DNA from: Candidatus Aenigmatarchaeota archaeon
Lineage (GTDB): Archaea; Aenigmatarchaeota; Aenigmatarchaeia; PWEA01; JACQIF01
Direction: 5' to 3'
Length of the DNA: 64,000 nucleotides
NCBI GenBank assembly: GCA_016432325.1
Contig: CP066684.1
Coordinates: 124,001-188,000 of the forward strand
Under the pieces are notes generated by a model, which saw only the letters and a program-made list of their open reading frames with translations, did not search any database and was not told the origin of the DNA. Shown here one piece after another: positions 1 through 64,000 of this stretch. Numbering within the stretch: position 1 is the first letter of the stretch; each line of letters opens with the position of its first letter. The translations under genes were made by a program, and so were the position numbers.

Positions 1-66
1 CGTCTGGTAGCCGCCTGTGCAGCCTGCCACGAGAACCAGAAGTGCAATAAAGGCGAGCTTGTTCAT
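1..66 (-). CDS. Lipoprotein, N-terminal fragment (runs off window start)
   Basis: Only the first 22 codons are present. They begin with ATG at 66 and encode a lysine-bearing hydrophobic stretch ending in the lipobox LVLVAGC followed by TGGYQT. This is a type II (lipoprotein) signal peptide; the Cys would become the lipid-modified N-terminus of an exported protein anchored to the outer face of the membrane. Two other proteins in the window (starts 24671 and 37137) have closely similar signals. The TATA box at 85-95 lies about 25 bp upstream and is shared with the divergent pcc1 gene, so the mRNA is probably leaderless. The mature domain is outside the window, so no function can be given. Confidence 0.75.
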   Translation of the reverse strand, partial: MNKLAFIALLVLVAGCTGGYQT

Positions 67-84
67 ACGCCACGTTGGCAAGCC

Positions 85-95
85 CTATATAAAAA
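85..95. promoter_or_regulatory. Bidirectional TATA box, lipoprotein / pcc1
   Basis: The sequence CTATATAAAAA is centred near 90. It sits about 25 bp from the ATG at 115 on the plus strand and about 25 bp from the ATG at 66 on the minus strand, the spacing expected for leaderless transcripts in both directions. Basis: motif and spacing seen; promoter function inferred. Confidence 0.6.
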
Positions 96-114
96 ACCCG
101 CGCGTACCAAACGC

Positions 115-333
115 ATGCGCGCGACACTTGAGATAAAGACGAAGCATCCGAAGGCCGTTCTGGAAGCGATAGCCGTGGACGAAGAGACGTCGAAGCGCGT
201 TCGCATCAGGCCAGGCGCGAAGGACGGCGTGTTGCGCGTTGTCATAGAGGCCGACGACTTCTCTGCGTTGCGCGCCGGCGTGACGACTTACATGCGTTTG
301 GCCAAGGCAGCGCTTGCGGGTCTGGGCGAGTGA
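115..333 (+). CDS. pcc1: KEOPS complex subunit Pcc1
   Basis: A 72-residue protein matching the short Pcc1 family (CTAG/Pcc1). It has an alternating beta start (RATLEIKTKHP), a central KRVRIRPG segment, and the family hallmark near the C-terminus, a strand then helix reading VVIEADDFSALRAGVTTYMR. In archaea Pcc1 dimerises and bridges two Kae1 subunits in the KEOPS complex that makes the universal t6A37 modification of ANN-decoding tRNAs. Other KEOPS genes are not nearby. The mRNA is probably leaderless (TATA 85-95). Length is usual for archaeal Pcc1. Confidence 0.8.
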   Translation: MRATLEIKTKHPKAVLEAIAVDEETSKRVRIRPGAKDGVLRVVIEADDFSALRAGVTTYMRLAKAALAGLGE

Positions 334-343
334 TTTCCCGAAC

Positions 344-353
344 GTATAAATAG
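344..353 (+). promoter_or_regulatory. TATA box for prefoldin leader
   Basis: GTATAAATAG is centred near 348. A 26 bp spacing places the transcript start at about 374, exactly on the ATG of the short upstream ORF (374-436) rather than on the pfdB start at 429. Basis: motif seen, start site inferred. Confidence 0.6.
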
Positions 354-373
354 CTGCATATTCGTTTCGTTTT

Positions 374-436
374 ATGCCAGAAATTTCCGAAACAAGTTTC
401 GTCATTCCAGCCATGGGAGGTTTGAGACATGCCTGA
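374..436 (+). other. Upstream ORF duplicating the prefoldin start
   Basis: A 20-codon ORF (MPEISETS...) starts at the predicted 5' end of the mRNA and overlaps the pfdB start out of frame. Its first 15 bases match the first 15 bases of pfdB at 13 positions, and both encode MPEI. Between the copies lies the perfect hairpin CGAAAC-AA-GTTTCG at 388-401, then the SD GGGAGGT. The uORF could be translated as a leaderless message whose ribosomes open the leader for SD-driven initiation at 429. The duplication is seen; translation is inferred. Confidence 0.5.
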
Positions 437-794
437 AATTCCCCAGCAAGCGCAGCAGATGATAATGCAACTGCAGGCCGCGCAGCAGCAGTTGCAGGCG
501 TTCGCCATGCAGAGGCAGTCGCTCACCATGCAGAAGCACGAGATTGAAAAGGCGACAGAAGAACTCACGAGCGCGAACGACAAGGAAGACGTCTACAAGC
601 TATCCGGTCCCATAATGGTCCGTTCGACAAAATCAAAACTTCTGGACGAACTCAAGGAGCGCATAGCAAAGATAGATTCCGGAATCAAGCGGCTTGAAGA
701 CCACGAGAAGAAGATAGCCGAAAAGGCGCAGGAGAACCAGACCAAGCTCGAAAAGATGTTTGCCCCGCCTGAAACCAAGGGACAGGCCGGTTAG
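429..794 (+). CDS. pfdB: Prefoldin subunit beta
   Basis: A 121-residue protein with the prefoldin beta plan: N-terminal coiled coil (about residues 1-45, Gln-rich), a short hairpin region around KLSGPIMVRSTKSKLLDELKER, and a second long coiled coil to residue 110. Beta subunits (four) and alpha subunits (two) form the jellyfish-shaped hexamer that holds unfolded proteins and delivers them to the thermosome. The start at 429 is chosen from the strong SD GGGAGGT at 416-422. The leader carries an upstream ORF that copies the gene's own first codons (see 374-436). Confidence 0.9.
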   Translation: MPEIPQQAQQMIMQLQAAQQQLQAFAMQRQSLTMQKHEIEKATEELTSANDKEDVYKLSGPIMVRSTKSKLLDELKERIAKIDSGIKRLEDHEKKIAEKAQENQTKLEKMFAPPETKGQAG

Positions 795-805
795 GCGCCC
801 GATTT

Positions 806-819
806 GTTTATTAATAAAC
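806..819. promoter_or_regulatory. Palindromic TATA promoter
   Basis: The perfect 14 bp palindrome GTTTATTAATAAAC is centred at 812.5, 24 bp before the ATG at 836. It follows the prefoldin stop codon closely. As a symmetric AT-rich element it could bind TBP in either direction; only the plus-strand gene is obvious. Confidence 0.5.
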
Positions 820-835
820 CCGGACCATTCTAACC

Positions 836-1177
836 ATGGCTCTCGTGCTGGACCCGCTGACGCTGGGCGACACTCTCTCGGCGATAATACTGATAATCGC
901 GGCCGTCATAAACTGGAAAGTATTCCACATGTACTACAAGTCTGCGGTAAAGCCGAAGGGCAGGTACTTCCTGACCCTCGGGCTTCTGCTGTTTGCCATA
1001 CTCAACCAGGGCGTCGCAGTCATACTGGTTTACAGCGGACTCGTCACCATAGAACTGACAAACACGAACCAGGCCGCTTACATAGTCTTCGTGCTGCTCA
1101 AGTCGGTGGGACCGATAGTGATATTTTACGCGAGCCTCCTGATGTATCAGGAAGCGAAGAGGCTTATCGTGGTCTAG
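836..1177 (+). CDS. Small integral membrane protein, unknown function
   Basis: A 113-residue protein with three hydrophobic segments (about 10-30, 46-68 and 80-103) separated by short polar loops containing YYKSAVKPKG. No catalytic motif or known family is recognised. The mRNA looks leaderless from the palindromic TATA at 806-819. The 3' end overlaps the convergent metallopeptidase-like gene by 4 bp. It probably sits in the cytoplasmic membrane. Confidence 0.7.
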   Translation: MALVLDPLTLGDTLSAIILIIAAVINWKVFHMYYKSAVKPKGRYFLTLGLLLFAILNQGVAVILVYSGLVTIELTNTNQAAYIVFVLLKSVGPIVIFYASLLMYQEAKRLIVV

Positions 1178-1545
1178 CCGCTCAGCAGCGCATAGTATTT
1201 CTCGACGGCACGACGGTCTATCTTCTTGTCGAAGAACGCGTGCGGCCGCGTCGCTCCGGAAAAAGTCTTGGGGATGTGGAGAAGTTCGTGTATCAGCGTC
1301 TTTGTCTGTTCCTCGAAGGACTGCTTGTCGAAATGTTCTGACAGCACTTCGATCACGTAGTGCGGACGCACGGCAAGCGCCTTCTGCCACACGCGCGGCA
1401 AAGACCATATCCGCGCGTACGCGCGCGCTTTCGAGCCGTGCGAACGGAAGCACTTGATGCGGAAGGGGTCCACGTGCTTCAGGTCGAGACGGTTCACAAG
1501 AGTATGCACGCGCGCTTCTATGTCCTCTGCTTTTTCGAATCTCAC
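1174..1545 (-). CDS. Putative metallopeptidase (HELLH motif)
   Basis: A 123-residue protein with the zinc-binding HExxH signature in TLIHELLHIPKTF at about residues 85-97, near the middle of a compact protein. It resembles the archaeal predicted metallopeptidase group COG4900, which has been compared with phage-type metallopeptidases. The third ligand may be the later His in TRPHAFFD. The start is GTG at 1545, overlapping the HAD gene stop (GTGA), so the two are translationally coupled. Substrate unknown. Confidence 0.65.
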   Translation of the reverse strand: MRFEKAEDIEARVHTLVNRLDLKHVDPFRIKCFRSHGSKARAYARIWSLPRVWQKALAVRPHYVIEVLSEHFDKQSFEEQTKTLIHELLHIPKTFSGATRPHAFFDKKIDRRAVEKYYALLSG

Positions 1546-2138
1546 AGTATCTCCTCCGCTATTTCGAGCAGCCCGCGCAGGCTGTCTATGGCGTAGTCGG
1601 CCTTGTATTCGTTCTTCTCGGGTTCGACGAGATGGAACACCGTTGTCATTCCAAGGTCTTTCGCGGTTTCAAGATTCTCCTGCCTGTCGTCCACGAAAAC
1701 GCATTCGCTGGCGTTGACGCCTAGGGCCGCGCATGCCTTTCTGTAAATCGCAGCGTCCGGTTTCGCGCTCTTCACCTCCTCGCTGATTACCACGGCTTCG
1801 AACGCGTCCGCAATGCCGAAGCGCTTCAGCAGGGAGCGCAGGAGGAACGCGTCCGCGTTGGAGACGATGGCTATCGCATAGTTCTTCTTCAGCTCTTCAT
1901 GGACTGCTTTGAAGTCCGCGTCGAGTTTGAAGGTTTCGATGAGTCTCTGTTCGATACGCGCGTGGTCTTTGACGCCCATCTTTTTCCAGAACGCCTCGCG
2001 CGTGAGCTCGCCGCGCTCGTACGACTGGTAAATGGGCCTCACGCCGGCCATGTCCTTCTTCAGGAAAGCCGCGATCGTGTTTGTTATGTAGCGGGGCTGC
2101 GCTATCACTCCGAAGAAGTCCAGCAGGATCGCTTGCAT
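1542..2138 (-). CDS. HAD-superfamily hydrolase
   Basis: A 198-residue protein of the haloacid dehalogenase type with an alpha-helical cap inserted after motif I. Visible motifs are LLDFFGV near the N-terminus (motif I, normally DxDG/T; here the second Asp is replaced by Phe, a common variant), VSNAD (motif II), the Lys of SAKPDAAIY (motif III) and VFVDDRQEN (motif IV). It is likely a phosphatase or dehalogenase-like hydrolase acting on small phospho-metabolites in the cytoplasm. A TATA-like GGATTTATCC lies 26 bp upstream of the ATG at 2138. It is coupled to the downstream metallopeptidase-like gene by a 4-base overlap. Confidence 0.8.
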   Translation of the reverse strand: MQAILLDFFGVIAQPRYITNTIAAFLKKDMAGVRPIYQSYERGELTREAFWKKMGVKDHARIEQRLIETFKLDADFKAVHEELKKNYAIAIVSNADAFLLRSLLKRFGIADAFEAVVISEEVKSAKPDAAIYRKACAALGVNASECVFVDDRQENLETAKDLGMTTVFHLVEPEKNEYKADYAIDSLRGLLEIAEEIL

Positions 2139-2170
2139 ACGCGTGTTTCCGCGCGCGAGGATAAATCCGT

Positions 2171-3178
2171 TTAGTCGTGCACGAGAGGCGCAATCTTGCG
2201 CGGTTCAAAGCCGTTGCCGTTGGTGGTGTCCTTGTGTCTAATTTCCACCCACCCCGCGACGCGCTCGGCAATAGCATCTGGAGTGAAGCCGGCCTTGCGG
2301 TACAGGTCTTTCGGCGAGCCGGTCTCCCCCTTCTCGGCCCCTATTCTGCGCATGTGGGTCGGATACCTCTCCGAAAGCACGTCAGATACACTGCTCCCCA
2401 GCCCGCCGTCTATGCTGTGGTCTTCTGCTGTTACGACAAGACCGGTCTTCCTTGCATACTGTTCGATAAGCAAAGAGTCTATCGGTTTTATGGACGAGAT
2501 GTTTATCACCGCCGCACTCACGCCAGATCCCTCCAGCAGTGCTGCGGCTCCCAGCGACGGTTCTATCAGCGCCCCATAGCTCATTATCGCTACGTCGTCG
2601 CCGTCGCGAAGCACCTCGCCCTTTCCTATAGACCATTCCCAGTTGTCGTCGTGCAACGTCAATACTTCTGCGCGGGTCATGCTCATCGTCGCGGGTCCCG
2701 CGTATTTCGGGTCTTTTACGTTTGCGAGTTTGACTGTCATCTGTTTCGCTTCAACCCAGTCCGCCGGGCATAACACGGTGTCCGAGATCGCCTTGTTGTA
2801 TGATAGATAGTTGAGAACCTGGTTGCTCACGCCGTCTTGTCCGACCTGCAAGCCGACATGGCTGCCTACCTTGCAGACGTTGAGCTTCGCGCGCCTGACT
2901 ATCTGTTCGAACGGTTCGGCGGCGAGTTTGGAGAATCCCTCGAAGGTGGCGTAATAGACGCGTTCGCCTGTACGATGCGCCGCACCAGCCGCCATTGTGA
3001 CGCTGTCCTGTTCCGCTATGCCCGCATCAACGATGCGCCGCGGGTACTGTGCAGCGAAGTCCGCGAGGGACATGGAATTGCCAAGGTCCGATACGTAAAC
3101 GCGGATATTGTGCGTCTTGGCCGCTTCCACAGCGCCCCGACCGAGGCCGCTTCTCATCGATTCGTGCTGGCCCTTCAT
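2171..3178 (-). CDS. tktB: Transketolase, C-terminal subunit (split form)
   Basis: A 335-residue protein with the pyrimidine-binding and C-terminal domains of a split transketolase. Seen are the region RIVDAGIAEQDSVTMAAGAA with the Glu that activates thiamine diphosphate, and the swivelling C-terminal domain (VVTAEDHSIDGGLGSSVSDVL). Together with the N-terminal subunit encoded just upstream it transfers two-carbon units between sugar phosphates in the non-oxidative pentose phosphate pathway. The start at 3178 is backed by the SD AAGGAGG. A 190 bp spacer packed with hairpins separates the two halves, and the start codons ATGAAGGGC are repeated at its far end (3372). Archaea commonly split this enzyme. 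Confidence 0.88.
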   Translation of the reverse strand: MKGQHESMRSGLGRGAVEAAKTHNIRVYVSDLGNSMSLADFAAQYPRRIVDAGIAEQDSVTMAAGAAHRTGERVYYATFEGFSKLAAEPFEQIVRRAKLNVCKVGSHVGLQVGQDGVSNQVLNYLSYNKAISDTVLCPADWVEAKQMTVKLANVKDPKYAGPATMSMTRAEVLTLHDDNWEWSIGKGEVLRDGDDVAIMSYGALIEPSLGAAALLEGSGVSAAVINISSIKPIDSLLIEQYARKTGLVVTAEDHSIDGGLGSSVSDVLSERYPTHMRRIGAEKGETGSPKDLYRKAGFTPDAIAERVAGWVEIRHKDTTNGNGFEPRKIAPLVHD

Positions 3179-3372
3179 GCGCGACTCCCTCCTTCTCCGC
3201 GCTGCACGGGAACCGCAGTCCCCGGCATTTTCGAACAGCGGTTCGAAACTTTACGAATAGCTATTCGTAAACTTGCGACCGCGTCGCAAGAGTTCGACCG
3301 AAGGCCGAACATGTCGGGAAGCTCCACTTCCCGTACAGGGAAGGATGAAACCGCGTGTTTCGTGCCCTTCAT
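3175..3372 (-). other. Hairpin-rich spacer ORF between transketolase halves
   Basis: A 65-codon ORF starts at 3372 (ATGA overlap with the N-subunit stop) and ends on the ATG of the C-subunit (ATGA overlap). It begins MKGTKHAVSS, similar to the C-subunit start MKGQHESMRS; the first nine bases ATGAAGGGC are identical. Most of its length is made of back-to-back inverted repeats (3229-3333), so the encoded peptide is constrained by RNA structure and is unlikely to be a folded protein. It may act as a translated leader for the C-subunit. Open frame and repeats are seen; role is inferred. Confidence 0.45.
3229..3333. repeat. Chain of five inverted repeats
   Basis: Five hairpins follow each other almost without gaps: TTTCGAAC/GTTCGAAA (3229-3248), the perfect 22 bp palindrome at 3250-3271, CTTGCGAC/GTCGCAAG (3272-3290), GTTCG..CGAAC with an inner CC/GG (3292-3310), and CGGGAAG/CTTCCCG (3315-3333). 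Loops are 0 to 5 nt except in the fourth, which has an internal mismatch. All arms listed are perfect as written. Such a chain in a spacer inside an operon suggests an RNA structure controlling stability or the expression ratio of the two transketolase subunits, or a palindromic mobile repeat. Confidence 0.8.
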
Positions 3373-4304
3373 AGTATCCCCTTGTTGACAAGCCGCCTGC
3401 GGAACTTCTCCTTACCGATATTGGTTTCTATCATGGCCTCTTCCATCTCCCTGTCGTCCAGACAGCGGCCGTGATATTTCGCGCCGCCCTTCTGCATGAA
3501 TCTGACGCCGCTTCCTTTGATCGTATTGGCGACTATTGCTTTCGGTCCTTTCTCGCGCACCCACGCCCAATCCAGCGCGTGCTTTATCTCGCCGTAGTTA
3601 TGGCCGTTTATCTGCATAGTCCTCCAGCCGAATGAGTCGAGTTTCATGTCCAACGGCTCCATATCCTTCGTGCGCCGCGTGAAGTCATCGTTCTGCGCTC
3701 CGTTCTTGTCTACCCATAGAATCGTTTCGAGCTTGTAGTGCGCGGCTGTCGCGACGGCTTCCCACACCTGTCCCTCATTCATCTCGCCATCTCCGACGAT
3801 TGCGATGACGTGCGGTCTCTTCATGGGATTTTTGATTTCGTCGCGCAGAGTGTGCTCAATGCCGTTCGCGAACGAAAGACCCTTGCCCAGACTGCCCGAC
3901 GGGAACTCGACTCCGGGCGTGGTCGTGTCGGCGTGGCCCGGCAATCCCCCGAGGGTGCGGAATGTAGGAAGAGAGCCATAGGGAATGTATCCCTGATGCG
4001 CGAGTTCGGCGTCTAATGCCGGCGAGCAGTGTCCCTTGCTGTAAATCAGATAGTCGCGGCCGTTCCACGTCGGTTCCTGCGGCCTGTGAGCCAGTTTGTG
4101 GTTGTACATCACTTCCAGCGCGTCTATCGCGGACATCGAGCCGCCCGGGTGCCCGGAACCCGCGACCTTGGTCATCCAGAGAATTTCCTGCCTGTGTACG
4201 GTTGCATTGTACCCGAGGATGTCGGGGTCAAACATATTGCGGTCTACGGGAAGAGGCCTCTCGAGCCTTGGAAAAGCAATCGCTGCAGCTGCCACAAACC
4301 CCAC
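3369..4304 (-). CDS. tktA: Transketolase, N-terminal (TPP-binding) subunit
   Basis: The N-terminal half of a split transketolase. Visible are the GSGHPGGSMSAIDALEVMY region, the SKGHCSPALDAELA segment, and the thiamine diphosphate/Mg2+ motif GDGEMNEGQVWEA with the following VDKNGAQNDD. It pairs with the product of the downstream gene. The start is uncertain: the frame is open to 4376, but a TATA-like GGATATATTC at 4321-4334 lies 26 bp before an in-frame GTG at 4304, which fits the leaderless pattern seen across the window; ATG at 4235 would give the usual subunit length of about 288 residues. The stop overlaps the spacer ORF by 4 bp. Confidence 0.85.
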   Translation of the reverse strand: MGFVAAAAIAFPRLERPLPVDRNMFDPDILGYNATVHRQEILWMTKVAGSGHPGGSMSAIDALEVMYNHKLAHRPQEPTWNGRDYLIYSKGHCSPALDAELAHQGYIPYGSLPTFRTLGGLPGHADTTTPGVEFPSGSLGKGLSFANGIEHTLRDEIKNPMKRPHVIAIVGDGEMNEGQVWEAVATAAHYKLETILWVDKNGAQNDDFTRRTKDMEPLDMKLDSFGWRTMQINGHNYGEIKHALDWAWVREKGPKAIVANTIKGSGVRFMQKGGAKYHGRCLDDREMEEAMIETNIGKEKFRRRLVNKGIL

Positions 4305-4352
4305 GCGCCGATTGCCGCGCGAAAGAATATATCCTTTTGTTTTGTCGAGGCG

Positions 4353-4364
4353 CTTAAAAATATG
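4353..4364 (+). promoter_or_regulatory. TATA box for pcm
   Basis: CTTAAAAATATG is centred near 4358, about 25 bp before the ATG at 4382, implying a leaderless pcm mRNA. A separate minus-strand TATA at 4321-4334 serves the divergent transketolase genes, so the two promoters overlap back to back. Confidence 0.55.
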
Positions 4365-4381
4365 AGAGTTCTTCATAGATT

Positions 4382-5026
4382 ATGGACTATACGGATGCGC
4401 AGGAAGCGCTCATCGCGCACATGCAGGACACTGGCGCTTTAACGTCCGGGGCGGTGGAAACGGCAATTCGTGCGATGCCGCGCCACCTTTTCGTTCCGCC
4501 GGCGTACGCGCGGCACGCGTACATGGACGAGCCGATGCCTCTTGCGCATGGCCAGACCATATCCCAGCCGTCCACGGTCGTTGTGATGACGGAAGCCCTG
4601 CGCGTGAAACCGGGCCAGCGCGTGCTTGAGATAGGAACGGGTTCGGGCTGGCAGGCCGCCCTAATATCATATATTGTGGGCGTGAAGGGCAGCGTGATTA
4701 CAATAGAGCGCTTTGCCGAGCTGGCCCGCGAAGCGAAACAGAACCTCAGGAACGCGCGAGTCGAGAACGTCGACGTGCGCGTCGGCGACGGCACTCTCGG
4801 CGTTCGGGGCGAGAAGTTCGACGGCATAATCGTAACAGCAGCAGCGCCTTTTGTTCCCAAACCGCTCGAACAACAGCTGAAAACAGGCGGCCGGTTGGTG
4901 ATACCCATGGGAAAAGTCGTGCAGGAGATGTTCGTGTTTATAAAGACCAAAAAGGGACTGGAACAAGCGGACGTTTTGGGCCAGTTCCGTTTCGTTCCTC
5001 TGGTGGGAAAATATGGATTTCAATAG
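4382..5026 (+). CDS. pcm: Protein-L-isoaspartate O-methyltransferase
   Basis: A 214-residue protein with the full PIMT signature. The N-terminal helix region contains AIRAMPRHLFVPP and the substrate-binding loop AYMDEPMPLAHGQTISQPS. SAM-binding motif I is VLEIGTGSGWQAA, followed by ERFAELAREA and VGDGTLG. It methylates isoaspartyl residues in aged proteins so they can reset to normal aspartyl bonds. The 3' end overlaps the VanZ-like gene by 14 bp, suggesting one transcript. Confidence 0.92.
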   Translation: MDYTDAQEALIAHMQDTGALTSGAVETAIRAMPRHLFVPPAYARHAYMDEPMPLAHGQTISQPSTVVVMTEALRVKPGQRVLEIGTGSGWQAALISYIVGVKGSVITIERFAELAREAKQNLRNARVENVDVRVGDGTLGVRGEKFDGIIVTAAAPFVPKPLEQQLKTGGRLVIPMGKVVQEMFVFIKTKKGLEQADVLGQFRFVPLVGKYGFQ

Positions 5027-5372
5027 CGTTCAGAAAAGAAAATTGGCGTTCGTCCTGTGGACGCTCTTCATCGCCGTCGTTACGCTCACGCCTCTGCCTG
5101 CGGGAGGGCCGGCCGCGCCGGCGACGCAAGTCGACAAGATAGCTCATTTCGCCCTCTTCTTCATCTTCGCGTTCCTCGCCGCACGCATCCGCGGCGCGCG
5201 CACGTGGGAAAACTACCTCCTGATAATCGCGGCCGCGGTGGCTTACGGAGGCCTTATAGAATATCTGCAGTTGTACGTTCCAGGACGCGAGTCGGACATG
5301 CTCGATATCGTCGCGGACGCGCTGGGCGCGCTTTCGTTGTGCATAATGGCGCCAACGGTGTTGAAAAAATAA
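5013..5372 (+). CDS. VanZ-like family membrane protein
   Basis: A 119-residue protein with about four membrane segments. It has the VanZ-family core DKIAHFALFFIFAFL, followed by GGLIEYLQLYVPGRESDMLDIVADALGAL with the conserved Glu, Arg and two Asp residues. The family is named after a teicoplanin-resistance gene, but the function of archaeal members is unknown. The start lies inside the end of pcm (14 bp overlap). After the stop at 5370-5372 a coupled 19-codon ORF (5372-5431) is open but shows no sign of being a gene. Confidence 0.75.
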   Translation: MDFNSVQKRKLAFVLWTLFIAVVTLTPLPAGGPAAPATQVDKIAHFALFFIFAFLAARIRGARTWENYLLIIAAAVAYGGLIEYLQLYVPGRESDMLDIVADALGALSLCIMAPTVLKK

Positions 5373-5534
5373 TGGAAGAGGGATATGTTCCGGCGCAGTG
5401 GAACGTTTCGCCCGCGCAAGAGGTTTCCTGAAACGTTTCTCCGTCATTGTAAAGTAATCACACGTCGTCAAAAACTTTTATATACCACATTGTCGCACTG
5501 ATACGCAATAGTTGTTTTCGAGGGTGCTGTCCGA
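5373..5534 (+). other. Intergenic region with GTTTC/GAAAC hairpin
   Basis: The region contains a 19-codon ORF overlapping the VanZ stop, a compact GTTTC-CT-GAAAC hairpin running into the palindrome GAAACGTTTC (5423-5439), and the TATA box TTTTATATA at 5476-5484 for the surface-protein gene. With TATA-to-start spacing of 26 bp the surface-protein mRNA would have a leader of about 30 nt carrying the SD GAGGGTG at 5520-5526. Confidence 0.5.
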
Positions 5535-8099
5535 ATGGGATTCTTGTCTGAAAAGGGCGAACAACTGGCCGTTGGCGCCGTTTTCGTATTGGCCCTCATG
5601 CTGTCGCTGACGATATTCCTGGGCGCGCAACCCGCCGAGGCTGCTCACCTGAACCAGCCAAACGCCACAGTGGCCTTTGGCAACAACACGTCGCAGTTGC
5701 TCGAATCCCCGTGGGGCTTCCAGAACCTCGTGCCGGGAGGCGCCAACACTACATACAGCCCAAGTTCTGCAAGAACGTACGTCTTCAACGTCAGCGTGGG
5801 CAACACCACGCCAGGTAGCAACGTGAGCGTCGACAACACATCAATCATATTCCAGCTCTGCGGTCCCAGCACCTCGTGCGGGAACTTCTCCTCGGGCAGC
5901 ACTCCGTTCCCATCAAACATAACGAAGGCAAACGCAAGCGCAGACGATCTTTCAGGAGGCACGATGGTCAACTTCTCCATCTCCTTCACGCAGTCACAGC
6001 TCGGCCGCGCAGGAACGTACAACTACACGTGGTACGTCCGAGCGACAGGCGACACGACAGCCAACAGCTCTAACGTAGACAACAGTCTCGGCAACGCCGT
6101 GGTCTTCGTCATATCCAAGAACTCCACGATAGCCAATAATACCTTCGTCTTTGTCAACACCAGCACAGTCAACCACAACCGCAATTACCCCAACTTCACG
6201 TATCCGAATACCACTGTAATAGGACTGGTCGGCAACAGCACGGCAGGCTTCAGCGCCAACGACGGCGTTAACGACACGCAGTTCGAGCTCTGGTACGTCA
6301 ACACCAGCAACGTCACCCAAGGGTTCAGAATCAACACGGCCAACGCGACAAGCGGGATACAGAACCTCACGGCCAACACAAACCTCGGCAATTCCACGTA
6401 CTACATAGTCTACAACTTCACCGGCGGCCAGAACTACACCAGCAACGCCACGAACAACATATCCATAGGAGTGCTCAAAGGCACCTTGGCGCTCAACACG
6501 ACGCTGAACGATGTGCCGGCCAACGCGACAGTGTCATATCCGGGAGCCACGACGGTGGTGGCCTTCGCCAACTCTACATCCGGTATGACAGACCTTACGT
6601 TCACTCTCCACGCGGTCAACATAACGACAAGCACTGCCATCCTCCTCAATAATACAGGTACTGGAGACCCCTCATCTGCAGGGTTCGCCACGGGAGCGGT
6701 AGCATATTACAACGCCTTGCCCCTTGGATTCGGCAACTACACGTTCCATTACAACACGACAGGTGGAGGCAACTGGTCCAGCGCGTCCAACTCCACGCTG
6801 AACACGACAGTGTTCCAAGGAGCCACCACAGTCATTATCAACCTCAACAACACATTCAGTGGGCGCCAATATGACATGGGCGACATAATAGGACAGAACG
6901 TGCAGTCCAACACAACGAGCGGGCCCGGACCATCTCCAACGGTCACTCTCTATAACAACTTCAGCGGCACTAACAAGACGGTGGCATCCGGAGTCGGGAC
7001 CGCCAACGCTTCCAACGTAACGGACACGAGCAAACCGACGATAACGGTCAGCCTGTCAGACTCCACGATTACGGTCAGGGAGAAGCAGACGATCACGTGC
7101 AGCGCAACCGATATCGGCGACATCGCCGTCGGCAACTACACGGTGTTTGCCAATACTACGGCAACCCTCAACTACACGGGATCCGCGCTCATCGAGGTGC
7201 CTGTGAAGGTGCAGATACTTTCACCGACGACGAGCGTGGTTATCACCAAGCCCGGTGGCGGTACGGTCTCTGCCTCGTGCGGCGACACCATCCTAGGCGA
7301 GTCCACCAACGAAGCCGGCACATATACCGTCAAAGTTACGGCCAAGGACAAGGCCCTGAACAGTGCAGACAAGTCCGTTACATTCGAGGCTGAAAAGGCA
7401 GGCGACGGCGGAACAAGCGGCGGTGGCGGTAGCAGCGGCGGCGGAAGCAGCGGCGGCGGAGCCGAGGTAACTAAGGAAGAGAACAAGATAACAATCATAA
7501 CCCCGGGCGCGGCCGCGATAACCAAGTTCACGGACGAGGAGCTCGGAATAAAGGAGATAACCATCTCTGTCCAGAACGAGGTTAAGGACATCACGATAAC
7601 CGTGACAAAGCTCGAGGGACAGCCCGCGTCCATAACCAAGACCGTGACGGAAACGGGCAAAGTCTTCAAGTACATGGACATCAAGGCCACGAACCTCGCA
7701 GCAGCAGACATAGACACGGTCAAGATCAAGTTCGCCGTCACAAAGGCGTGGCTGACAGCCAACAACATAGACGAGGGTAAGGTTTCCCTGTACAGATACA
7801 CGACCAACTGGGACAAGCTCACAACGGCAAAGGCCAGCGAGGACGCTGGCAATGTCTACTACAATGCAGACACGCCGGGCTTCTCAACCTTCGCGATAGG
7901 CGGAGAAGAAATCGCGGCATCTCCGGAGCAGCCACAGCCTGAACAGCCAACACAAGAGACAACGACAACAACCGCGCCATCCGGCGGCAACATCCTAGTC
8001 TGGATAGCGCTGGTGATTATCGTGATTGCGGCTGTTGTCTACTGGAAGAAGGACATGCTAACGGGCGGCAAGAAGGGATTTTCCTACAAGAAGAAGTAG
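5535..8099 (+). CDS. Giant surface protein with PGF-pre-PGF-like domain
   Basis: An 854-residue exported protein. Residues 1-37 form a signal peptide ending around AQPAEA. About 550 residues follow that are very rich in Asn, Thr and Ser with dozens of N-x-S/T sequons, as in heavily N-glycosylated S-layer proteins. A Gly/Ser linker (GGGGSSGGGSSGGG) near residue 630 leads to a beta domain (ITKFTDEELGIKEITISV to YYNADTPGFSTFAIGG) resembling the PGF-pre-PGF domain of archaeal surface proteins. A Thr/Pro stalk, one membrane helix (about 815-838) and a Lys-rich cytoplasmic tail end the protein. It is probably a main cell-envelope protein. No PGF-CTERM motif is seen, so it is anchored by its own helix. 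It has its own promoter and an SD. Confidence 0.8.
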   Translation: MGFLSEKGEQLAVGAVFVLALMLSLTIFLGAQPAEAAHLNQPNATVAFGNNTSQLLESPWGFQNLVPGGANTTYSPSSARTYVFNVSVGNTTPGSNVSVDNTSIIFQLCGPSTSCGNFSSGSTPFPSNITKANASADDLSGGTMVNFSISFTQSQLGRAGTYNYTWYVRATGDTTANSSNVDNSLGNAVVFVISKNSTIANNTFVFVNTSTVNHNRNYPNFTYPNTTVIGLVGNSTAGFSANDGVNDTQFELWYVNTSNVTQGFRINTANATSGIQNLTANTNLGNSTYYIVYNFTGGQNYTSNATNNISIGVLKGTLALNTTLNDVPANATVSYPGATTVVAFANSTSGMTDLTFTLHAVNITTSTAILLNNTGTGDPSSAGFATGAVAYYNALPLGFGNYTFHYNTTGGGNWSSASNSTLNTTVFQGATTVIINLNNTFSGRQYDMGDIIGQNVQSNTTSGPGPSPTVTLYNNFSGTNKTVASGVGTANASNVTDTSKPTITVSLSDSTITVREKQTITCSATDIGDIAVGNYTVFANTTATLNYTGSALIEVPVKVQILSPTTSVVITKPGGGTVSASCGDTILGESTNEAGTYTVKVTAKDKALNSADKSVTFEAEKAGDGGTSGGGGSSGGGSSGGGAEVTKEENKITIITPGAAAITKFTDEELGIKEITISVQNEVKDITITVTKLEGQPASITKTVTETGKVFKYMDIKATNLAAADIDTVKIKFAVTKAWLTANNIDEGKVSLYRYTTNWDKLTTAKASEDAGNVYYNADTPGFSTFAIGGEEIAASPEQPQPEQPTQETTTTTAPSGGNILVWIALVIIVIAAVVYWKKDMLTGGKKGFSYKKK

Positions 8100-8107
8100 T
8101 TGCGCCT

Positions 8108-8122
8108 TAGTTATTTTTTAAT
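8108..8122 (+). terminator. T-rich terminator after the surface-protein gene
   Basis: Shortly after the stop codon at 8099 the plus strand reads TTAGTTATTTTTTAA. Oligo-T tracts terminate archaeal RNA polymerase. The tract coincides with the last codons of the convergent gene at 8111-8743. Confidence 0.4.
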
Positions 8123-8743
8123 CCAGTCCTTAAGCTCTTTCAGGATGTTCTCCGCGCCTTCGTTGTCCACGATCTCCCAAGCGCGTTTGTATGGAGGGTC
8201 CTTGGCGTCCCTTGATTTCAGAGAGACCAACGCATCTTCCCCGAACGTCTGGGGCAGAACGATTGCGAGAGCGGCGTGAACGGGGATGTGGTTTCTCGTC
8301 ATCACGTCCTCGCCTGCGTAGCGTTCGTGAAACGTCTTCCAGTAGTCTCGAAGACGGCCTGGCCCCTCGTACATCAGGTTCACGTGCGCAAGCTCGTGAA
8401 CAAGCGTAAGCACGGCTCTGGAAGGCTCGGTCTTGCCCTCATGCGTTGTCAGGGTTAACGGATATCCAAAACCGTTGACCGCGTAGTTGACGACGAAACA
8501 GGTAACGGCGTCGTCCTTCCACGGCAGCCCGGTCGCCCGCTCTATTCCCTCTATGACCGCCCTTTCCTTCGGTTCCCATATCTCATACAGCTTGCGGGTG
8601 AAACCGAACGCCTGCGTTTTCGACAGCTCTCTGTCGAACGGTTTTACAGAAGGGTCGCGCGTATAGTGGCCGAAGCGGGCCCTGTAGAACGAACTGTCAT
8701 ACGGAGCAGAATAGACGAAATCCACCTTCACTTTTTCACCCAC
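8111..8743 (-). CDS. Putative zinc metalloprotease-like protein (HELAH)
   Basis: A 210-residue protein with a clear HExxH motif in LTLVHELAHVNLMYEGPGR at about residues 113-131, a zincin-type zinc site. There is no signal peptide, so it acts in the cytoplasm. A third ligand may be His or Glu in the following TFHERYAGED. No family is recognised beyond the motif. The start is GTG at 8743, 16 bp inside the end of the FEN-1 gene, so it is coupled to fen in one operon. This is the second small HExxH protein in the window, with no similarity outside the motif to the one at 1174. Confidence 0.6.
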   Translation of the reverse strand: MGEKVKVDFVYSAPYDSSFYRARFGHYTRDPSVKPFDRELSKTQAFGFTRKLYEIWEPKERAVIEGIERATGLPWKDDAVTCFVVNYAVNGFGYPLTLTTHEGKTEPSRAVLTLVHELAHVNLMYEGPGRLRDYWKTFHERYAGEDVMTRNHIPVHAALAIVLPQTFGEDALVSLKSRDAKDPPYKRAWEIVDNEGAENILKELKDWIKK

Positions 8744-9753
8744 TTGTCGAGCCTTTCCTGCCTCCCTTTGGCGTCTTCAAGCTTTTTAATGGCACTTTCG
8801 ATGCGTTCGCGCCCGAATTCGTGCTCGCTGACCATTATCCGCATTATCTCGTTGACATCAGGCTCGCGCCACTTCAATGTGTAATCGCGCGTCACAGGAG
8901 GGTTCATGAAAAATTCATAGACGTCGTGCGCGGAGACATCCCAACGCCATTCGAGTCCCTCTAACGCATGCGCAAGCGTCTTTTTCCTTTTCACGAGTTC
9001 CAGCGCCTTCTTGGGTCCTATTCCCCTGAAGCCGCCGGGATTGAAGTCCGTGCCTATGAGGACGCCTAGAACGACCAGCTGTTCTCTGTCGATTCCGTTC
9101 GCGCGCAGGGTATCGTCAAGACGAATCATTTCAGGCTCGACGTTCACGTAGACGCGTTTGCCCGGAAGCTTGCGCTTGCCCCCGACAGCGATGTTTCTGA
9201 GAAGCGTCGGCGCTCCGAAAAGAAGGCAGTCGTAGTCTTGCGACGAGACGGCCCACACCTCGCCTCTCTGTGCCATCGCGGCGGCCTGCGCCTCGCCTTC
9301 TGACGGAGCGTTTACGTAAGGAACGCCCATCGCCTCGAGAAGCTCCTTCGCGTCTGCTACTATATCGTCTGTCATGCTCGTGGACATCATGGCGTACTTG
9401 CGGGCCTCTTCCATGTCGCCCTTGGCGAGGGCTTCCTTGTGCAGCGCCTGCGCTTCCTCTTTCACGGCGCGCCTCTGTTCCACCGTCGTAGATTTGAAGA
9501 GCGGTGGAACACCGTCAAAAACGTAACACGGCTTGGCCCCATGCTCAAGAAGCTTTATCGTGCGGTAGAAAAGCCCGGAAAAATGCGACGTGACGCGGCC
9601 TTTGGAGTCACGCAGGGGCGTTCCGTCGGGCTGGCGTATTATCGTCAGGAACTGATAGAGAACGTTCATGGCGTCTATGGCAATTTTGCGGCCTGTCAGG
9701 TCTTCGAGAGTTATAGGCTTCCTGACGAGCATGCCTGAGATGTCAACGCCCAC
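8728..9753 (-). CDS. fen: Flap endonuclease FEN-1
   Basis: A 341-residue structure-specific nuclease that removes 5' flaps during Okazaki fragment maturation and repair. Both XPG domains are complete: N region with AIDAMN and YVFDGVPP, I region with APSEGEAQAAAMA and SSQDYDCLLFG, then the helix-hairpin-helix LIGTDFNPGGFRGIGPKKAL. The C-terminus QERLDKWVKK fits a PCNA-binding PIP box (QxxLxxW). The start is GTG at 9753 giving the invariant MGVDI-type N-terminus. It lies 27 bp after gpmA and may also use a TATA-like ACTATATATG near 9786. Confidence 0.95.
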   Translation of the reverse strand: MGVDISGMLVRKPITLEDLTGRKIAIDAMNVLYQFLTIIRQPDGTPLRDSKGRVTSHFSGLFYRTIKLLEHGAKPCYVFDGVPPLFKSTTVEQRRAVKEEAQALHKEALAKGDMEEARKYAMMSTSMTDDIVADAKELLEAMGVPYVNAPSEGEAQAAAMAQRGEVWAVSSQDYDCLLFGAPTLLRNIAVGGKRKLPGKRVYVNVEPEMIRLDDTLRANGIDREQLVVLGVLIGTDFNPGGFRGIGPKKALELVKRKKTLAHALEGLEWRWDVSAHDVYEFFMNPPVTRDYTLKWREPDVNEIMRIMVSEHEFGRERIESAIKKLEDAKGRQERLDKWVKK

Positions 9754-9780
9754 GCGATCCCCGTTCTGTATTGAATGGAA

Positions 9781-10392
9781 TCATATATAGTTCTTCGTTA
9801 TGAAGAGGCCGTCCACTGTCTCTGACGATTCGTAGAACAGAGGCGCGTCCCACGGTATCTCAAGCTTTGCGACCGCCTCCTTGCTCAGACCGTCCAGATG
9901 CTTTACGAGCGCGCGGATGCTGTTGCCGTGGGCCACGACAAGCACGTTAGAACCCGCAGCGATGTCCGGTAGGATATTGCTCCTCCAGTAAGGCAGGACG
10001 CGTTCTGAAGTGTCGCTGAGGCTCTCGCCGTTCGGCGGCCGGCCTTCGAAAGAGCGCCGCCATTGCATGAACTGCTCTTCGCCGTATTTCCTGCGTATCT
10101 CGTCCTTGTTCATGCCTTGAAGGTCCCCGTAGTTCCGCTCGTTCAGGGCCGCGCTCCTCTCGGTGGGGACGCCGTTCATGCCCAGTTCGGAGAGAACGAT
10201 GTCCGCGGTCTGAATGGCCCTTTGCATCGAGGACGTGTGGAGCTTGTCTATCTTGCGGCCCACAAGCTTCTTCGCGGCCGTCCTGGCGTCTTCCTCGCCT
10301 CTTGGGCTCAGCGGAACTTCGGCCCATCCCGTGAAGCGGTTCTCCGCGTTCCATTGGGACTGGCCGTGGCGCAATAGGATTAGGTCTGTCAT
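9781..10392 (-). CDS. gpmA: 2,3-bisphosphoglycerate-dependent phosphoglycerate mutase type
   Basis: About 203 residues with the histidine phosphatase fold. Motifs: LLRHGQSQWNAENRFTGW with the phospho-accepting His near the N-terminus, ERNYGDLQGMNK with the catalytic Glu, RRSFEGRPPNGESL, and VVAHGNSIRALVKHL with the second His. These are diagnostic of the cofactor-dependent mutase that interconverts 3- and 2-phosphoglycerate. Most archaea use the unrelated cofactor-independent enzyme, so this looks like a gene of bacterial origin. It is shorter than E. coli GpmA (250). ATG at 10392 is chosen because a TATA (10416-10425) lies 27 bp upstream. Confidence 0.85.
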   Translation of the reverse strand: MTDLILLRHGQSQWNAENRFTGWAEVPLSPRGEEDARTAAKKLVGRKIDKLHTSSMQRAIQTADIVLSELGMNGVPTERSAALNERNYGDLQGMNKDEIRRKYGEEQFMQWRRSFEGRPPNGESLSDTSERVLPYWRSNILPDIAAGSNVLVVAHGNSIRALVKHLDGLSKEAVAKLEIPWDAPLFYESSETVDGLFITKNYI

Positions 10393-10428
10393 CGGTTTCA
10401 GAAGCACGCATAAAGATAAAAATACCCT

Positions 10429-11493
10429 TTACGCTTCCGTGCTTTCCGTTCTTGGCACAATTAAACTGACAATCTCCCCCGCAGCTTCAGGCAGTCCGTT
10501 CGAATAGGCGTTGATACGCGACGCTAATGTCGTGTAGAGCATATATGCCGGCATTAGAGGCGCGGCCAGAACGTCGCGAGTTCCCAGCTTATCGCCAGAC
10601 GCCGCGGCAAGCCCTGCAACAACCGCGCCGCTTGTAACGGCCCACGACGCCGCCTTGTTCAGCGCAGAAGGATCTCCTCTGATTGCAGAGTCGCAGATGT
10701 CGTAGATGCCGAGGGGGATTGTGATGTGCGACGAGACGGCCAGCCACGACGCGGCAGAGAGGCCATTCGGTCTCAGCATGTTCCGCGCAATATACGGAGC
10801 TTCTTTAGCGAGCACGCGCTGGCATCCCCTCTCCCAGCCTGCCCTTTGTCTGGAATGTTGTCCAAGCGTGCGCGGCGCCACTGTTCTGACCTCAATCTCC
10901 GGAATGAAGCCGGCTTTGTAACCGTCTTTCTGAATCTTAATCGTCAGCTCCATGTCGTCTCCCAGATATTCGCCGCTGTGATCGTCGAGAGCATCCTCGA
11001 GAACGCTGCGCCTGTAGATGCTGCCGGCGCCGGGCGTTATCATTTGCCTTCCTCCAAGCAGGCGCCTGAAGCCGTTAGCCATCTTGTATTCCAGAGATTG
11101 CATGCTTCCAAACACGCCTCCGGGGTTCGCCACGTTCATCCGGAAAGCCGCGGCCGCGTATCCTTTCTCCTCCATGCGGCCGCATGCCCACTCCAGATCC
11201 TCCGGCGCGCTGACTATCCGCGTGTCGTCATCCGTAGTAACCACGTAATCTATGTCCTGCGGCAGTCCGTTGACGGCTTTCTTGACCGCACCGACCTTGC
11301 GGCCGTTGACCGCCATCCTGAGAAGCTTCGGTCCCGGCGGGCTGTTGCTTGAAAAGCGCTCTATCTCGCCCAGAGTGCCGTCCGTTGAGGCGTCATCGAC
11401 GAGCGTCATCCGCTGGACGTGCGCGCTGTTGGATTCAAGGCTCGCGCGTATCGTATCGGCGCCGTTGTAGACGGGAACGACAATCTCGTACAT
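10429..11493 (-). CDS. Family 2 glycosyltransferase, membrane associated
   Basis: About 354 residues. The N-terminal GT-A domain starts YEIVVPVYNGADTIRASL, with LVDDASTDGT and the metal-binding TTDDDTR. Later motifs GEYLGDDMELTIKIQ (catalytic Asp region) and QHSRQRAGWERGCQ (Q/RxxRW-like) match processive GT2 enzymes such as N-acetylglucosaminyl transferases. Two or three C-terminal hydrophobic segments anchor it. It probably builds an envelope polysaccharide or glycan; donor and acceptor are unknown. A TATA at 11522-11531 and ATG 11493 fit a nearly leaderless mRNA; GTG 11502 is an alternative start. Confidence 0.8.
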   Translation of the reverse strand: MYEIVVPVYNGADTIRASLESNSAHVQRMTLVDDASTDGTLGEIERFSSNSPPGPKLLRMAVNGRKVGAVKKAVNGLPQDIDYVVTTDDDTRIVSAPEDLEWACGRMEEKGYAAAAFRMNVANPGGVFGSMQSLEYKMANGFRRLLGGRQMITPGAGSIYRRSVLEDALDDHSGEYLGDDMELTIKIQKDGYKAGFIPEIEVRTVAPRTLGQHSRQRAGWERGCQRVLAKEAPYIARNMLRPNGLSAASWLAVSSHITIPLGIYDICDSAIRGDPSALNKAASWAVTSGAVVAGLAAASGDKLGTRDVLAAPLMPAYMLYTTLASRINAYSNGLPEAAGEIVSLIVPRTESTEA

Positions 11494-11561
11494 AGATATC
11501 ACTACTAGTAGATGACAGAAGCTATATATACCTCAATTTGGCCTATCTCTGTTCTACGGGC

Positions 11562-11702
11562 CTTTATATACCTTTTGTGCGAACACACGCCATACCTTTG
11601 GGATTCACCCGGTTTCGACTTGGTGAAATCCGACTCGGTGATTTAATGGATGAAATACAAGAATTTCAAACCTACCTCGCCTGCATAGGGGTGGCGATGT
11701 AG
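11562..11702 (+). promoter_or_regulatory. rpsO leader: promoter, hairpin and in-frame upstream ORF
   Basis: A TATA box (TTTATATA, about 11564-11571) predicts a start near 11592. The leader of about 110 nt contains a 9 bp stem with one bulge (GGATTCACC 11601-11609 with GGTGAAATCC 11622-11631). An 18-codon ORF (11646-11702, MDEIQEF...) then ends in TAG directly touching the ATG of S15 and in the same frame. In bacteria S15 represses itself through its leader; a similar loop here is an inference. Confidence 0.5.
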
Positions 11703-12158
11703 ATGGCAAGAATGCACTCCGGAAAGCACGGGAAATCCCGCTCAAAGCGGCCGATACGCAAGACCGTTCCCAAGTGGGTCCGTTACAAGCCGGACGAAGT
11801 GGAAAAGCTCGTTCTGAAGCTCGCCAAGGAAGGCCGGACGTCGGCGCAGATAGGCACTCTCCTGCGGGACGAATACGGCGTGCCGCACGTCAAGGAGATA
11901 ACAGGCAAGCGTCTCGTCGCGATACTGGCGGCGCATGACCTCGAGCCCCAGCTGCCCGAAGACCTTTTCAGCCTGATGAAGCGCGCCGTGCACATCATGG
12001 AACACCTCGTCAAGCACAAGCACGATCCTTTCGCGATACACGGTCTCGAGCTCACGGAATCCAAGATAAGGAGACTCGGCAAGTATTACAAGAGGAAAGG
12101 CAGGCTCCCGGAAACCTGGGCGTATGACCGCGAGCAGGCCAGACTGTTGGTTAAGTGA
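11703..12158 (+). CDS. rps15: 30S ribosomal protein S15
   Basis: A 151-residue archaeal/eukaryotic-type S15 (S13e). It has the archaeal N-terminal extension MARMHSGKHGKSRSKRP before the conserved helical core, with LVLKLAKEGRTSAQIGTLLRD, GVPHVKEITGKR and the C-terminal KYYKRKGRLPETWAYD. It binds 16S rRNA in the central domain and is an early assembly protein. The start directly follows a TAG codon that ends an in-frame leader ORF. S3Ae follows after 5 bp. Confidence 0.95.
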   Translation: MARMHSGKHGKSRSKRPIRKTVPKWVRYKPDEVEKLVLKLAKEGRTSAQIGTLLRDEYGVPHVKEITGKRLVAILAAHDLEPQLPEDLFSLMKRAVHIMEHLVKHKHDPFAIHGLELTESKIRRLGKYYKRKGRLPETWAYDREQARLLVK

Positions 12159-12163
12159 TTGCA

Positions 12164-12799
12164 ATGGCTGACGAAAAACAGGCGCAGAAACAGAAGGGAC
12201 CGCAGACAGCCGAGAGCTCGGCCGTTCAGAAGCAGAAGGCTGCCGCTAAGGCGACGTGGAAAGGCAAGGAGTGGTACGAGCTCGTCGCTCCGAAGCTCTT
12301 CGGCGAACGCGTCATCGCAGAGACGCCGGCGTCTGACATCGAACAGCTCAAGGGCCGAACGGTCACAGTGAACGCCTCGGTGCTCACTGGCAATCCTTCC
12401 AAATACTACTTCAAGATTTTCTTCAGAATCGCGGACGTGAGCGGACGCAAGGCCGCGTGCGAGTACATAGGCCACGAGTGTTCGCGCGATTTCATATCCA
12501 GAATGGTTCGCAGGCGCTCGAAGCGCATAGACACGCGCGACGTCGTCACGCTTAAAGACGGCAAGCGCGTCGTCGTCAAAGTAATCGCGACAACCATAAG
12601 GCCGACGAAAACCTCCATAGTTTCGGAAGTGGCGAAGAGGATATCGGCGAGCGTCGCCAAAACGGTGTCGACGATGGAGACAGACGATCTCATAAAGGAG
12701 ATGCTTGCCGGATCCCTGCAGAAGAGCGTCCGCACAGAGGTTTCAAAAGTCTATCCGCTGCGCGAGCTGGAGATAAACAAGACCGAAATGGTCGCGTAG
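12164..12799 (+). CDS. rps3ae: 30S ribosomal protein S3Ae
   Basis: About 211 residues, the archaeal homologue of eukaryotic eS1. A basic/Gln-rich N-terminus is followed by the conserved KGKEWYELVAPKLFGERVI, GRTVTVNASVLTG and a C-terminal LYPLRELEINKTEMV-like end. It sits on the small-subunit platform near the mRNA exit. The start is taken at ATG 12164 with a GTGATT anti-SD match just upstream; GTG 12155 is possible. It forms an operon with S15. Confidence 0.93.
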   Translation: MADEKQAQKQKGPQTAESSAVQKQKAAAKATWKGKEWYELVAPKLFGERVIAETPASDIEQLKGRTVTVNASVLTGNPSKYYFKIFFRIADVSGRKAACEYIGHECSRDFISRMVRRRSKRIDTRDVVTLKDGKRVVVKVIATTIRPTKTSIVSEVAKRISASVAKTVSTMETDDLIKEMLAGSLQKSVRTEVSKVYPLRELEINKTEMVA

Positions 12800-12825
12800 A
12801 AAAATATCGTCTGGAGCAGCAGTCA

Positions 12826-12909
12826 TCTTTTTATACTCGCGCGACGAATCTATTCCGTACTCTTTCTTGGGCGTGCGTCGTTGGTGTACACTCACCAAAG
12901 TGATTAACA
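12826..12909 (+). promoter_or_regulatory. dacZ promoter and leader hairpin
   Basis: A TATA box (TTTTTATACT, about 12829-12838) predicts a transcript start near 12858. The leader carries the perfect inverted repeat TTGGTG/CACCAA (12881-12886 and 12893-12898, 6 nt loop) immediately before the SD GTGATT and the GTG start at 12910. The hairpin could limit ribosome access. Basis: repeat seen; regulation inferred. Confidence 0.5.
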
Positions 12910-13731
12910 GTGATCCACCGGTACCTCGGAGAAGCGACGCAGGAGATAGCCAAAGCGACGCGCGCGAACACACTCGTCTTCATAAGCAAGTTCGGCAGCG
13001 CGGACGAGAAGGTTCCCATAAAGCTCATCGTCGTGAGGGAGGTTGGCACGACCGTCCGCCGCGAGTCGCGAACCCTTGAAATCAAGAGACTGCCGCCGAC
13101 GTCGATAATGCAGATTCGCCAGATAGTTCTCGAGGCCGTCAACCAGAAGCTGTTGCATCCCGGCGAGAAGGTATTCTGCATCGCCGATTCTTCTTTGGGA
13201 GAGGGCTTTGAAGGACTGATGTTCATCTTCACGATAAACGACGAGTTCATGGCTTTCACGACGCGCGACCTGCAGGAAAAGGTCGAGAGTTCCGTGTTCA
13301 ACTCCGTCTTGGCCGTTGCGAAGGAACTGGCACGCGAGGGGCGCGAAGGCAGGAAGATAGGAACGGCCTTTTTGATAGGCGATCACGAGAGCGTGATGGC
13401 CAAGAGCAAGCAGCTCGTACTCAACCCGTTCTCCGGCCACCCCATGGAACTGCGCAACGTCAGCGATCCGCGTTTCAAGGAGACCCTGAAGGAGTTCAGC
13501 CAGATAGACGGTGTGTTCGTTATAGACAACGAGGGGTTCGTCCACGCCGCCGGGCGCTACTTAAACGCCGATATAGGGCTCGTGAACTTCCCCGGGCTGG
13601 GAACGCGCCACCACGCCTGCGCGTCGATGACAAAGATGACGTCAAGCGTAGGTGTCGTTGTTTCAGAGAGCGGCGGGACAGTCCGCGTCTTCAAGGGTGG
13701 GAACCTGATTCTCGAGGAACGCGTGAACTAG
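12910..13731 (+). CDS. dacZ: Diadenylate cyclase DacZ (c-di-AMP synthase)
   Basis: A 273-residue protein with an N-terminal archaeal domain and a C-terminal DAC domain. The DAC motifs are present as IDGVFVIDNEGFVHAAGRYL (DGA-type motif, here DGV) and GLGTRHHACASMTKM (RHR-type motif, here RHH), then SESGGTVRVFKGG. DacZ-type enzymes convert two ATP to c-di-AMP, which signals osmotic state in Euryarchaeota. The start is GTG 12910 with the SD GTGATT. It has its own promoter after S3Ae. The 3' end overlaps the convergent gene by 4 bp. The substitutions at the third positions of both motifs are worth testing. Confidence 0.82.
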   Translation: MIHRYLGEATQEIAKATRANTLVFISKFGSADEKVPIKLIVVREVGTTVRRESRTLEIKRLPPTSIMQIRQIVLEAVNQKLLHPGEKVFCIADSSLGEGFEGLMFIFTINDEFMAFTTRDLQEKVESSVFNSVLAVAKELAREGREGRKIGTAFLIGDHESVMAKSKQLVLNPFSGHPMELRNVSDPRFKETLKEFSQIDGVFVIDNEGFVHAAGRYLNADIGLVNFPGLGTRHHACASMTKMTSSVGVVVSESGGTVRVFKGGNLILEERVN

Positions 13732-14120
13732 GCAGCTGCCTTGTTCGCCGCGTACCGATGCCGCTCGTGGGCGTCCCTCAATTCGAAGAACTCATCAGGG
13801 ACGGGGAGCTTCCCTTCAATAAGGTGGCGCTGCAGCTCCTCGATGCAGTCCGCAGTTACCCAAGGTTCGACGTGCGAGAGGCCTTGCCTGCCGACATCGA
13901 GCTGGTAGTCTACGGCCTTCTGGTAGGCTCGCATATTAAGCTCCTGAAGTTCGGGAATGGCTATGCCGGTCTGCGCGGATAGTTGTTCGGCCTTCTCCAG
14001 CGTCGTGAGTATCGTGTCCGTGGCGTATGGCGCGTCCAAAAGGCGCTTGGCTGAAGAAAGGTAGTCGTTTAGTCGTCTCTCTGCGTTTCTCAGTTCCTTG
14101 CTTTTCCTGTTCCCCCACAT
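13728..14120 (-). CDS. Conserved helical protein, unknown function
   Basis: A 130-residue hydrophilic, mostly alpha-helical protein (ELRNAERRLNDYLSSAKRLL, TTLEKAEQLSAQTGIAIPEL). No signal peptide, membrane segment or catalytic motif is seen. It starts 18 bp after a small membrane protein gene, with a G-rich SD GGGGGAT, so the two are likely co-transcribed. No family recognised. Confidence 0.55.
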   Translation of the reverse strand: MWGNRKSKELRNAERRLNDYLSSAKRLLDAPYATDTILTTLEKAEQLSAQTGIAIPELQELNMRAYQKAVDYQLDVGRQGLSHVEPWVTADCIEELQRHLIEGKLPVPDEFFELRDAHERHRYAANKAAA

Positions 14121-14138
14121 GCCAATCCCCCGATTAAC

Positions 14139-14348
14139 CTAGTCCCTTATGCTCGATGCGACCGTTATCCAGAACAGCCCTCCGATGAGTATCAGTATGA
14201 AGGCGAGGAGAACGGACCCGGCGAAGCTCGCTGGCGTCGCTCCAAGAACGTCCGGCGTGGCCTGCCCTCCTATCATGGCTCCGAAGAGTACGAGGAACGC
14301 GCCTATGACCCAAAAGAGTATCGGTCTTGCGCTTGTCAGACCCGCCAT
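14139..14348 (-). CDS. Two-helix miniprotein of the membrane
   Basis: A 69-residue protein with two hydrophobic segments (about 8-27 and 43-64) joined by GGQATPDVLGATPASF. The length, strong hydrophobicity and a TATA (TTTATATAG, 14370-14378) about 26 bp upstream support a real gene with a leaderless mRNA. Function unknown; it heads a two-gene operon with the helical protein at 13728-14120. Confidence 0.6.
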   Translation of the reverse strand: MAGLTSARPILFWVIGAFLVLFGAMIGGQATPDVLGATPASFAGSVLLAFILILIGGLFWITVASSIRD

Positions 14349-14395
14349 GCGCTACGTACGCTTGGCGGCTATATAAACTTTGGTAGCGGCCCTTA

Positions 14396-14467
14396 ATGGT
14401 ACAGGCTTCCCGCATGGGGCCCGAGGAGACATGCGTTAAATGTTGGAAAAGCTGGGTTCGGCCCTGA
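14396..14467 (+). other. Leaderless-type upstream ORF overlapping srp54
   Basis: A TATA-like ATATAAAC near 14373 predicts a transcript start at about 14397. A 23-codon ORF (MVQASRMGPEETCVKCWKSW then VRP) begins at 14396 and overlaps the srp54 start in another frame. A second in-frame mini-ORF ATGCGTTAA sits directly against the srp54 ATG. These could tune SRP54 synthesis; translation is not proven. Confidence 0.35.
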
Positions 14468-15768
14468 AGGGTGTGATGGACAAGCTCCTGAAGAAGGGCT
14501 ACGTCGACGCGGACGTGCTGGACGAGGTGGCGAAGGACATCCAGCGGTCACTGCTCGCTTCTGACGTGGAAGTGAAGCTCGTCTTTGAGCTCACAAAGAC
14601 TATAAAAGACCGCTCCCTGAAGGAGAAACCGCCTGCGGGCGTCACGCAGCGCGAACACGTCGTGCGCGTCGTTTACGACGAACTTGTGTCGTTCCTTGGC
14701 AAAGAAGCGAAGCCGCTGCCTGTACAGAGGACAAAAATCCTGCTCGTCGGCCTGTTTGGTTCGGGCAAAACGACGACCGCCGGCAAGCTCGCCAAATACT
14801 ACCAGAGGAAGGGGCTCCGGCCCGTTCTCGTGGCGTGCGACACGTTCCGTCCTGCTGCTTATGAACAGCTCGTGCAGATTGGAAGCACGCTCGGCGTACC
14901 GGTAATCGGGGAGCCCGGAGAGAAAGACTCTTCAAAAGTTCTGCAAAACGCGCTCAAGCAGACGTCCAAGTATGACGTCGTTATAGTCGACTCCTCCGGC
15001 CGCGACGCTCTTGATGGAGAGATGATAAACGAGGTCAAGAAGCTCAACGCGATTCTTGCCGCCGAAGAGAGGCTGATGGTCATACCCGCAGACCTCGGAC
15101 AGCAGGCCGGCCCGCAGGCCCGCGCGTTCCGCGACGCGCTGGGCATAACAGGCGTCATCGTGACAAAGATGGACGGCACGGCCAAGGGCGGAGGAGCGCT
15201 CTCGGCTTGCGCTGCCACAGGGGCGCCTGTGCGTCTCATAGGCGTCGGCGAGAAGCTGGACGCTCTTGAAGAATACGACCCCAAGCGGTTCGTATCGCGT
15301 CTCATCGGCTTCGGGGATCTGGAAGGCCTGCTTGAACGCGCGAAAGAGATGAAGATAGACGAAGCGCAGGCGCAGAAGCTCGTAACAGGCGAATTCACAT
15401 TGGACGAGTTCTACAACCAGATAAAGCAGGTCAAGGGCGCCGGCTCTCTTGCCCAGATGGCAGAGATGATACCCGGGATAGGAAAACTGATAGGAACGAA
15501 GATACCGAAGGAAGAGCTTGAGAGGCAGGAGGCGCGCATGGAGCGCTTCGGCCACATAATCGGTTCTATGACGCCTCAGGAGAAGAAAACCCCTGAAGTT
15601 CTGAACGCCTCGCGCATCAAGCGCATCGCCGCCGGTTCGGGTTCATCGGAGCAGGACGTCCGCGAGCTTTTGAAGATGTTCGAGCAGAGCAGGAAGATGA
15701 TGAAGACCATGGGCAAGGGCGGCAAACAGATGAAGGCCCTTATGAAACAGTTCGGGATGAAGATGTGA
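14440..15768 (+). CDS. srp54: Signal recognition particle protein SRP54
   Basis: A 442-residue GTPase with the complete N, G and M domains. The N domain is helices 1-90. G1 is LLVGLFGSGKTTTAGK (about 101-116), followed by DTFRPAAYEQL, DSSGRD (the usual DTAGR altered to DSSGR) and TKMDGTAKGGGALS. The Met-rich M domain begins near FTLDEFYNQIKQV and ends KQMKALMKQFGMKM. It binds the 7S RNA (encoded at 51745) and targets ribosomes making membrane proteins. The SD is GAGGAG at 14423. Note the DSSGR substitution in the G3 motif. Confidence 0.95.
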   Translation: MLEKLGSALKGVMDKLLKKGYVDADVLDEVAKDIQRSLLASDVEVKLVFELTKTIKDRSLKEKPPAGVTQREHVVRVVYDELVSFLGKEAKPLPVQRTKILLVGLFGSGKTTTAGKLAKYYQRKGLRPVLVACDTFRPAAYEQLVQIGSTLGVPVIGEPGEKDSSKVLQNALKQTSKYDVVIVDSSGRDALDGEMINEVKKLNAILAAEERLMVIPADLGQQAGPQARAFRDALGITGVIVTKMDGTAKGGGALSACAATGAPVRLIGVGEKLDALEEYDPKRFVSRLIGFGDLEGLLERAKEMKIDEAQAQKLVTGEFTLDEFYNQIKQVKGAGSLAQMAEMIPGIGKLIGTKIPKEELERQEARMERFGHIIGSMTPQEKKTPEVLNASRIKRIAAGSGSSEQDVRELLKMFEQSRKMMKTMGKGGKQMKALMKQFGMKM

Positions 15769-15856
15769 TGCGATGGTCGAACGGGTCCACAAAAAATAAG
15801 TGTTCGGGCACCCATTTCTATTTATAGCGGAACGGCGACCATACCGCTAGAGCACC
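15769..15856. other. Intergenic region before cdc6
   Basis: An 88 bp gap with an A-rich tract and the cdc6 TATA (CTATTTATAG near 15820). Replication origins often lie beside cdc6/orc1 in archaea, but no paired origin recognition boxes or AT-rich unwinding element of useful length can be seen here, so no origin is claimed. Confidence 0.5.
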
Positions 15857-16888
15857 ATGTACCCGGAAAACCAGATTATCAAGGATGCGCGCGTCCTCAC
15901 GGAGCACTTCATTCCGTCACGCGTCGGCCACAGGGACGGCCAGATTTCCACGCTGCGCGACTGCCTTCTTCCGATAACGCACAAGAAACAGATGAGGAAC
16001 GTTTTCCTGTACGGCCCGCCGGGTTCGGGGAAGACGTGTCTCGGACGCTACGTCTGCGAAGAGCTGACGGCGCACACGCCCACTGCCGCGTACGTATACG
16101 TGAACGTCTGGAAGCACCCGTCGAGGTTCAAGATTCTGCTTTCCGTTGTCAACGCGTTAGGCGTCGTGCTGTCCGTTCACCGCAAAGGAACACCAACCGA
16201 CGAGCTTCTGGATGCCCTGCGCAAGAAGGCCAAGGACCGTTACGTCGTGGTTATCCTAGATGAGATAGACAAGGCCGAGGACGCGAACGTACTCTATGAC
16301 ATCCTCGAGACAGCCAACGTGGGTCTCGTGCTTATCTCGAACGAAGCGACCGCACTCCATTCAGCAGACCAGCGGATACGTTCTCGGCTCTCGTCCGCCG
16401 AATACATAGAGTTCTACGGCTACAAGGATGACGAACTCGCAGACATCCTCAAAGACCGCGCGGAATGGGGGCTGGTTCCCGGCGTGGTCAAAAGAAGCCA
16501 GTTTGACACGATAGCCGAGCACGCGAACGGAGACGCACGGGTTGCTATCGATACGCTCCGCGTCGCTGCAGAGATAGCCGAGAATGCGGACGCCGCGAAG
16601 ATAACGGACGCGCACATACAGAAGGCCCTGCCGCGCGCGGCCGTTCTGTCAGACGCGAAGAAGCTGGAGATGCTCAACGTCCACCAGAAGGTCCTCTATG
16701 ATGTGATAAGCAAGCGCGGCAGCGTGGAGTCCACGGTCCTCTACCAGGAATACGAGCGCGCGATGCGTTCGCAGAAACTGGAGCCCATGGTTGAACGGAC
16801 GCTGCGCAAGTACATGGACCGTCTTGTCGTTTCTGGAATGGTCGAGGCGAAAGGAGACGGTAGATGGAGGACGTACGCGAAGAGCTAG
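15857..16888 (+). CDS. cdc6: Replication initiator Cdc6/Orc1
   Basis: A 343-residue AAA+ ATPase. Walker A is LYGPPGSGKTCLGRY (about 51-65), Walker B is VVILDEIDKAED, sensor 1 is VLISNEATAL, and the C-terminal winged-helix domain covers about residues 270-343 (KVLYDVISKRGSVESTVLY). It binds origin DNA and loads MCM. A TATA near 15820 lies about 37 bp upstream. The gene ends with a 4 bp overlap with the convergent LOG-like gene. Confidence 0.93.
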   Translation: MYPENQIIKDARVLTEHFIPSRVGHRDGQISTLRDCLLPITHKKQMRNVFLYGPPGSGKTCLGRYVCEELTAHTPTAAYVYVNVWKHPSRFKILLSVVNALGVVLSVHRKGTPTDELLDALRKKAKDRYVVVILDEIDKAEDANVLYDILETANVGLVLISNEATALHSADQRIRSRLSSAEYIEFYGYKDDELADILKDRAEWGLVPGVVKRSQFDTIAEHANGDARVAIDTLRVAAEIAENADAAKITDAHIQKALPRAAVLSDAKKLEMLNVHQKVLYDVISKRGSVESTVLYQEYERAMRSQKLEPMVERTLRKYMDRLVVSGMVEAKGDGRWRTYAKS

Positions 16889-17439
16889 TCAAGCCCGGTC
16901 AGCTTCAGGACAAGAGCTGTTGGGTCGGCATCCCTGACAATCCGCGATTTGCTTTCTTTGTTTGCGGCCTTTAACAGGACATCGATCGCTTCCTCCGTTA
17001 TCCCGCCGCTTCCTTCAAGAACACCTATGTCCCGTTCCATGTCGTATAGTAACGTGAACTCGTTCATCGTGCCAATCCTGCCGCCCATTATGATACCTGC
17101 ATCAACGGCCGCGACAGACGAGACGTTCCTGTATTTCTTGCAGGCCCGTGGGTCGTCCACGTGCATCCAATCTGCCGGTATGTATACCAATTCTGTGAAT
17201 CCTTCTATAGGGAATTTAAATCTCTCCACGTGATCTTTCATGTCTATACCAGGCGAATAACCTATCACCTTTCCGCCAATTTCGCCGGCTCCTATAACGG
17301 CGTCTTGAGGCAGCCCATGGCACGCTCCAGTAACAAGCGTATGCCCCCGCGAAGCCACTTCCCTTCCTATGGCTCTAGCCTTCTGTTTTACATCATCTCC
17401 AATCGAACCGGCGGCAGAACCATACGCTCCGATTTTCAT
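16885..17439 (-). CDS. LOG/SLOG-type Rossmann-fold nucleotide-binding protein
   Basis: A 184-residue protein. It starts KIGAYGSAAGSIGDD (beta strand and glycine-rich loop), followed by GHTLVTGACHGLPQDAVIGA and a GGRIGTMNEFTLLYD motif corresponding to the PGGxGTxxE signature of the lysine decarboxylase-like/LOG family. Members bind nucleotides or cleave nucleoside monophosphates; the exact reaction here is unknown. ATG 17439 is chosen over a longer open frame because homology starts there. It follows the pyrE-like gene by 8 bp, suggesting a link to nucleotide metabolism. Confidence 0.7.
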   Translation of the reverse strand: MKIGAYGSAAGSIGDDVKQKARAIGREVASRGHTLVTGACHGLPQDAVIGAGEIGGKVIGYSPGIDMKDHVERFKFPIEGFTELVYIPADWMHVDDPRACKKYRNVSSVAAVDAGIIMGGRIGTMNEFTLLYDMERDIGVLEGSGGITEEAIDVLLKAANKESKSRIVRDADPTALVLKLTGLD

Positions 17440-17447
17440 AAAAACAC

Positions 17448-18500
17448 CTAAGCCTTGGCGCCGAACTCCTTCATGTACGTCTTGAAGTCGTCCATAGCAC
17501 GGTCGTCTATGCGTTTGCTCTCGTGGGCGAACTCGAATATCTCTTCTGCAGTGACTATCCAGCTTAGCGGCGCGAGACCGTGCTCTTCCAGAGCTTCGGG
17601 GACGGTTTTCCCGGTTTCGTCGACTTCGCCGCGATAGACCGCGACGTGCACGCCAGCCCATTCGGCCTTTGGGTAGCGTTTCTCTACCTTGTGCTTGCTT
17701 TCGCGTTTCGCTTTTCCTGTGGTGATGACGTCGTCGAAGGCCCGCAGCCTCTCGCCGTCGCCTACGTGGCCGAAGACGCTGCCTATGGACTCAAGATGGC
17801 CGTCTACCACAAGCGCGCGATCGTTCTCTTCTAAGCGGCCGACAAAGCTTGATTCGCCGCTCACACCGTGCGTCTTCGCGCTTACGCGGTCGTACACGAA
17901 CCTTATGTCGACATTGTCGCGTCCAGCTATCTCTCGCGCGAGCAGAGCGGCCGGTCCTATTCCTCCGTATGCCTTGCCTACTATGACGTCTACGTCATCT
18001 GGGCTGTAGTTGCGCACGAACCTTCCGTAGAGGTCATTCGCCAGAGCAACGGCAGACACGCTGTTGCACTCCGTGTGTTTGAGCGTCCCGGCGTCAAGCG
18101 TGTCCAGAATCTTTATGCCCGGTTTCTCGTGGCGCAGTTTGACGCCAATCAGCGCGTCTTGGCTTATCTGTACGGGCCCTTCCTTGAAATCGAAGGCGTA
18201 TTTCATCGCAGCACGGTCTAATCTCCAAGATTCGGCAGCGATAAGAGGAACGAGCGGGATGCCCTTCATCGCAGGACCGTGTGCTACTATATCATCGTTA
18301 TCTGAGGGTATTACAGACCCCGCATAAGCCTCCGCCGTTTGCCAGAGCCTCTTCCCCGAATCCATGGCCGTGGCCATGTTGACAAAGTAAGGAGACATGC
18401 GGCCGGACTTGAGCTTGAAGTAGTGCTCGCGATCAGGCGCAATTTTCACGGCATTCCATTCGAGCAGATTGCTTATGAATTCTTCCTGGAAGCGTTCCAT
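17448..18500 (-). CDS. pyrE: Orotate phosphoribosyltransferase-like protein with internal duplication
   Basis: About 350 residues, far longer than the usual OPRT (about 180-215). It contains FKLKSGRMSPYFVNM typical of the OPRT N-terminus, the PRPP-binding FDDVITTGKAKRES near residue 255, and a C-terminus resembling E. coli OPRT (TYMKEFG). The central phosphate-binding segment appears twice: IVAHGPAMKGIPLVPLIAAE (about 71-90) and VIVGKAYGGIGPAALLAREI (about 173-192), each followed by a Y/F-D-x-K/V segment. OPRT joins orotate to PRPP to make OMP, the substrate of the upstream pyrF product. ATG 18500 follows the pyrF stop by 1 bp with the SD GAGGTG. Confidence 0.75.
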   Translation of the reverse strand: MERFQEEFISNLLEWNAVKIAPDREHYFKLKSGRMSPYFVNMATAMDSGKRLWQTAEAYAGSVIPSDNDDIVAHGPAMKGIPLVPLIAAESWRLDRAAMKYAFDFKEGPVQISQDALIGVKLRHEKPGIKILDTLDAGTLKHTECNSVSAVALANDLYGRFVRNYSPDDVDVIVGKAYGGIGPAALLAREIAGRDNVDIRFVYDRVSAKTHGVSGESSFVGRLEENDRALVVDGHLESIGSVFGHVGDGERLRAFDDVITTGKAKRESKHKVEKRYPKAEWAGVHVAVYRGEVDETGKTVPEALEEHGLAPLSWIVTAEEIFEFAHESKRIDDRAMDDFKTYMKEFGAKA

Positions 18501-18501
18501 C

Positions 18502-19251
18502 CTATGCACCTCTTATCGTTTCGCACAGCTCCTTGGCCGCGGTGTGTATGTCTTCTTCTGCTACCTTGCTCGGGTCCTTTGCGCCGCCGGGCGCATAGAT
18601 TCCAGAACCTACAATCGCGTGCCAGCGGTCGCCGGCGGCTTTTGCCGTGTCTTCTATCTTGCCTTTCTGTTTGACGAAGCCCGGAGCCATCAGCTCGACT
18701 TGCCCATCGCAAGCCTCTTCGAGAAGCGCTCTGTAACCCGCGACCTTTTCAGGCTTGTTGCCGGGAACGACGAACGAGCGCACGCCTTTTCGCGTGGCGA
18801 TTCTGTACATTTGTTGAGGCGCGGTTTCTGCTATGTATCCGCCTTCAGGTTCCAGATATTCCGGATGCGTCATCTCTCCGCCGACGATTACGCCGACTCC
18901 TGCGGCTTGCAAGGCCTTTATCCATTCTTCTTCTGTCGCGGGACCGGCCTGCGGGAATAGGATTGCAGCGTTCACGCCCGACGTTTTCATGCGTCGTGCG
19001 AAGTTCTTGCCTGTGTCAGGAATGTCAGTCCCGGCCTTCTGGTGGTCGTAGATGACAGGAAGGTCCGTGAATTCACGAACCACACCCACGACAGCGGGCA
19101 GGCCATGGCCCAAGCCAAGATCGAATCCAACCTTGTACGCGCTTATGCCCTCCACGTCGTGCGTCGCGCGTACGAGCTTGCGGAAATCTTCTAACGTGGA
19201 AACGTCACAGGCCGGAATTATGGAACGTTCGGCTTTAATGACAAAAGACAT
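18502..19251 (-). CDS. pyrF: Orotidine 5'-phosphate decarboxylase
   Basis: A 249-residue TIM-barrel protein. It begins IIPACDVSTLEDF (substrate Asp), followed by YKVGFDLGLGHGLP, the catalytic segment VIYDHQKAGTDIPDTG (Asp, Lys, Asp with spacing differing from the usual DxKxxD), and the phosphate-binding HAIVGSGIYAPGGAKDP near the end. It converts OMP to UMP. A TATA (GGTATAAATAC) lies 26 bp upstream of the ATG, so the operon pyrF-pyrE-LOG starts here with a leaderless mRNA. Confidence 0.85.
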   Translation of the reverse strand: MSFVIKAERSIIPACDVSTLEDFRKLVRATHDVEGISAYKVGFDLGLGHGLPAVVGVVREFTDLPVIYDHQKAGTDIPDTGKNFARRMKTSGVNAAILFPQAGPATEEEWIKALQAAGVGVIVGGEMTHPEYLEPEGGYIAETAPQQMYRIATRKGVRSFVVPGNKPEKVAGYRALLEEACDGQVELMAPGFVKQKGKIEDTAKAAGDRWHAIVGSGIYAPGGAKDPSKVAEEDIHTAAKELCETIRGA

Positions 19252-19295
19252 GGGTTCTATGAAGACAAGAAAGTATTTATACCATCAAACGCGCG

Positions 19296-19344
19296 GCTCG
19301 TGAAAGAAAAATAAAAGGAGAAAAAGAAACGTTGCGCATGCGCA
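19296..19344 (-). terminator. Terminator: palindrome plus T-rich tract
   Basis: On the minus strand, just after the stop at 19345, the perfect 12 bp palindrome TGCGCATGCGCA (19333-19344) is followed by a pyrimidine tract TTTCTTTTTCTCC and further T runs to about 19303. This fits termination of the membrane protein gene at 19345-19617 before the divergent pyrF promoter. Confidence 0.5.
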
Positions 19345-19617
19345 CTACTTCTTCATCGCGGCGCTGTACACCACGTACAAGAACGCTATCAAGAGCAGCG
19401 CTTCCTGTATCACGTGAGCGGCTCCTGCCGTAACAATGCCGAGATTCAGGTGCACCGTCAGGTAGATGAGCTCTGTAACGGCCCATAGCCCGAACACGAC
19501 TGTCCAGAGTCCCTGCTTGTTGTTCGACGCCCAGTAGGCTCCGTAGAGACCGACCAGAAGAGCGATTACGTGCACGGCCTGATACGCCATGTCAGGAAGT
19601 ACCAAATCAAATGCCAT
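19345..19617 (-). CDS. Small three-helix membrane protein
   Basis: A 90-residue protein with three predicted helices (about 8-28, 36-56, 62-84) and a Lys tail. No family recognised. The SD-driven start at 19617 is preceded by the near-perfect SD AAAGGAGGTGA. An in-frame ATG 54 bp upstream at 19671 sits about 27 bp from a TATA (CTTAAATACG near 19699), so a second, leaderless form of 108 residues is possible. The SD lies inside a 7 bp hairpin (see 19622-19648), which suggests regulated translation. Confidence 0.65.
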   Translation of the reverse strand: MAFDLVLPDMAYQAVHVIALLVGLYGAYWASNNKQGLWTVVFGLWAVTELIYLTVHLNLGIVTAGAAHVIQEALLLIAFLYVVYSAAMKK

Positions 19618-19621
19618 CAAT

Positions 19622-19648
19622 TCACCTCCTTTGAAGTTTTCGAGGTGA
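19622..19648 (-). promoter_or_regulatory. Hairpin sequestering a Shine-Dalgarno site
   Basis: On the mRNA (minus strand) TCACCTC (19648-19642) pairs perfectly with GAGGTGA (19628-19622), which is the core of the SD for the start at 19617. A second pairing, CCTCC with GGAGG, overlaps it. Translation from the upstream in-frame ATG at 19671 would pass through and open this stem. Confidence 0.55.
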
Positions 19649-19813
19649 GGAGGCACGAAGAGTTCATCCACATCAACAAAATTGAGGCAGACTCGTATTT
19701 AAGACTTTTGGAGGCGTTTGCGCGACCCCGCGACAGAAAGGAGGCCTTATGGCGCTCGCCTACCGGAACGGCACCAGCAAACGCTTTTAATACCCTTGGC
19801 GTCAACCGTAGCC

Positions 19814-21022
19814 ATGCTCTACTCGCATTCGCGGCTCGCCACGTTCGAGCAGTGTCCTCTGAAGTTCAAGTTTCACTACATCGACGGGCTGGAACCTCCG
19901 GACGAAGAGCAGACAATAGAGGCTTTCTTAGGCGACCTCGTCCACCGCACGCTCGAGAAGCTGTACAAAGACATGAAATTCCAGAAGACGAACACGCTCG
20001 AAGACGTGCTTGCGTACTATCACGGACTCTGGGAAAAGGAGTGGAACTCGGAGATACGCATAGTGAAGAAAGACTACAAAGAAGAAAACTACAAAAAGAT
20101 GGGCGACGTCTTCATACGCGCGTATTATGCCCGTCACGAGCCGTTCAACCACACGAAGACGCTCGGTCTGGAGCATCGCATCGTCATAGCGCTGGACGGC
20201 GGCTACCAGTTGCAAGGCTACATAGACCGTCTCTCATACGACCCGAAAACGGATACGTACGAAGTGCACGACTACAAGACCGCATCCAATCTTCCAATGA
20301 ACGAACAGCTCGTCGCGGATCGGCAACTGGCTCTTTACTCCATAGCCGTGCGCGAAGCGTATCGCACGAATCGCGTCAAGCTCATCTGGCACTTCCTCGC
20401 GTTCGACAAGGACATGGTGATAGAGAAGACCGCTGACGAGATAGAGGAGCTGAAGAAGGACACCATACACCTCATCAAGCGCGTCGAACAGGAGAAGGAG
20501 TTCAAACCGAAAGTGAGCGCGCTTTGCGACTACTGCGAATTCCGTTCGATATGCCCCGAATGGAAGCATCTCTACAAGGTGGAAGATCTTCCTCCGAAAG
20601 AGTACACGCAAGACCGCGGCGTGCAGCTCGTGAACGCGTACGTGGAGCTTCAGGACAAGGCGAAGACCTCCACAGCAGAGCTGGAAGAGGTGAAGGCCGC
20701 GCTCACGGACTTTGCGAAGCACGAAGGCATTTCCGCTGTAGCGGGCTCCGGCCATCGCGTGCGCATAGTCACATATCCGGACATCAAGATACCGAAAGAG
20801 AAGGAGGAAGAGGTCCGCGCGCTCCTGAAGGAGTACGGCCTGTGGAACGACGTGTCGCGCGTCGACTCGTTCCGCTTGCGGGACATCATACAGTCTTATC
20901 CTTACAATCCGGAGGATCCGAACGACCGTGAATGGAAGCCGTGGCCGCAGGAGCTGGTGAAGAAGCTGGCGCGCCTACTTTCCAGAGGAGAGAACGTCCG
21001 GCTTTACGTGAACAGGCTCTAG
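19814..21022 (+). CDS. RecB/Cas4-like PD-(D/E)XK nuclease with iron-sulfur site
   Basis: A 402-residue protein. The N-terminal YSHSRLATFEQCPLKFKFHYI is the typical RecB-family start with the first Cys. The nuclease core is visible as LEHRIVIALDGGYQLQGYIDRLSYD...YEVHDYKTAS, giving the Asp and Asp-x-Lys catalytic residues. Three further Cys in CDYCEFRSIC complete the four-cysteine cluster typical of Cas4/AddB/Dna2 nucleases carrying a [4Fe-4S] cluster. About 130 extra residues follow. No CRISPR array or cas genes are near, so a DNA-repair nuclease is likely. ATG 19814 is preceded by a TATA-like CTTTTAATACC. The 3' end overlaps the convergent gene by 48 bp. Confidence 0.82.
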   Translation: MLYSHSRLATFEQCPLKFKFHYIDGLEPPDEEQTIEAFLGDLVHRTLEKLYKDMKFQKTNTLEDVLAYYHGLWEKEWNSEIRIVKKDYKEENYKKMGDVFIRAYYARHEPFNHTKTLGLEHRIVIALDGGYQLQGYIDRLSYDPKTDTYEVHDYKTASNLPMNEQLVADRQLALYSIAVREAYRTNRVKLIWHFLAFDKDMVIEKTADEIEELKKDTIHLIKRVEQEKEFKPKVSALCDYCEFRSICPEWKHLYKVEDLPPKEYTQDRGVQLVNAYVELQDKAKTSTAELEEVKAALTDFAKHEGISAVAGSGHRVRIVTYPDIKIPKEKEEEVRALLKEYGLWNDVSRVDSFRLRDIIQSYPYNPEDPNDREWKPWPQELVKKLARLLSRGENVRLYVNRL

Positions 21023-21727
21023 CTCGACAGACGGGGCGTGCCACGTGCCGGCTCCAAGAGCTTCGGCCAGCGCATGTCCCGCACACTCCGCTTCTCCGAC
21101 TGTCGCGATGAGTTCTCCGTCTTTATAATCATTCAGTCCTTCCATTGCGGGAGTCGCGTACACGAGCGCCAGTTCCAGAGCCTCCGGCGTCAGGCGTTCC
21201 CTCTCGGAGAGCCACGAGACGATGCCGTCCTTCCACCCCGGAGCCCCATCGCTGGTCCTCGGCACGATGTAATTTTTTATCAGCGCCTCGAAACGTCCTG
21301 CCCCATCTTTTGCAGGGCATTCGTGCTTCGTGGATCTGTATGAGAATGGGCCAAGACCGGTGCGCAGTATGGCTGGTCTCTCGGTGTCAATCGCCAGAAG
21401 GGTAAGGCGCATCCACTGCGTGGCAGGTCGGTATTCGATATTGAGGGCCGTGTGTTTGGCCTGCGAGAAATCCAGCTGTTCCGCCGTGTCCATTATGGCG
21501 CCGCGCTCCATCCCGCTTTGCTCCATCGCGTAAGGGTCTATGCCGCCGAAGCAGATGCCAGGCGAGGGTTCCACGAGAGCCACGTCCTTGTGCGACTCGC
21601 CAGTGTCCCTGATGAGTTTCGGCACCGTGAGGAACCCCTCGCGGAGGCGCGACACGACGCAGTCCTCTCCCAACCTTCTCCCAAACTTTATTGGCTCCGC
21701 AGGGCGGTATGCCCGTATGGTGCGCAT
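20975..21727 (-). CDS. Protein of unknown function
   Basis: About 250 residues. No domain recognised, but the sequence has normal coding character with balanced hydrophobic residues and motifs such as GICFGGIDPYAMEQSG, PFSYRSTKHECP and YATPAMEGLNDYKDGEL. No signal peptide or membrane segment. ATG 21727 is chosen because a TATA (GGTTTATAACC) lies 25 bp upstream; the frame stays open further upstream without support. Its end overlaps the nuclease gene by 48 bp on the opposite strand. Confidence 0.6.
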   Translation of the reverse strand: MRTIRAYRPAEPIKFGRRLGEDCVVSRLREGFLTVPKLIRDTGESHKDVALVEPSPGICFGGIDPYAMEQSGMERGAIMDTAEQLDFSQAKHTALNIEYRPATQWMRLTLLAIDTERPAILRTGLGPFSYRSTKHECPAKDGAGRFEALIKNYIVPRTSDGAPGWKDGIVSWLSERERLTPEALELALVYATPAMEGLNDYKDGELIATVGEAECAGHALAEALGAGTWHAPSVELEPVHVKPDVLSSGK

Positions 21728-21771
21728 GGTAACGCGTGGCGCAGAAAAGGTTATAAACCTTACGCTCTGCT

Positions 21772-29639: not shown

Positions 29640-30705
29640 CTTCTTTCAGCATGTCAATCCATTCGACTTTCTGCGAAGGGACCTTGTTCCACAGAGTGTA
29701 ACGCTCCGGGCGGACAGCGCTGGCCTTCTTGAGGAGTTCGGCCACCTGCTCCGGACTGTTTTCTTCGAGAGGCCTCAGCACGTAGCCGAGAAGGTCCCTC
29801 TCCTCAAAGAGTTCAATCAGTTCGTCGAAGAGCGTGCTCGCGTCAAAGAACAGGCCCGCGGGCATTTGCGAAGCGTTATGCTTGTACACGAGCGCAGTCA
29901 GGAGCGTGGACGTGCCGACAAGCTGCCCGTGGAAATAGCCGTTCTTCAAGAACGGGGCCAAAAGCTTTTCCAGTTCGTGCTCGGCGCCTGAGCAGTAACG
30001 AGACGAGTCGTGCATCGCCAGCCCGGAAAGGAACAGCGCTTCTGCGAGATCGTCTTCGTCGTGTTCGTTCAGGACGCGCAGCGCGGCCTCAGCCGCCATG
30101 GACATGTGGCGGTTGTCAGGCACGAAAGACGACTCGGCCATTGCAAGAGAAACGTCCTGCAGCGCCATCACGTCAGAGAGAACGTCCAGTCGCCCCGCCT
30201 TCTGGAGCTCGCCCGATTTTTTCCAGAGATATTCGGGGATCACTATCTTTACCGGATACTTTGTGGGATAGGATTTTTTGGTGCCGTTTATCAGGGCGCA
30301 GTTCCTCGACAAGAGCCCATCGTGCGTCGGAGCCGTCGGAACCGAGACTAGGGGAGCGCCGGAGCGGAACGCGACCATCTTCGCGACATCCAGCACGCGT
30401 CCGCCTCCGAAGCCCATCACGGTCGTAGGACGGGACATTGCGAGTATCGTATCTACGGTCTCCACGCTTTCTGTCTGTACGGAGAAGATGCGTTCCTCCT
30501 TGTACACTCCCAGTTTTTTCAGGTAGTCGAGCATGAAGGAATTATCCGTCAACACGGCGAGGCCTGAGCCGTCGCGCGGCAGCGTTTCAACGAGCCTCTC
30601 CTCGGACGCGCAATAGACAAACCGCGTGCCCGCATGGCGGACCGCGCCCTCGAGGCTCGTGCGTCCCGTTGCCCTCAGGATTCTGAGGAGCGATGTGGAA
30701 AGCAT
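29608..30705 (-). CDS. egsA: sn-Glycerol-1-phosphate dehydrogenase
   Basis: A 365-residue enzyme related to iron/zinc alcohol and glycerol dehydrogenases. Motifs: GFGGGRVLDVAKMVA (NAD(P) binding), SVPTAPTHDGLLSRNC, LSDVMALQDVSLA (metal Asp), SGAEHELEKLL (metal His) and HGQLVG (second metal His). It reduces DHAP to G1P, the stereospecific backbone of archaeal lipids. A TATA (CTTTATATCC) lies 26 bp before the ATG at 30705. It converges on the GGGP synthase gene, so two steps of one pathway overlap tail to tail. Confidence 0.92.
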   Translation of the reverse strand: MLSTSLLRILRATGRTSLEGAVRHAGTRFVYCASEERLVETLPRDGSGLAVLTDNSFMLDYLKKLGVYKEERIFSVQTESVETVDTILAMSRPTTVMGFGGGRVLDVAKMVAFRSGAPLVSVPTAPTHDGLLSRNCALINGTKKSYPTKYPVKIVIPEYLWKKSGELQKAGRLDVLSDVMALQDVSLAMAESSFVPDNRHMSMAAEAALRVLNEHDEDDLAEALFLSGLAMHDSSRYCSGAEHELEKLLAPFLKNGYFHGQLVGTSTLLTALVYKHNASQMPAGLFFDASTLFDELIELFEERDLLGYVLRPLEENSPEQVAELLKKASAVRPERYTLWNKVPSQKVEWIDMLKEVTALGARASL

Positions 30706-30750
30706 GTCAAAAAGGACTATTGTTTAGGATATAAAGACGGCGTCTTCCGG

Positions 30751-33000
30751 CTACTCCAGAATTATCGGTTGCTGGCCGTAAGGACCGTATGTGCGGCCTT
30801 TGAGGGAGGATATCTCGTTCTCCAGTCTCTCGATGCGGGCCAAGAGCTCTGCCGTGTGTTCGGGGCCTGTGCGCTCGGCCTCTGCAGCGACACGCGCCTT
30901 GAGCCTCTGCACTTCTTCGAGTTCTGCGCGCAGGCGACGCGCGTTCTGATCGAGGTCGCTGTGGACGCGCTGCACGTCGCTCTCTATCTGCCTCCTTATG
31001 TCGTCGACGCTGGCCACGGCACGCGCCTGTATCTTCTCTATCTCGCTCTCCGCCTGCCTCTTCTTGCGGTCCAGCTCTTCCGACAGCGCGAACAGCACGT
31101 TTTCGACCTTTGCCGTTGCGAGAGCCTCGGCGTCCTGCGTAAGTATTTCGCGCACGCTCTCCTTGAGGTTTCTCTGGACACCTCCGTATTTTTCGTCCAT
31201 TCTGCCTTCCAGCGCGTGCGCGCGGCTGTCGACGCGCTGCGCAACCATCGGCTCCAGGCCGGTGCGGAACTGTTCAAGGCGCGCCTTTGTTTCTCCGCGT
31301 ATCTCTTGCAGGCGCGCTTCGAACTTGCGCGATGCGGCCTCTGTGGCGCCGCGTACCTGTCCTGTCTGTTCGCGTACCTCAGAACGCATCGCATCGAGGG
31401 ACTCTTTGAACTCCTTGCGAAGGTTCTCCTCGCCCGTCCTCTGAAGGGCGAGCACGTTGTCTATCGCGTCAAGTTTCCTCTGGAGGTCTGAAATTGAATT
31501 GAAGTGTTCTCTCGTTATGTCGGCCAGAGACGAAGCGACAGAGGACTGCAGGGCCTCTGCCTTTTCCGCGTGTGATTGTTTGAGATAATCGAGCTGCTTG
31601 TTGTATTTGCCGTCCATGGCGTTCACGTGCGAACGCAGGGACTCTGCGATGCTGATGACCTCTTTCTTCATCGCTTCGGCCGTCTCGACGACCTGTTTTT
31701 CCAGTTCGCGGTCGGCTATCTCGGCGCGCGTCCTGGCGTTTTCAACAGAACCTTCGAAAGCCCTCATCTGGGAGTCCATCGCGTCGAACCTCTGCTGGTG
31801 TTGGACGGTGGAGTCGGCAACGGCCCTGTTCACCTCGCGGGAAAGCTTTTCGTCAAAGCCCTTGTTTTGAAGGTCCACGAGGTTTTCGAGATATTCTATC
31901 TTGCCGTCTATCTTTTGGAATACTCCTTTCTCGTCGAGCTGCTGCTCAACGAGCGCCGCGATTCCCGAGCGCAGCGACTCCTTCTCCGAATTGAGGTCCT
32001 TTATCACGGCTGCGAGCGTTTCGTTGACGTCCTTGAAGTTGCCGCTTATCTTCAGGAGCTTCGTGTTCATCGATTCCATCATCCTGTTTTCCAGAGCGGA
32101 CTCGCTCTCGGCCATCGCCGTTTCCATGCGTTCCAGCCTCCCGGCAAGCCCGTCGTTGGCGACGCGCAGGGCGGAATCCATAACTTCCAGCCTTCTCGCG
32201 AGTTCGATGAGTTTGGCCCTCTGTTCCTCGGACACGCGCGCCGTGTACAGCTTCTCCTGTTCGAGCTCCTTGTCCATGGAGGCTTTAGCGCGCGACACCG
32301 AAGCCTCCGCGGCAGAACGCACGGCATCCTTCATCGCGTCTGTCGCTTTCGCGATTTCAGCGGAGACGTACTTCTTGGTGCCCGCCTCCTGCAGCGACGC
32401 GACATTCTCCAGGGAGGTCATCCTGGTTGTGATGTCGCTGACGACAGCGCGATTCTCGTCAAGCGACGCCCTGAGCGCAGCGGCGAGTTCGGTCCGCCTT
32501 TCGGCAAGAGTCTTGTCCAGGGCGTCTATGGAAGAGTCTATCTTCTTGTTCAGCGCGGCAATTCCTGCGGCCATTTCGCGTTCCACGACTTCGCGCGTTT
32601 CCTTATCGCTTTTTCCAGACTGCGCTTCGATGCGATCGAGCCTTATCTGAAGATCCCTGAGTTCGGTGGCGCTGTCTGCGCTCGTCTGTTTCAGCCTTGC
32701 GAACGCGTCCTTCCTGAACGCATCGAAATCCTGCCGTATGGCCGAGGTTCCCTTTGCGATGCCCTCGGCAACGCTTTTTGACACATCGGCTTCGAACCCT
32801 CCGACTGTGTTCTCGAGCCTGCGGAGCTTGTCTGAAACCTCCTTCCTGAGGACGTCCAGATGCGCTGCCTGTTGGCCTTCCGTTTCGGACAGGCTGTCCG
32901 CCTTCCTCTCGATGTCATCGAGCCTTTTCTGAACGGCCGTGACCTTCTCAGTGACAGACTCAGTCACGTCCACGAGCCGCTTGACTATGCTGTCTTCCAT
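30751..33000 (-). CDS. Very long coiled-coil protein
   Basis: A 749-residue protein that is almost wholly heptad-patterned coiled coil, rich in Glu, Lys, Arg, Ala and Leu, with no Walker motif, membrane segment or signal peptide. It starts MEDSIVKRLVDVTESVTEKV and ends in a short non-helical tail GRTYGPYGQQPIILE. It is the last of four coiled-coil genes in one operon. It is probably structural (filament, scaffold or tether); no family is recognised. The sequence ATGGAAGTC, 20 bp upstream, repeats the gene start ATGGAAGAC with the SD GGTGAT between them. Confidence 0.8.
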   Translation of the reverse strand: MEDSIVKRLVDVTESVTEKVTAVQKRLDDIERKADSLSETEGQQAAHLDVLRKEVSDKLRRLENTVGGFEADVSKSVAEGIAKGTSAIRQDFDAFRKDAFARLKQTSADSATELRDLQIRLDRIEAQSGKSDKETREVVEREMAAGIAALNKKIDSSIDALDKTLAERRTELAAALRASLDENRAVVSDITTRMTSLENVASLQEAGTKKYVSAEIAKATDAMKDAVRSAAEASVSRAKASMDKELEQEKLYTARVSEEQRAKLIELARRLEVMDSALRVANDGLAGRLERMETAMAESESALENRMMESMNTKLLKISGNFKDVNETLAAVIKDLNSEKESLRSGIAALVEQQLDEKGVFQKIDGKIEYLENLVDLQNKGFDEKLSREVNRAVADSTVQHQQRFDAMDSQMRAFEGSVENARTRAEIADRELEKQVVETAEAMKKEVISIAESLRSHVNAMDGKYNKQLDYLKQSHAEKAEALQSSVASSLADITREHFNSISDLQRKLDAIDNVLALQRTGEENLRKEFKESLDAMRSEVREQTGQVRGATEAASRKFEARLQEIRGETKARLEQFRTGLEPMVAQRVDSRAHALEGRMDEKYGGVQRNLKESVREILTQDAEALATAKVENVLFALSEELDRKKRQAESEIEKIQARAVASVDDIRRQIESDVQRVHSDLDQNARRLRAELEEVQRLKARVAAEAERTGPEHTAELLARIERLENEISSLKGRTYGPYGQQPIILE

Positions 33001-33022
33001 TGAATATCACCGACTTCCATCG

Positions 33023-34408
33023 TCACACCTTCAGCCTTCTTTCCAGCGATTCAAGGTCGCGCATCAGGGACTCTTCCTCGCCCTTCTGCTTGGCCAGAAC
33101 GTCGGCGAGCTGCGCCTTTATGTCTTCCGTTGATTTGGCGAGCCTGTCGATTTCGTCTCTCTGATCCGTGACGGCAAGGCGCAGCGTTTCCGTCGTCGCC
33201 TTGGTTTCCGCAAGCTCGTTGGATATCTCGTCGAATATCTCCTGTTTAAGAATGTTGGCCGAATGGTCAAACATCTCGGCGAACCTGTTGGTGGCTTCGT
33301 TGAGCTTGTAGTCGAACTTGCCTTCGAGATTCTCTTCCACGGTTTCTATGCGCTTGACGCGGTCCTGCACGTCGATTATTACCGACAGCGCGCTTTCCCT
33401 GAGGCGTTCGGCCTCCTTCTTGAGTTCTGAGAGTACTCTCTTCTCGGAGCCGGCCAGCGCTTCCTTGGTCTCCTTCTCGGCGTCGGCGGCCTTCCGCTGC
33501 ATCTGGTTTATGGCAGAAGACGCCTGGTCTTCGGCGCGGCGCCGGACGGCGGCCATCTCGTTCTCCGTCGCGATCATCGCCTCGTCCGCCTTCTTGCGTG
33601 CGTCTTCGGCTACCTGCGCGAGCGAACTGCCGATGAACTGTCTTATCGCCCTCTCGGAGACGCGTTCGTCGACGGCAGTGACTTGGTTGGTGAGGGACTG
33701 CAGGAGATTCGCGAGGCGTTCGGCTTCCTCTGTGTGGAGCTTGAGGGTCTTTTGCATGAGCGCGAGCTCCTCCTTGCTGCTCGTTTGAGACAGCCTAGAC
33801 TGCAACTCTCCTAGCGCAGAATCCGTGTGGTTGAGCCTGGATGACAGCGTGGACTGCATCCGTTCCAGGTCTTCGGTCCTTGCCGCGGTGCGCGTCTTGG
33901 CTTCGAGCATCCTTATGGATTCGTGAACGGTTGCCTCGGTTGACGCGACGCGCGCGTCCAGCGCCTTCATGCGATCTGCGATAGAGGCGACATCTGCCAT
34001 CCTGTTTTCTAGCGCGCGCGTCTTGTCGTTGAGAGTCTGAATCTCCGACAGCCTGCCTTCCACGGAGCGGACGCGCTCGAGTAAGGGCGTCACGTCAGGA
34101 GGCTGTCGCGTCTCCAATGACCTGAACCTCGCGTCGGCGCCTGTCAGGGAACTCTGAAGGTTGGATTCCATTGATTGCACGCGTTCGTTGAGAGAAGAAA
34201 CGGATTCTAACGTTGATTTGATGTTTTCGGCTTCCTGGCGCGCCACTTCAAGCTGTCTGCGGATTTCGACCAACCCTTCGCTTTCGGAAGGTCTCGTCTG
34301 CTCTACTTCTCCTATCTTCTTTTCGAGCGCCGCGAGCCTCTCTGCCAGAGTCACCTGCAGTTCGGCCAGTTCGCCTATCTGATTGACCAATTCGTCTACT
34401 CCATCCAT
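33023..34408 (-). CDS. Long coiled-coil protein
   Basis: A 461-residue coiled-coil protein with heptads from residue 10 to the end (LVNQIGELAELQVTLAERLA; repeated LExR and MxSL units). No enzymatic motif, membrane segment or signal. The start overlaps the stop of the preceding gene (TGATG). It resembles the 749-residue neighbour in composition and repeat style, suggesting a duplicated family that may co-assemble. Confidence 0.8.
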   Translation of the reverse strand: MDGVDELVNQIGELAELQVTLAERLAALEKKIGEVEQTRPSESEGLVEIRRQLEVARQEAENIKSTLESVSSLNERVQSMESNLQSSLTGADARFRSLETRQPPDVTPLLERVRSVEGRLSEIQTLNDKTRALENRMADVASIADRMKALDARVASTEATVHESIRMLEAKTRTAARTEDLERMQSTLSSRLNHTDSALGELQSRLSQTSSKEELALMQKTLKLHTEEAERLANLLQSLTNQVTAVDERVSERAIRQFIGSSLAQVAEDARKKADEAMIATENEMAAVRRRAEDQASSAINQMQRKAADAEKETKEALAGSEKRVLSELKKEAERLRESALSVIIDVQDRVKRIETVEENLEGKFDYKLNEATNRFAEMFDHSANILKQEIFDEISNELAETKATTETLRLAVTDQRDEIDRLAKSTEDIKAQLADVLAKQKGEEESLMRDLESLERRLKV

Positions 34409-34692
34409 CAGCGCTCACCGACGCTTTTTCTGAGAGCACGCAATATCTCTTCCTCGTCTCCGAGAACGCTCTCCACTATCTCGGATTTTATGCTGTCCGC
34501 CGACTTGAGCCTGCCTTCCATGCCGTCGATTCTGCTTTCAAGCATGCGCACCTTTCGCTTGAGCTCTTCCAGCATGGATGTGAGATACTCTACGTCTTTT
34601 GAAGGCGCGGCGTGCGCGCTTCCGAGTTCTTCCCTGACCTCTTTCAGGGACTCTTCCACGGCTTCACGCACGGCGTCTTTAAGGGTTCCCAT
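34408..34692 (-). CDS. Short coiled-coil protein
   Basis: A 94-residue helical protein (MGTLKDAVREAVEESLKEVR; LTSMLEELKRKVRMLESRID). The start at 34692 has the SD GGTGA. The frame is open upstream to 34782, but that part consists of tandem palindromes and is probably leader. A separate 32-codon upstream ORF at 34796 begins MGTMK, a near copy of this gene's MGTLK. Function unknown; part of the coiled-coil operon. Confidence 0.65.
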   Translation of the reverse strand: MGTLKDAVREAVEESLKEVREELGSAHAAPSKDVEYLTSMLEELKRKVRMLESRIDGMEGRLKSADSIKSEIVESVLGDEEEILRALRKSVGER

Positions 34693-34697
34693 GAACT

Positions 34698-34796
34698 TCA
34701 CCAATTTCCTCGTGGGATGTACGAGAACCACGTTCTCGACATGTCGAAATTCCACGGAATTTCGTACAACTTGAAATCGCATTTCATTGTTCCCAT
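34698..34796 (-). other. Upstream ORF copying the coiled-coil gene start
   Basis: Starting 1 bp after the previous gene's TAG, ATGGGAACAATGAAA (MGTMK) opens a 32-codon ORF ending in TGA, 5 bp before the real start ATGGGAACCCTTAAA (MGTLK). The copies share ATGGGAAC and codon 5. Four palindromes fill the space between. This is the same layout as at the prefoldin, OB-fold and transketolase genes. Confidence 0.5.
34722..34786. repeat. Chain of four palindromes
   Basis: In plus-strand order: CGAGAAC/GTTCTCG (34722-34738, 3 nt loop), the perfect 12 bp palindrome TCGACATGTCGA (34736-34747), CGAAATTCC/GGAATTTCG (34745-34764, 2 nt loop) and TGAAAT-CGC-ATTTCA (34772-34786). Neighbouring palindromes share their outer bases. 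The chain lies in a spacer inside the coiled-coil operon. Confidence 0.8.
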
Positions 34797-34797
34797 C

Positions 34798-35310
34798 CTA
34801 ACCACCCATTATCCTCTTGGCCTCTTGAATCTTGGAACGTATGTCGGCGATGCGTATCTCGCCTACAACAGGCGGAGGTTTCTCGAAGACAGGTTGCGCA
34901 CGTTCCGGAACGGGCGGCGCGATAACGGATGGTCTGACGGGTTCGGCCCTCTGCCTCTTGATAGCTTGCACATCCGCCGCTACCGCGTCGATTGCCTGTT
35001 GCATCTTCTTCAGGGCTTCCACATCCGTCGTCAAGGAATCGAGCCTTCTTTGTATCGCGTTCTGGAGCTTGTACAGGTTCTCGAGGGCCCTGACAACGTC
35101 CTTGGGAAGAGGCGTTGGGGCCGTCGGCGCGCCGGAAGTCGGCCCGAGCGCCGTTCCGGTCGCCGTTGCGGGCGCCTTGCCTTCCTGGATGTTCTTGAGC
35201 AGCGACTTGAGTTCCAGTATCTCTATCTTGTTCGTAAGCGAAAGGTCTTCGAGCTCCTCGAGCTTGCTTTCTATATCTTCGAATCTTCTGGGCGTGTCCT
35301 CCCCTGCCAT
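34798..35310 (-). CDS. Coiled-coil protein with Pro/Ala-rich linker
   Basis: About 170 residues: a first coiled coil (RFEDIESKLEELEDLSLTNK, to about 45), a flexible Ala/Thr/Pro linker, a second coiled coil (LENLYKLQNAIQRRLDSL) and a Pro-rich tail ending VGEIRIADIRSKIQEAKRIMGG. It heads the coiled-coil operon. ATG 35310 is chosen because a TATA-like CATTTATTTGG near 35335 gives leaderless spacing. Unknown function. Confidence 0.65.
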   Translation of the reverse strand: MAGEDTPRRFEDIESKLEELEDLSLTNKIEILELKSLLKNIQEGKAPATATGTALGPTSGAPTAPTPLPKDVVRALENLYKLQNAIQRRLDSLTTDVEALKKMQQAIDAVAADVQAIKRQRAEPVRPSVIAPPVPERAQPVFEKPPPVVGEIRIADIRSKIQEAKRIMGG

Positions 35311-35361
35311 ATTTAAAGCACGAATTTCCCCAAATAAATGCATTATATTGGCTTTTTAGGT

Positions 35362-35415
35362 CGTTTAAACGCTTCCCGAGCCGTGCGGGAGAAACTTTAA
35401 AACCGCCGTTTTAAA
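35362..35415. repeat. Three consecutive palindromes at gene end
   Basis: CGTTTAAACG (35362-35371), TCCCG/CGGGA (about 35374-35391) and TTTAAAAC-CGCC-GTTTTAAA (35396-35415) follow each other. They overlap the last codons and stop of the archaeosortase-like gene and lie upstream of the coiled-coil operon promoter. The style matches the arrays at 3229 and 34722. Confidence 0.7.
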
Positions 35416-35943
35416 CGTGCTTACCCGCGTTCTCGCGAGGCCGGCCAGAATGGATTTCTTCTTCAGCCACGCGAACCACAGGGCCAGAACGGCGGCCGCC
35501 ATTCCTGCCTGCCAGAGAATGTCGTGGAAGAGGTAAAACGTTTCGACCCCGTAGAATGCCGAATACGACGTGACAGAGACGCGCACGATGTTGATGGCGT
35601 AGATTAGGGGCACAAAGACCGCGATTCCGAGCAGTTTCTCCGCAGACTTGGCCTTGGCCGCAACTATCAGTGCGGCCAGGAAGAACGCGCTCTTCCAACC
35701 CGTGGAATCTCTCGAAACCAGGACGTCAAACCCGTCGAAACGGAGCACGGCGCCATTCAACTGCGCGTTGACGCCGAACAGAGCGAGCGCCGAGTGCACG
35801 TTTTGGGCGGTGAATGTCTGGAGCCACGAAAGGTCGGCGTATGCTATGGCCAGATGGAAGGGTATCGCCATGGCCGAGAGCTTCAGAAGAAAGTAAAAGG
35901 AGTTCTCCAGCCTCCTCGTCTGCCTCTCCGACAAGTCAATCAT
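35365..35943 (-). CDS. Exosortase/archaeosortase-family protein with Ser in place of Cys
   Basis: A 192-residue membrane protein with about six segments. It shows the family layout: DVLVSRDSTGWKSAFFLAAL (position of the catalytic Cys in CTGWKS-type motifs), AINIVRVSVTSYSAF (catalytic Arg) and LFHDILWQAGMAA (catalytic His). The nucleophile codon is TCC (Ser), so the enzyme may be inactive as a transpeptidase or use Ser. Archaeosortases process and lipid-anchor surface proteins with PGF-CTERM-like tails. The large surface protein at 5535 is a conceivable client, but lacks that tail. The start overlaps the upstream nuclease-like gene by 8 bp. Confidence 0.72.
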   Translation of the reverse strand: MIDLSERQTRRLENSFYFLLKLSAMAIPFHLAIAYADLSWLQTFTAQNVHSALALFGVNAQLNGAVLRFDGFDVLVSRDSTGWKSAFFLAALIVAAKAKSAEKLLGIAVFVPLIYAINIVRVSVTSYSAFYGVETFYLFHDILWQAGMAAAVLALWFAWLKKKSILAGLARTRVSTFKTAVLKFLPHGSGSV

Positions 35944-36403
35944 GGCCTTGGCCTCTGAGGGCTTCTGTTATGTTGTGCACTCTGCGTTTCAGAAGAAGGT
36001 CTTTGAGTTCCTCGTTTTCCTCTCCCGAACTCCTTCTGTTCACGCGTTCAAATACGTCCTTGTAAGCGTTGCGTGCGATAAGTGCCGCGGCAAGGGCGTC
36101 GCGTTCATGGAGATTATGCGTTGCATATGAGGACGTCGACTCTTCCTTTGAGCGTCTCGTTGCGTCAGTCTCCGGAGAATGCACGGGCGCGCCGAAACTC
36201 GTCGCTATCTTTGAGACGAGCGCAGGCGGTCTGGCCCTGTCCGTGGCGACAATGCTGGGATGCCCGACGGACATGATGGTTTTTATTATTTCCTTCGCCG
36301 AGAAGTTTTTCCTGCTCGTCAGCAACAGCACGTTCCCATAGAAGTCCAGAGCGCACAGCCCCGTTTTTGTCCCTGGGTCTATTCCCACTATGAACCTTTT
36401 CAA
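35936..36403 (-). CDS. RuvC/RNase H-fold nuclease-like protein (DUF460 type)
   Basis: A 155-residue protein. It starts FIVGIDPGTKTGLCALDFYG, the first Asp strand of the RNase H fold, then VATDRARPP and the C-terminal LHERDALAAALIARNAY with the last catalytic Asp. This matches the nuclease domain of the archaeal DUF460/COG2433 family, but the long coiled-coil region of those proteins is missing. Role unknown, probably nucleic acid processing. It follows the GINS gene by 10 bp. Confidence 0.75.
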   Translation of the reverse strand: MKRFIVGIDPGTKTGLCALDFYGNVLLLTSRKNFSAKEIIKTIMSVGHPSIVATDRARPPALVSKIATSFGAPVHSPETDATRRSKEESTSSYATHNLHERDALAAALIARNAYKDVFERVNRRSSGEENEELKDLLLKRRVHNITEALRGQGHD

Positions 36404-36413
36404 GGTATCGCCC

Positions 36414-37061
36414 CTAGCCTACGGCGGCCAGCTTCTTTTCCAGGAGCAGATTCGCTATTTCCGATGGAACGTCAACGACGTCTCCCGGAGCAACGGGTCC
36501 GTATACCTTGCCGTCAGTGCCGAGGAAGCGTTCAAGTTCGCTCAGCATCCTGACTCTCAGATAAGGGTTCGCGGTTTGTACGGGAGGTTCAGGACGGACC
36601 TCTTTCTTAGTCTCCGCGGCCGTTGAACTAAATGTTTTTTCTATGGGAGGTTCCTGGACGGGCGCGGCTGACTGGGGCGGCGCTGCCTGCGTATGCGCGC
36701 CGCGTATTCTTTCGAGGCTCGCCTTTCTTACGCGTTCAAGTTCCGAGACGACGACGTCGAAGCACGTCTTCTCCGCCGGCAGGAGATTCTGAGGTGCGGT
36801 CCCTCCGCGGATGTAATTTATGGCGAGCTTCACGAGCTTGTGTTCGCGCCTGTCCATCACGTCGCGGATGACCTGCATGACGTTTTCTATTTCGCGCACC
36901 AGGCTCGGTTCCTTGGTCTTCTCGAAAAGAAGCTCCTTGCGTTTTATCCAGTCGCGGCACAGATCGTAGAAGTCTTCGGGGAGTTTCTGCAGGGCGTCGT
37001 TCTCCTTCTCAAGCCTCTGAAACCTGCGGAACGTTTCGTAAGTTATGACGTTTTCGTTCAT
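36414..37061 (-). CDS. GINS complex subunit (Gins51-like)
   Basis: About 215 residues. The N-terminal helical A domain is followed by a Pro/Ala-rich linker and a C-terminal small beta B domain (YLRVRMLSELERFLGTDGKVYGPVAPGDVVDVPSEIANLLLEK) typical of archaeal Gins51. GINS links MCM with primase and the GAN nuclease in the CMG-like helicase. ATG 37061 is chosen; the longer open frame upstream has no homology. A TATA-like CATATTTATC lies near 37101. It heads a replication/processing operon. Confidence 0.8.
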   Translation of the reverse strand: MNENVITYETFRRFQRLEKENDALQKLPEDFYDLCRDWIKRKELLFEKTKEPSLVREIENVMQVIRDVMDRREHKLVKLAINYIRGGTAPQNLLPAEKTCFDVVVSELERVRKASLERIRGAHTQAAPPQSAAPVQEPPIEKTFSSTAAETKKEVRPEPPVQTANPYLRVRMLSELERFLGTDGKVYGPVAPGDVVDVPSEIANLLLEKKLAAVG

Positions 37062-37136
37062 CACCAGACCCCACGGGTTTTGTTCAGCGACCGAAGATAA
37101 ATATGCGATTCCACCACACCTGTCCGTGGTAAGAGT

Positions 37137-37655
37137 ATGAGGCTTTACGCGTTGCTGCTTGTCGTTCTCGCCGCGGGTTGCGTAGGAAGCACGGCCCAGA
37201 CGGGGTCGCAAACGGAACAGCCGGCGGAGACTTGGGCCGACGCGACGCTCACAAACGCACTCACAGGAGAGACTTTCGCCATATCGGACTATCGTGGTCA
37301 GATAGTCCTTCTGGAGGCCATGGCCGTCTGGTGTCCTGTGTGCGCAGAGCAGCAGGCGGAGATTGAACGCGCGCACGCGCTCGCTCCCGGTGAGTTCGTT
37401 TCCATATCCGTCGACGTCGACAATACGGAGACCGCGGAAAAGCTCAGTTCATACGTAGCGGGCAAAGGATTCGACTGGGCCTTCGCGACAGACGCGGGAG
37501 GGTTCGGCTCTTCTCTTGAAAGGCAGTTCGGTTTCCAGGTTCTGAGCGTTCCAAGCGCGCCCATAATACTGATAGACCGTGAAGGAAACGCCCGCCTGCT
37601 GCCGGGAGGCGTCAAGAACGCAGATGCGCTGGTCGCGTACGTGAGGTCTTCCTGA
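37137..37655 (+). CDS. TlpA-like thioredoxin lipoprotein
   Basis: A 172-residue exported protein: lipobox LVVLAAGC, a short Gln/Thr linker, then an AhpC/TSA-thioredoxin domain with the redox motif AVWCPVCAEQQ and the cis-Pro region LSVPSAPIILIDREGN. It reduces or oxidises thiols outside the membrane. The stop overlaps the next start (TGATG), so it is coupled with the CcdA-like gene that would feed it electrons. Confidence 0.85.
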   Translation: MRLYALLLVVLAAGCVGSTAQTGSQTEQPAETWADATLTNALTGETFAISDYRGQIVLLEAMAVWCPVCAEQQAEIERAHALAPGEFVSISVDVDNTETAEKLSSYVAGKGFDWAFATDAGGFGSSLERQFGFQVLSVPSAPIILIDREGNARLLPGGVKNADALVAYVRSS

Positions 37656-38350
37656 TGGCGCTGGCGGACTTGGCGCTGGCCTTCACGCTGGGAACGTTTG
37701 CTTCTGCCAACCCGTGCGTTCTGCCTCTCTATCCGGGTTTCCTCGCGTACATGGCTTCGCGTTCGCGGGAAATGGGCAAAACGCCGCACGAAGGTCTGAT
37801 GGGACTCCTCGTGCTCGCGGGCGTCCTGACGATGATGCTCTTGCTGGGTCTCGCAATCTCCCTTATCGGCGTGTCGACCTCTGACGTTCTCAAAATCGTG
37901 ACGCCTGTGGCTGACGTAATGCTGATTCTAATCGGTCTCGTCCTCTTGCTCAACATCGACATCGGCTCGCGCATCCCGCAGCTGCGCGCGCCTTTGACGA
38001 AGGACCCGCTCAGAGGCTCTTTCGTCTACGGACTGCTCTACGGTCCGATCGTGCTGCCGTGCAACGCTCCGCTGTTTCTGGCGGTCTTTACGCGTTCCGT
38101 CGGCGTGGAGGACTTCTTCGGGCGGCTCGGCATCGTGCTCGCTTTCGGCTTGGGCTTCGGCCTGCCTCTATTGTTGATATCGCTGCTCGGCAAGGCGCGG
38201 CAGGGCTGGCTCGTCAGGATGTTCGCGGAGAACCATTCAAATATCAACAGGGTTGCCGGCGTAATACTGATAGCCGTCGGCCTCTACGACCTCTATCTGA
38301 CGACATTCTACCTGTCTGTGCTGCTGGCCAACCCGGCCATGCCAACCTAG
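37655..38350 (+). CDS. ccdA: CcdA/DsbD-type membrane electron carrier
   Basis: A 231-residue protein with six membrane segments. Conserved Cys lie in ASANPCVLPLYPGFL and YGPIVLPCNAPLFL, the pair that passes reducing power across the membrane. With the adjacent TlpA-like lipoprotein it forms a thiol reduction system for exported proteins or cytochrome/cupredoxin maturation. The 3' end overlaps the convergent gene by 4 bp. Confidence 0.88.
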   Translation: MALADLALAFTLGTFASANPCVLPLYPGFLAYMASRSREMGKTPHEGLMGLLVLAGVLTMMLLLGLAISLIGVSTSDVLKIVTPVADVMLILIGLVLLLNIDIGSRIPQLRAPLTKDPLRGSFVYGLLYGPIVLPCNAPLFLAVFTRSVGVEDFFGRLGIVLAFGLGFGLPLLLISLLGKARQGWLVRMFAENHSNINRVAGVILIAVGLYDLYLTTFYLSVLLANPAMPT

Positions 38351-38943
38351 AACTTCCCTTCTGTAACGCTTATTACAGTCTGCAAATAGGTTTTTGACTT
38401 GAAATCGCGTGATACCGCTTTGTTGTAGAATACGATGTTGCCGTACAGGCAGGGGGCGACCATCGTGTCCAGCGCAGACGTGCGGTTGTAGAAGCCCCTG
38501 CACTCGCTCGTCTGCGAGAGGCTGTCGAATACGACATCATGCGTCCCTGACGCGAGGTCTCCTTCGAGCGTGCTGTAGAACGACTCGGCGTTCGCGAACG
38601 AATCAAAAACGTACAGCTTCTGCGTGACCTGGTCTATCTGCAGGACGCTGTTGGTCACGTTGTCCACGTATCTCCTGCCGTAGACGATCGTGAGGCCGTC
38701 TGTTATTCCAGGGGCTTCGTCGCTGCCGACGGCTATTTTGAGCATGGTCTTCCAGTTGAGCGGAGACCTGTACTTTGGCAGTTCGTGTGTCTGGAGCAGC
38801 AGCTCGTCGGCCGTCTTGTTGACGAAATGAGCCTCCGGTCTGGGCATCTCAATCTGTTGGGTCGGAAGAAGAAAAAAGACTGTCAGCACGGCTACCGGGA
38901 TGAGAAATATCGCGGCCGCGTACGTTATGGAAAGCGCTTTCAT
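38347..38943 (-). CDS. Membrane-anchored exported protein, unknown function
   Basis: A 198-residue protein with one N-terminal helix (ITYAAAIFLIPVAVLTVFFL) and an external domain with two Cys (SECRGFYN, VAPCLYGN) that may form a disulfide. No family recognised. ATG 38943 has a TATA (CTTATAAAAGG) about 25 bp upstream, located inside the end of the primase gene. Longer upstream frame is unsupported. Confidence 0.65.
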   Translation of the reverse strand: MKALSITYAAAIFLIPVAVLTVFFLLPTQQIEMPRPEAHFVNKTADELLLQTHELPKYRSPLNWKTMLKIAVGSDEAPGITDGLTIVYGRRYVDNVTNSVLQIDQVTQKLYVFDSFANAESFYSTLEGDLASGTHDVVFDSLSQTSECRGFYNRTSALDTMVAPCLYGNIVFYNKAVSRDFKSKTYLQTVISVTEGKF

Positions 38944-38957
38944 AGCCCAACAGGCAC

Positions 38958-40241
38958 TCATCCTTTTATAAGCTTTCTGGAAACCCCTGCGAATGGGTAG
39001 GACACGGGATTCTTTATCTGTATCGTTTCGGTGCCGCGCTTGCACCTCTCGTCCGGTTGGCAGATGTTATACCCTGTGTAAAACGCGTCGTTTGCGCAGT
39101 TGGGCGGCAGCAGGCTCCTTCCGGTTTCTGCGCTGCGCCTGAACCAGTTCAGTTGCGTGTTCACGTACGTATCGGAGAGCGGCGGCTTGTTCTTCGCGTT
39201 CGCCTCTCGCACCGCGGCGTCTATCTTTTCCCATGGCCAGTTCATCTGCTGCAGGAAGTTAACGAGCACGAGCACGGAACGCTTGCGTCCGTCTGCGAGA
39301 CCGCCCATTATGAGTTTTATGCACGGCGGGAACACGGACTCCGGAACCTCTTTCGTGCGTTTGACGTGCTTCGTCGTTTCCTTCCTTTCCTCCTTTACCC
39401 GCGACGCGTGCCAGTCCATGGCCGCGACGACGAGGGAGTCTGCGTCGCCGCCGGGCGCGAGGAATCCTTGGGGCTTGTATTTGACGGCCCGTTCTGGAGA
39501 CGCGTATTCGATTTTGAACGAGTCTAGTTCCGTCCTGGCGAGCGGCACGCTCGCAAGCCACGTTTTCTCATTGAGCGAGTACGGAAGGCGGAACAGGTGG
39601 CGCTCGCCCCAGTTGCTCTCTATGTCCACGAACAGATACGGCGAGAGCGTGGTCGCCTGGACGTCTCCGAGCTCCTCCATCAGTTCGTGCAGCGAGCCCT
39701 TGCTCTTCTTCAGGTCTGCGAACAGCCGGTCCTTGACGGTCTCCTTGATGTACGACGCCACGATGCGCGGCACCTTGGGGAACTGATGCGTGGCGGGCTC
39801 GTAGTCTATCGTTTTGGGGAGGGACTCCCACGGGACCCCTATGTGGAAACCGCGGTTGCCCGAGAACTTCACCGTCGCCTCGACGCCGTACGAACGCAGG
39901 AGGTCGAGGACCCGCAGAGCCGCGAGCTTCGACGCATCCAGTCCTATCGAAGAGTCTATGTCTATTATCATGTCCCATCCGGTCCGCAAATCCTTCATAT
40001 CCGCGGAGCTTATCCCCGTTCGCAGCAGCAGAGGGTTCTTCCAGTGCTCCACCGTTCCGTGGAAAGAAGTGGCGCCCTTCCTCACCAGTTCCAGAATGTC
40101 GCGTTCATACACGAGCACGTTGGGGCGCGTCATGTGACCGCCGTTTTCAAGGGCGACCGATACTTCGCGGTTCTTCGCGTGAGAGAGTATCTGCTCCAGA
40201 ACAACGGGATTCGAATAGTACGTGAGCAGGTTCGTGAACAC
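38958..40241 (-). CDS. Single-chain DNA primase (PriS-PriL fusion)
   Basis: A 427-residue protein. The PriS catalytic domain contains GWDMIIDIDSS (catalytic Asp94 and Asp96) and VKFSGNRGFHIGVPW (about 125-139, SGxxGxH-type). After a charged linker near residue 290 comes a PriL C-terminal-type domain with four Cys: FPPCIKLIMGG, LLPPNCAND, GYNICQPD and ERCKRG, the ligands of a [4Fe-4S] cluster. Normal archaeal primases use two polypeptides; such a fusion is known in Nanoarchaeum and other DPANN. It makes RNA/DNA primers. The start is GTG 40241 with a TATA (GCTATAAATAAAC) near 40274. Confidence 0.9.
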   Translation of the reverse strand: MFTNLLTYYSNPVVLEQILSHAKNREVSVALENGGHMTRPNVLVYERDILELVRKGATSFHGTVEHWKNPLLLRTGISSADMKDLRTGWDMIIDIDSSIGLDASKLAALRVLDLLRSYGVEATVKFSGNRGFHIGVPWESLPKTIDYEPATHQFPKVPRIVASYIKETVKDRLFADLKKSKGSLHELMEELGDVQATTLSPYLFVDIESNWGERHLFRLPYSLNEKTWLASVPLARTELDSFKIEYASPERAVKYKPQGFLAPGGDADSLVVAAMDWHASRVKEERKETTKHVKRTKEVPESVFPPCIKLIMGGLADGRKRSVLVLVNFLQQMNWPWEKIDAAVREANAKNKPPLSDTYVNTQLNWFRRSAETGRSLLPPNCANDAFYTGYNICQPDERCKRGTETIQIKNPVSYPFAGVSRKLIKG

Positions 40242-40308
40242 ACCCCGCGACCTATTGCGCCGCCGTTTATTTATAGCGTTTAAATAGGCGTTCGGCTTCC
40301 GTCATGTC

Positions 40309-41061
40309 ATGGACGTCGTGACATACGCGATAGCCAGCGTGATTCTCGTGAGCGCCGTATCCTTCGTCGGTGTGGCCGCGCTCGCGATAAGCAGGAAGAG
40401 ATTGCAGAGGATGCTTCTATACATGGTCGCGTTCTCCGCGGGCGCGCTTCTGGGCGACGTCTTCTTCCATCTCCTGCCTGAGACCGTGGAGACCGTCGGC
40501 TTCACCTCGCAGGTGTCGCTTTACGTGTTGTCCGGCATAGCCGTCTTTTTCGTCGTCGAGAAGGTCGTCCTCCGGACGCACGCTTCGAACGCCGCGCGTT
40601 CAAAGCGCGAATCCGTTCACTCGTTCGCGGTCATGAACCTTCTGGGCGACGGCATCCATAACTTCATCGACGGCCTCATCATAGGGGCAAGCTACATCGT
40701 GGCGACGCCGATAGGCATCGCCACAACGCTTGCCGTGGTTTTGCACGAGATTCCCCAGGAGATTGGGGACTTCGGTGTCCTGATGCGCGGCGGTTTCTCG
40801 AGAAAGAAGGCGCTTCTGTTCAATTTCATCACGGCCCTGACGGCCGTGGCAGGCGCAGGCGTCGCGCTCGCGCTGAACTCTTACGTGGGAGGCCTGACGG
40901 ATTTCCTCATCCCGTTCGCCGCCGGCGGATTCATATACATCGCGGGAGCCGACCTTATACCCGAACTTCACAAGGAATCGGGCGCGTTGCAGTCGTTGTT
41001 GCAGACGGCGGCTCTTATGCTCGGCTTGTTTGTGATGCTGTTGCTTAAAACCGCGGGTTAG
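40309..41061 (+). CDS. ZIP-family metal transporter
   Basis: A 250-residue protein with eight membrane segments. The metal-binding helices IV and V are NLLGDGIHNFIDGLIIGASY and AVVLHEIPQEIGDFGVLMRGGFS, with the invariant His/Asn/Asp and HEIPQE. It imports Zn2+, Fe2+ or related metals. The TATA CGTTTAAATAG lies 25 bp upstream of the ATG, so the mRNA is leaderless. The 3' end overlaps a 44-residue ORF on the other strand by 4 bp. Confidence 0.88.
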   Translation: MDVVTYAIASVILVSAVSFVGVAALAISRKRLQRMLLYMVAFSAGALLGDVFFHLLPETVETVGFTSQVSLYVLSGIAVFFVVEKVVLRTHASNAARSKRESVHSFAVMNLLGDGIHNFIDGLIIGASYIVATPIGIATTLAVVLHEIPQEIGDFGVLMRGGFSRKKALLFNFITALTAVAGAGVALALNSYVGGLTDFLIPFAAGGFIYIAGADLIPELHKESGALQSLLQTAALMLGLFVMLLLKTAG

Positions 41062-41192
41062 CGTTCGAGAAGCTTGAGAAGACCGACCAATACGAGGAAC
41101 GCCCCTGCGAGTATGGAGAGAAGCTCGGGTTTCCACAGTATGAGCGCTCCGCTGACCAACGCCAGCGCACCGAGCACGCGTTCGTCTTTCAA
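41058..41192 (-). CDS. 44-residue membrane miniprotein
   Basis: A short ORF from TTG 41192 (KDERVLGALALVSGALILW...) encodes two short hydrophobic stretches and ends KLLER. It is supported by the strong SD GGAGGGG eight bases upstream, by the hydrophobic pattern, and by a TATA-like AATATTTATG (41241-41249, shared with the other strand) that predicts a leader of about 28 nt. Function unknown. Confidence 0.55.
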   Translation of the reverse strand: MKDERVLGALALVSGALILWKPELLSILAGAFLVLVGLLKLLER

Positions 41193-41240
41193 CGTATCCC
41201 CTCCATTGGAATTAGACCCCGGCGGGTGGTCACATCAGGC

Positions 41241-41268
41241 ATAAATATTGGCTTCCCCATTATATAAG
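41241..41268. promoter_or_regulatory. Double TATA region between miniprotein and candidate RNA
   Basis: ATAAATATT (41241-41249) and TATATAAG (41261-41268) are both good TATA matches. The first would place a plus-strand start near 41271 and a minus-strand start near 41219; the second would place a plus start near 41290. Confidence 0.5.
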
Positions 41269-41271
41269 TCA

Positions 41272-41440
41272 CCTAGTGGGGTGGTTTTTCGGTCTCAGGC
41301 GTTTGCCGGGCCGAAGCGTTGGGGCGCATTCGCACTGCCTTCAGACGCGCAGGCGTTTGAAGTCAATACCTTCTGGTGCAAGGTGCCGTGTCCTCGACAC
41401 TCAACCCGAAGTGGTGTCGAATGCCCTCACGGCCACTAGG
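41272..41440 (+). ncRNA. Candidate structured RNA, family unknown
   Basis: A 169 nt non-coding stretch with its own TATA boxes. The ends CCTAGTGG (41272-41279) and CCACTAGG (41433-41440) pair perfectly over 8 bp. Inside are a hairpin TTCGGTC..GGCCGAA with an inner GGC/GCC (41288-41315) and the alternative pairings GTGTC/GACAC and TCGACAC/GTGTCGA in the 3' third. No ORF of note covers it. It does not match RNase P, 5S, tRNA or SRP RNA. Strand is inferred from the promoter. The true 5' end could be near 41290 if the second TATA is used. Confidence 0.5.
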
Positions 41441-41452
41441 ATTTTCGTTTTC

Positions 41453-41605
41453 TCATGCCAGCTGACTGACGAGCCCTATCTGGCTGTGAATGAGGATAAA
41501 GAGGACAATAAGAAACAGTATGAGAAAGACGGAGGCGCACGCGTACAAAGGCGTCTGGTCGAATCCCCTGTCGCCGAGCATGTCCAGTGGTTGGCGACGC
41601 CGCAT
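41453..41605 (-). CDS. 50-residue single-span membrane miniprotein
   Basis: A 50-codon ORF (MRRRQPLDMLGDRGFDQTPL then a hydrophobic helix ACASVFLILFLIVLFILIHS) starts 15 bp after the P-type ATPase stop codon on the same strand. The positive N-terminus and single helix suggest a small regulatory subunit of the ATPase, as seen with sarcolipin-like or KdpF-like peptides; this is inference. No SD is evident. Confidence 0.5.
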   Translation of the reverse strand: MRRRQPLDMLGDRGFDQTPLYACASVFLILFLIVLFILIHSQIGLVSQLA

Positions 41606-41619
41606 AAAAACCTTTGCTG

Positions 41620-44286
41620 TCAGTCGATTATCCTGTAGCCGAGCAATCTTTTCGCAATCTCCGTCGTCGCCAGCACCGTCAGCGACACGGCTACCACGGC
41701 GACCCAGTCTCCGAAAGTCAGGGGCACGACTTCGAACACGGCGGCCAGCGGCGTGTAGAGCAGAACGAACTGAAGCGCGACAGAGAGAGCCACTGCCGCG
41801 AGGAGATACTTGTTGCGCAGGATTCCCTCTTTCAGCAGCGAGTCGTTCGTCCTGCAGCAGAACACGTTCACAATCTCGTACATCACGATAGTCGTGAAGG
41901 CAACGGTCTGCGCGTAGGCCGCGCCCTTCGGAAGATATGCGTAGAAGAGGGCGAGAGTGCCGACGGCCATTGTCGCGCCGACAGAGAGCAGGAACGCAGC
42001 GGTGTTCCAGTCCAGGATGGCCTTGTTCTTGGCGACGGGCTTCCTCCTCATCGCGTCCTTGGAGATGGGGTCCGCGCCAAGCGCTATCGCAGGCAGCCCG
42101 TCGGTGGCTATGTTTATCCACAGCAGCTGCAGCGCCTGAAGCGGCAGCACGGGGAACAGAAGGACGCCGAAGAAGAGTACGAAAACCTCCCCTATGTTTG
42201 AACTCAGGAGGTAGTTGACGAACTTCTGCACGTTGTCGTATACGCCGCGGCCTTCTTCGATAGCTGCGACGATGGACGAATAGTTGTCATCCACGAGAAC
42301 CATGTCGCTCGCTTCCTTGGCGACGTCCGTGCCTGTGACGCCCATCGCGACACCGACGTCGGATTTCTTGAGAGCAGGCGCGTCGTTGACGCCGTCGCCT
42401 GTCATCGCGACCACGTGGCCGTGTTTTTTGAGGGCGTCCACAATGCGCACCTTGTGCTCCGGATCGACGCGCGCAAAAACGGAAACGGTGCGTATCTTCT
42501 CCGCAAGCGCGTCATCGCCCATCTTGTCGAGTTCCTTGCCTTCGACGACATCGCTGCCGTCAAGCTCTACCAGCTGCGCTATCGCCCGCGCGGTGAGGGC
42601 GTTGTCTCCGGTGACCATGATAGTGCGGATGCCGGCTTCTCGCGCTTTCGCTATCGACGACTTTATCTCTTCCCTCGGCGGGTCCATCATGCCGGCGATT
42701 CCGAGGAAAACCAGTTCGCGTTCCGTTTGTTCGGGCGTGTATTCGCTCCGTTTCTCGATTTCCCTGTACGCGAACGCGAGGACGCGCAGCGCTTCGGAGC
42801 CCATGTGCCCGACCTCGGATAAGATGCGCACGCGATCTTTCTGGGTGATTGTACGGATGCGTCCGTCCGCCAGTATGCGGTCGCAGCGCTCCAGAATCTC
42901 CTCAGGAGCGCCTTTGGTGTGCACGACGAGCCCGCGCCCGACGGCGTTCACGGTGCTCATCATCTTGCGTTCCGCGTCGAAGGGTATCTCGGCCATGCGC
43001 GGATGTCTCTTCTCCTGTTCGGCTTTCTGCAAACCGGCCTTGCCGGTCAGCGTCAGAAGACATCCTTCGGTCGGGTCTCCAAGAACGTCCCAGCCGTTTT
43101 TCTGCACAATCTCCGCGTTGTTGGCCAGCACAGCCGTTCTTAACATGAGCATGAGGGTGTCGTTCTTTATCGCGTCTGTTTGTCTGCCGGCCTTCGTGAA
43201 TGCGCCTTCTGGCTTGTATCCTATGCCCGTAACGTCATAGACATTTTCATCGCAATAGACGCGCGTGACGGTCATCCTGTTCTGCGTCAACGTCCCTGTC
43301 TTGTCCGTGCAGATGACGGATATGGAGCCGAGCGTCTCGACGGCAGGCAGTTTTCTTATTATTGCGTTTCTTTTCACCATTCTTTGCACGCCGAGCGCAA
43401 GGGATACCGTGACTACGGCGGGCAATCCCTCGGGTATCGCGGCGACGGCCAGAGCAACGCCCACTATGAACATCTGCCTCACGATGTCGAGCGTTATCAG
43501 AGGGCTCTTCAGGACTCCTGCGAGGGCGACGACCGCGACTATTACCAGCGTTGCCAGGCCGAGTTTCTTGCTTATCTCCTCCATCTTTATTTCCAGCGGC
43601 AGCTTCTCTTTGCCCTCCTGTACGAGAGACGCTATCCTTCCCAGCTCGGTCTGCATACCAGTGCTTACGACGATCGCTCTGGCGACGCCGTAGGAGACAT
43701 CCGTGCCCATGAAAACCATGTTGGTTCGCTGCACGACAGTCGCGTCATCCTTCAGGACTCCAGAGAATTTTTTGACAGGAACAGATTCGCCGGTGAGCGA
43801 CGCCTCCTGCATCTTCAGGTTGCTGGATTCGACAATCCTCGCATCCGCGGGTACTTTGTCCCCGGGTTCCAGTGTGACGATGTCTCCAGGCACAAGCTCA
43901 GACGTAACCACTTCTGTCTTCCTGCCGTCCCTGATAACAGTGCACGTATTCTTGACCATCTTCCTGAGCGCCTCGAGCGCGCGCTCGGCCTTGTACTCCT
44001 GGAAGAATCCCAGCGCGGCGTTTAGTACGAGTATCGCTAGTATCGCTATCGCGTCAAGCCCCTCGCCTATGGCAGCAGACACGAGGGCCGCGATGAGCAG
44101 CAGGATGACCAGGAAGTTCTTGAACTGGTCAAAGAACATCACTATCGGGTTTACGCCGCCTACGCGCTTGAGCTCGTTGCGGCCGTATCTTTCCAGCCGC
44201 GACGGCGCTTCTGCAGACGAGAGGCCCGACGCCGATGAGTTGAGCTCCTTATAGACGGCGTCTATAGGCGACGAGTGCCAGAGCAT
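41620..44286 (-). CDS. P-type calcium-transporting ATPase
   Basis: An 888-residue P2-type ATPase of the SERCA/PMCA kind. Motifs: TGES (about 165-168), the ion-binding PEGLPA (about 285-290) in helix 4, the phosphorylation site [14 protein letters not shown] with Asp328, [14 protein letters not shown], and the hinge [22 protein letters not shown]. Ten membrane segments are consistent. It exports Ca2+ (or Mn2+) using ATP. A TATA-like GATTTAAG lies about 26 bp before ATG 44286, so it has its own leaderless promoter behind the antiporter operon. Confidence 0.93.
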
Positions 44287-44318
44287 AAGCGTATTGGAAA
44301 GAGCCCGTTCTTAAATCA

Positions 44319-44507
44319 TCATTCGCCCTTCTTCTTGAGAACGATATCGCAGTTGGGGCACATGCCCTTCTCCTTGTACATGGTGCTGCAAATCTCGCAG
44401 ACGTAACGGGCCCTTTTCTCCTCTTTTTTCTCTTCGTCGCCCTCTTCTTCGCTTTCCTCGTCTCCTGTGTCAGCGGACTCGTATTTCTCGTCTTCTTCGT
44501 CTGGCAT
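44319..44507 (-). CDS. Acidic zinc-ribbon miniprotein
   Basis: A 62-residue protein: an N-terminal Glu/Asp-rich tail followed by RYVCEICSTMYKEKGMCPNCDIVLKKKG with a CxxC...CxxC zinc ribbon. It starts 9 bp after the 48-residue membrane protein with the SD GAGGTG, so it belongs to the antiporter operon. The role is unknown; similar small ribbons often mediate protein contacts. Compare the two ribbons at 59664 and 59802. Confidence 0.65.
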   Translation of the reverse strand: MPDEEDEKYESADTGDEESEEEGDEEKKEEKRARYVCEICSTMYKEKGMCPNCDIVLKKKGE

Positions 44508-44516
44508 CGTTACACC

Positions 44517-44663
44517 TCATTGGCTCGCGGGCGGGTTGAAAGCGCCCAGTACGTTCAGCAGGAACAGCAGCAATTCCGTGGGCGTGGGCAGCCCGAGCAG
44601 TTTCAATCCTACGTGGACGGCCACATATATTACAATCAACCACAGCAGATGCTTGAGCTTCAT
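44517..44663 (-). CDS. 48-residue membrane miniprotein
   Basis: A 48-codon ORF starting ATG 44663, overlapping the antiporter stop (ATGA). It encodes KLKHLLWLIVIYVAVHVGLK then LLGLPTPTELLLFLLNVLG, one or two membrane helices. Translational coupling and hydrophobicity support a real gene, perhaps an antiporter accessory peptide. Confidence 0.55.
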   Translation of the reverse strand: MKLKHLLWLIVIYVAVHVGLKLLGLPTPTELLLFLLNVLGAFNPPASQ

Positions 44664-46348
44664 ACCCATGCGCCTTTCCTGTACCTGTCTTTCAGGTGCC
44701 GTACGTGATGCTTCCTCATGGTTATTATATCTTTTCCCCTGCCCAGCGTGAACTCGCTGACCATCTTGGCCGCGGTTTCGCTGCCCAGGAAATGCGGCAT
44801 CACCACATAGTCGGCTCCCATGCCGTACAACTCTTGCGCGTCTTTGACCGTTCCTGCCGTAACGAAGATAATGGATCCCGTCTTTTTGAAGCCGTCTATC
44901 ACAGACGCGCTGTCGTCAAACCCCGGCATCGTGGACACGACGAGTTTCGGCTTCAGCCGCAACAGTCCTTCCTGCACGTACGCGTCTGTGGCGTCTCCGT
45001 AGAGGCAGTTGTATCCCTTTGCGCGCAGCTCTTTGACAACCGCGGGGTTGAAGTCTATGACCGACAACTTTTTCTTGGCCGTTTTCATGTGCGACAGGAA
45101 GACGCGGCCCATCCTGTCGCATCCTATCAGTATGGTGTCGGCGCGGTATTTGCGCATGTTCGGTTTCAGCTCTTTGATGTTCTTGCGCTCGAACACGCCG
45201 AGGTACGGGGCGAGCAGGCGGAACAGCCTCTCGCCGTGCGCCATCATGTAGACAGAGCCGGCTATCGTCACGGCGCCTACCAGAGTGACAAGCGTGACGG
45301 CCGTCTGCGTCACGTGGCCGAATGCAAGGCCGAGGGCCATCAGTATCAGCGAAAATTCGCTTATCTGGGCGATTGTCAGACCGGTCATGAAACCCGTCCG
45401 CTTCGTGTAGCCGAGCGCTCCCATCAGGACCATCACTATCAGTGGGTTTCCGACGAGCACGAAAAGAGACAGCGCGAGCGCCGGATAGAGGATCGTTCCT
45501 ATCAGCGCGGGAGTCATCTGCGTTCCCAGAGCGATGAAGAACAGGACGACGAAGAAATCGCGGAGCGGCCGGATGCGCGAGCCGAGGTCATACGTATACG
45601 GAAGGGAAGCCATGCTGACGCCGGCGAGGAAGGCGCCTGCCTCTATGGACAGCTCGGCGGCAGCCGCTATTCCGGCAAAGAGGAACATCCACGCGATGCC
45701 TGCGAGGAAGAGCAGCTCCTGCGAGCGCGCGATATATCCCATGACAGGCGGCAGGAAGTAGCGGCTTGATAAATATACGAGCGCCAGGAACAGCAACGTC
45801 TTTCCGGCGGTGAGTCCCACGAGAACGGGCAACGGAACTCCCGAAGCGAAGCCTGTTATCAGTATCAAAACGACGATAGACACGAAGTCCTGCACAAGGA
45901 GCAAACCGACGGACACCTTGCCGTAGAGAGCATCCAGATCCCCCTTGTCCGAGAGTACCTTCACGACTATGACGGTCGACGAGAACGTGAGCGCGGCGCT
46001 GATGTACAATGCTTCGACCATTTCGAAACCCATGGCGCGGACGATGAAGTAGCCTATAAGCGAGGTGAAGAGCACCTGTCCCAGTCCTGTCACGAAAGAG
46101 ATGCTTCCGACCTCTCTCAGCACGCGGGGCTTGAGGTTAAGGCCTATCAGGTATAACAGGAATGCAACGCCGATCGCGGAGAACGCTTCGAGGGTTCCGG
46201 ACGGTTTCACGAATCCGAGCACAGGGCCGACGAGCAGGCCGGCGATTATGTAGGCGATGATGGGCGGCTGTCTCAGCGCGTGCGCCAGTAATGCGACGAG
46301 CGCCGATGCGACTACGACGAGCCCGATGTCAAAGAAGACCGACGACAT
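44660..46348 (-). CDS. CPA2 cation:proton antiporter with TrkA-N domain (Kef/KefB-like)
   Basis: About 562 residues. The membrane part has 12-13 segments with PPIIAYIIAGLLVGPVLGF near the start and the conserved Asp of VGLLLVQDFVSIVVL. The C-terminal part is a Rossmann TrkA-N domain (ADTILIGCDRMGRVFLSHM, LSVIDFNPAVVKELRAKGYN, LYGDATD). It exchanges K+ or Na+ for protons and is gated by nucleotide binding; c-di-AMP made by DacZ in this window is a possible regulator (inference). ATG 46348 has a TATA (CTTTTATTC) 26 bp upstream. Confidence 0.87.
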   Translation of the reverse strand: MSSVFFDIGLVVVASALVALLAHALRQPPIIAYIIAGLLVGPVLGFVKPSGTLEAFSAIGVAFLLYLIGLNLKPRVLREVGSISFVTGLGQVLFTSLIGYFIVRAMGFEMVEALYISAALTFSSTVIVVKVLSDKGDLDALYGKVSVGLLLVQDFVSIVVLILITGFASGVPLPVLVGLTAGKTLLFLALVYLSSRYFLPPVMGYIARSQELLFLAGIAWMFLFAGIAAAAELSIEAGAFLAGVSMASLPYTYDLGSRIRPLRDFFVVLFFIALGTQMTPALIGTILYPALALSLFVLVGNPLIVMVLMGALGYTKRTGFMTGLTIAQISEFSLILMALGLAFGHVTQTAVTLVTLVGAVTIAGSVYMMAHGERLFRLLAPYLGVFERKNIKELKPNMRKYRADTILIGCDRMGRVFLSHMKTAKKKLSVIDFNPAVVKELRAKGYNCLYGDATDAYVQEGLLRLKPKLVVSTMPGFDDSASVIDGFKKTGSIIFVTAGTVKDAQELYGMGADYVVMPHFLGSETAAKMVSEFTLGRGKDIITMRKHHVRHLKDRYRKGAWV

Positions 46349-46386
46349 ACGCGTGGTGGCGCACCGGAGAATAAAAGCGTTTTGTC

Positions 46387-47199
46387 TCACGAGCCTCTAA
46401 GCGTTCGCCGGCTTTCTTCCAGCTCGTCGTCCACGTCCTTTATTTTGTTGAGAGCGTCGACAGCCTGCGCGGCTGCGGATGCGATATCGCCTCTTTGCAG
46501 AGTCTCCTTGGCTTCTTCGAGGATGCTCTTCGCTTCGTCTATCCTGCCCTGCGCGTCGACTATCGCGTTGTGCATGTCAGGGTCGCGCTCCGTTTCTATT
46601 TTTTCCACGGTCTCTGTCGCCGCGTTTATAATTTGCGTGACGCGTTCCGCGGACTCTTCCAGCGCTTTTTCCATGGCCGGCCGCGTCAGCTTGACGGCTT
46701 GCACGGGATCGTCTTTTTTCAGAGCCTCCACGGCCTTGTTTCCGGCCTCCTCGTCTTTTTTCGTATCAAGCCCGAGAGATTCCTTGAGAGCGGAGGCTGT
46801 TTCCAAAGACGAGATGTTTTCCTTGGCTGCCCCGAACTTGTTGAAGAACATACGGCTGAGCGTAACCGCGGGGAAGAAGCCCAGAGCGATTTCCAGGGTG
46901 TCGCCCACGACAGGTATGAAGCTCAGCGGTATAAGGTTTGCGGCTTCCCACGCCAGAAAGAGACCGACTCCTGTGCCTGATATCTTCTTCTCCTTGTTGA
47001 ATATCATCATCGCCGCAATCCAGTCTCCGATGTCTATTCCGATGAGGCCCAGTCCGAAGACGAAGTTGTCCGCGAACGAGAACAGGCCGTCGACCAGAAA
47101 GTCATAAGCCAGAGTCTCGATGTACCTGCGGAACACGAGGGCCAGCGCCACGAAAAGGACGATGCCTGCGCCAAGAACGATTGTCGCATCCAGTGCCAT
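46387..47199 (-). CDS. Membrane protein with helical cytoplasmic tail, unknown
   Basis: A 270-residue protein: an N-terminal part with about four membrane segments (TIVLGAGIVLFVALALVF, DNFVFGLGLIGIDIGDWIAA, LIPLSFIPVVGDTLEIALGF) and a 150-residue charged, helical C-terminal region (AMEKALEESAERVTQIINAA). No family recognised. It starts 1 bp after the stop of the pilin-like gene at 47201-48091, so the two form one operon. Confidence 0.65.
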   Translation of the reverse strand: MALDATIVLGAGIVLFVALALVFRRYIETLAYDFLVDGLFSFADNFVFGLGLIGIDIGDWIAAMMIFNKEKKISGTGVGLFLAWEAANLIPLSFIPVVGDTLEIALGFFPAVTLSRMFFNKFGAAKENISSLETASALKESLGLDTKKDEEAGNKAVEALKKDDPVQAVKLTRPAMEKALEESAERVTQIINAATETVEKIETERDPDMHNAIVDAQGRIDEAKSILEEAKETLQRGDIASAAAQAVDALNKIKDVDDELEESRRTLRGS

Positions 47200-47200
47200 G

Positions 47201-48091
47201 TTACGGCGCCTCCGGCAGGCGGATTCTTATATAGTCGGTTTCCGTTTTCTCTCCTGCAGCGTCGACCACGATTCCCACGCTTCCTTCCGTGTATTGGCTG
47301 TCAATAAGGAACGCATCCCATTCGTCCGGCTCTTGCGTTCCCTCGGCCCACGCCTTTCCGAAATAGGTGCCGTCGCCTTCCGACGACACTTCAAAGAGAT
47401 ACCATTTCTGCGGGTCCCATTTCCATTCGTACGTGGCACTGCCTTTCTTCACGTCTCCCTTCCAGAACGCGATCTCTGTGGTTGCGGCGTTGCGGTCCGA
47501 CACTCCAAAAGCATATCCTCCGTCATTTTGAAGAAACGCCACCTGCGGCGAGTCGCCCTTCATCTTTGTTGCGAGAATCCATGCGCCTCTTTTCATAATC
47601 GTTCTGTCCAGCGCGAGTCCGGTTCCCATATTCCTGACCACAGCGTTCCCGTTGGATATGTTCAACGTCACGCCTTCTGTTTGCCAATCCGGCTGCTCGT
47701 TAAACTCTTCATTGTAGACGCACAGTTCCGCTTCAGCCGACGTTATTGAAAAAGAGCTGACGCCTTCTATCTTTACACGGCACGGTCCGGGCACAAGTTG
47801 CAGAACGAGTTCCCCTGTCCTGCCGGGCGCTATGGGTTCGGCCTGTTCGTATGCGAACGCGCGGCCGTTGACGAGCAGGCGCACGCTTCCGGGCCTGATT
47901 TCCTCTGTTCCGTCGTTGCGCACCAGGACCGTGCTGTCCCTTACGCTCTGTATGGTAAAGCTGGTCGCCAGCGGGCCTGTCAGGTCCGCCTCGTGCGGCG
48001 CGCCCGCTAGCGCATATGCGGCTATGGCCAATACTACGAGAATGATGACAAACATCGCGGCTATCGAAGTCGTGGGGTTCACGCCTTTCAT
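47201..48091 (-). CDS. Exported protein with pilin-type N-terminus and beta domain
   Basis: A 296-residue protein. The N-terminus KGVNPTTSIAAMFVIILVVL resembles archaeal class III (pilin) signal sequences, with a charged/Gly stretch before a hydrophobic helix, and could be cut by the prepilin peptidase at 27053. After it come an Ig-like or ACP-like region (IRPGSVRLLVNGRAFAYEQ) and a C-terminal jelly-roll/LamG-like part (GAWILATKMKGDSPQVAFLQ, WDPQKWYLFEVSSEGDGTYF). Likely a pilus-associated or surface adhesin protein. A TATA (CTTTTAAGCC) lies 26 bp upstream. Confidence 0.6.
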   Translation of the reverse strand: MKGVNPTTSIAAMFVIILVVLAIAAYALAGAPHEADLTGPLATSFTIQSVRDSTVLVRNDGTEEIRPGSVRLLVNGRAFAYEQAEPIAPGRTGELVLQLVPGPCRVKIEGVSSFSITSAEAELCVYNEEFNEQPDWQTEGVTLNISNGNAVVRNMGTGLALDRTIMKRGAWILATKMKGDSPQVAFLQNDGGYAFGVSDRNAATTEIAFWKGDVKKGSATYEWKWDPQKWYLFEVSSEGDGTYFGKAWAEGTQEPDEWDAFLIDSQYTEGSVGIVVDAAGEKTETDYIRIRLPEAP

Positions 48092-48114
48092 GTGCGTATA
48101 TCGTTCGGGTAGGC

Positions 48115-48852
48115 TTAAAAGGCTTTGTTTTCAAGCATCTCGCGTTCTATATCGTTCAGCTCTGCGGGGATTATCAACACGGCAGGCGTAGGCATGGCCG
48201 TTCGTTTGAGCTCCGCCAGCGTCGCGTAAGATATCACGTCGGTTTCTCCGAAAGACGCGGCCACGGCCTTCCTCGTTTCTCCTATCATGCCTTTTCTCTT
48301 TTCCTTCTCCGCCGCCTCCAGCAGTTCGACGGCTTCCTTCACAGTCATCGGCCTGTCGCCCACGTCGAGAAGACACAGCGTGTGCGCTCCGACGCGCAGG
48401 TTCTCCAGAATGACGTCGTAGAAGCTTAGCGGCGCGAAGCCCTCCTGCGGTCGCGGAAGCGTGCACGTCTTGCCGAACTTGTATATTGAGAGGCCGGTTG
48501 AAGCGACGGCGGATATGACGGACGGCGCATGGATAACGCGCACGTCAACTCCCAGCCTCTTCGCTTCCAGAAACAGCGCGACGTGTGTGGTCGCTACCAG
48601 AGGGTCCCCGGGAACTAGAACGGCCACGTCGCGCGTGCGCGAATCCTCGAGAAGCTTTCCCATTCCCTCTTCCATGTCGCCGCGTTTCAGTTCCGTTATA
48701 GTCTTGCGCAGCCTCTCTTCCAGCGCCTCTTTCCCTTTCCATTTGGACGTGTAGAGCTCTATGCAGATGCGCTCGCACGCTTGCATAGTTTCGAGACCTT
48801 TCAGCGTGATGTCTCGTTCGTCGTGCAGTCCTACTCCTATGAGATAGAGCAT
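48115..48852 (-). CDS. dphB: Diphthine synthase
   Basis: A 245-residue SAM-dependent methyltransferase of the tetrapyrrole methylase fold. Motifs: MLYLIGVGLHDERDITLKG, VLVPGDPLVATTH, VIHAPSVISAVASTGLSIYKFGKT and LCLLDVGDRPMTVKEA. It methylates the modified His of elongation factor 2 on the way to diphthamide. ATG 48852 is set by homology and by the shared TATA at 48875-48886, 27 bp upstream. Confidence 0.92.
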   Translation of the reverse strand: MLYLIGVGLHDERDITLKGLETMQACERICIELYTSKWKGKEALEERLRKTITELKRGDMEEGMGKLLEDSRTRDVAVLVPGDPLVATTHVALFLEAKRLGVDVRVIHAPSVISAVASTGLSIYKFGKTCTLPRPQEGFAPLSFYDVILENLRVGAHTLCLLDVGDRPMTVKEAVELLEAAEKEKRKGMIGETRKAVAASFGETDVISYATLAELKRTAMPTPAVLIIPAELNDIEREMLENKAF

Positions 48853-48874
48853 GGAATCAGGTTCGTGCAACACA

Positions 48875-48886
48875 CTATAAATATAG
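48875..48886. promoter_or_regulatory. Bidirectional TATA box, dphB / membrane gene
   Basis: CTATAAATATAG is centred at 48880.5, 27-28 bp from ATG 48852 (minus) and 24-25 bp from ATG 48905 (plus). This is the clearest example in the window of one near-symmetric TATA driving two leaderless genes. Confidence 0.65.
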
Positions 48887-48904
48887 GGCCGAAACAGTCC
48901 GCAT

Positions 48905-49276
48905 ATGGACTGGACGAAAGCGCTGACGCTCGGCATCGCCGACTACATCATGGTGTTCATGCTTCTGATGGCCGCCGATCTGGCGTACCTGTCCCGAAGC
49001 TCCATGGAGATAGTGGCTGTAGTCCTGAACCTTTTCCTTGTTCTGTTTCTGGCCTACTACTATTTCCGCTGGGTGGGCGTCCGCACGAAAAACGACGGCA
49101 TTTTCCTCGGCGGCTCGTGGGTTGTCGTCGCGTTCGTGCTTGAGGCCGCCCTAGGCGCGACGGGCTTTTCCAGAGGGCCGTTCGTGGGCGACGTCTCCTT
49201 TTGGCTGTACAGTTTCGAACGTCTGGCGCTACCGATGGTTTTCAGCAGCGGGCTGATAGAAATCAAGGGTGCCTAA
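48905..49276 (+). CDS. Membrane protein, unknown function
   Basis: A 123-residue protein with four hydrophobic segments (GIADYIMVFMLLMAADLAYL, VAVVLNLFLVLFLAYYYF, LGGSWVVVAFVLEAALG, LALPMVFSSGLIEI). No family recognised. Leaderless from the shared TATA at 48875. A TrmB-type regulator gene follows after 41 bp with its own promoter. Confidence 0.65.
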   Translation: MDWTKALTLGIADYIMVFMLLMAADLAYLSRSSMEIVAVVLNLFLVLFLAYYYFRWVGVRTKNDGIFLGGSWVVVAFVLEAALGATGFSRGPFVGDVSFWLYSFERLALPMVFSSGLIEIKGA

Positions 49277-49317
49277 CAGTTGTACTATTTATAAAAGTTC
49301 GGGGCTAGGGAAAGCGT

Positions 49318-50220
49318 ATGGACAAATCCAAACCGATGGAGCGAGAAGAGGTTATCGGTGTCAGAAAGGATTTGGAAATGTTGGGTTTGACGATGCATGG
49401 GGCGTCGATAGTGCTGAGTCTTGCAGAGGCGCCAGCTGAGGGAATCACGGCGGCTGAGATATGCGATCTCTCGAGGAGGGCGGGCGCGAATATATTCAGA
49501 ACGAAGGTCTACAGCGAAATAAGCAAACTTGAGGAAAAAGGACTGGTGCTGCAGACAGGGGGGAACGCAGAATACGCGAAGCGATTTTGTCTCGCCCACG
49601 ATTACTCGGAGACAATCGGCATCCTCGCGGGGAGACTCTCGGAACCCGTAGAGACGGCGCGGACGAGACTTCTCGCGTCTTCAAGGCAGATTCAGAACGG
49701 ATACGCGACAGACACTACGGGAGGAATAGGAACCATAACATCGGATAGAGTTATAACGAGAATAAAACACGAAACTCTCGACGGGGCCGAAGAAGAGATA
49801 TTGCTGATGATCGGGCAATCGCCAACATCTTTGTTGGATAGAAGGTCAGGGGACATTGTGAGGAGTAGGGCGCGGAGCATTGGCGTGAAATGTCTCTTGG
49901 CCGAACCCGGTACGATTAAGGACGCCGTTAACAGAAGGAGATGCGGTCTCCTAGAAAAGTCACTGGAAACGGCTGGCGTGGACACCGGATATCACGAACC
50001 GCGGTCCCTTGAAATGATCGTTGCCGATTCGGAGGAAGCTTTGGTGTTCGTATACCCTTCGGGCATGATGGAATCGATGAGCCCGGCAAAGGTTCTGTTC
50101 TCCACAGGAACCGAATTCGCCCGCGATATGCGAGACCTTTTCCTCTCCAAGTTCCCGAAGGCCGGGGTCGCGAAGGAGTCACCACCCATAATACAGCCTC
50201 TCGGCGAGGGAACTGGGTAG
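49318..50220 (+). CDS. TrmB-family transcriptional regulator
   Basis: A 300-residue protein with an N-terminal winged helix-turn-helix (LEMLGLTMHGASIVLSLAEA, RTKVYSEISKLEEKGLVLQ) and a C-terminal PLD-like effector-binding domain (EEEILLMIGQSPTSLLDR, YHEPRSLEMIVADSEEALVF). TrmB proteins sense sugars or metabolites and control transport and metabolism genes; the ligand here is unknown. The TATA CTATTTATAAAAG lies 26 bp upstream. The 3' end overlaps the convergent phosphoesterase gene by 42 bp. Confidence 0.8.
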   Translation: MDKSKPMEREEVIGVRKDLEMLGLTMHGASIVLSLAEAPAEGITAAEICDLSRRAGANIFRTKVYSEISKLEEKGLVLQTGGNAEYAKRFCLAHDYSETIGILAGRLSEPVETARTRLLASSRQIQNGYATDTTGGIGTITSDRVITRIKHETLDGAEEEILLMIGQSPTSLLDRRSGDIVRSRARSIGVKCLLAEPGTIKDAVNRRRCGLLEKSLETAGVDTGYHEPRSLEMIVADSEEALVFVYPSGMMESMSPAKVLFSTGTEFARDMRDLFLSKFPKAGVAKESPPIIQPLGEGTG

Positions 50221-50880
50221 GCCGGCGCGCTTCATCGAATCGACCACCATGTTTATGTTGTACGGGACGCGGTGAAAGTTGAGCTGGCGCGTTTCGGTGT
50301 CGAGGAACACATAGCATGCCCGCGCGTCCTTGTCTCTAGGCGCACCGACAGAGCCGACGTTCACCAGCAGTTTGTCTTCCCACTGGCGCACGAAAGGCAT
50401 GTGCGTGTGGCACGTAAGGATTATGTCCGCGCGCGTGCGCTCGAACATAGTCTGCATCTGCGCGGACGTGACGTTTGCATAGACCTCCCCCGTCTTCAGG
50501 TTTTCCGGAGAGCCGTGCACGAGCAGTACTTCCAGTCCGTCGCTCTTCAGGCCGACGTATTCTTCCATCTTCTCCAAGAAGCGCCTGTTTTCCGGTGTAA
50601 GCGTGCGTGACGTCCATTCGAGAGTCTGGGCGGCCTCGGTATCCATGTTTGCGACGTCGTTTTCAATGATCGCGCGGTCGTGATCGCCTTTGACGGCAAG
50701 CAGTTTCCGCATGCTTCTCAAAATCGTGCAGACATCGTTCGGGTTGGGTCCTATTCCGACGGCGTCCCCTCCGAAGAGGTAGAAGTTAATCGCCGGCCCG
50801 TAGGTGATGTTTGCGTGGTCCATTACGGCGCGGAGCGCGGCGTGGTTGGCGTGGACGTCGGCGAAAGCAATGTATTTCAT
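50179..50880 (-). CDS. Calcineurin-like metallophosphoesterase (YfcE type)
   Basis: A 233-residue protein with the metallophosphoesterase motifs: FADVHANHAALRAV (DxH), FGGDAVGIGPNP (GDxxGxGP), VKGDHDR (GDHD for GNHD), VLLVHGSP and ILTCHTHMPF (GHTH-like, Cys for Gly), then NVGSVGAP. It probably hydrolyses phosphodiesters of nucleotides or phosphoproteins. It overlaps the trmB-like gene by 42 bp tail to tail. Confidence 0.85.
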   Translation of the reverse strand: MKYIAFADVHANHAALRAVMDHANITYGPAINFYLFGGDAVGIGPNPNDVCTILRSMRKLLAVKGDHDRAIIENDVANMDTEAAQTLEWTSRTLTPENRRFLEKMEEYVGLKSDGLEVLLVHGSPENLKTGEVYANVTSAQMQTMFERTRADIILTCHTHMPFVRQWEDKLLVNVGSVGAPRDKDARACYVFLDTETRQLNFHRVPYNINMVVDSMKRAGLPSSLAERLYYGW

Positions 50881-50929
50881 GGTTTAAGTTAAGGAATGCG
50901 GATAAAAATACGTTTAGCGGTGTGATTGT

Positions 50930-51715
50930 ATGGAGCAGCGTGTGAAGATTCCGGGTTCGTATGACGTCGTGGGAGACATAGCAATAATTGAGCTGTCTGA
51001 CGCGGCTATGCCCCAGCGCCGCAAGATAGCGAACGCTCTGATGGAGAGGCACAAGAACATACGCACGGTTCTTCTGAAACTTGCGGGGCGCAAAGGAACG
51101 TACCGCGTGCGCGGTTACGAGCATCTGGCCGGGCAAAGGAAGACGCGTACGACGCACGCGGAGAGCGGTTGCAGGTTCGCCGTGGACGTCGCGCGTGCGT
51201 ATTTTTCCGTGCGCGAAGGCTCCGAACGTTTGCGCATCGCGCGTTACGTTAAAGACAAGGAACGCGTTCTTGTGATGTTCGCCGGCGTCGGCCCGTATGC
51301 CATAATAATAGCCAAGCAGAAGGACGCCGAGGTCTGCGCGATAGAGATGAATCCCGTGGCCTGTTCATCGATGCAGGCGAACGTGAGAACGAACAAGGTC
51401 ATGCACCGCGTCTTCCCGTATTGCGGCGACGTCCGTACGATAGCGCCGAAGCTCGGCCTCTTCGACCGCGTGGTGATGCCTCTTCCGAAAGAGGGCTACA
51501 TGTATCTGGATGTCGCGCTGCGCGTGCTCAAGAAAGGCGGTATCGTCCACTTCTATTCCGTCGAGCCGAAAGAAGACCTGTGGAAGAATCCGTTGGAGCA
51601 GTTGACGCGCGCGGCCCAGAAGGCGACGCGCCGCGTTCACATTCTGGACAAGCACATCGTTCTTCCTTACGCGCCGCGCGTGTACAAGGTGTGTGTGGAC
51701 GCGAGGGTGGACTAA
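50930..51715 (+). CDS. trm5: Trm5-type tRNA (guanine37-N1)-methyltransferase
   Basis: A 261-residue class I methyltransferase. D2 region: KIPGSYDVVGDIAIIEL and VLLKLAGRKGTYRVRGYEHLAG, then TTHAESGCRFAVDVARAYFS. The SAM site is VLVMFAGVGPYAIIIAK with AIEMNP, and the catalytic loop is DRVVMPLPKEGYMYLDVA. It makes m1G37, which prevents frameshifting. The protein is shorter than Trm5 with the D1 domain, matching Trm5 forms that lack it. Leaderless: TATA GATAAAAATACG 25 bp upstream. Confidence 0.88.
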   Translation: MEQRVKIPGSYDVVGDIAIIELSDAAMPQRRKIANALMERHKNIRTVLLKLAGRKGTYRVRGYEHLAGQRKTRTTHAESGCRFAVDVARAYFSVREGSERLRIARYVKDKERVLVMFAGVGPYAIIIAKQKDAEVCAIEMNPVACSSMQANVRTNKVMHRVFPYCGDVRTIAPKLGLFDRVVMPLPKEGYMYLDVALRVLKKGGIVHFYSVEPKEDLWKNPLEQLTRAAQKATRRVHILDKHIVLPYAPRVYKVCVDARVD

Positions 51716-51717
51716 AC

Positions 51718-51726
51718 CTATTTAAG
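51718..51726 (+). promoter_or_regulatory. TATA box for the SRP RNA gene
   Basis: CTATTTAAGG just after the trm5 stop is centred near 51721, about 25 bp before the first base of the 7S RNA terminal helix (51747). Confidence 0.6.
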
Positions 51727-51744
51727 GATAATCGGAGTTCCTTC

Positions 51745-52015
51745 TGTGGGATAGGCCGGGGGAGCTAGGGGTCCCTTGCAAGCGCAAACCCTCTACAGCG
51801 CGGCCGAAAAGCCTGGAGAGGTCCGGTTGTACGGCAGGCCTCAGGAACTGACTGAGAAGTCCTGTCCTTCTGGAGCGCTTCAGGCGCGAACCTGGTCAGG
51901 CCCGGAAGGGAGCAGCCATAAGCGTCTGCAACGCTGTTAGAAGGGTAGCAGGATGGAGAAGGCTTCTGGGACAACCTTCCGTGTGACCAAAGATCCATCC
52001 AGGCGAATCCCATCA
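51745..52015 (+). ncRNA. ffs: Signal recognition particle 7S RNA
   Basis: The universally conserved helix 8 core GGTCAGGCCCGGAAGGGAGC followed by AGCC occurs near 51895, the SRP54-binding site. The 5' end TGGGAT (51747-51752) pairs with the 3' ATCCCA (52007-52012), forming the closing helix 1 of archaeal 7S RNA. The GGGGTCCC-like segments near 51765 fit the Alu-domain loops and the rest fits the long helix 5. Length is about 270 nt, slightly shorter than in many archaea. It partners SRP54 (14440). Confidence 0.88.
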
Positions 52016-52034
52016 ATCTATACGTTGGATTATC

Positions 52035-52565
52035 TTATCGCTTCCTAAGTCGATACGCTGTGTAAATCGTTATCGCCAATCCGGCACCAATACCGGCGGC
52101 GACAAGCCCGCGGGACCACCACTCGTCCGGCAACCCATCGGCCAGCTTGTTCATCAGATCCGGATACCGATCGTGGAAGTCAGTAAGGGCCTGTTTAGAA
52201 CCTTCTATTACCCCGTCCACATCGAAAAGATCGGGCCTTATATACCGTTCAACGCCGTGCACAATAGACTCTGCGAACTCACCGGTCTCGGCGTCCGTCA
52301 GGACTCCGTCGGCCAACTTGCGTTCCACGAGGTCTCCTTCAAACTCTGGCGTATTATAAACCGCAACACGTGCACCGAGATGTGTCAGAGGGCTGTTGCC
52401 TACCACAACGTCCGCAACCCTGATTCTCAAATCATCGTTGACCGCGTCGCCGAGGACGCTTGCGTCGGTAGGAAAGACGGTCGGAGATGCGATGCCACCA
52501 ACCGCTCCGAGTATTGCACCAGAGACGGTCGAATTTCGCAGGGCATTCTTCTCTATTTTGGCCAT
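52035..52565 (-). CDS. Tail-anchored protein, unknown function
   Basis: A 176-residue protein with a weakly hydrophobic N-terminal Gly/Ala stretch (STVSGAILGAVGGIASPTVF), a soluble acidic middle and a C-terminal membrane helix (GLVAAGIGAGLAITIYTAYR) ending RLRKR. This layout is that of a tail-anchored protein. No family recognised. A TATA-like ATTTAAAG lies about 26 bp before ATG 52565. Confidence 0.6.
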   Translation of the reverse strand: MAKIEKNALRNSTVSGAILGAVGGIASPTVFPTDASVLGDAVNDDLRIRVADVVVGNSPLTHLGARVAVYNTPEFEGDLVERKLADGVLTDAETGEFAESIVHGVERYIRPDLFDVDGVIEGSKQALTDFHDRYPDLMNKLADGLPDEWWSRGLVAAGIGAGLAITIYTAYRLRKR

Positions 52566-52661
52566 ACGCACTATAGGAACCGCAATCTTTAAATTCGCAT
52601 TTCGACTTCTCTTGCGCAGATACAACAGTATCCCATTTATTAATCTGGTTCTATACACGGT

Positions 52662-53423
52662 ATGCGTGGTCCAATGAACATCAAATCTTCCGAAGTGCTC
52701 GGCCTTCTCGTGCTCGTGCTGGCCATAGGAATCGCTTCCGGGTACTCGATGGCTCAGCCCCAGTTCGCCCAGCTTGCGCCCTTTCAGGCAGACGGTGCCG
52801 GCACGATCTCAGAGGCCCATACGAGTCTCGTGGCCGTTGACAAGGCGGGACACGGCGTCGTCACAGGACTGGACGTGAAGACCGTTCCAGGCAGCGGACG
52901 CATACTCGTTGACATAGACAGCCTCATATTCTTCGTCGATACGCAGCAGTCGATACAGACGGCGCGCGAAGTCGCAGAGGACTATCTGAACACAAACGTC
53001 ACGGACCGCGACATAGTATACACTATTAAAATAGAAAACAGCAGCATCGTCGGCGGAGAGAGCGCTGGCGGAGCGCTGACCGTTGCGACCATCGCCGCGC
53101 TTACTGGGAAACCTCTCAGAGGCGATACTGTCATGACAGGCACCGTAAACCAGGACGGAACAATCGGCAAGATAGGAGGGTTGGAGGAAAAGGCCAGAGC
53201 GGCGAAAGAGGCCGGCTACTCGGTTCTCCTTGTGCCTGCAGGGCAGGGAGCGCAGACGACTGTCGAGAAGATGAGAACGTGCGAGAGGGTCGGCAGGTCG
53301 ACCGTTTGCACCGTTGCGTTCAAACAGAACAACGTGAGCATCGGGGAAGACATAGGCATCACGGTGGTAGAGGTCGCGAACATACAGGATGTCGTTGACC
53401 ACTTCTTGAGCGAGGGAATATGA
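52662..53423 (+). CDS. Membrane-anchored Lon-like (S16) protease without ATPase domain
   Basis: A 253-residue protein with an N-terminal membrane anchor (LGLLVLVLAIGIASGYSM) and an exported S16 protease domain: VVTGLDVKTVPGSGRILVDI, the Ser nucleophile in VGGESAGGALTVATIAALTG, and the catalytic Lys in GGLEEKARAAKEAG. This resembles archaeal COG1750 secreted serine proteases. TATA CATTTATTA lies 25 bp upstream (leaderless). It overlaps the TraB-like gene by 4 bp, starting a three-gene membrane proteolysis operon. Confidence 0.85.
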   Translation: MRGPMNIKSSEVLGLLVLVLAIGIASGYSMAQPQFAQLAPFQADGAGTISEAHTSLVAVDKAGHGVVTGLDVKTVPGSGRILVDIDSLIFFVDTQQSIQTAREVAEDYLNTNVTDRDIVYTIKIENSSIVGGESAGGALTVATIAALTGKPLRGDTVMTGTVNQDGTIGKIGGLEEKARAAKEAGYSVLLVPAGQGAQTTVEKMRTCERVGRSTVCTVAFKQNNVSIGEDIGITVVEVANIQDVVDHFLSEGI

Positions 53424-54028
53424 TAACCATTGTGGGAACGTCACACGTCTCTCCGGAGAGCGGGAAGGCCGTATCAAAGTCAATGAAGAACAAGGACTGC
53501 GTGTGCGTCGAACTGGACGCCCTGAGATACCACGCGATTACGACGAACGAGAAAAGGCAGCCTCCCGGAATCTTTCTGAAAGTCCTGCACTTCATACAGC
53601 AGCGCCTCGGCAAGGCTACGGGAACGGCTCCCGGGGATGACATGATATCTGCGGTAAAGGCGGGGCAGGAGGCGGGGATACCGGTCTATCTTATAGACCA
53701 GGACTTCCGGGTTACCCTTTCAAAGCTCAGGGGCGTGCCGCTTATGGAAAAACTGGCCGTGTTCGTTCCTATCTTCCTGACGCCCTTGAAGTTCGACCTG
53801 TCCAAGATACCCGAAAAGCGCGTTGTCGATTCGGCGCTTGGCATGTTGCGCAAAACCGCGCCTCGCATGCATAACGTGCTCGTCACCGAAAGAAACGCAT
53901 ACATGGCCGCGCAGATAACGCGCATCGCGCAGAAACACAAGAACGTCCTTGTCGTCGTCGGCGCGGGCCACGCGGCGGGTCTCCAAAAGCTATTAAAGTC
54001 GGCGGGCCTCAGGGTTAGAGTGGTATAA
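53420..54028 (+). CDS. TraB/PrgY-family protein
   Basis: A 202-residue protein with the TraB signature: ITIVGTSHVSPESG at the N-terminus (GTxH), CVELDALRY, DQDFRVTLSKL and VVVGAGHAAGLQKLL (GxxHxxG) at the C-terminus. The family is thought to be metal-dependent proteases related to ChaN/Tiki that act on small exported peptides. The longer archaeal forms carry membrane helices, which are absent here. It overlaps both neighbours by 4 and 1 bp. Confidence 0.82.
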   Translation: MITIVGTSHVSPESGKAVSKSMKNKDCVCVELDALRYHAITTNEKRQPPGIFLKVLHFIQQRLGKATGTAPGDDMISAVKAGQEAGIPVYLIDQDFRVTLSKLRGVPLMEKLAVFVPIFLTPLKFDLSKIPEKRVVDSALGMLRKTAPRMHNVLVTERNAYMAAQITRIAQKHKNVLVVVGAGHAAGLQKLLKSAGLRVRVV

Positions 54029-54615
54029 TGAGTTTTTCCCAAACGGAGATCAGGGACATTGCAGTATCTACCATAGTCCTGGCAATGGCATTTGGTTACG
54101 GTCTGATACAGGAGCTCGGGCCTTATGCAGGGCTTTCCATAGCTTTTGTCGTTGTCGGCATCGGGTTTCTCGCGCACGAGCTGATGCACCGCGCTGCCGC
54201 GCACCGCTTCGGCGCGGTCGCCGAGTATCGCGCCTACCCGTTCGGACTTTTGCTGGCGCTCGTCCTTTCCGTGGCGTCAGGCGGCGGCTTCGTCTTCGCG
54301 GCTCCGGGAGCCGTATACATCTCGCACCACAAAACCGGTCGCTGGCACCGCTCGATGGACGAGAGAATAAGCGTTGAAGAGAGCGGCGTCATCTCTCTCG
54401 CAGGGCCCTTGACGAACATCGCGCTGGCCGTTGCATTCCTGGCGCTCAACGCGCTTGTTCCCTTCTCAATCTTCAAGATAGCCGCGCAGGTTAACGCGTT
54501 CCTGGCGCTGTTCAATCTCCTGCCTTTCCATCCGCTGGACGGCGGGAAGATATTCCTATGGGACAGGAAGGTATGGGCATTCGCGTTTATCGCGGCCGCG
54601 ATAGGGTGGCTCTAA
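54028..54615 (+). CDS. Site-2 protease-like membrane metalloprotease (M50)
   Basis: A 195-residue membrane protein. The active site HExxH is in GFLAHELMHRAAAHRFGAVA and the third ligand in LLPFHPLDGGKIFLW (LDG motif), the M50 pattern. It cuts substrates within the membrane. With the Lon-like and TraB-like genes just upstream it suggests a proteolytic cascade at the membrane. No PDZ domain. Confidence 0.85.
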   Translation: MSFSQTEIRDIAVSTIVLAMAFGYGLIQELGPYAGLSIAFVVVGIGFLAHELMHRAAAHRFGAVAEYRAYPFGLLLALVLSVASGGGFVFAAPGAVYISHHKTGRWHRSMDERISVEESGVISLAGPLTNIALAVAFLALNALVPFSIFKIAAQVNAFLALFNLLPFHPLDGGKIFLWDRKVWAFAFIAAAIGWL

Positions 54616-54645
54616 CTTTATATCGCGCCTCACCCATTTCTTCGC

Positions 54646-54741
54646 ATGAAGTTTACCGCTCAGAGAGCCAAGAGGGACCGGTAAATGCATGAAACTGCGG
54701 TTTCATATTTACTTCGCAGAGATATGGGAGGTGCTCGGTAA
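54646..54741 (+). promoter_or_regulatory. HerA-like gene leader with two in-frame upstream ORFs
   Basis: A TATA (TTTATATCG, about 54617-54625) predicts a start near 54646, where a 12-codon ORF begins (MKFTAQRAKRDR, stop TAA). Directly after its stop, ATG 54685 opens an 18-codon ORF whose TAA touches the HerA-like ATG 54742. All three are in one frame. The 10 bp sequence CGGTAAATGC occurs at both ORF junctions (54679 and 54737). Between them is the perfect hairpin ATGAAAC-TGCG-GTTTCAT (54689-54706), and the SD GGGAGGTG follows. Confidence 0.5.
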
Positions 54742-56034
54742 ATGCCCGTCCGTCCAATAGTCATCGGCAGAGACGAAGAGGACGCGAAGCGTTTTGGCGA
54801 ACTGGGCACGATCACCCTCGGCAAGCACATCGTCGGCACAGGCGAGGACGCGCATCTCACGAACACGATAGTGATGGACGTCGCGCGTCCGCACGTGATG
54901 CTCGTTCTGGGCAAGCGCGGCCAGGGCAAGTCCTACACGCTCGCGACCATAGCAGAAGGCGTAACAGAGCTGCCTAAGGATATCCGCTCGAACCTCTCTG
55001 TCGTGATAATCGATACCATGGGAATCTTCTGGTCCATGAAAAATCCGAACGAAAAACAGGTCGAACTCCTCGCCGCGTGGGGTCTTCAACCCAAGGCTTT
55101 CGACGTTACGGTTTACGTGCCGCACGGCCACAAGGATTTCTTCCATAAGGAGGGCATCCCTTACGACGGGACGTACGCTTTGAATCCGTCTGACCTTACT
55201 CCAGAGGACTGGGCGCTGTCTTTCGAACTGTCTCTGATAGACCCGACTGGCATACTTCTCGATCGTGTCGTGCGCAAGCTGAAAGAGAGCGGCAGCTATG
55301 GAATCGACGACATCATAGAAGCCGTAGACGCGGACAGGCGGGCCGAGCCGAAAGTCAAGGAAGCCCTGCAGAACCGCCTGCTTTCGGCAAAGGAGTGGGG
55401 TCTCTTCTCGTCGCGCGGCACGCCGATAGAGGAGCTCCTGCAGCCCGGCAAGGTTTCTATAATCGACACGTCGCTCTTCAGCCAGCTCGGGGAAGGATGG
55501 AGCGTGCGCTCGCTTCTTGTGGGTTTGGTGGCTCGTCGCATATACGAAGCCCGCATCGCCGCCCGCAGGCGCGAGGAGACAGAACTGATCACCGGTACGG
55601 TCGCCAAGAAGAAGATTCCTTTGACGTGGTTGATGATAGACGAGGCGCACCAGTTCCTGCCGGCGGACGGACGTACAGCGGCCACTGAAGCGCTGCTCTC
55701 TCTCGTGAAGCAGGGCCGCCAGCCCGGCATTTCCTGCGTGTTCGCCACTCAACGCCCGAACAAGCTTCACGAGGACGCGATATCGCAGGCCGACCTCGTG
55801 CTCACGCACCGCCTGACAGTAAAGGCGGACATCGATGCGCTGCGCAGCATCATGCAGACGTACGTTCTTTTCGACATCACGAAATATCTCAATGAACTGC
55901 CTCGCGAGAAAGGTGTGGCGCTTGTGCTGGACGACAATTCGGAACGCCTGTTTACGTTGAAGGTAAAACCGCGCCAGTCATGGCATGCAGGCGACACGCC
56001 GATAGCGCTGAGAGTGAAGGAAGGGCTGGTTTAG
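54742..56034 (+). CDS. HerA-like/FtsK-type ATPase (DUF87)
   Basis: A 430-residue ATPase. The N-terminal beta HAS-like region (GTITLGKHIVGTGEDAHLTN) leads to Walker A VLGKRGQGKSYTLATIAEG (about 55-73), Walker B PLTWLMIDEAHQFLP and the arginine/sensor region ISCVFATQRPNKLHEDAISQ. Such ATPases form hexamers that pump DNA or proteins. True HerA works with NurA in end resection, but no nurA is seen nearby, so the role is open. The SD is GGGAGGTG before ATG 54742. It overlaps purB by 4 bp at the 3' end. Confidence 0.82.
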   Translation: MPVRPIVIGRDEEDAKRFGELGTITLGKHIVGTGEDAHLTNTIVMDVARPHVMLVLGKRGQGKSYTLATIAEGVTELPKDIRSNLSVVIIDTMGIFWSMKNPNEKQVELLAAWGLQPKAFDVTVYVPHGHKDFFHKEGIPYDGTYALNPSDLTPEDWALSFELSLIDPTGILLDRVVRKLKESGSYGIDDIIEAVDADRRAEPKVKEALQNRLLSAKEWGLFSSRGTPIEELLQPGKVSIIDTSLFSQLGEGWSVRSLLVGLVARRIYEARIAARRREETELITGTVAKKKIPLTWLMIDEAHQFLPADGRTAATEALLSLVKQGRQPGISCVFATQRPNKLHEDAISQADLVLTHRLTVKADIDALRSIMQTYVLFDITKYLNELPREKGVALVLDDNSERLFTLKVKPRQSWHAGDTPIALRVKEGLV

Positions 56035-57410
56035 CATTGGTACTTCGCTAATTTCGCGGCGAGTCCGGTGTAATTGCGCGGGGTTATCGCGTGCATCTTC
56101 GCCTTGGCCTCTTTTGAAATGTCAAGACCTTCTATGAAGTTGTGAATATCAACAGCCGTTATCTCCTTGCCGCGCGACATTCCCTTGAGCAGGTCGTACG
56201 CGTCGTCCCTTCCCTCCCTGCGAAGAATTGTTTGAAGGGCTTCCGTAACTACTTCAGGATGCGCGTCCAGTTCAGCCAATATCTTTGGTTCGTTGATGGT
56301 TATCTTCCCGAGGCCTTCCAGCATAGAGTCCCAGCCCAACCCTGTAGCACCGAGAGCTGGCCCGGCAAATCTCATGGTGACGCTGTCGGACAGGTCACGC
56401 TGGAGGCGCGATATCTGGAGTTTTTCACTGAGCCCTTTAAGAATCCAATTCGACGCGGTGAAAGCGCCCTCCGCCCTCTCGAATCTAATCGGATTTACCT
56501 TGTGAGGCATTGTGGAGGATCCGGTCTCTCCTTCTTTCGACTTCAATCCTACCCAATGGTCGCTGATGTAGCGCCACATGTCCTGCGCGTAGTTTATGCC
56601 GACGCGGTTGAGTCTGGCTACGTTGTCGAACACGCCTGCGAGGTTGTCGTGGGGCTCTATTTGGGTTGTCACGTAGTTCGGCACGAACTTGATCTTTTTG
56701 CCAGTCCCCAGTTCGTCCACGAAGTTGCGCGTGAAGCCCATCCAGTCCACATTCGGGTACGCTGCGACGTGCGCGTCGTAGCCCCCTGTCGCGCCGTTGA
56801 GCTTTACGGAAAGACGCGTCTCCTCGAGTTGCTTTAACTCGCTCTCCATGCGCCTGGCGAACACGTTGAACTCCTTGCCGACCGTCGTTGGTGAAGCAGG
56901 TTGGCCGTGCGTGCGCGCAAGCATCGGAAGGTCGGCGTACCTAACAGCAAACGATTCGGTTTCTTTTAGAACGTTGTGGGCCGCGGGAATTATGGCCTTC
57001 TCCAGAGCATCGCCGACCATGAGAGCGTAAGACGTGTTATTCACGTCTTCGGATGTCAGGCCGAAATGAAGCCAGCTCGTTACATCGGCCAAGGACGTCT
57101 TCTTGAGCCGCTCGCGCATGAACGTTTCGACGGCCTTGACGTCGTGGTCTGACACGGCTTCCAGTTCCTTGATTCTTCTGGAGTCGTCCAACGAGAGCTC
57201 TGCCAACGACATGAGCCGCTCGCACTCTTCTGGTGAGAATTCCCTCAAATCGGTCTGCGGGTGCTCGGATAGCCTTATCAAATATTCGGCTTCAACGCGT
57301 GTTCTGTAGCTTTGCAAACCCTTCTCGGAGAATATATTCCTCACTTTGGCGACAGTAGGTTTGTCAGCGTAGCGGCCGTCGAGAGGATCGAGCATTTCCA
57401 AAGAATGCAT
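56031..57410 (-). CDS. purB: Adenylosuccinate lyase
   Basis: A 459-residue enzyme of the fumarase/aspartase superfamily. Motifs: MLDPLDGRYADKP, TSWLHFGLTSEDVNNTSYAL, MLARTHGQPASPTTVGKE (catalytic His), and the signature GETGSSTMPHKVNPIRFE with the catalytic Ser loop. It cleaves SAICAR and adenylosuccinate in purine synthesis. A TATA (TATTTATAG, 57432-57443) lies 26 bp upstream. Together with purN and PurSL in this window it shows de novo purine synthesis. Confidence 0.95.
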   Translation of the reverse strand: MHSLEMLDPLDGRYADKPTVAKVRNIFSEKGLQSYRTRVEAEYLIRLSEHPQTDLREFSPEECERLMSLAELSLDDSRRIKELEAVSDHDVKAVETFMRERLKKTSLADVTSWLHFGLTSEDVNNTSYALMVGDALEKAIIPAAHNVLKETESFAVRYADLPMLARTHGQPASPTTVGKEFNVFARRMESELKQLEETRLSVKLNGATGGYDAHVAAYPNVDWMGFTRNFVDELGTGKKIKFVPNYVTTQIEPHDNLAGVFDNVARLNRVGINYAQDMWRYISDHWVGLKSKEGETGSSTMPHKVNPIRFERAEGAFTASNWILKGLSEKLQISRLQRDLSDSVTMRFAGPALGATGLGWDSMLEGLGKITINEPKILAELDAHPEVVTEALQTILRREGRDDAYDLLKGMSRGKEITAVDIHNFIEGLDISKEAKAKMHAITPRNYTGLAAKLAKYQC

Positions 57411-57537
57411 GAGTCCTTACTGCTCACAAAAACTATAAATAAGCCTCAAGCGCGCGTACTTCGGTAAACAATTGTAAGCCCGAACAGCAAAACACAAGCT
57501 TAAAAGCGTGTGTTGCGTTATTCGCACAGGTAATTTC

Positions 57538-58062
57538 ATGTCAATAGCGGCTTCAGCGTACCAAGGAGATAAGAACATCGGACTCTGCGCAGACGTCGTG
57601 CGCGCGATGCAGAACACTCTTGATAACTATCTGGCGCAGCCTGTTGCGACCGTTGAATATGACACTATAGAGAAAGGAGGACCTGTGCACAAGACGCACG
57701 ATATAGAAACCCGCAGGGACGCCCTCATCTATGACCTTCAGACAGAGAATTTTGAGAACGATATGCCGCAAACTGAGTTCGGATGGAGATACGGTCTTGT
57801 GGCCGCGGACGTCATCGGCAAGATGTTCACCGAAGCGACAGGCGGCGTGCATAGAAATCCCTACGCGGTATTGAGACACTCGATGGCAGGTCAATGCAGG
57901 GAAGCTTTGTTGGAAACGGCCGGCCACGTGGGATTGCACTTCCGCGAGGCCATGGAAAACGTTCTCGAAAATCAGGATGCGTACGCTCACGTCGTGGACG
58001 TCTACCGAGACTCGTTGAGACCAAAACACTCGCGGCATCCCATAAAGGATAAGGGTAAATAG
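57538..58062 (+). CDS. Soluble protein of unknown function
   Basis: A 174-residue protein, mostly helical (NIGLCADVVRAMQNTLDNYL, YGLVAADVIGKMFTEATGGV, REALLETAGHVGLHFREAME). No domain recognised and no signal peptide. A TATA-like CTTAAAAG near 57503 suggests a start near 57529. GTG 57508 gives a longer frame. It precedes the Hef-like helicase gene by 20 bp, but that gene has its own TATA. Confidence 0.6.
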   Translation: MSIAASAYQGDKNIGLCADVVRAMQNTLDNYLAQPVATVEYDTIEKGGPVHKTHDIETRRDALIYDLQTENFENDMPQTEFGWRYGLVAADVIGKMFTEATGGVHRNPYAVLRHSMAGQCREALLETAGHVGLHFREAMENVLENQDAYAHVVDVYRDSLRPKHSRHPIKDKGK

Positions 58063-58082
58063 TACACTTGTCCAATCTTTCC

Positions 58083-59630
58083 ATGTTCGTGACTCATCCT
58101 CTGATTAAGCCCGAATCCGTCGAGCAGAGGCTCTATCAGGAGAACGTGCTCGCCACGGCCGTTTCCGCCAACACGCTGGTCGTGCTTCCGACAGGGCTCG
58201 GCAAAACGGCAGTAGCCGCGCTGCTCGCGGCGCACAGAATCAGCAAGAACGGCGGCAAGATTCTCGTACTCGCGCCGACGCGTCCGCTAGTCGAACAGCA
58301 CAAGCGTTCGTTCGCGCAGATCATGGAAGTCGCGGAAGGAGACATGGCCGTTTACACGGGGAAGATAGGACCCAAAGAGCGCAGGGAAGGCTACAAGAAT
58401 CACGTCATGATTTTCGCGACGCCGCAGGTTGTGCAGAACGATCTGATCGCAGGACGCCTCGACCTTTCGCAGTACACGCTTCTCGTGCTGGACGAATGCC
58501 ACCGCGGCATAGGAGACTACCCATATCCTTTCATAGCAGAGCTTTACATGCGTCGTGCGCACGCGCCGCGCATCCTCGGCCTTACGGCGTCTCCGGGCGC
58601 GACCAAGGAAAAGGTTGACGCAATATGCAAAGGCTTGCACATCGAGCGCGTTGAGATACGGACGGAAAGCGACGAGGATGTGCTTCCGTACGTGCAGAGC
58701 GTCCATACGCAGTGGATAGGCGTTGACCTGCCAAAGGAGTTTATCGAGGTGCAGGTGCTTCTCGACGAAGCACTCAAGCAGCGTTACGCGAAGCTGCGCG
58801 AGTGGGACTATCTCACAGGACCGTATGTGCGCAAGACCGACCTGCTTCGCCTGCAGATTCAGCTGAGAAAGGCCGCCGGCGGGCGGAAACCAGCGGCGTA
58901 TATTTTCTCCGCGATATCGCTCGTCGCCGAGGCGCTGAAGATAGAGCATGCGTTAGTTCTCCTGGAAACGCAGGGCGTGTCGCCGCTCCTGGAGTACTTC
59001 AAGCGCATGCGCGAGGCTGCGGAGAAGGGGAAAACAAAGGCCGTCAAACGCGTGATGCACGACGCGCGCATGGAAGCCGCGTTCCTGAAGACCTACGACC
59101 TCGTCGGTCGGCGCGTCGAGCATCCGAAACTGGCGGAGCTGCAGAAGATAGTCGAAAAGAAACTGAACGAGAATGATGGAACGAAGATAATCGTCTTCAC
59201 GCACTACCGCGATTCTGTCAAACAAGTTCTCAACACCCTGCGCGCTGTCAAGGGCTGCAAGCCTGTGGGTTTCGTCGGTCAGGCCGGGGACGGGGGTCTA
59301 GACCAGAGGACTCAGGTTGCAATTCTGCAGAAGTTCCGCGAGCTGCATTACAACGTTCTCGTTTGCACGTCAGTGGGAGAGGAAGGGCTGGACGTGCCGG
59401 CCGTCGATACGGTCGTCTTCTACGAGCCCGTGCCGTCGGAGATACGCTCGATTCAGAGGCGCGGTCGCACAGGCCGCCAGAAGGCCGGAGAGGTCGTGAT
59501 TCTGATGGCGCGCGACACCAGAGACGAAGGAATCTTCTGGTCCGCGCAGCACAAGGAGAAGAAGATGAAAGCGCTGCTCAAGAATATGCAGGGTCGTTCG
59601 GTGCAGACGAGTTTGACGGAGCTATTTTAG
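58083..59630 (+). CDS. Hef/FANCM-type superfamily 2 helicase (nuclease part separate)
   Basis: About 515 residues. Motifs: I VVLPTGLGKTAVAALLA, Ia LAPTRPLVEQH, II LLVLDECHRGIGDYPYP (DECH), III LGLTASPG, IV KIIVFTHYRD, V VCTSVGEEGLDVPAVD, VI QRRGRTGR. A helical insert between the two RecA domains (about 210-340) matches the Hef/MPH1 fork-binding insert. In Euryarchaeota Hef is fused to an XPF nuclease; here the nuclease is a separate gene (60007). The C-terminus QTSLTELF looks like a PCNA-binding PIP box. ATG 58083 fits a TATA (GGTAAATAG) 26 bp upstream. Confidence 0.9.
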   Translation: MFVTHPLIKPESVEQRLYQENVLATAVSANTLVVLPTGLGKTAVAALLAAHRISKNGGKILVLAPTRPLVEQHKRSFAQIMEVAEGDMAVYTGKIGPKERREGYKNHVMIFATPQVVQNDLIAGRLDLSQYTLLVLDECHRGIGDYPYPFIAELYMRRAHAPRILGLTASPGATKEKVDAICKGLHIERVEIRTESDEDVLPYVQSVHTQWIGVDLPKEFIEVQVLLDEALKQRYAKLREWDYLTGPYVRKTDLLRLQIQLRKAAGGRKPAAYIFSAISLVAEALKIEHALVLLETQGVSPLLEYFKRMREAAEKGKTKAVKRVMHDARMEAAFLKTYDLVGRRVEHPKLAELQKIVEKKLNENDGTKIIVFTHYRDSVKQVLNTLRAVKGCKPVGFVGQAGDGGLDQRTQVAILQKFRELHYNVLVCTSVGEEGLDVPAVDTVVFYEPVPSEIRSIQRRGRTGRQKAGEVVILMARDTRDEGIFWSAQHKEKKMKALLKNMQGRSVQTSLTELF

Positions 59631-59663
59631 TTTGTAGAGCTGTACCGGGAAAACCGCCAATAT

Positions 59664-59795
59664 TCAATCCGCCGCTTCCATCTCTGTCCCGCATCTGGGG
59701 CACTTGCCGGATGCGTGCTCAAGATGGCCGCATTTGGGACACTCGTAATGTCCTTTGTGATCGCCGGGCGTCTCGTCGATGAAGTCATCGGGCAT
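59664..59795 (-). CDS. 43-residue zinc-ribbon miniprotein
   Basis: A short ORF (MPDDFIDETPGDHKGHYECP then KCGHLEHASGKCPRCGTEM) with two CxxC pairs, YECPKCG and GKCPRCG, forming a rubredoxin-like zinc ribbon. It starts 6 bp after the stop of the next small gene and is co-oriented with it. The strict Cys spacing makes chance unlikely. It lies between the split Hef helicase and nuclease genes on the other strand. Confidence 0.65.
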   Translation of the reverse strand: MPDDFIDETPGDHKGHYECPKCGHLEHASGKCPRCGTEMEAAD

Positions 59796-59801
59796 ACGCG
59801 T

Positions 59802-59936
59802 CTACTCTTCGCCTTCGAAGACTTCCTCTTCTGTATCTTCTTCCATGGTCTCTTCGTCCTTCTGCTCTACCATGGGCTTGCCGCAGTGCTTGCCCGTTTT
59901 CTCCGACTCGTATCCGCATTCGTTGCAGACGTACAT
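59802..59936 (-). CDS. 44-residue zinc-binding miniprotein with acidic tail
   Basis: A short ORF (MYVCNECGYESEKTGKHCGK...) with CxxC and a later HC pair followed by a Glu-rich tail (EETMEEDTEEEVFEGEE). It is preceded by the SD AGGTGATG and by TATA elements at 59968-59986. It heads a two-gene zinc-ribbon operon. Archaeal genomes hold many such orphan ribbons; function unknown. Confidence 0.65.
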   Translation of the reverse strand: MYVCNECGYESEKTGKHCGKPMVEQKDEETMEEDTEEEVFEGEE

Positions 59937-59976
59937 CGCATCACCTACGGCGTAAAGGGAGAACCAGAATATAAGG

Positions 59977-59986
59977 CTTTATAACG
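59977..59986. promoter_or_regulatory. TATA box between zinc-ribbon operon and Hef nuclease
   Basis: CTTTATAACG is centred near 59981, 26 bp before ATG 60007 on the plus strand. On the minus strand the same AT-rich segment, or the adjacent CTTATATTC (59968-59976), could drive the zinc-ribbon operon with a short SD-containing leader. Confidence 0.55.
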
Positions 59987-60006
59987 ATTGGCGGGCGTCT
60001 ATCGTC

Positions 60007-60702
60007 ATGCCATCCCAGTCCATTCTCAAACCGGAAAACAAAGTGCTGATCTTCGCAGACAACCGTGAGTTCGCCTCCAAGGTAGTCCGTGAGCTCGCCC
60101 TTATGGACTGCATCGTGCAGCCGCAGCAGCTCGCTGTCGCGGACTTCATACTATCCGACCGCGTCGGCGTGGAACGCAAGACGACCGCCGACTTCGTTTC
60201 CTCCGTTTTTGACCAGCGCCTGTTCGAGCAGATAAGGAACCTGAAGAACTCGTACGAAAAACCCATCCTGATAATCGAGGGAGTGGACGTCTACGGCGAG
60301 CGCAACGTGCATCCGAACAGCATACGCGGCGCGCTTGCGTCGATAGCGATAGACTACGCCGTTCCCATACTGTGGACGCAGGATGAGGCCGAGACGGCAG
60401 GGATGCTTTTCTGGATAGCCAAGCGCGAACAGCTGGACCTTGGACGGCCTGTGGCGATACGCGCAGAGAAGAGGCGCACGACGCTTTCAGAGCACCAGGA
60501 GTTCCTCGTGGCCGGGCTGCCTGACGTGAACCGCGTTCGCGCGCGTGCGCTGCTCGAGCACCTCAGGACTCCGGAGAAGCTGTTCCGCGCCTCTGAGGAG
60601 CGTTTGCAGAAGGTCGGGGGCATAGGCCCGGTTCTCGCTAGGCGCATAAGAGAGGTCCTGACATCCGAATACGCGCCTGCTGAAGGCTCGAAAAAGGCTT
60701 AA
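60007..60702 (+). CDS. ERCC4/XPF-family nuclease with helix-hairpin-helix
   Basis: A 231-residue protein. The ERCC4 nuclease domain has FADNREFASKVVREL (D of GDxxxR type), VADFILSDRVGVERKTTADF (VERKxxxD catalytic motif) and ILIIEG. Two helix-hairpin-helix motifs follow (LVAGLPDVNRVRARALLEHL and LQKVGGIGPVLARRIREVL). It cuts branched DNA as a dimer. It corresponds to the C-terminal half of Hef, whose helicase half is encoded separately at 58083. No clear PIP box at the C-terminus, unlike crenarchaeal XPF. Leaderless. Confidence 0.88.
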   Translation: MPSQSILKPENKVLIFADNREFASKVVRELALMDCIVQPQQLAVADFILSDRVGVERKTTADFVSSVFDQRLFEQIRNLKNSYEKPILIIEGVDVYGERNVHPNSIRGALASIAIDYAVPILWTQDEAETAGMLFWIAKREQLDLGRPVAIRAEKRRTTLSEHQEFLVAGLPDVNRVRARALLEHLRTPEKLFRASEERLQKVGGIGPVLARRIREVLTSEYAPAEGSKKA

Positions 60703-60737
60703 ATAAAGAGAGGGCGGATTAGAAGCCGAGTGTACAT

Positions 60738-61316
60738 ATGGACGCCAAGATTATGTTCGCCCAGGCCTTCGGGACGGGCAACGAGATAAGCACGCTCGTC
60801 CAGAGCGAGTTCTTCGCGTACGCGCTGCCGTTCCTGTTCGCTTTTGCGGTGGTTTACGGTCTGCTGAGCCACGTCGGCGAGAAGGGTCTGCCGGAGGACA
60901 AGCACTCGCGCGTGGTTATTGCTCTTGCTTCTGGATTCCTTGTATTGCCGATTGCGCCCAGCTTGGTAGGAATACTCAGCACGGTGTCGAGCGGGCTTGT
61001 GGTTGGCGTTGGAGCACTCCTGATTCTCGTAATACTATTCGAACTACTTGGTGTACGCTCAAGTAAGAAGGTGCCTGTCCTCGAGGGAGGCAAGCACGTT
61101 GGATACCAAGACATCCCAATGTCTATCTTCGAAGCACACAATAAGATGTTCTTGGCGCTCCTTGCTATAATAGCCGTTTTGATATTCGCAAACGCCGGAT
61201 GGTTCTCGGCTCTGGGTCTGCCCACACCAGACTTCCTGTTTAACTCGCCGCTAATCCTTTTCGTTATATTCATGATTGCGATAGTAGCGTGGGTTAGCCG
61301 AGGGGAGCAAACATGA
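60738..61316 (+). CDS. Four-helix membrane protein, tandem paralogue A
   Basis: A 192-residue protein with four or five membrane segments. Shared landmarks with the next gene are the start (GNEISTLVQSEFFAYALPFL), FAVVYGLLSHVG, the loop RVVIALASGFLVLPIAPSLV and the end (FANAGWFSALGLPTPDFLFN). Function unknown. TATA CTTAAATAAAG near 60699. It overlaps the next gene by 4 bp (ATGA). Confidence 0.7.
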   Translation: MDAKIMFAQAFGTGNEISTLVQSEFFAYALPFLFAFAVVYGLLSHVGEKGLPEDKHSRVVIALASGFLVLPIAPSLVGILSTVSSGLVVGVGALLILVILFELLGVRSSKKVPVLEGGKHVGYQDIPMSIFEAHNKMFLALLAIIAVLIFANAGWFSALGLPTPDFLFNSPLILFVIFMIAIVAWVSRGEQT

Positions 61317-61879
61317 TAGGAGCTTTGTTGCTTCAGATACCTGTCGGGGTTGGAAGCGAGATAAGACAATTTACGCAGAGCGAGTTCTTCGTCTTTGTAA
61401 TCCCGTTCCTTCTCTCTTTCGCTATTGTCTACGGCTTTCTGGGCCACGCGAAGGTTCCCAAGGACCCGCAGATACGGGCGGTAATATCTCTGCTTGTCGG
61501 ATTGCTTACCCTGCCGGCGGCACCTATCCTTGTTGGATTCCTCACGCCTCTCTCTGGAAGCCTGCTCGTGCTGATAGGAGGACTGCTCGTTTTAATAATC
61601 ATGCTGGAGATGCTCGGCCTCGGCTCTAAAGGGAAGTCTTACATAGAAAAAACCAAGGAAGGCGTCAGTCTTAAATCCTTGCCAGGCAGCGGTCTGTTCC
61701 AGCGTCATGGCACAGGATTCGCAATTATAATGATTGCCGCGGCATTGCTAATCTTCTTCAACGCCGGCGGCCTGAACCTGCTGGGCTTCCAGACGCCTGG
61801 CGTGTTCCTCAACGCCCCTCTGATATTCTTCCTGATAGTAATCTTCCTGGTAGTCTACTTCGTTTCTCTGAAAGAATGA
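61313..61879 (+). CDS. Four-helix membrane protein, tandem paralogue B
   Basis: A 188-residue paralogue of the preceding gene product, aligning end to end: GSEIRQFTQSEFFVFVIPFL, FAIVYGFLGHAK, IRAVISLLVGLLTLPAAPIL, FFNAGGLNLLGFQTPGVFLN. The tandem, translationally coupled pair suggests a heteromeric membrane complex. No known family is recognised. It ends 4 bp from the convergent purN gene. Confidence 0.7.
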   Translation: MIGALLLQIPVGVGSEIRQFTQSEFFVFVIPFLLSFAIVYGFLGHAKVPKDPQIRAVISLLVGLLTLPAAPILVGFLTPLSGSLLVLIGGLLVLIIMLEMLGLGSKGKSYIEKTKEGVSLKSLPGSGLFQRHGTGFAIIMIAAALLIFFNAGGLNLLGFQTPGVFLNAPLIFFLIVIFLVVYFVSLKE

Positions 61880-61883
61880 GCGC

Positions 61884-62672
61884 CTAGCCCATCGCATATC
61901 CGTTCCTGTTCCAGTGGTTGTCTATCCACAGGCGGGCTCTCTGTTGTTTGTCGTAGTCCAGTGAAACATGACCTTCTGAAATGAGTTCGACTGCTTTGAC
62001 GAACGCAGGAACGTCGCACAGGCGTTTCATCTTCTCCTGGTGAGCCGCGGCGAACGCTTCCAGACTCGATTCGTGGTTGAATATCTCTTCTGTCATTCCT
62101 TCCACAGGCAGCGCTTTCGAGCGCACGAGTATCGGGCCCTGGTCGGGCTCCTCGCTCATCAGATGAATCGTTGAGCGCGTCTCGTTTTCGCCTGCTCTCA
62201 GAGCCTTCAGCACAGCACGGTCTCCTGTGTACTTCCTACTGCCGTGTTCGTCCGTAGAGGCCAAGTCGGCCGGATGCACGTTGAAGACAGGGAAGCGTTT
62301 TATTACCGGCGCCGTCAGCTTCTTCATGTAACCGGACGCGATGATTATGTCTGTTTTGAACCGCTCAACTTCCATCAAGTCATCGAGAAGTAGTGTGCCC
62401 GCCCTGTCGAACAGACGCCGCGTATCCATATCCTTCAGGTTCGGCTGGTCGCTGTTGGCGTAGAACTTTTCCATGTCATTGACGATAACGGGTATTTCGT
62501 GCGATTCGAACCATCCGAGCGCTCCGGCCTTCGAATTGTCTGTATAGCCCGCTTTCAGAGGCCAGCGTTCGTGGATTGCTTTAGCGCTCGACGCGCCTCC
62601 GCTGAAAAAGGCGACGATGCCTATGTCTTCAGGTTTTCCAGAATAGATTGCGTGCTGCTCGTGAGCCTGCAT
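61884..62672 (-). CDS. purN: Phosphoribosylglycinamide formyltransferase-like
   Basis: A 262-residue formyltransferase. Motifs: GIVAFFSGGASSAKAI at the N-terminus, ASGYMKKLTAPVIKRFPVFNVHPADLA with the catalytic Asn and His, and YTGDRAVLKALRAGENETR...EEPDQGPIL with the catalytic Asp in TGD and EPDxG. It transfers a formyl group from 10-formyl-THF to GAR. It is longer than E. coli PurN (212), with an insert between the strands at residues 60-95. It shares the TATA at 62694-62703 with the divergent PurSL gene. Confidence 0.85.
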   Translation of the reverse strand: MQAHEQHAIYSGKPEDIGIVAFFSGGASSAKAIHERWPLKAGYTDNSKAGALGWFESHEIPVIVNDMEKFYANSDQPNLKDMDTRRLFDRAGTLLLDDLMEVERFKTDIIIASGYMKKLTAPVIKRFPVFNVHPADLASTDEHGSRKYTGDRAVLKALRAGENETRSTIHLMSEEPDQGPILVRSKALPVEGMTEEIFNHESSLEAFAAAHQEKMKRLCDVPAFVKAVELISEGHVSLDYDKQQRARLWIDNHWNRNGYAMG

Positions 62673-62693
62673 GCAGATACGAACGAGTCGAAA

Positions 62694-62703
62694 GTATATA
62701 TCC
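62694..62703. promoter_or_regulatory. Bidirectional TATA box, purN / PurSL
   Basis: AGTATATATCC is centred near 62698. It lies about 26 bp from ATG 62672 (minus) and 27 bp from ATG 62726 (plus), coupling transcription of two purine genes through one element. Confidence 0.65.
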
Positions 62704-62725
62704 TTTCGGTGCGCACGTGCGTTCG

Positions 62726-64000
62726 ATGGCCGTTTCTGTCATACAAGTGGGGTACAAGGCAGACCAGCGCGACCCTGACGGGGAAAAGACGCTGCGCGAG
62801 TTGCGCAACGCGGGTTTGCGTGTCGAAGACGTCCGCGTGCTCAAGAACTATCGAATCGAGTCAGACCTGCTACAGGACGAACTCGAGCGCCTCACGCGTG
62901 GACTGTTCTTGGATCCTATAGCACAGCAGGTCTCTCTCAACGAACCTCTTGACGTGCCCGCTGACGCAGCCGTAGAGGTCGCATTCAAGGGGGGTGTGAC
63001 GGATAGGGAAGGCCGCACGGCGCAAGAAGCCATCTCGGACTTTCTCGGCAGGTCGTTTGAAGGGAAGGTATACACATCAGCAGAATATCTTCTCAGAGGA
63101 GGTTTAACAGACGCTGAACTCGAACGCGCCTCCTCGATGCTGCACAATTCGCGGATAAAGGATGCCACGGTAACGCGCACACGGGAACTGAGAACCGCCG
63201 TGCCGCATGTTGACGGCGCCCATGAGATACGCGTGGATACAGTAGACCTCAACGTATCAGACGAACAGTTATTGTCCATAAGCAAACGCGGCACCCTCTC
63301 TCTTGATTTGAAAGAAATGAAAACAATGCAGGAGCACTTCGTGAGACCAGCAATCGTCCAGGAGCGCGTCTCCATGGGCTTCCCTGTCGCGCCCACTGCC
63401 GCAGAAATCGAGATACTCGCGCAGACGTGGTCCGAACACTGCAAACACAAGATATTCAACGCCGTGGTCGATTACACGAATCTGGATACGGGCGAATCAC
63501 GTACCATAGACAGCCTCTTTGAGACATGCATCAAAGGGCCGACAGAACGCGCGATGAAGCGCGGACGCACGCCGATAGTCGTCGCATTCAAGGACAACGC
63601 AGGCATCGCAACGTTCAACAAGGGCTGGAACTACTGCGAAAAATTTGAGTCGCACAACCACCCGTCCGGCTTGGACGGGTACGGTGGCTCGATGACAGGG
63701 CTTAACGGAGTTCAGAGAGACATATTAGGAGCCGGTCTAGGCGCTAAGCTGATAAGCGGACATTTTGCCTACCATTTGGGCCCCCTGGACTACGAAGGCC
63801 CACTCAAATCGAGGTTCCACCCAAGGGATCTTCTGTCCGCCATCCATAAAGGAGTCGTGGACGCCGGAAACCAGACGGGCATCCCAACCACGAACGGTTC
63901 TGTCCGCACGGACCTCGGTTGGCTCGGTAAACCGGGCGTTCTTGTCGGCGCCAGAGGAATAATGCCTGCAGAGATAAACGGCCGACCGAGCCACCTTAAG
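62726..64000 (+). CDS. purL: FGAM synthase, PurS-PurL fusion (runs off window end)
   Basis: The first 425 residues are present. Residues 1-75 form a PurS-like domain (VIQVGYKADQRDPDGEKTLR, VEDVRVLKNYRIESDLLQDE, LFLDPIAQQVSLN). PurL then follows: AEIEILAQTWSEHCKHKIF with the catalytic His, NAGIATFNKGWNYCEKFESHNHPSGLDGYGG (ATP/Mg2+ site), and GLGAKLISG. It converts FGAR, glutamine and ATP to FGAM. PurS is a separate small protein in most prokaryotes with this PurL, so the fusion is a notable layout. Whether a glutaminase domain follows lies outside the window. Leaderless from the shared TATA. Confidence 0.88.
   Translation, partial: MAVSVIQVGYKADQRDPDGEKTLRELRNAGLRVEDVRVLKNYRIESDLLQDELERLTRGLFLDPIAQQVSLNEPLDVPADAAVEVAFKGGVTDREGRTAQEAISDFLGRSFEGKVYTSAEYLLRGGLTDAELERASSMLHNSRIKDATVTRTRELRTAVPHVDGAHEIRVDTVDLNVSDEQLLSISKRGTLSLDLKEMKTMQEHFVRPAIVQERVSMGFPVAPTAAEIEILAQTWSEHCKHKIFNAVVDYTNLDTGESRTIDSLFETCIKGPTERAMKRGRTPIVVAFKDNAGIATFNKGWNYCEKFESHNHPSGLDGYGGSMTGLNGVQRDILGAGLGAKLISGHFAYHLGPLDYEGPLKSRFHPRDLLSAIHKGVVDAGNQTGIPTTNGSVRTDLGWLGKPGVLVGARGIMPAEINGRPSHLK

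Follow-up and report, generated by a model that had tools for sequence, protein, structure and literature searches.

A hairpin-bearing leader that probably belongs to a family of small insertions at gene edges in a Candidatus Aenigmatarchaeota genome

The window analysed here is a stretch of 64,000 nucleotides (positions 124001-188000) of the one-contig, 874,769-base genome of a Candidatus Aenigmatarchaeota archaeon (hereafter G000), and close to its beginning, on the plus strand, lies the prefoldin gene pfdB (ORF 429-794, Prefoldin_2), preceded by a leader in which the start region of the gene is present twice. A TATA-like box, TATAAATA (345-352), lies 29 nt before ATG 374 and is followed by an outer copy of the start region, here called the decoy (ATGCCAGAAATTTCC, 374-388), at what would be the ancestral start position; then come the conserved hairpin CGAAAC-AA-GTTTCG (388-401), an antisense copy of the start, here called X' (ATTCCAGCCATG, 404-415), which pairs at 10 of 12 positions with the true start (CATGCCTGAAAT) and at 8 of 11 with the decoy, a Shine-Dalgarno (SD) sequence, GGGAGG (415-420), which an insertion would have brought along, and the true start copy itself (ATGCCTGAAATTCCC, 429-443). 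Promoter and SD assignments, here and below, are by consensus only. The original prediction had described the two start copies, identical at 13 of 15 positions, with the hairpin and the SD between them, and all of these are found in the sequence; an mRNA 5' end at or near position 374, where it had placed it exactly, is plausible because of the TATA-like box 29 nt upstream of that ATG. The antisense copy X' is new relative to that description, as is a second copy of the leader: a genome search places it 5 kb away, immediately upstream of the proteasome alpha gene (psmA), with 96% identity over 70 bases. psmA also starts with ATGCCTGAAAT, like pfdB. The nearest named relative of the genome that was found is an Aenigmatarchaeota MAG, its proteasome alpha protein being 63% identical. 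Above the Rfam gathering score, none of the units described here is matched, and only rRNAs and an archaeal SRP RNA (RF01857, window 51744-52015, the sole match in the window) are found.

The predicted recurrence of this layout at three further genes of the window, and of a related form at the HerA-like gene, was borne out by direct reading of each of them. The HerA-like gene (Pfam DUF87, plus strand, gene start 54742) has the decoy GGTAAATGC (54680-54688), the hairpin ATGAAAC-TGCG-GTTTCAT (54689-54706), X' as ATTTAC (54707-54712) and the true copy GGTAAATGC (54737-54745), with a decoy-to-true spacing (54685/54742) of 57 nt; a second, hairpin-deleted copy of the right part of the unit (TTTACCGCTCAGAGAGCCAAGAGGGACCGGTAAATG) lies 5' of its decoy (window 54640-54700), which suggests two insertions in succession. 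On the minus strand, the leader of the OB-fold gene (26199-26264) runs from the decoy ATGCCCGAACT (26264) through a hairpin (26236-26252), X' AGTTTCCGG and an SD to a true TTG start at 26210, a spacing of 54 nt, and that of the coiled-coil gene (34692-34796, also minus) runs from the decoy ATGGGAACA (34796) through a hairpin (34772-34786) and the SD sequence GGTGAAGTTC to the true start at 34692, a spacing of 104 nt that includes two extra hairpins (34722-34764) with linkers TGTAC/GACATGTC/GTACA. The transketolase C-half gene (tktC, minus, 3178-3372) has the decoy ATGAAGGGCAC (3372), a GAAAC hairpin (3347-3361) and tandem hairpins (3229-3333), so that with its several hairpins 194 nt separate 3372 from the true start at 3178. 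A related form predicted at 33000 is weaker: upstream of a 749-aa ORF (33000-33020, minus) there are a start copy, ATGGAAG, and an SD, but the copy is only 20 nt away and there is no hairpin, and this is possibly a shortened unit. The tandem hairpin arrays (window 3229-3333 and 34722-34764; L020:12702-12750 and 13555; L084 and L096 of the related genome G001) constitute a second hairpin class, found within some of the leaders and in the neighbourhood of tRNA-like genes, in which the linkers are conserved (GTGTAC - hairpin - GACATGTC - hairpin - GTACAC) and the arm sequences vary.

Statistics for G000 cover 448 kb of the 875 kb, the stretches around hairpins outside these 448 kb having been added separately. 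Within the 448 kb, GAAAC/GTTTC is the most enriched of all 1024 possible 5-bp hairpin stems (25 against 2.8 expected), and the pattern GAAACN{2,6}GTTTC occurs 59 times genome-wide, against 4 times for the reversed control pattern, which, together with the near-identical leader at psmA, makes the phenomenon more extensive than originally described. Almost half of these hairpins (27/59, 46%) lie 20-64 nt upstream of an SD-led ORF on one strand, compared with 14% of random positions, and some 25 copies are found ahead of gene starts with a common layout, usually the decoy copy of the start region, the hairpin, a short gap, X', the SD and the true start. The spacing cluster at 54-57 nt that had been predicted holds for the OB-fold and HerA-like genes and agrees with 16 curated cases, the gene-sense orientation of curated units having been partly picked by inspection (mean 54.8 nt, sd 2.0, range 51-59, with the HerA-like case entered as 55), but not with tktC or the coiled-coil gene; the hairpin-to-start distances bunch near 28 and at 37. 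Within the 448 kb, a search for the complete layout (a copy of at least 11/14 plus the hairpin) gave about 5 plausible matches, compared with 0.25 for Markov shuffles and 2 for a reversed-sequence control. When 28 units were anchored on the hairpin and their flanks permuted among units as a control, a decoy-to-true similarity score of at least 10 was seen in 8 (0.45 expected), a decoy-X' stem of at least 7 in 8 (0.26 expected) and an X'-true stem of at least 7 in 13 (3.05 expected), these three relations not being independent, as any two of them partly imply the third. Start-region repeats anchored on the hairpin exceed their controls, whereas direct repeats at 51-59 nt without a hairpin show no clear genome-wide peak, and for this reason the hairpin has to be regarded as the defining anchor of the unit. 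Exact 7-mer triples (X, X', X) without a hairpin are barely more frequent than in shuffles (19 against about 11), and the overall palindrome density of the window is not above that of shuffles.

The host genes supported by Pfam comprise those for prefoldin, proteasome alpha, an RNase PH-type exosome subunit, the HerA-like ATPase, L7Ae, L19e, L44e, S17e, S12, Pop5, SMC, an OB-fold tRNA-synthetase-like protein, an ASCH protein, a KaiC-like ATPase, the OB-fold protein and transketolase C, while the L39e-like, Sec61-beta-like and ferredoxin genes were named by eye only. At S17e (G000:757398-757449) the 51-nt unit is in frame and has no stop, and the protein may, judging by the reading frame, carry a 17-residue N-terminal extension. 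In one subset of units the right end is GGTGAAGTTC, immediately 5' of the ATG; this 13-mer occurs four times in G000, three times at gene starts, all with hairpin leaders, and once elsewhere than at a gene start. In a second subset (S12, Pop5, SMC, HerA-like), a AGAGGTGACC-GTAA-like sequence precedes the start and the hairpin-to-start distance is 37, and with such subset-specific right ends the units therefore form sequence families of their own. It could be imagined that no element exists at all and that template switching at short inverted repeats produced the direct and inverted copies as a mutational by-product, as local sequence is copied in every unit both directly and in inverted form and dense hairpin arrays occur elsewhere in the genome; this is, nevertheless, improbable in view of the same hairpin sequence in most units, the right end common to a subset, the near-identical unit at two genes and the strong bias towards gene starts.

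Some units of G000 adjoin tRNA-like genes. Near 60994 and 292734 they are located 3' of CCAGCGCCA ends, and one unit (629813) is located 5' of a GCGGGGG... 5' end; a diverged counterpart of the unit near 60994 occurs in G001. Without exception, it is the true copy that joins the gene without a break, and the hairpin is on the decoy side. Neither ARAGORN nor Rfam called the tRNA-like genes beside the hairpins, which were assigned by eye from acceptor stems and CCA ends. Two regions (L056 and L010, G000:60994 and 246784) hold tRNA-like genes with apparent T-loop insertions, likewise uncalled by either, and a tRNA 3' end (GGTCCACCA) repeated in tandem about every 49 nt around hairpins. That some of these genes appear, by eye, to be intron-bearing, and that excising one repeat length would restore the ancestral start, brings to mind a bulge-helix-bulge (BHB) intron removed from the mRNA to leave a leaderless start, which we consider barely credible: no BHB can form across the ends of the unit, because they are direct repeats and not complementary, and in the decoy-X' hairpin there is a facing internal loop instead of two staggered 3-nt bulges.

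The original prediction had first suggested a relay, in which a leaderless ribosome would start at the decoy, open the hairpin, stop at the SD and re-initiate at the true start. The TATA-like box ahead of the pfdB decoy ATG agrees with this, and in about half of the upstream ORFs, eight in number (psmA, pfdB, rrp42, L19e, ASCH, Sec61-beta-like, ferredoxin and S12), the end lies less than 9 nt from the true start, so that local coupling may operate at these. The decoys of L7Ae and g321, however, have no start codon, three upstream ORFs (g395, OB, L44e) stop about 40 nt early, at S17e the decoy is in frame and no stop follows, and units of a similar kind lie beside tRNA-like genes, so that a relay may operate at some genes without being the general rule; as an explanation of the leaders it is quite unlikely, a shade more so than the mutational by-product.

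The same note had offered a palindromic element that inserts at start codons and duplicates them, and it is here that the comparison with relatives is most telling. G001 (73% complete) was the sole genome of the same genus compared; G008 and G010 represent another family of the same order, and G016 and G089 are more distant. Orthologous starts in G001 mostly have no unit. When the 45 nt upstream of each G001 start were aligned to G000 at every offset, the decoy side was clearly preferred over the true start at g321 (30/18.5), Pop5 (27/7), the L39e-like gene (27/5.5), L19e (17/8), pfdB (16/5) and psmA (13/7), marginally so and just above shuffles at rrp42 (11/7) and SMC (10/5), and the alignments at the OB and ASCH genes were weak or gave no clear preference. 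At pfdB, the distance of 29 nt from the TATA-like box to the ATG is found in both genomes, leading to the decoy in G000 and to the only ATG in G001. Because the upstream context in G001 aligns with the decoy and not with the true start, the units look like lineage-specific insertions that duplicated the gene edge, and the lack of both copy and hairpin in the sister genome, which was to have counted against the feature, argues for recent insertion instead. Two genomes cannot separate gain in G000 from loss in G001, yet the position of the decoy, the tandem units and the unit shared by psmA and pfdB favour gain; at L44e, G001 has two tandem units with three copies of ATGGAAGTC, and G000 has one different unit. 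The layout precedes other genes in G001, G008 and G010 (an example from G010/G008 with a copied SD-ATG region reads GGTGATTAAATG-ca-TGAAACttgtGTTTCA-tt-TTTAATCA-ataaa-GGTGATTAAATG), and at the L39e-like gene and pfdB a unit is present in both G000 and G010. In G016 and G089 the GAAAC hairpin is present and the start layout was not seen. A GAAAC hairpin pair also lies inside the 16S rRNA gene of G010 (L118:828-840, by eye), between GATTAGATAC and CCCGGTAG.

Layout, recurrence, the three sequence relations, the presence or absence of the unit when compared with G001 and the decoy's place at the old start are direct observations. Their best explanation is that the pfdB leader probably belongs, as one copy among many, to a family of short hairpin-bearing insertions landing at gene edges, mostly translation starts. 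The empty sites in G001, the tandem insertions and the near-identical psmA copy all support the inserting palindrome put forward in the original prediction. Such an insertion would add a net 51-59 bp or so, carrying the conserved GAAAC-N2-5-GTTTC hairpin, X' and usually an SD, and would duplicate the gene edge in such a way that the outer copy (the decoy) stays where the old start was and the inner copy takes over as true start; with its own SD and a rebuilt start, it would convert a gene that had been leaderless, or led in some other way, to SD-led initiation and leave the gene intact. The unit would be mobile by some route and might spread between genes with similar starts, such as psmA and pfdB. 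Against the insertion reading, the insert sequences differ by locus, only the hairpin being shared, together with the right end within subsets, and the decoy-to-true distance is nearly constant while the copy length varies from 7 to 29 nt, which is unusual for an ordinary target-site duplication. As for a mobilising enzyme, the three searched for in G000 (Y1 transposase, Cas1 and RVT_1) are absent, as is Y1 transposase from G001, G008 and G010. A reverse transcriptase domain is encoded in G001 (C68:5595-6011) and absent from G000. Phage records gave no similar sequence, viral contigs no match to the hairpin-plus-right-end pattern, and a full-text literature search no paper describing such an element.

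Once in place, a unit might also affect translation, the start being open when X' pairs with the decoy and closed when X' pairs with the true start. Translational riboswitches have expression platforms of this kind, with anti-SD and anti-anti-SD segments, and it may be asked whether the leaders are primarily cis-acting switches in which X' is the anti-start and the decoy the anti-anti-start, the balance being tipped by a factor that binds the GAAAC hairpin or by a ribosome on the decoy, and the units persisting through their regulation of ribosomal and other core genes. As in riboswitches, three segments around the start could pair with one another, and their complementarity is above permuted controls; that between X' and the true start is retained at genes with a decayed decoy (dksA-like, SMC, g104), which suggests some selection on start sequestration. 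The targets are mostly core genes (L7Ae, L19e, L44e, S12, S17e, proteasome, exosome), the two preferred hairpin-to-start distances and the L39e-like and pfdB units shared with G010 fit a switch, and three of four folded leaders (HerA-like, ferredoxin, g395) are predicted to form the decoy-X' hairpin with the start free. The pfdB leader itself, in contrast, folds no better than shuffles, and the proposed decoy-X' form is absent from its predicted folding; orthologues in G001 have no unit, and units also adjoin tRNA-like genes. Unlike in a riboswitch, there is no conserved aptamer beyond the 5-7 bp hairpin and no Rfam match in the window except the SRP RNA. Changes within the stems do not preserve wobble pairing in the sense RNA, as A.C mismatches outnumber G.U by 7 to 2 (X'-true) and 5 to 0 (decoy-X'), small numbers as these are, and selection on the sense RNA is therefore not supported. 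A switch as the primary explanation is thus kept as a somewhat unlikely rival, one that would also fit the insertion reading if the unit had been put to this use later.

Taken as an insertion, the unit resembles several known small elements without coinciding with any of them. REP/BIME palindromes, which are moved by Y1 (RAYT) transposases, have hairpins of about the same size and many copies; here, in contrast, Y1 transposase was found in none of the four genomes searched and the target is duplicated. Prokaryotic MITEs are small, non-autonomous and palindromic and duplicate their target (reviewed in PMC10969869), and the decoy/true repeats and the G001 empty sites show the same duplication, with a copy length of 7-29 nt; the present units, though, have no terminal inverted repeats at both ends but one hairpin near the decoy side and an SD/start as the right end, are mostly not plainly intergenic and have no partner transposase among Y1_Tnp, Cas1 and RVT_1 in G000, the lack of a Cas1 integrase there also speaking against integration of the casposon/CRISPR type. 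The palindromic elements of Rickettsia (RPE), about 150 bp long and lying in frame inside ORFs, are likewise short palindromic insertions in core-metabolism genes that the host gene tolerates (PMC10969869), whereas the units described here are about 55 bp, sit at the start, duplicate it and supply an SD; they are upstream of the true start and mostly out of frame, with S17e as the one in-frame case, and the peptides of their upstream ORFs are not conserved. Yeast mitochondrial GC clusters (GC42) share with them palindromic units of about 40 nt, a patchy distribution, fast turnover, merging and the lack of a known enzyme (PMC4478555), but are mostly intergenic with duplications of 2-3 nt (AG or ACT) (PMC4478555), whereas the present units copy 7-29 nt of the gene edge and add an antisense copy.

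A stronger version of the insertion reading, rather unlikely and a little less probable than the switch, is that a minimal mobile hairpin selects, or is adapted to, its target by means of an antisense copy of the edge of the gene. It would reconstruct this edge with a ribosome-binding site of its own, thereby equip essential genes with a prefabricated switch that sequesters the start, and spread between genes that share a start sequence. If the insertion reading is right, a tiny element would be moving the core genes of a DPANN archaeon one after another, and unbroken, away from leaderless and towards SD-led initiation, which would offer a concrete route for the origin of leaders and regulatory structure in a lineage where leaderless genes seem to be common, and the natural pairs of filled and empty sites would allow leaderless and SD-led initiation to be compared on one and the same gene.

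Follow-up and report, generated by a model that had tools for sequence, protein, structure and literature searches.

A probable modular palindromic element inserted between the two genes of a split archaeal transketolase

The spacer that separates tktN from tktC very probably arose by insertion of one copy of a palindromic element that is modular, non-autonomous and specific to the genus. Our comparisons establish that the spacer is an insertion, that its modules are kin to others in the genome, that the pattern of one module type (B) is restricted to the genus, and that copies in coding genes keep the reading frame. The window, by which we mean the whole stretch of 64,000 nucleotides analyzed, is G000:C1:124001-188000, and the G000 genome is a single contig of 874,769 bp. 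The junction carries the following features.

3369–4376, minus strand: tktN, Transketolase_N by Pfam
2171–3178, minus strand: tktC, Transket_pyr and Transketolase_C by Pfam
3364–3372, minus strand: upstream copy of ATGAAGGGC, which makes ATGA with the tktN stop and at which the spacer ORF begins
3170–3178, minus strand: downstream copy of ATGAAGGGC, containing the tktC start codon
3179–3363, minus strand: inserted hairpin array, repeats excluded, supported by fold, hairpin scan and the empty junction in relatives
3175–3372, minus strand: spacer ORF of 65 codons plus stop, overlapping the tktN stop and the tktC start
3187–3194, minus strand: AAGGAGGG, within the element and 5′ of tktC, putatively Shine-Dalgarno-like as judged from sequence

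The Pfam domains of both genes agree with the split transketolase proposed in the preliminary description, which also reported a 9-base repeat at the tktC start and 194 bp upstream over the tktN stop; both copies were located at that spacing. ATGAAGGGC has four occurrences in the window where 0.43 would be expected, and a given 9-mer would recur by chance inside 200 bp with p ~ 200/4^9 = 8e-4. The inverted repeats said to pack the spacer were found as seven perfect or near-perfect hairpins between the direct repeats, the densest hairpin cluster of the window, with an RNA fold of -97 kcal/mol (z = -5.2). An Rfam search of the spacer matched no family. The claim that the spacer is open in frame holds from the upstream ATG, whose 65 codons encode the peptide MKGTKHAVSS...GGSRA before a TGA that overlaps the tktC ATG, but fails for the tktC frame because 194 is not divisible by 3. 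Taken alone, this openness is weakly unlikely, as 22% of shuffles end equally near.

Within the spacer, the hairpins are laid out as D - B(A A A A)B.

3347–3361, minus strand: D-type hairpin GAAACACGCGGTTTC, adjoining the direct repeat
3203–3337, minus strand: B module, TGTA-hairpin-ACAT ... ATGC-hairpin-TGCA, with four A hairpins inside
3315–3333, minus strand: B hairpin 1, CGGGAAG-TGGAG-CTTCCCG
3292–3310, minus strand: A hairpin GTTCGGCC-TTC-GGTCGAAC, with one G-U pair on the mRNA strand
3272–3290, minus strand: A hairpin CTTGCGAC-GCG-GTCGCAAG, from the hairpin scan
3250–3271, minus strand: A hairpin TTTACGAATAGCTATTCGTAAA, from the hairpin scan
3229–3248, minus strand: A hairpin TTTCGAAC-CGCT-GTTCGAAA, from the hairpin scan
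3207–3224, minus strand: B hairpin 2, CGGGGAC-TGCG-GTTCCCG, with one G-U pair on the mRNA strand

Both mismatched stems thus carry their G-U pair on the mRNA strand. Selection at the RNA level, argued from an asymmetry of G-U and A-C pairs between the strands, was considered and dropped: five GU-type pairs against one AC are too few, and some lie outside elements.

An empty tktN-tktC junction in relatives would speak for insertion, and this is what we found: where relatives keep tktN beside tktC, the two genes overlap, with no spacer, as ATGA in L003, L004 and L069, as GTGA in L006 and as ATGGTGA in L002. Since the relatives' genes overlap in this way, we read the G000 spacer as an insertion into an ATGA overlap. 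The tkt empty site rests on relatives at ~35–40% protein identity because the assembly of G001, the sole same-genus genome (its FEN1 is 76% identical to that of G000), is without the tkt locus. At other sites G001 supplies the comparison directly. It is empty where, in G000, 48 bp are inserted in frame close to the beginning of an L7Ae-like gene, for two in-frame inserts (42 and 45 bp) of one G000 ORF, for a 45-bp N-terminal insert, and for one copy at an operon junction. The G000 RNase P RNA (L158:300-780) contains a B-type pair and, toward the 3′ end, a further pair of hairpins, and G001 has neither; against Rfam RF00373 the G001 RNA scores 103.6 bits and the interrupted G000 RNA 56.4 bits. 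G001 bears module copies of its own at other positions, so that element positions differ between the two genomes. The names L7Ae, S12 and pilin used here come from reading the sequence rather than from a family search.

Further loci bear inserts as well. In pilin-like signal peptides, in-frame elements immediately precede the KGxS/KAQTG motif (L034 minus strand, L056:5070-5230, L062 minus strand), a place at which cleavage would remove the leader, and an insert with an 18-bp direct repeat in a C-terminal coding region (L057 minus strand, ~2480-2630) leaves GGKRGK doubled in the protein. Apart from the inserts, an archaeal SRP RNA (Rfam RF01857) lies at 51744-52015 of the window; with the archaeal RNase P RNA and a gene for a tRNA-splicing endonuclease, it identifies the genome as archaeal.

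By sequence reading, tRNA genes for Met, Gly-TCC, Arg-TCG and Gly-GCC carry inserts in D-, anticodon- and T-loops (L041:1960-2190; L051 ~11170-11490; L063 minus ~2330-2700; L053 minus ~6560 from the 5′ end), and these insert-bearing tRNAs escape standard finders. A near-identical insert of ~85 nt with B hairpins occupies different positions in three tRNAs. At L041:1450-1565 and L142:2230-2300, A-type hairpin pairs abut tRNA 3′ ends and the tRNA end is duplicated beyond them, as GGGTCCACCA in G000 and CGCGGCGC in G001.

The presence of B hairpins in tRNA inserts at D-, anticodon- and T-loops speaks for an intron-like reading, by which the splicing endonuclease would excise the array from the mRNA, as it does tRNA introns, leaving one ATGAAGGGC. 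The genome holds one tRNA_int_endo gene and excision would restore the ancestral overlap, but the coding copies keep frame (42, 45, 45 and 48 bp) and keep their frames open, neither of which splicing needs, and we consider this reading very unlikely.

The kinship of the spacer with other loci lies in its modules. Module counts were made in 352 kb of G000 (a 40% sample, in stretches) and supplemented with genome-wide searches. As a genome query, the spacer gave about twenty short matches, most of those inspected lying within arrays of short, perfect hairpins that obey one grammar. A homologue of the whole 185-bp spacer was set aside as a candidate, as BLAST of the genome gave module-sized matches only; the other genomic copies that the preliminary description proposed to look for exist as recurring modules and not at full length. 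The B grammar is TGYA-(CG..CG hairpin)-RCAT, and B frequently takes the form of an inverted pair TGYA-hp-RCATGY-hp-TRCA; the A grammar has two hairpins, T-(YTTCGAAC..GTTCGAAR)-TA-(hp)-A, solitary or centered in a B pair; and the D grammar is TGAAAC-NGCG-GTTTCA. Per 352 kb there are 24 B units against 0.4 in shuffles, and 23 D hairpins against 1.7. The pattern TGTACGN{9,19}CGACAT, which imposes no palindrome, has 21 matches in G000, 18 of them palindromic, and five in the same-genus G001; in 93 other relatives it gave scattered matches at chance level only. The stems vary in sequence yet remain paired. The bulge-flanking pair at B positions 3/21 (Y3-R21), whose pairing the search did not demand, covaries (U-A 11, C-G 8, U-G 1); since the search did demand pairing elsewhere in the stem, covariation of those pairs adds no independent evidence. 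Hairpin density (stem of at least 7) fails to distinguish G000 from its class relatives, and for this reason the case rests on common module sequence and not on hairpin number.

Two more elements lie in the window.

34685–34796, minus strand: D and two B hairpins, with ATGGGAAC at 34789–34796 and 34685–34692 and a 32-codon ORF across
54679–54745, plus strand: D only, with CGGTAAATGC at 54679–54688 and 54736–54745 and an 18-codon ORF that ends TAAATG

The second ATGGGAAC copy (34685–34692) is the start of the downstream gene, and the D-only element lies where an ATPase-like ORF begins (54742). Separately, G085, a genome of the same class (L136-L141 and others), carries 21 copies of a different hairpin repeat peculiar to it, TACAGCAGAAGCTATGCTTCTGCATGT, which contains a bulged A and came to light solely through a match to the reversed control pattern.

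Direct repeats are enriched across the family without being constant. An exact direct repeat of at least 8 bp in the flanking 40 bp accompanies 9 of 37 elements against 3% of random controls, and one of at least 10 bp lies beside 9 of 32 D hairpins against 2% of controls. Repeat length ranges from 8 to 18 bp, the repeats lie mostly beside a D hairpin, and many copies have none. Duplication is not universal, being absent where A-type modules have inserted precisely into coding sequence, and it may not be part of basic A and B mobility. A direct repeat TTCGCAA at L049 is probably a chance occurrence, as comparison with the G001 protein fits an insertion of 45 bp and no duplication. Inverted repeats of at least 6 bp flank some D and A copies (18–22% against 3.4% by chance), and A modules sit at the RCAT/ATGY center of B pairs, about one-fifth of them having outer inverted repeats.

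Flanking inverted repeats above chance on some D and A copies, together with the varying length of the direct repeats, would suit a local origin in which stalled replication folded back and made the inverted copies and the direct duplication on site, with no mobile element. Against this, TGYACG...CGRCAT, TGAAACNGCGGTTTCA and TTCGAAC...GTTCGAA are common to unlinked sites and to two species; because of this sharing we conclude that the module copies descend from common copies, and a fold-back origin is most unlikely.

At gene starts, the repeats hold the start codon or Shine-Dalgarno sequence: ATGAAGGGC at tkt, ATGGGAAC at 34,690, CGGTAAATGC at 54,690, TAAATGGA in L050, TACGGAGGTG in L063 and AGTAAATGC at a ribosomal S12-like gene, whose G000 insert is absent in the relative G003. 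In all six gene-start copies an ORF runs from in or beside the upstream repeat across the element and ends a few bases from the next start. Repeat boundaries that coincide exactly with the start codon (two of six) were discarded as a signal, being explained by selection that preserves stop and start. A leader MHETAVSYL... ending TAAATG precedes different genes at window 54676-54745, at L050 (minus, ~8780-8820 from the 5′ end) and at L064:15639-15705.

Such translated leaders at several gene starts, with MHETAVSYL...R in at least three, could be taken to mean that the hairpin array and 65-codon upstream ORF form a leader that governs translation of tktC, through attenuation or the masking of AAGGAGGG, for instance. 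The very stable fold is in keeping with this, and the minimum free energy structure pairs the Shine-Dalgarno-like AAGGAGGG with CATCCTTCCC. Yet the relatives' tktN-tktC junction is without a spacer, the elements of G000 and those of G001 occupy different positions, and modules are also found in tRNA inserts, in RNase P RNA and inside coding sequence, places in which acting as a leader would be senseless. We therefore disfavor the conserved regulatory leader considered in the preliminary description, and a leader of this kind is quite improbable.

We return to the inserted, modular element as the best explanation. The element would have inserted at the ATGA overlap with duplication of ATGAAGGGC, and because of that duplication tktN would retain its stop and tktC its start. 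The A modules may have entered the palindromic center of the B module later. A ribosome finishing tktN could restart at the overlapping ATG and translate the 65-codon ORF, melting the hairpins, and termination at the TGA overlapping the tktC ATG would then couple tktN to tktC; ribosome loading may also be possible at the element-borne AAGGAGGG. We take it most likely to be a neutral or selfish element, tolerated because both genes are preserved, and not a regulator.

The preliminary description had raised a MITE-like insertion with target-site duplication as an alternative to a regulatory leader. Insertion, the 9-bp duplication, dispersed copies and the empty site bear this out, and the likeness to MITEs extends to target-site duplication, seen as the 9 bp at tkt and as enrichment in the family, though absent on some copies. 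A one-piece MITE does not fit: the tkt array is a nest of hairpin modules, the flanking repeats of the family vary between 8 and 18 bp, and some module insertions are without duplication, all of which speaks against a classical element of that kind. The ends of the B module are inverted (TGYACG/CGTRCA), and extra sequence separates B from the direct repeat. Counting against our best explanation, and against a classical MITE too, Y1_Tnp, DDE_Tnp_1 and RVT_1, the three families sought as the mobilizing enzyme, are absent from G000. A bolder and rather unlikely proposal is a structure-targeted mobile element of a new class in DPANN archaea, whose modules would insert at the apices or centers of other hairpins (in DNA or through RNA), building up branched arrays, and would enter stop/start overlaps with a copy made of the start region; loops of tRNA and of RNase P RNA would fall in its target range, and its mobilizing enzyme would be of an unrecognized type.

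Among known systems, the Rickettsia palindromic elements (RPE) are the nearest analogue: both families have dispersed palindromes in intergenic DNA, in frame within protein genes, and in RNA genes including RNase P RNA, and RPE lie in tmRNA too (PMC2229807). RPE are stem-loops of 105–146 bp in a bacterial host, whereas the G000 family, compared by description, consists of arrays of 2–7 short hairpins with exchangeable modules in an archaeal host, lies also in tRNA inserts, and duplicates stop/start overlaps. REPINs are tied to RAYT transposases (PMC3116915). The two-hairpin B form resembles REPIN/REP sequences as an inverted pair of tagged hairpins, but the G000 family carries A and D modules, has direct repeats of 8–18 bp at some copies, and is not confined to extragenic DNA, having in-frame copies and a copy in RNase P RNA. 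A RAYT/REPIN origin was rejected, as no Y1_Tnp was found in G000 while positive controls were detected. The YPAL elements of Yersinia (YPAL/RU-2) share variable-length target duplications, of 3–26 bp, and targets at or beside dyad symmetry (PMC2229807). They differ, by description rather than by sequence, in their 168-bp unit and their host. A study cited in PMC2229807 (Suyama et al. 2005) reported repeats of archaea whose ORFs are fused into protein genes. The palindromic elements concerned, which have coding potential, are reportedly from Methanocaldococcus jannaschii. By description, they resemble the G000 family in these fusions and differ in that the account consulted mentions neither a modular hairpin grammar nor RNA-gene copies. 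A literature search found no paper describing the present hairpin family.

A tiny, streamlined archaeal genome thus holds many copies of a short palindromic element; they lie in essential genes, in tRNAs and in RNase P RNA, none of which they seem to have destroyed. The tkt junction shows how an element can land on a stop/start overlap, with the overlap duplicated and the element still translatable. Pairs of filled and empty sites in two congeners provide material for studying the movement of palindromic elements that encode no protein.

Follow-up and report, generated by a model that had tools for sequence, protein, structure and literature searches.

Why should a chain of palindromes fill the space between two copies of the same translation start, the second of which begins the gene? 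The locus raising this question lies in a stretch of 64,000 nt of archaeal DNA that was analysed as a whole, called the window here. The gene encodes a coiled-coil protein of 94 aa (MGTLKDAVREAV.., 34408..34692), for which a Pfam search returned no family above the cut-off. The genome containing the window is a single contig of 874,769 bases; the nearest named relatives of its rpS4 are 38-48% identical and found in DPANN genomes, and the host is DPANN-like. The loci compared were drawn from a contiguous 384-kb part of this genome, with selected loci added.

Anatomy of the reported locus

The palindromes, the copied starts, the upstream ORF and the real gene all lie on the minus strand, and their 5'-to-3' order is ATGGGAAC, palindrome chain, GGTGAAGTTC and ATGGGAAC again. 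The first start copy, S1 (34789..34796), occupies the native start position, 1 nt past the stop of an upstream coiled-coil gene (34798..35310), and the second, S2 (34685..34692), is the start of the real gene. The extended copies read ATGGGAACA (first) and ATGGGAACC (real), with ACA and ACC both encoding Thr. An ORF of 32 codons, MGTMKCDFKLYEIPWNFDMSRTWFSYIPRGNW followed by a stop (34698..34796), ends 5 nt before ATG 34692, and its TGA falls inside a second Shine-Dalgarno, GGTGA (34698..34702), which was seen in nearly all of the start units described below. The original prediction of palindromes between two copied starts, of a synonymous Thr codon change and of a 32-codon upstream ORF ending 5 nt before the real start was thus borne out, its coordinates checking on the minus strand.

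The chain comprises the family-1 core hairpin TGAAATGCGATTTCA (34772..34786), the palindromes CGAAATTCCGTGGAATTTCG (34745-34764) and CGAGAACGTGGTTCTCG (34722-34738), and the short palindrome GACATGTC between the longer ones. Palindromes cover 52 of 70 nt, which ranks second among the 70-nt stretches of the window, where another array (3170..3372) reaches 61. Since 5 out of 40 random 64-kb sequences from an order-1 Markov model attained the same 52/70, palindrome density alone is weak, borderline evidence. The folding energy of the array as single-strand DNA was beyond all 200 shuffles (z -3.9). As RNA it was ordinary (z -0.03), so that nothing at this locus points to a strongly folded RNA leader.

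Nested composites

The palindromes had been taken as one array; instead, they resolve into a start unit of 53 nt and a nested element of 51 nt. The latter, TGTACGAAATTCCGTGGAATTTCGACATGTCGAGAACGTGGTTCTCGTACA (34718..34768), is a family-2 composite of the form TGTAC-[GAAATTCCGTGGAATTTC]-GACATGTC-[GAGAACGTGGTTCTC]-GTACA that closes on itself (TGTAC/GTACA) and adds 17 codons in frame with no stop. Excising TGTAC..GTACA leaves a 53-nt unit resembling the other units, whose ORF, MGTMKCDFKFPRGNW followed by a stop, is like theirs. The excision also rejoins the two pieces of T', the inverted copy of the start, into GTTCCCAC (reverse complement GTGGGAAC); the 5' piece (AGT of AGTTCCCAC) now lies at 34769..34771 and the 3' piece (TCCCAC) at 34712..34717.

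The other array, also on the minus strand, has S1 ATGAAGGGC at 3364-3372 and S2 ATGAAGGGC at 3170-3178, the start of a gene for the C-terminal half of transketolase, with an upstream ORF open over 65 codons (3175-3372). Inside it lies a nested composite, TGTACGGG..CCCGTGCA (3203-3337), of 135 nt (3x45) or 45 codons, and what is left after its removal is a unit of 59 nt. This array behaves like the reported one, both being a start unit plus a nested composite, which supports the predicted kinship of two arrays lying between copied starts. The transketolase locus has no orthologue in the congener for comparison.

A 53-nt composite homologous to the 51-nt insert was found at genome position 467537-467589 (alignment score 26, shuffled maximum 7), and similar composites occur at 424118, 441667 and 258444. 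Furthermore, two chained palindromes form an in-frame 16-aa insertion (G000:C1:316899-316944) inside ORF 315931-318852, and the congener orthologue, 76% identical as a protein, is without it. Further chained palindromes, identified by eye, lie in coding frames or N-terminal extensions at G000:C1 191296, 384452, 424118, 441667 and 492390, the hosts being cysteinyl- and arginyl-tRNA synthetase, L7Ae and pilin-like proteins. Another recurrent chain consists of paired 22-nt palindromes, CTTACGAAC..GTTCGTAAG and TTTGCGAAC..GTTCGCAAA, which are intergenic (G000:C1 273227, 370026, 448810).

Recurrence of the start unit

Each unit runs in the order S1, hairpin TGAAAY..RTTTCA, T', Shine-Dalgarno and real start S2, and the distance from S1 to S2 is usually 52-59 nt. 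About 20 gene starts in the genome show this layout; the congener has 4 such starts, and the other families of the order have about 10. The genes bearing it, named from their translations, are unrelated (rpS4, rpL39e, lysS, exosome subunit, SMC and others). A third unit of the window, on the plus strand (54679..54745), has CGGTAAATGC copies around a hairpin at 54690-54705, and its ORF, MHETAVSYLLRRDMGGAR followed by a stop, ends directly before ATG 54742; a fourth, on the minus strand (26210..26264), has ATGCCCGAACT / TTGCCAGAACT around a hairpin at 26236-26252. A simple repeat family confined to the window was considered and rejected, only one near copy being present, at start level. An archaeal SRP RNA (51744-52015) is the sole Rfam match of the window.

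The core hairpin TGAAAYN{2,5}RTTTCA occurs 32 times in the genome, about 20 of them at gene starts, and its reversed control not once; in the congener the counts are 5 against 0. The stricter TGAAACN{3,4}GTTTCA gave 25 against 0 in the genome; two genomes belonging to another family of the order gave 7 against 0 and 3 against 0. In most of the class this motif occurs about 0-2 times, with the exception of G038 (same class, other family), where one and the same palindrome, TGAAACAACGTTTCA, is present in 15 copies and is probably a repeat of unrelated kind.

The copying of the starts was measured against a permutation null in which each locus was paired with the start of another locus, across 23 loci with the reported locus left out. 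The S1-S2 match was 8.20 against 5.54 when permuted (sd 0.34), the T'-S2 match 6.20 against 4.54 (sd 0.23) and the T'-S1 match 5.50 against 4.52 (sd 0.21). In ten loci from the order's other families, selected by hairpin and downstream start alone, the match was 10.30 against 7.67 (sd 0.77) for the direct and 7.80 against 5.88 (sd 0.46) for the inverted copy. The copied start at the reported locus is not due to chance, and the same layout recurs genome-wide. Direct repeats flanking all palindromes were not enriched (28 vs 24.2); the signal emerges only with start-anchored repeats. The duplicated stretch varies in length from about 7 to 19 nt. Six internal codon differences between S1 and S2 were all synonymous (GAC/GAT, ACC/ACG, CCC/CCA, AGA/CGA, GCC/GCA and GAT/GAC), a trend, drawn from a small sample with ambiguous edges, into which ACA/ACC at the reported locus fits.

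Empty sites in the congener

The comparison with the congener rests on one genome that is 73% complete. The leader had been expected to be conserved at the coiled-coil gene; in the congener (L018) the spacer is absent altogether, the upstream gene ending ..ATGGGTGGCCAATAG and the next base beginning ATGGGGACACTTACAG, so that TAG is followed directly by ATGGGGACACTT at the position matching S1. At genome loci 297986 and 413090 the congener orthologues likewise have a single start and no insert. The insert is therefore missing in all three readable orthologues, the coiled-coil gene included, which indicates an insertion that duplicated the start. At 413090 the Shine-Dalgarno and TTG start of the congener align with S1, indicating that S1 is the native position and the rest was inserted.

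The upstream ORF

The original prediction that the upstream ORF matters found support in the frame of the units. In 17 of 24 units the ORF in the S1 frame ends within -9..+5 nt of the real start, as against 0 and 3 in the other two frames, so the upstream ORF appears to be under selection; the remaining 7 end elsewhere. Four units have the ORF MHETAVSYL.. in common, terminating directly before the start. The stop of the upstream gene lies within -8..+12 nt of S1 in 12 of 24 units, a context common at operon junctions generally. Termination-reinitiation is established in archaea, and the opening of structure by upstream translation has been described for archaea and bacteria (PMC6728339).

Inserts in rRNA and tRNA genes

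At 16S position ~908 (L127, about 2380-2432), the 16S rRNA gene of the genome (G000:C1:637095-639272) is interrupted by a palindromic insert about 45 nt long, and farther on it carries a longer insert with a LAGLIDADG-like ORF. In the 16S rRNA gene of G006 (L117, about 500-545), TGAAACGAAGTTTCA-type palindromes sit in the universal 790 loop (GGATTAGATAC^CCC) with flanks like S1/T'/S2, and this insert is probably an intron related to the palindrome family of the start units. tRNA-like genes seemingly interrupted by several palindromic inserts were seen at G000:C1 about 211190-211460, 246800, 258420 and 292740, and in L118. ARAGORN found one tRNA on the 384 kb and two when introns were allowed.

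Proposed mobile insertion at translation starts and its alternatives

We consider the locus best explained, with a probability of about 0.6, by a short mobile palindromic element that inserted at a translation start specifically in this lineage, the duplicated start and the ORF relaying translation. Beside the recurrence, empty sites, nesting and frame preservation that were observed, this takes in three things that we infer, namely mobility of the family, translation of the ORF and termination-reinitiation. The insertion would duplicate the start (S1...S2) and bring a hairpin, the inverted copy T' and its own Shine-Dalgarno; later, the second palindromic element of 51 nt would land inside T'. 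By itself, an element entering the junction between two coupled genes would uncouple them. Ribosomes finishing the upstream gene, whose stop is 1 nt before S1, may reinitiate at S1 and, having translated the small ORF, once more at S2, in which case the ORF would be a relay preserving the old gene-to-gene coupling. Such a relay is possible because S1 keeps the native entry, the ORF is open through both elements and its stop falls in the second Shine-Dalgarno, and on our best reading it is why insertions at start codons survive.

Several points weigh against this explanation. Standard cut-and-paste transposition yields no inverted target copy, and the copied length of about 7-19 nt is unlike a fixed target duplication, so that neither fits ordinary transposition. 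A search for Y1/HUH transposases (PF01797), covering Y1 alone and with positive controls, found none in the genome. The copies of the element have diverged (best 83% over 60 nt), and no recent jump is therefore seen. Candidate sources of T' are snap-back synthesis at the hairpin and, alternatively, selected pairing.

On a reading as a regulatory translational switch, T' would hold S1 and so keep S2 open or, with S1 taken up by a ribosome, would pair with S2 and close it, and initiation or stalling on the upstream ORF would be sensed. The complementarity of T' extends to both starts and is no weaker for S2 than for S1, and in several loci predicted folding closes the S2 AUG when S1 and the 5' arm are deleted (unpaired 0.82 to 0.00 at 395591, 0.77 to 0.06 at 72172 and 0.71 to 0.01 at G001_L050). 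However, the effect is missing in many loci (mean 0.47 to 0.33), leaving a mixed picture overall, and at the reported locus, where the nested insert interrupts T', the AUG shifts little (0.37 to 0.21). Moreover, the genes served are mixed housekeeping genes and the congener orthologue does without the device; a switch, possible at some loci, is unlikely overall. Translational attenuators of the erm type consist of a leader ORF and three segments with alternative pairing around the start codon. The units have such a leader ORF and such segments, whereas they are dispersed over mixed genes with no common signal and arose by lineage-specific insertion.

An origin without any mobile element is rather improbable. 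In that case repeated template switching at quasi-palindromes would have built the hairpin, T' and the second start on the spot, with snap-back synthesis copying the start inverted and then direct. Start, inverted start and start is the signature expected of a snap-back and return, the duplicated length varies and T' matches the local start at every locus. Nevertheless, the core hairpin TGAAAC..GTTTCA and the 57-nt MHETAVSYL units are common to unrelated genes, which argues that this part was copied from elsewhere, and likewise the 51-nt composite.

We regard it as very improbable that the spacer is an archaeal intron spliced from the mRNA at a bulge-helix-bulge motif. The palindromic inserts in the 16S rRNA and tRNA genes of these genomes do resemble such introns, and the one at ~908 has the complete motif (AAG-GTTG-AAA-CTC..GAG-CAAC-GAA-CTT); but in a scan for which 16S served as positive control, 22 of 24 start units, among them the reported locus, lacked the motif, leading us to reject splicing of the units, each of which keeps its own Shine-Dalgarno and start codon. 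The least likely account, chance palindromes or an assembly artefact, draws on the random sequences that reach the same coverage; it is contradicted by the recurrence of copied starts, frame bias and nested repeats across several independent genomes.

Relation to known systems

The insertion of mobile palindromic elements, as preferred here, resembles the in-frame insertions of Rickettsia palindromic elements (PMC10969869). In both, short palindromes sit in frame within unrelated genes and leave the reading frame open, a likeness that here covers proteins (the 16-aa insertion) and the upstream ORF (the nested inserts of 51 and 135 nt). The units described here differ in that their host is archaeal, they measure about 53 nt rather than about 150 bp, the target is a translation start duplicated both directly and inverted, and two families of palindromes are nested in one another. 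Prokaryotic and archaeal MITEs similarly form short dispersed palindromic copies with direct repeats at their ends and empty sites in a relative (three loci here), whereas here the Y1 search found no transposase with matching ends, the duplication is variable in length and an inverted target copy lies inside the element. Chains of short palindromes in intergenic DNA are also typical of REP/BIME elements with RAYT (Y1) transposases; by contrast, a Y1 transposase is absent from this genome and the units sit at starts with copied start codons. As in archaeal termination-reinitiation coupling (PMC6728339), the stop lies a few nt from the next start and the Shine-Dalgarno inside the frame, but the coupling frame here is an ORF of 15-65 codons created by a palindromic insertion.

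Our literature search found no description matching start-duplicating palindromic insertions. We tentatively propose, at somewhat less than even odds, that these units form a novel class of mobile palindromic elements with translation starts as their target, which copy the start directly and inverted, carry their own ribosome site and relay ORF, and enter essential genes without silencing them, with second-order elements nesting in frame. If this is true, the start codons of essential genes, where a compact genome is most sensitive, can be colonised by a repeat family that rebuilds the start and keeps translational coupling. The pattern of start, inverted start and start calls for a new mechanism of insertion, and in such genomes automatic annotation could readily put starts in the wrong place. 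The paired start copies are natural sets for studying termination-reinitiation in archaea.
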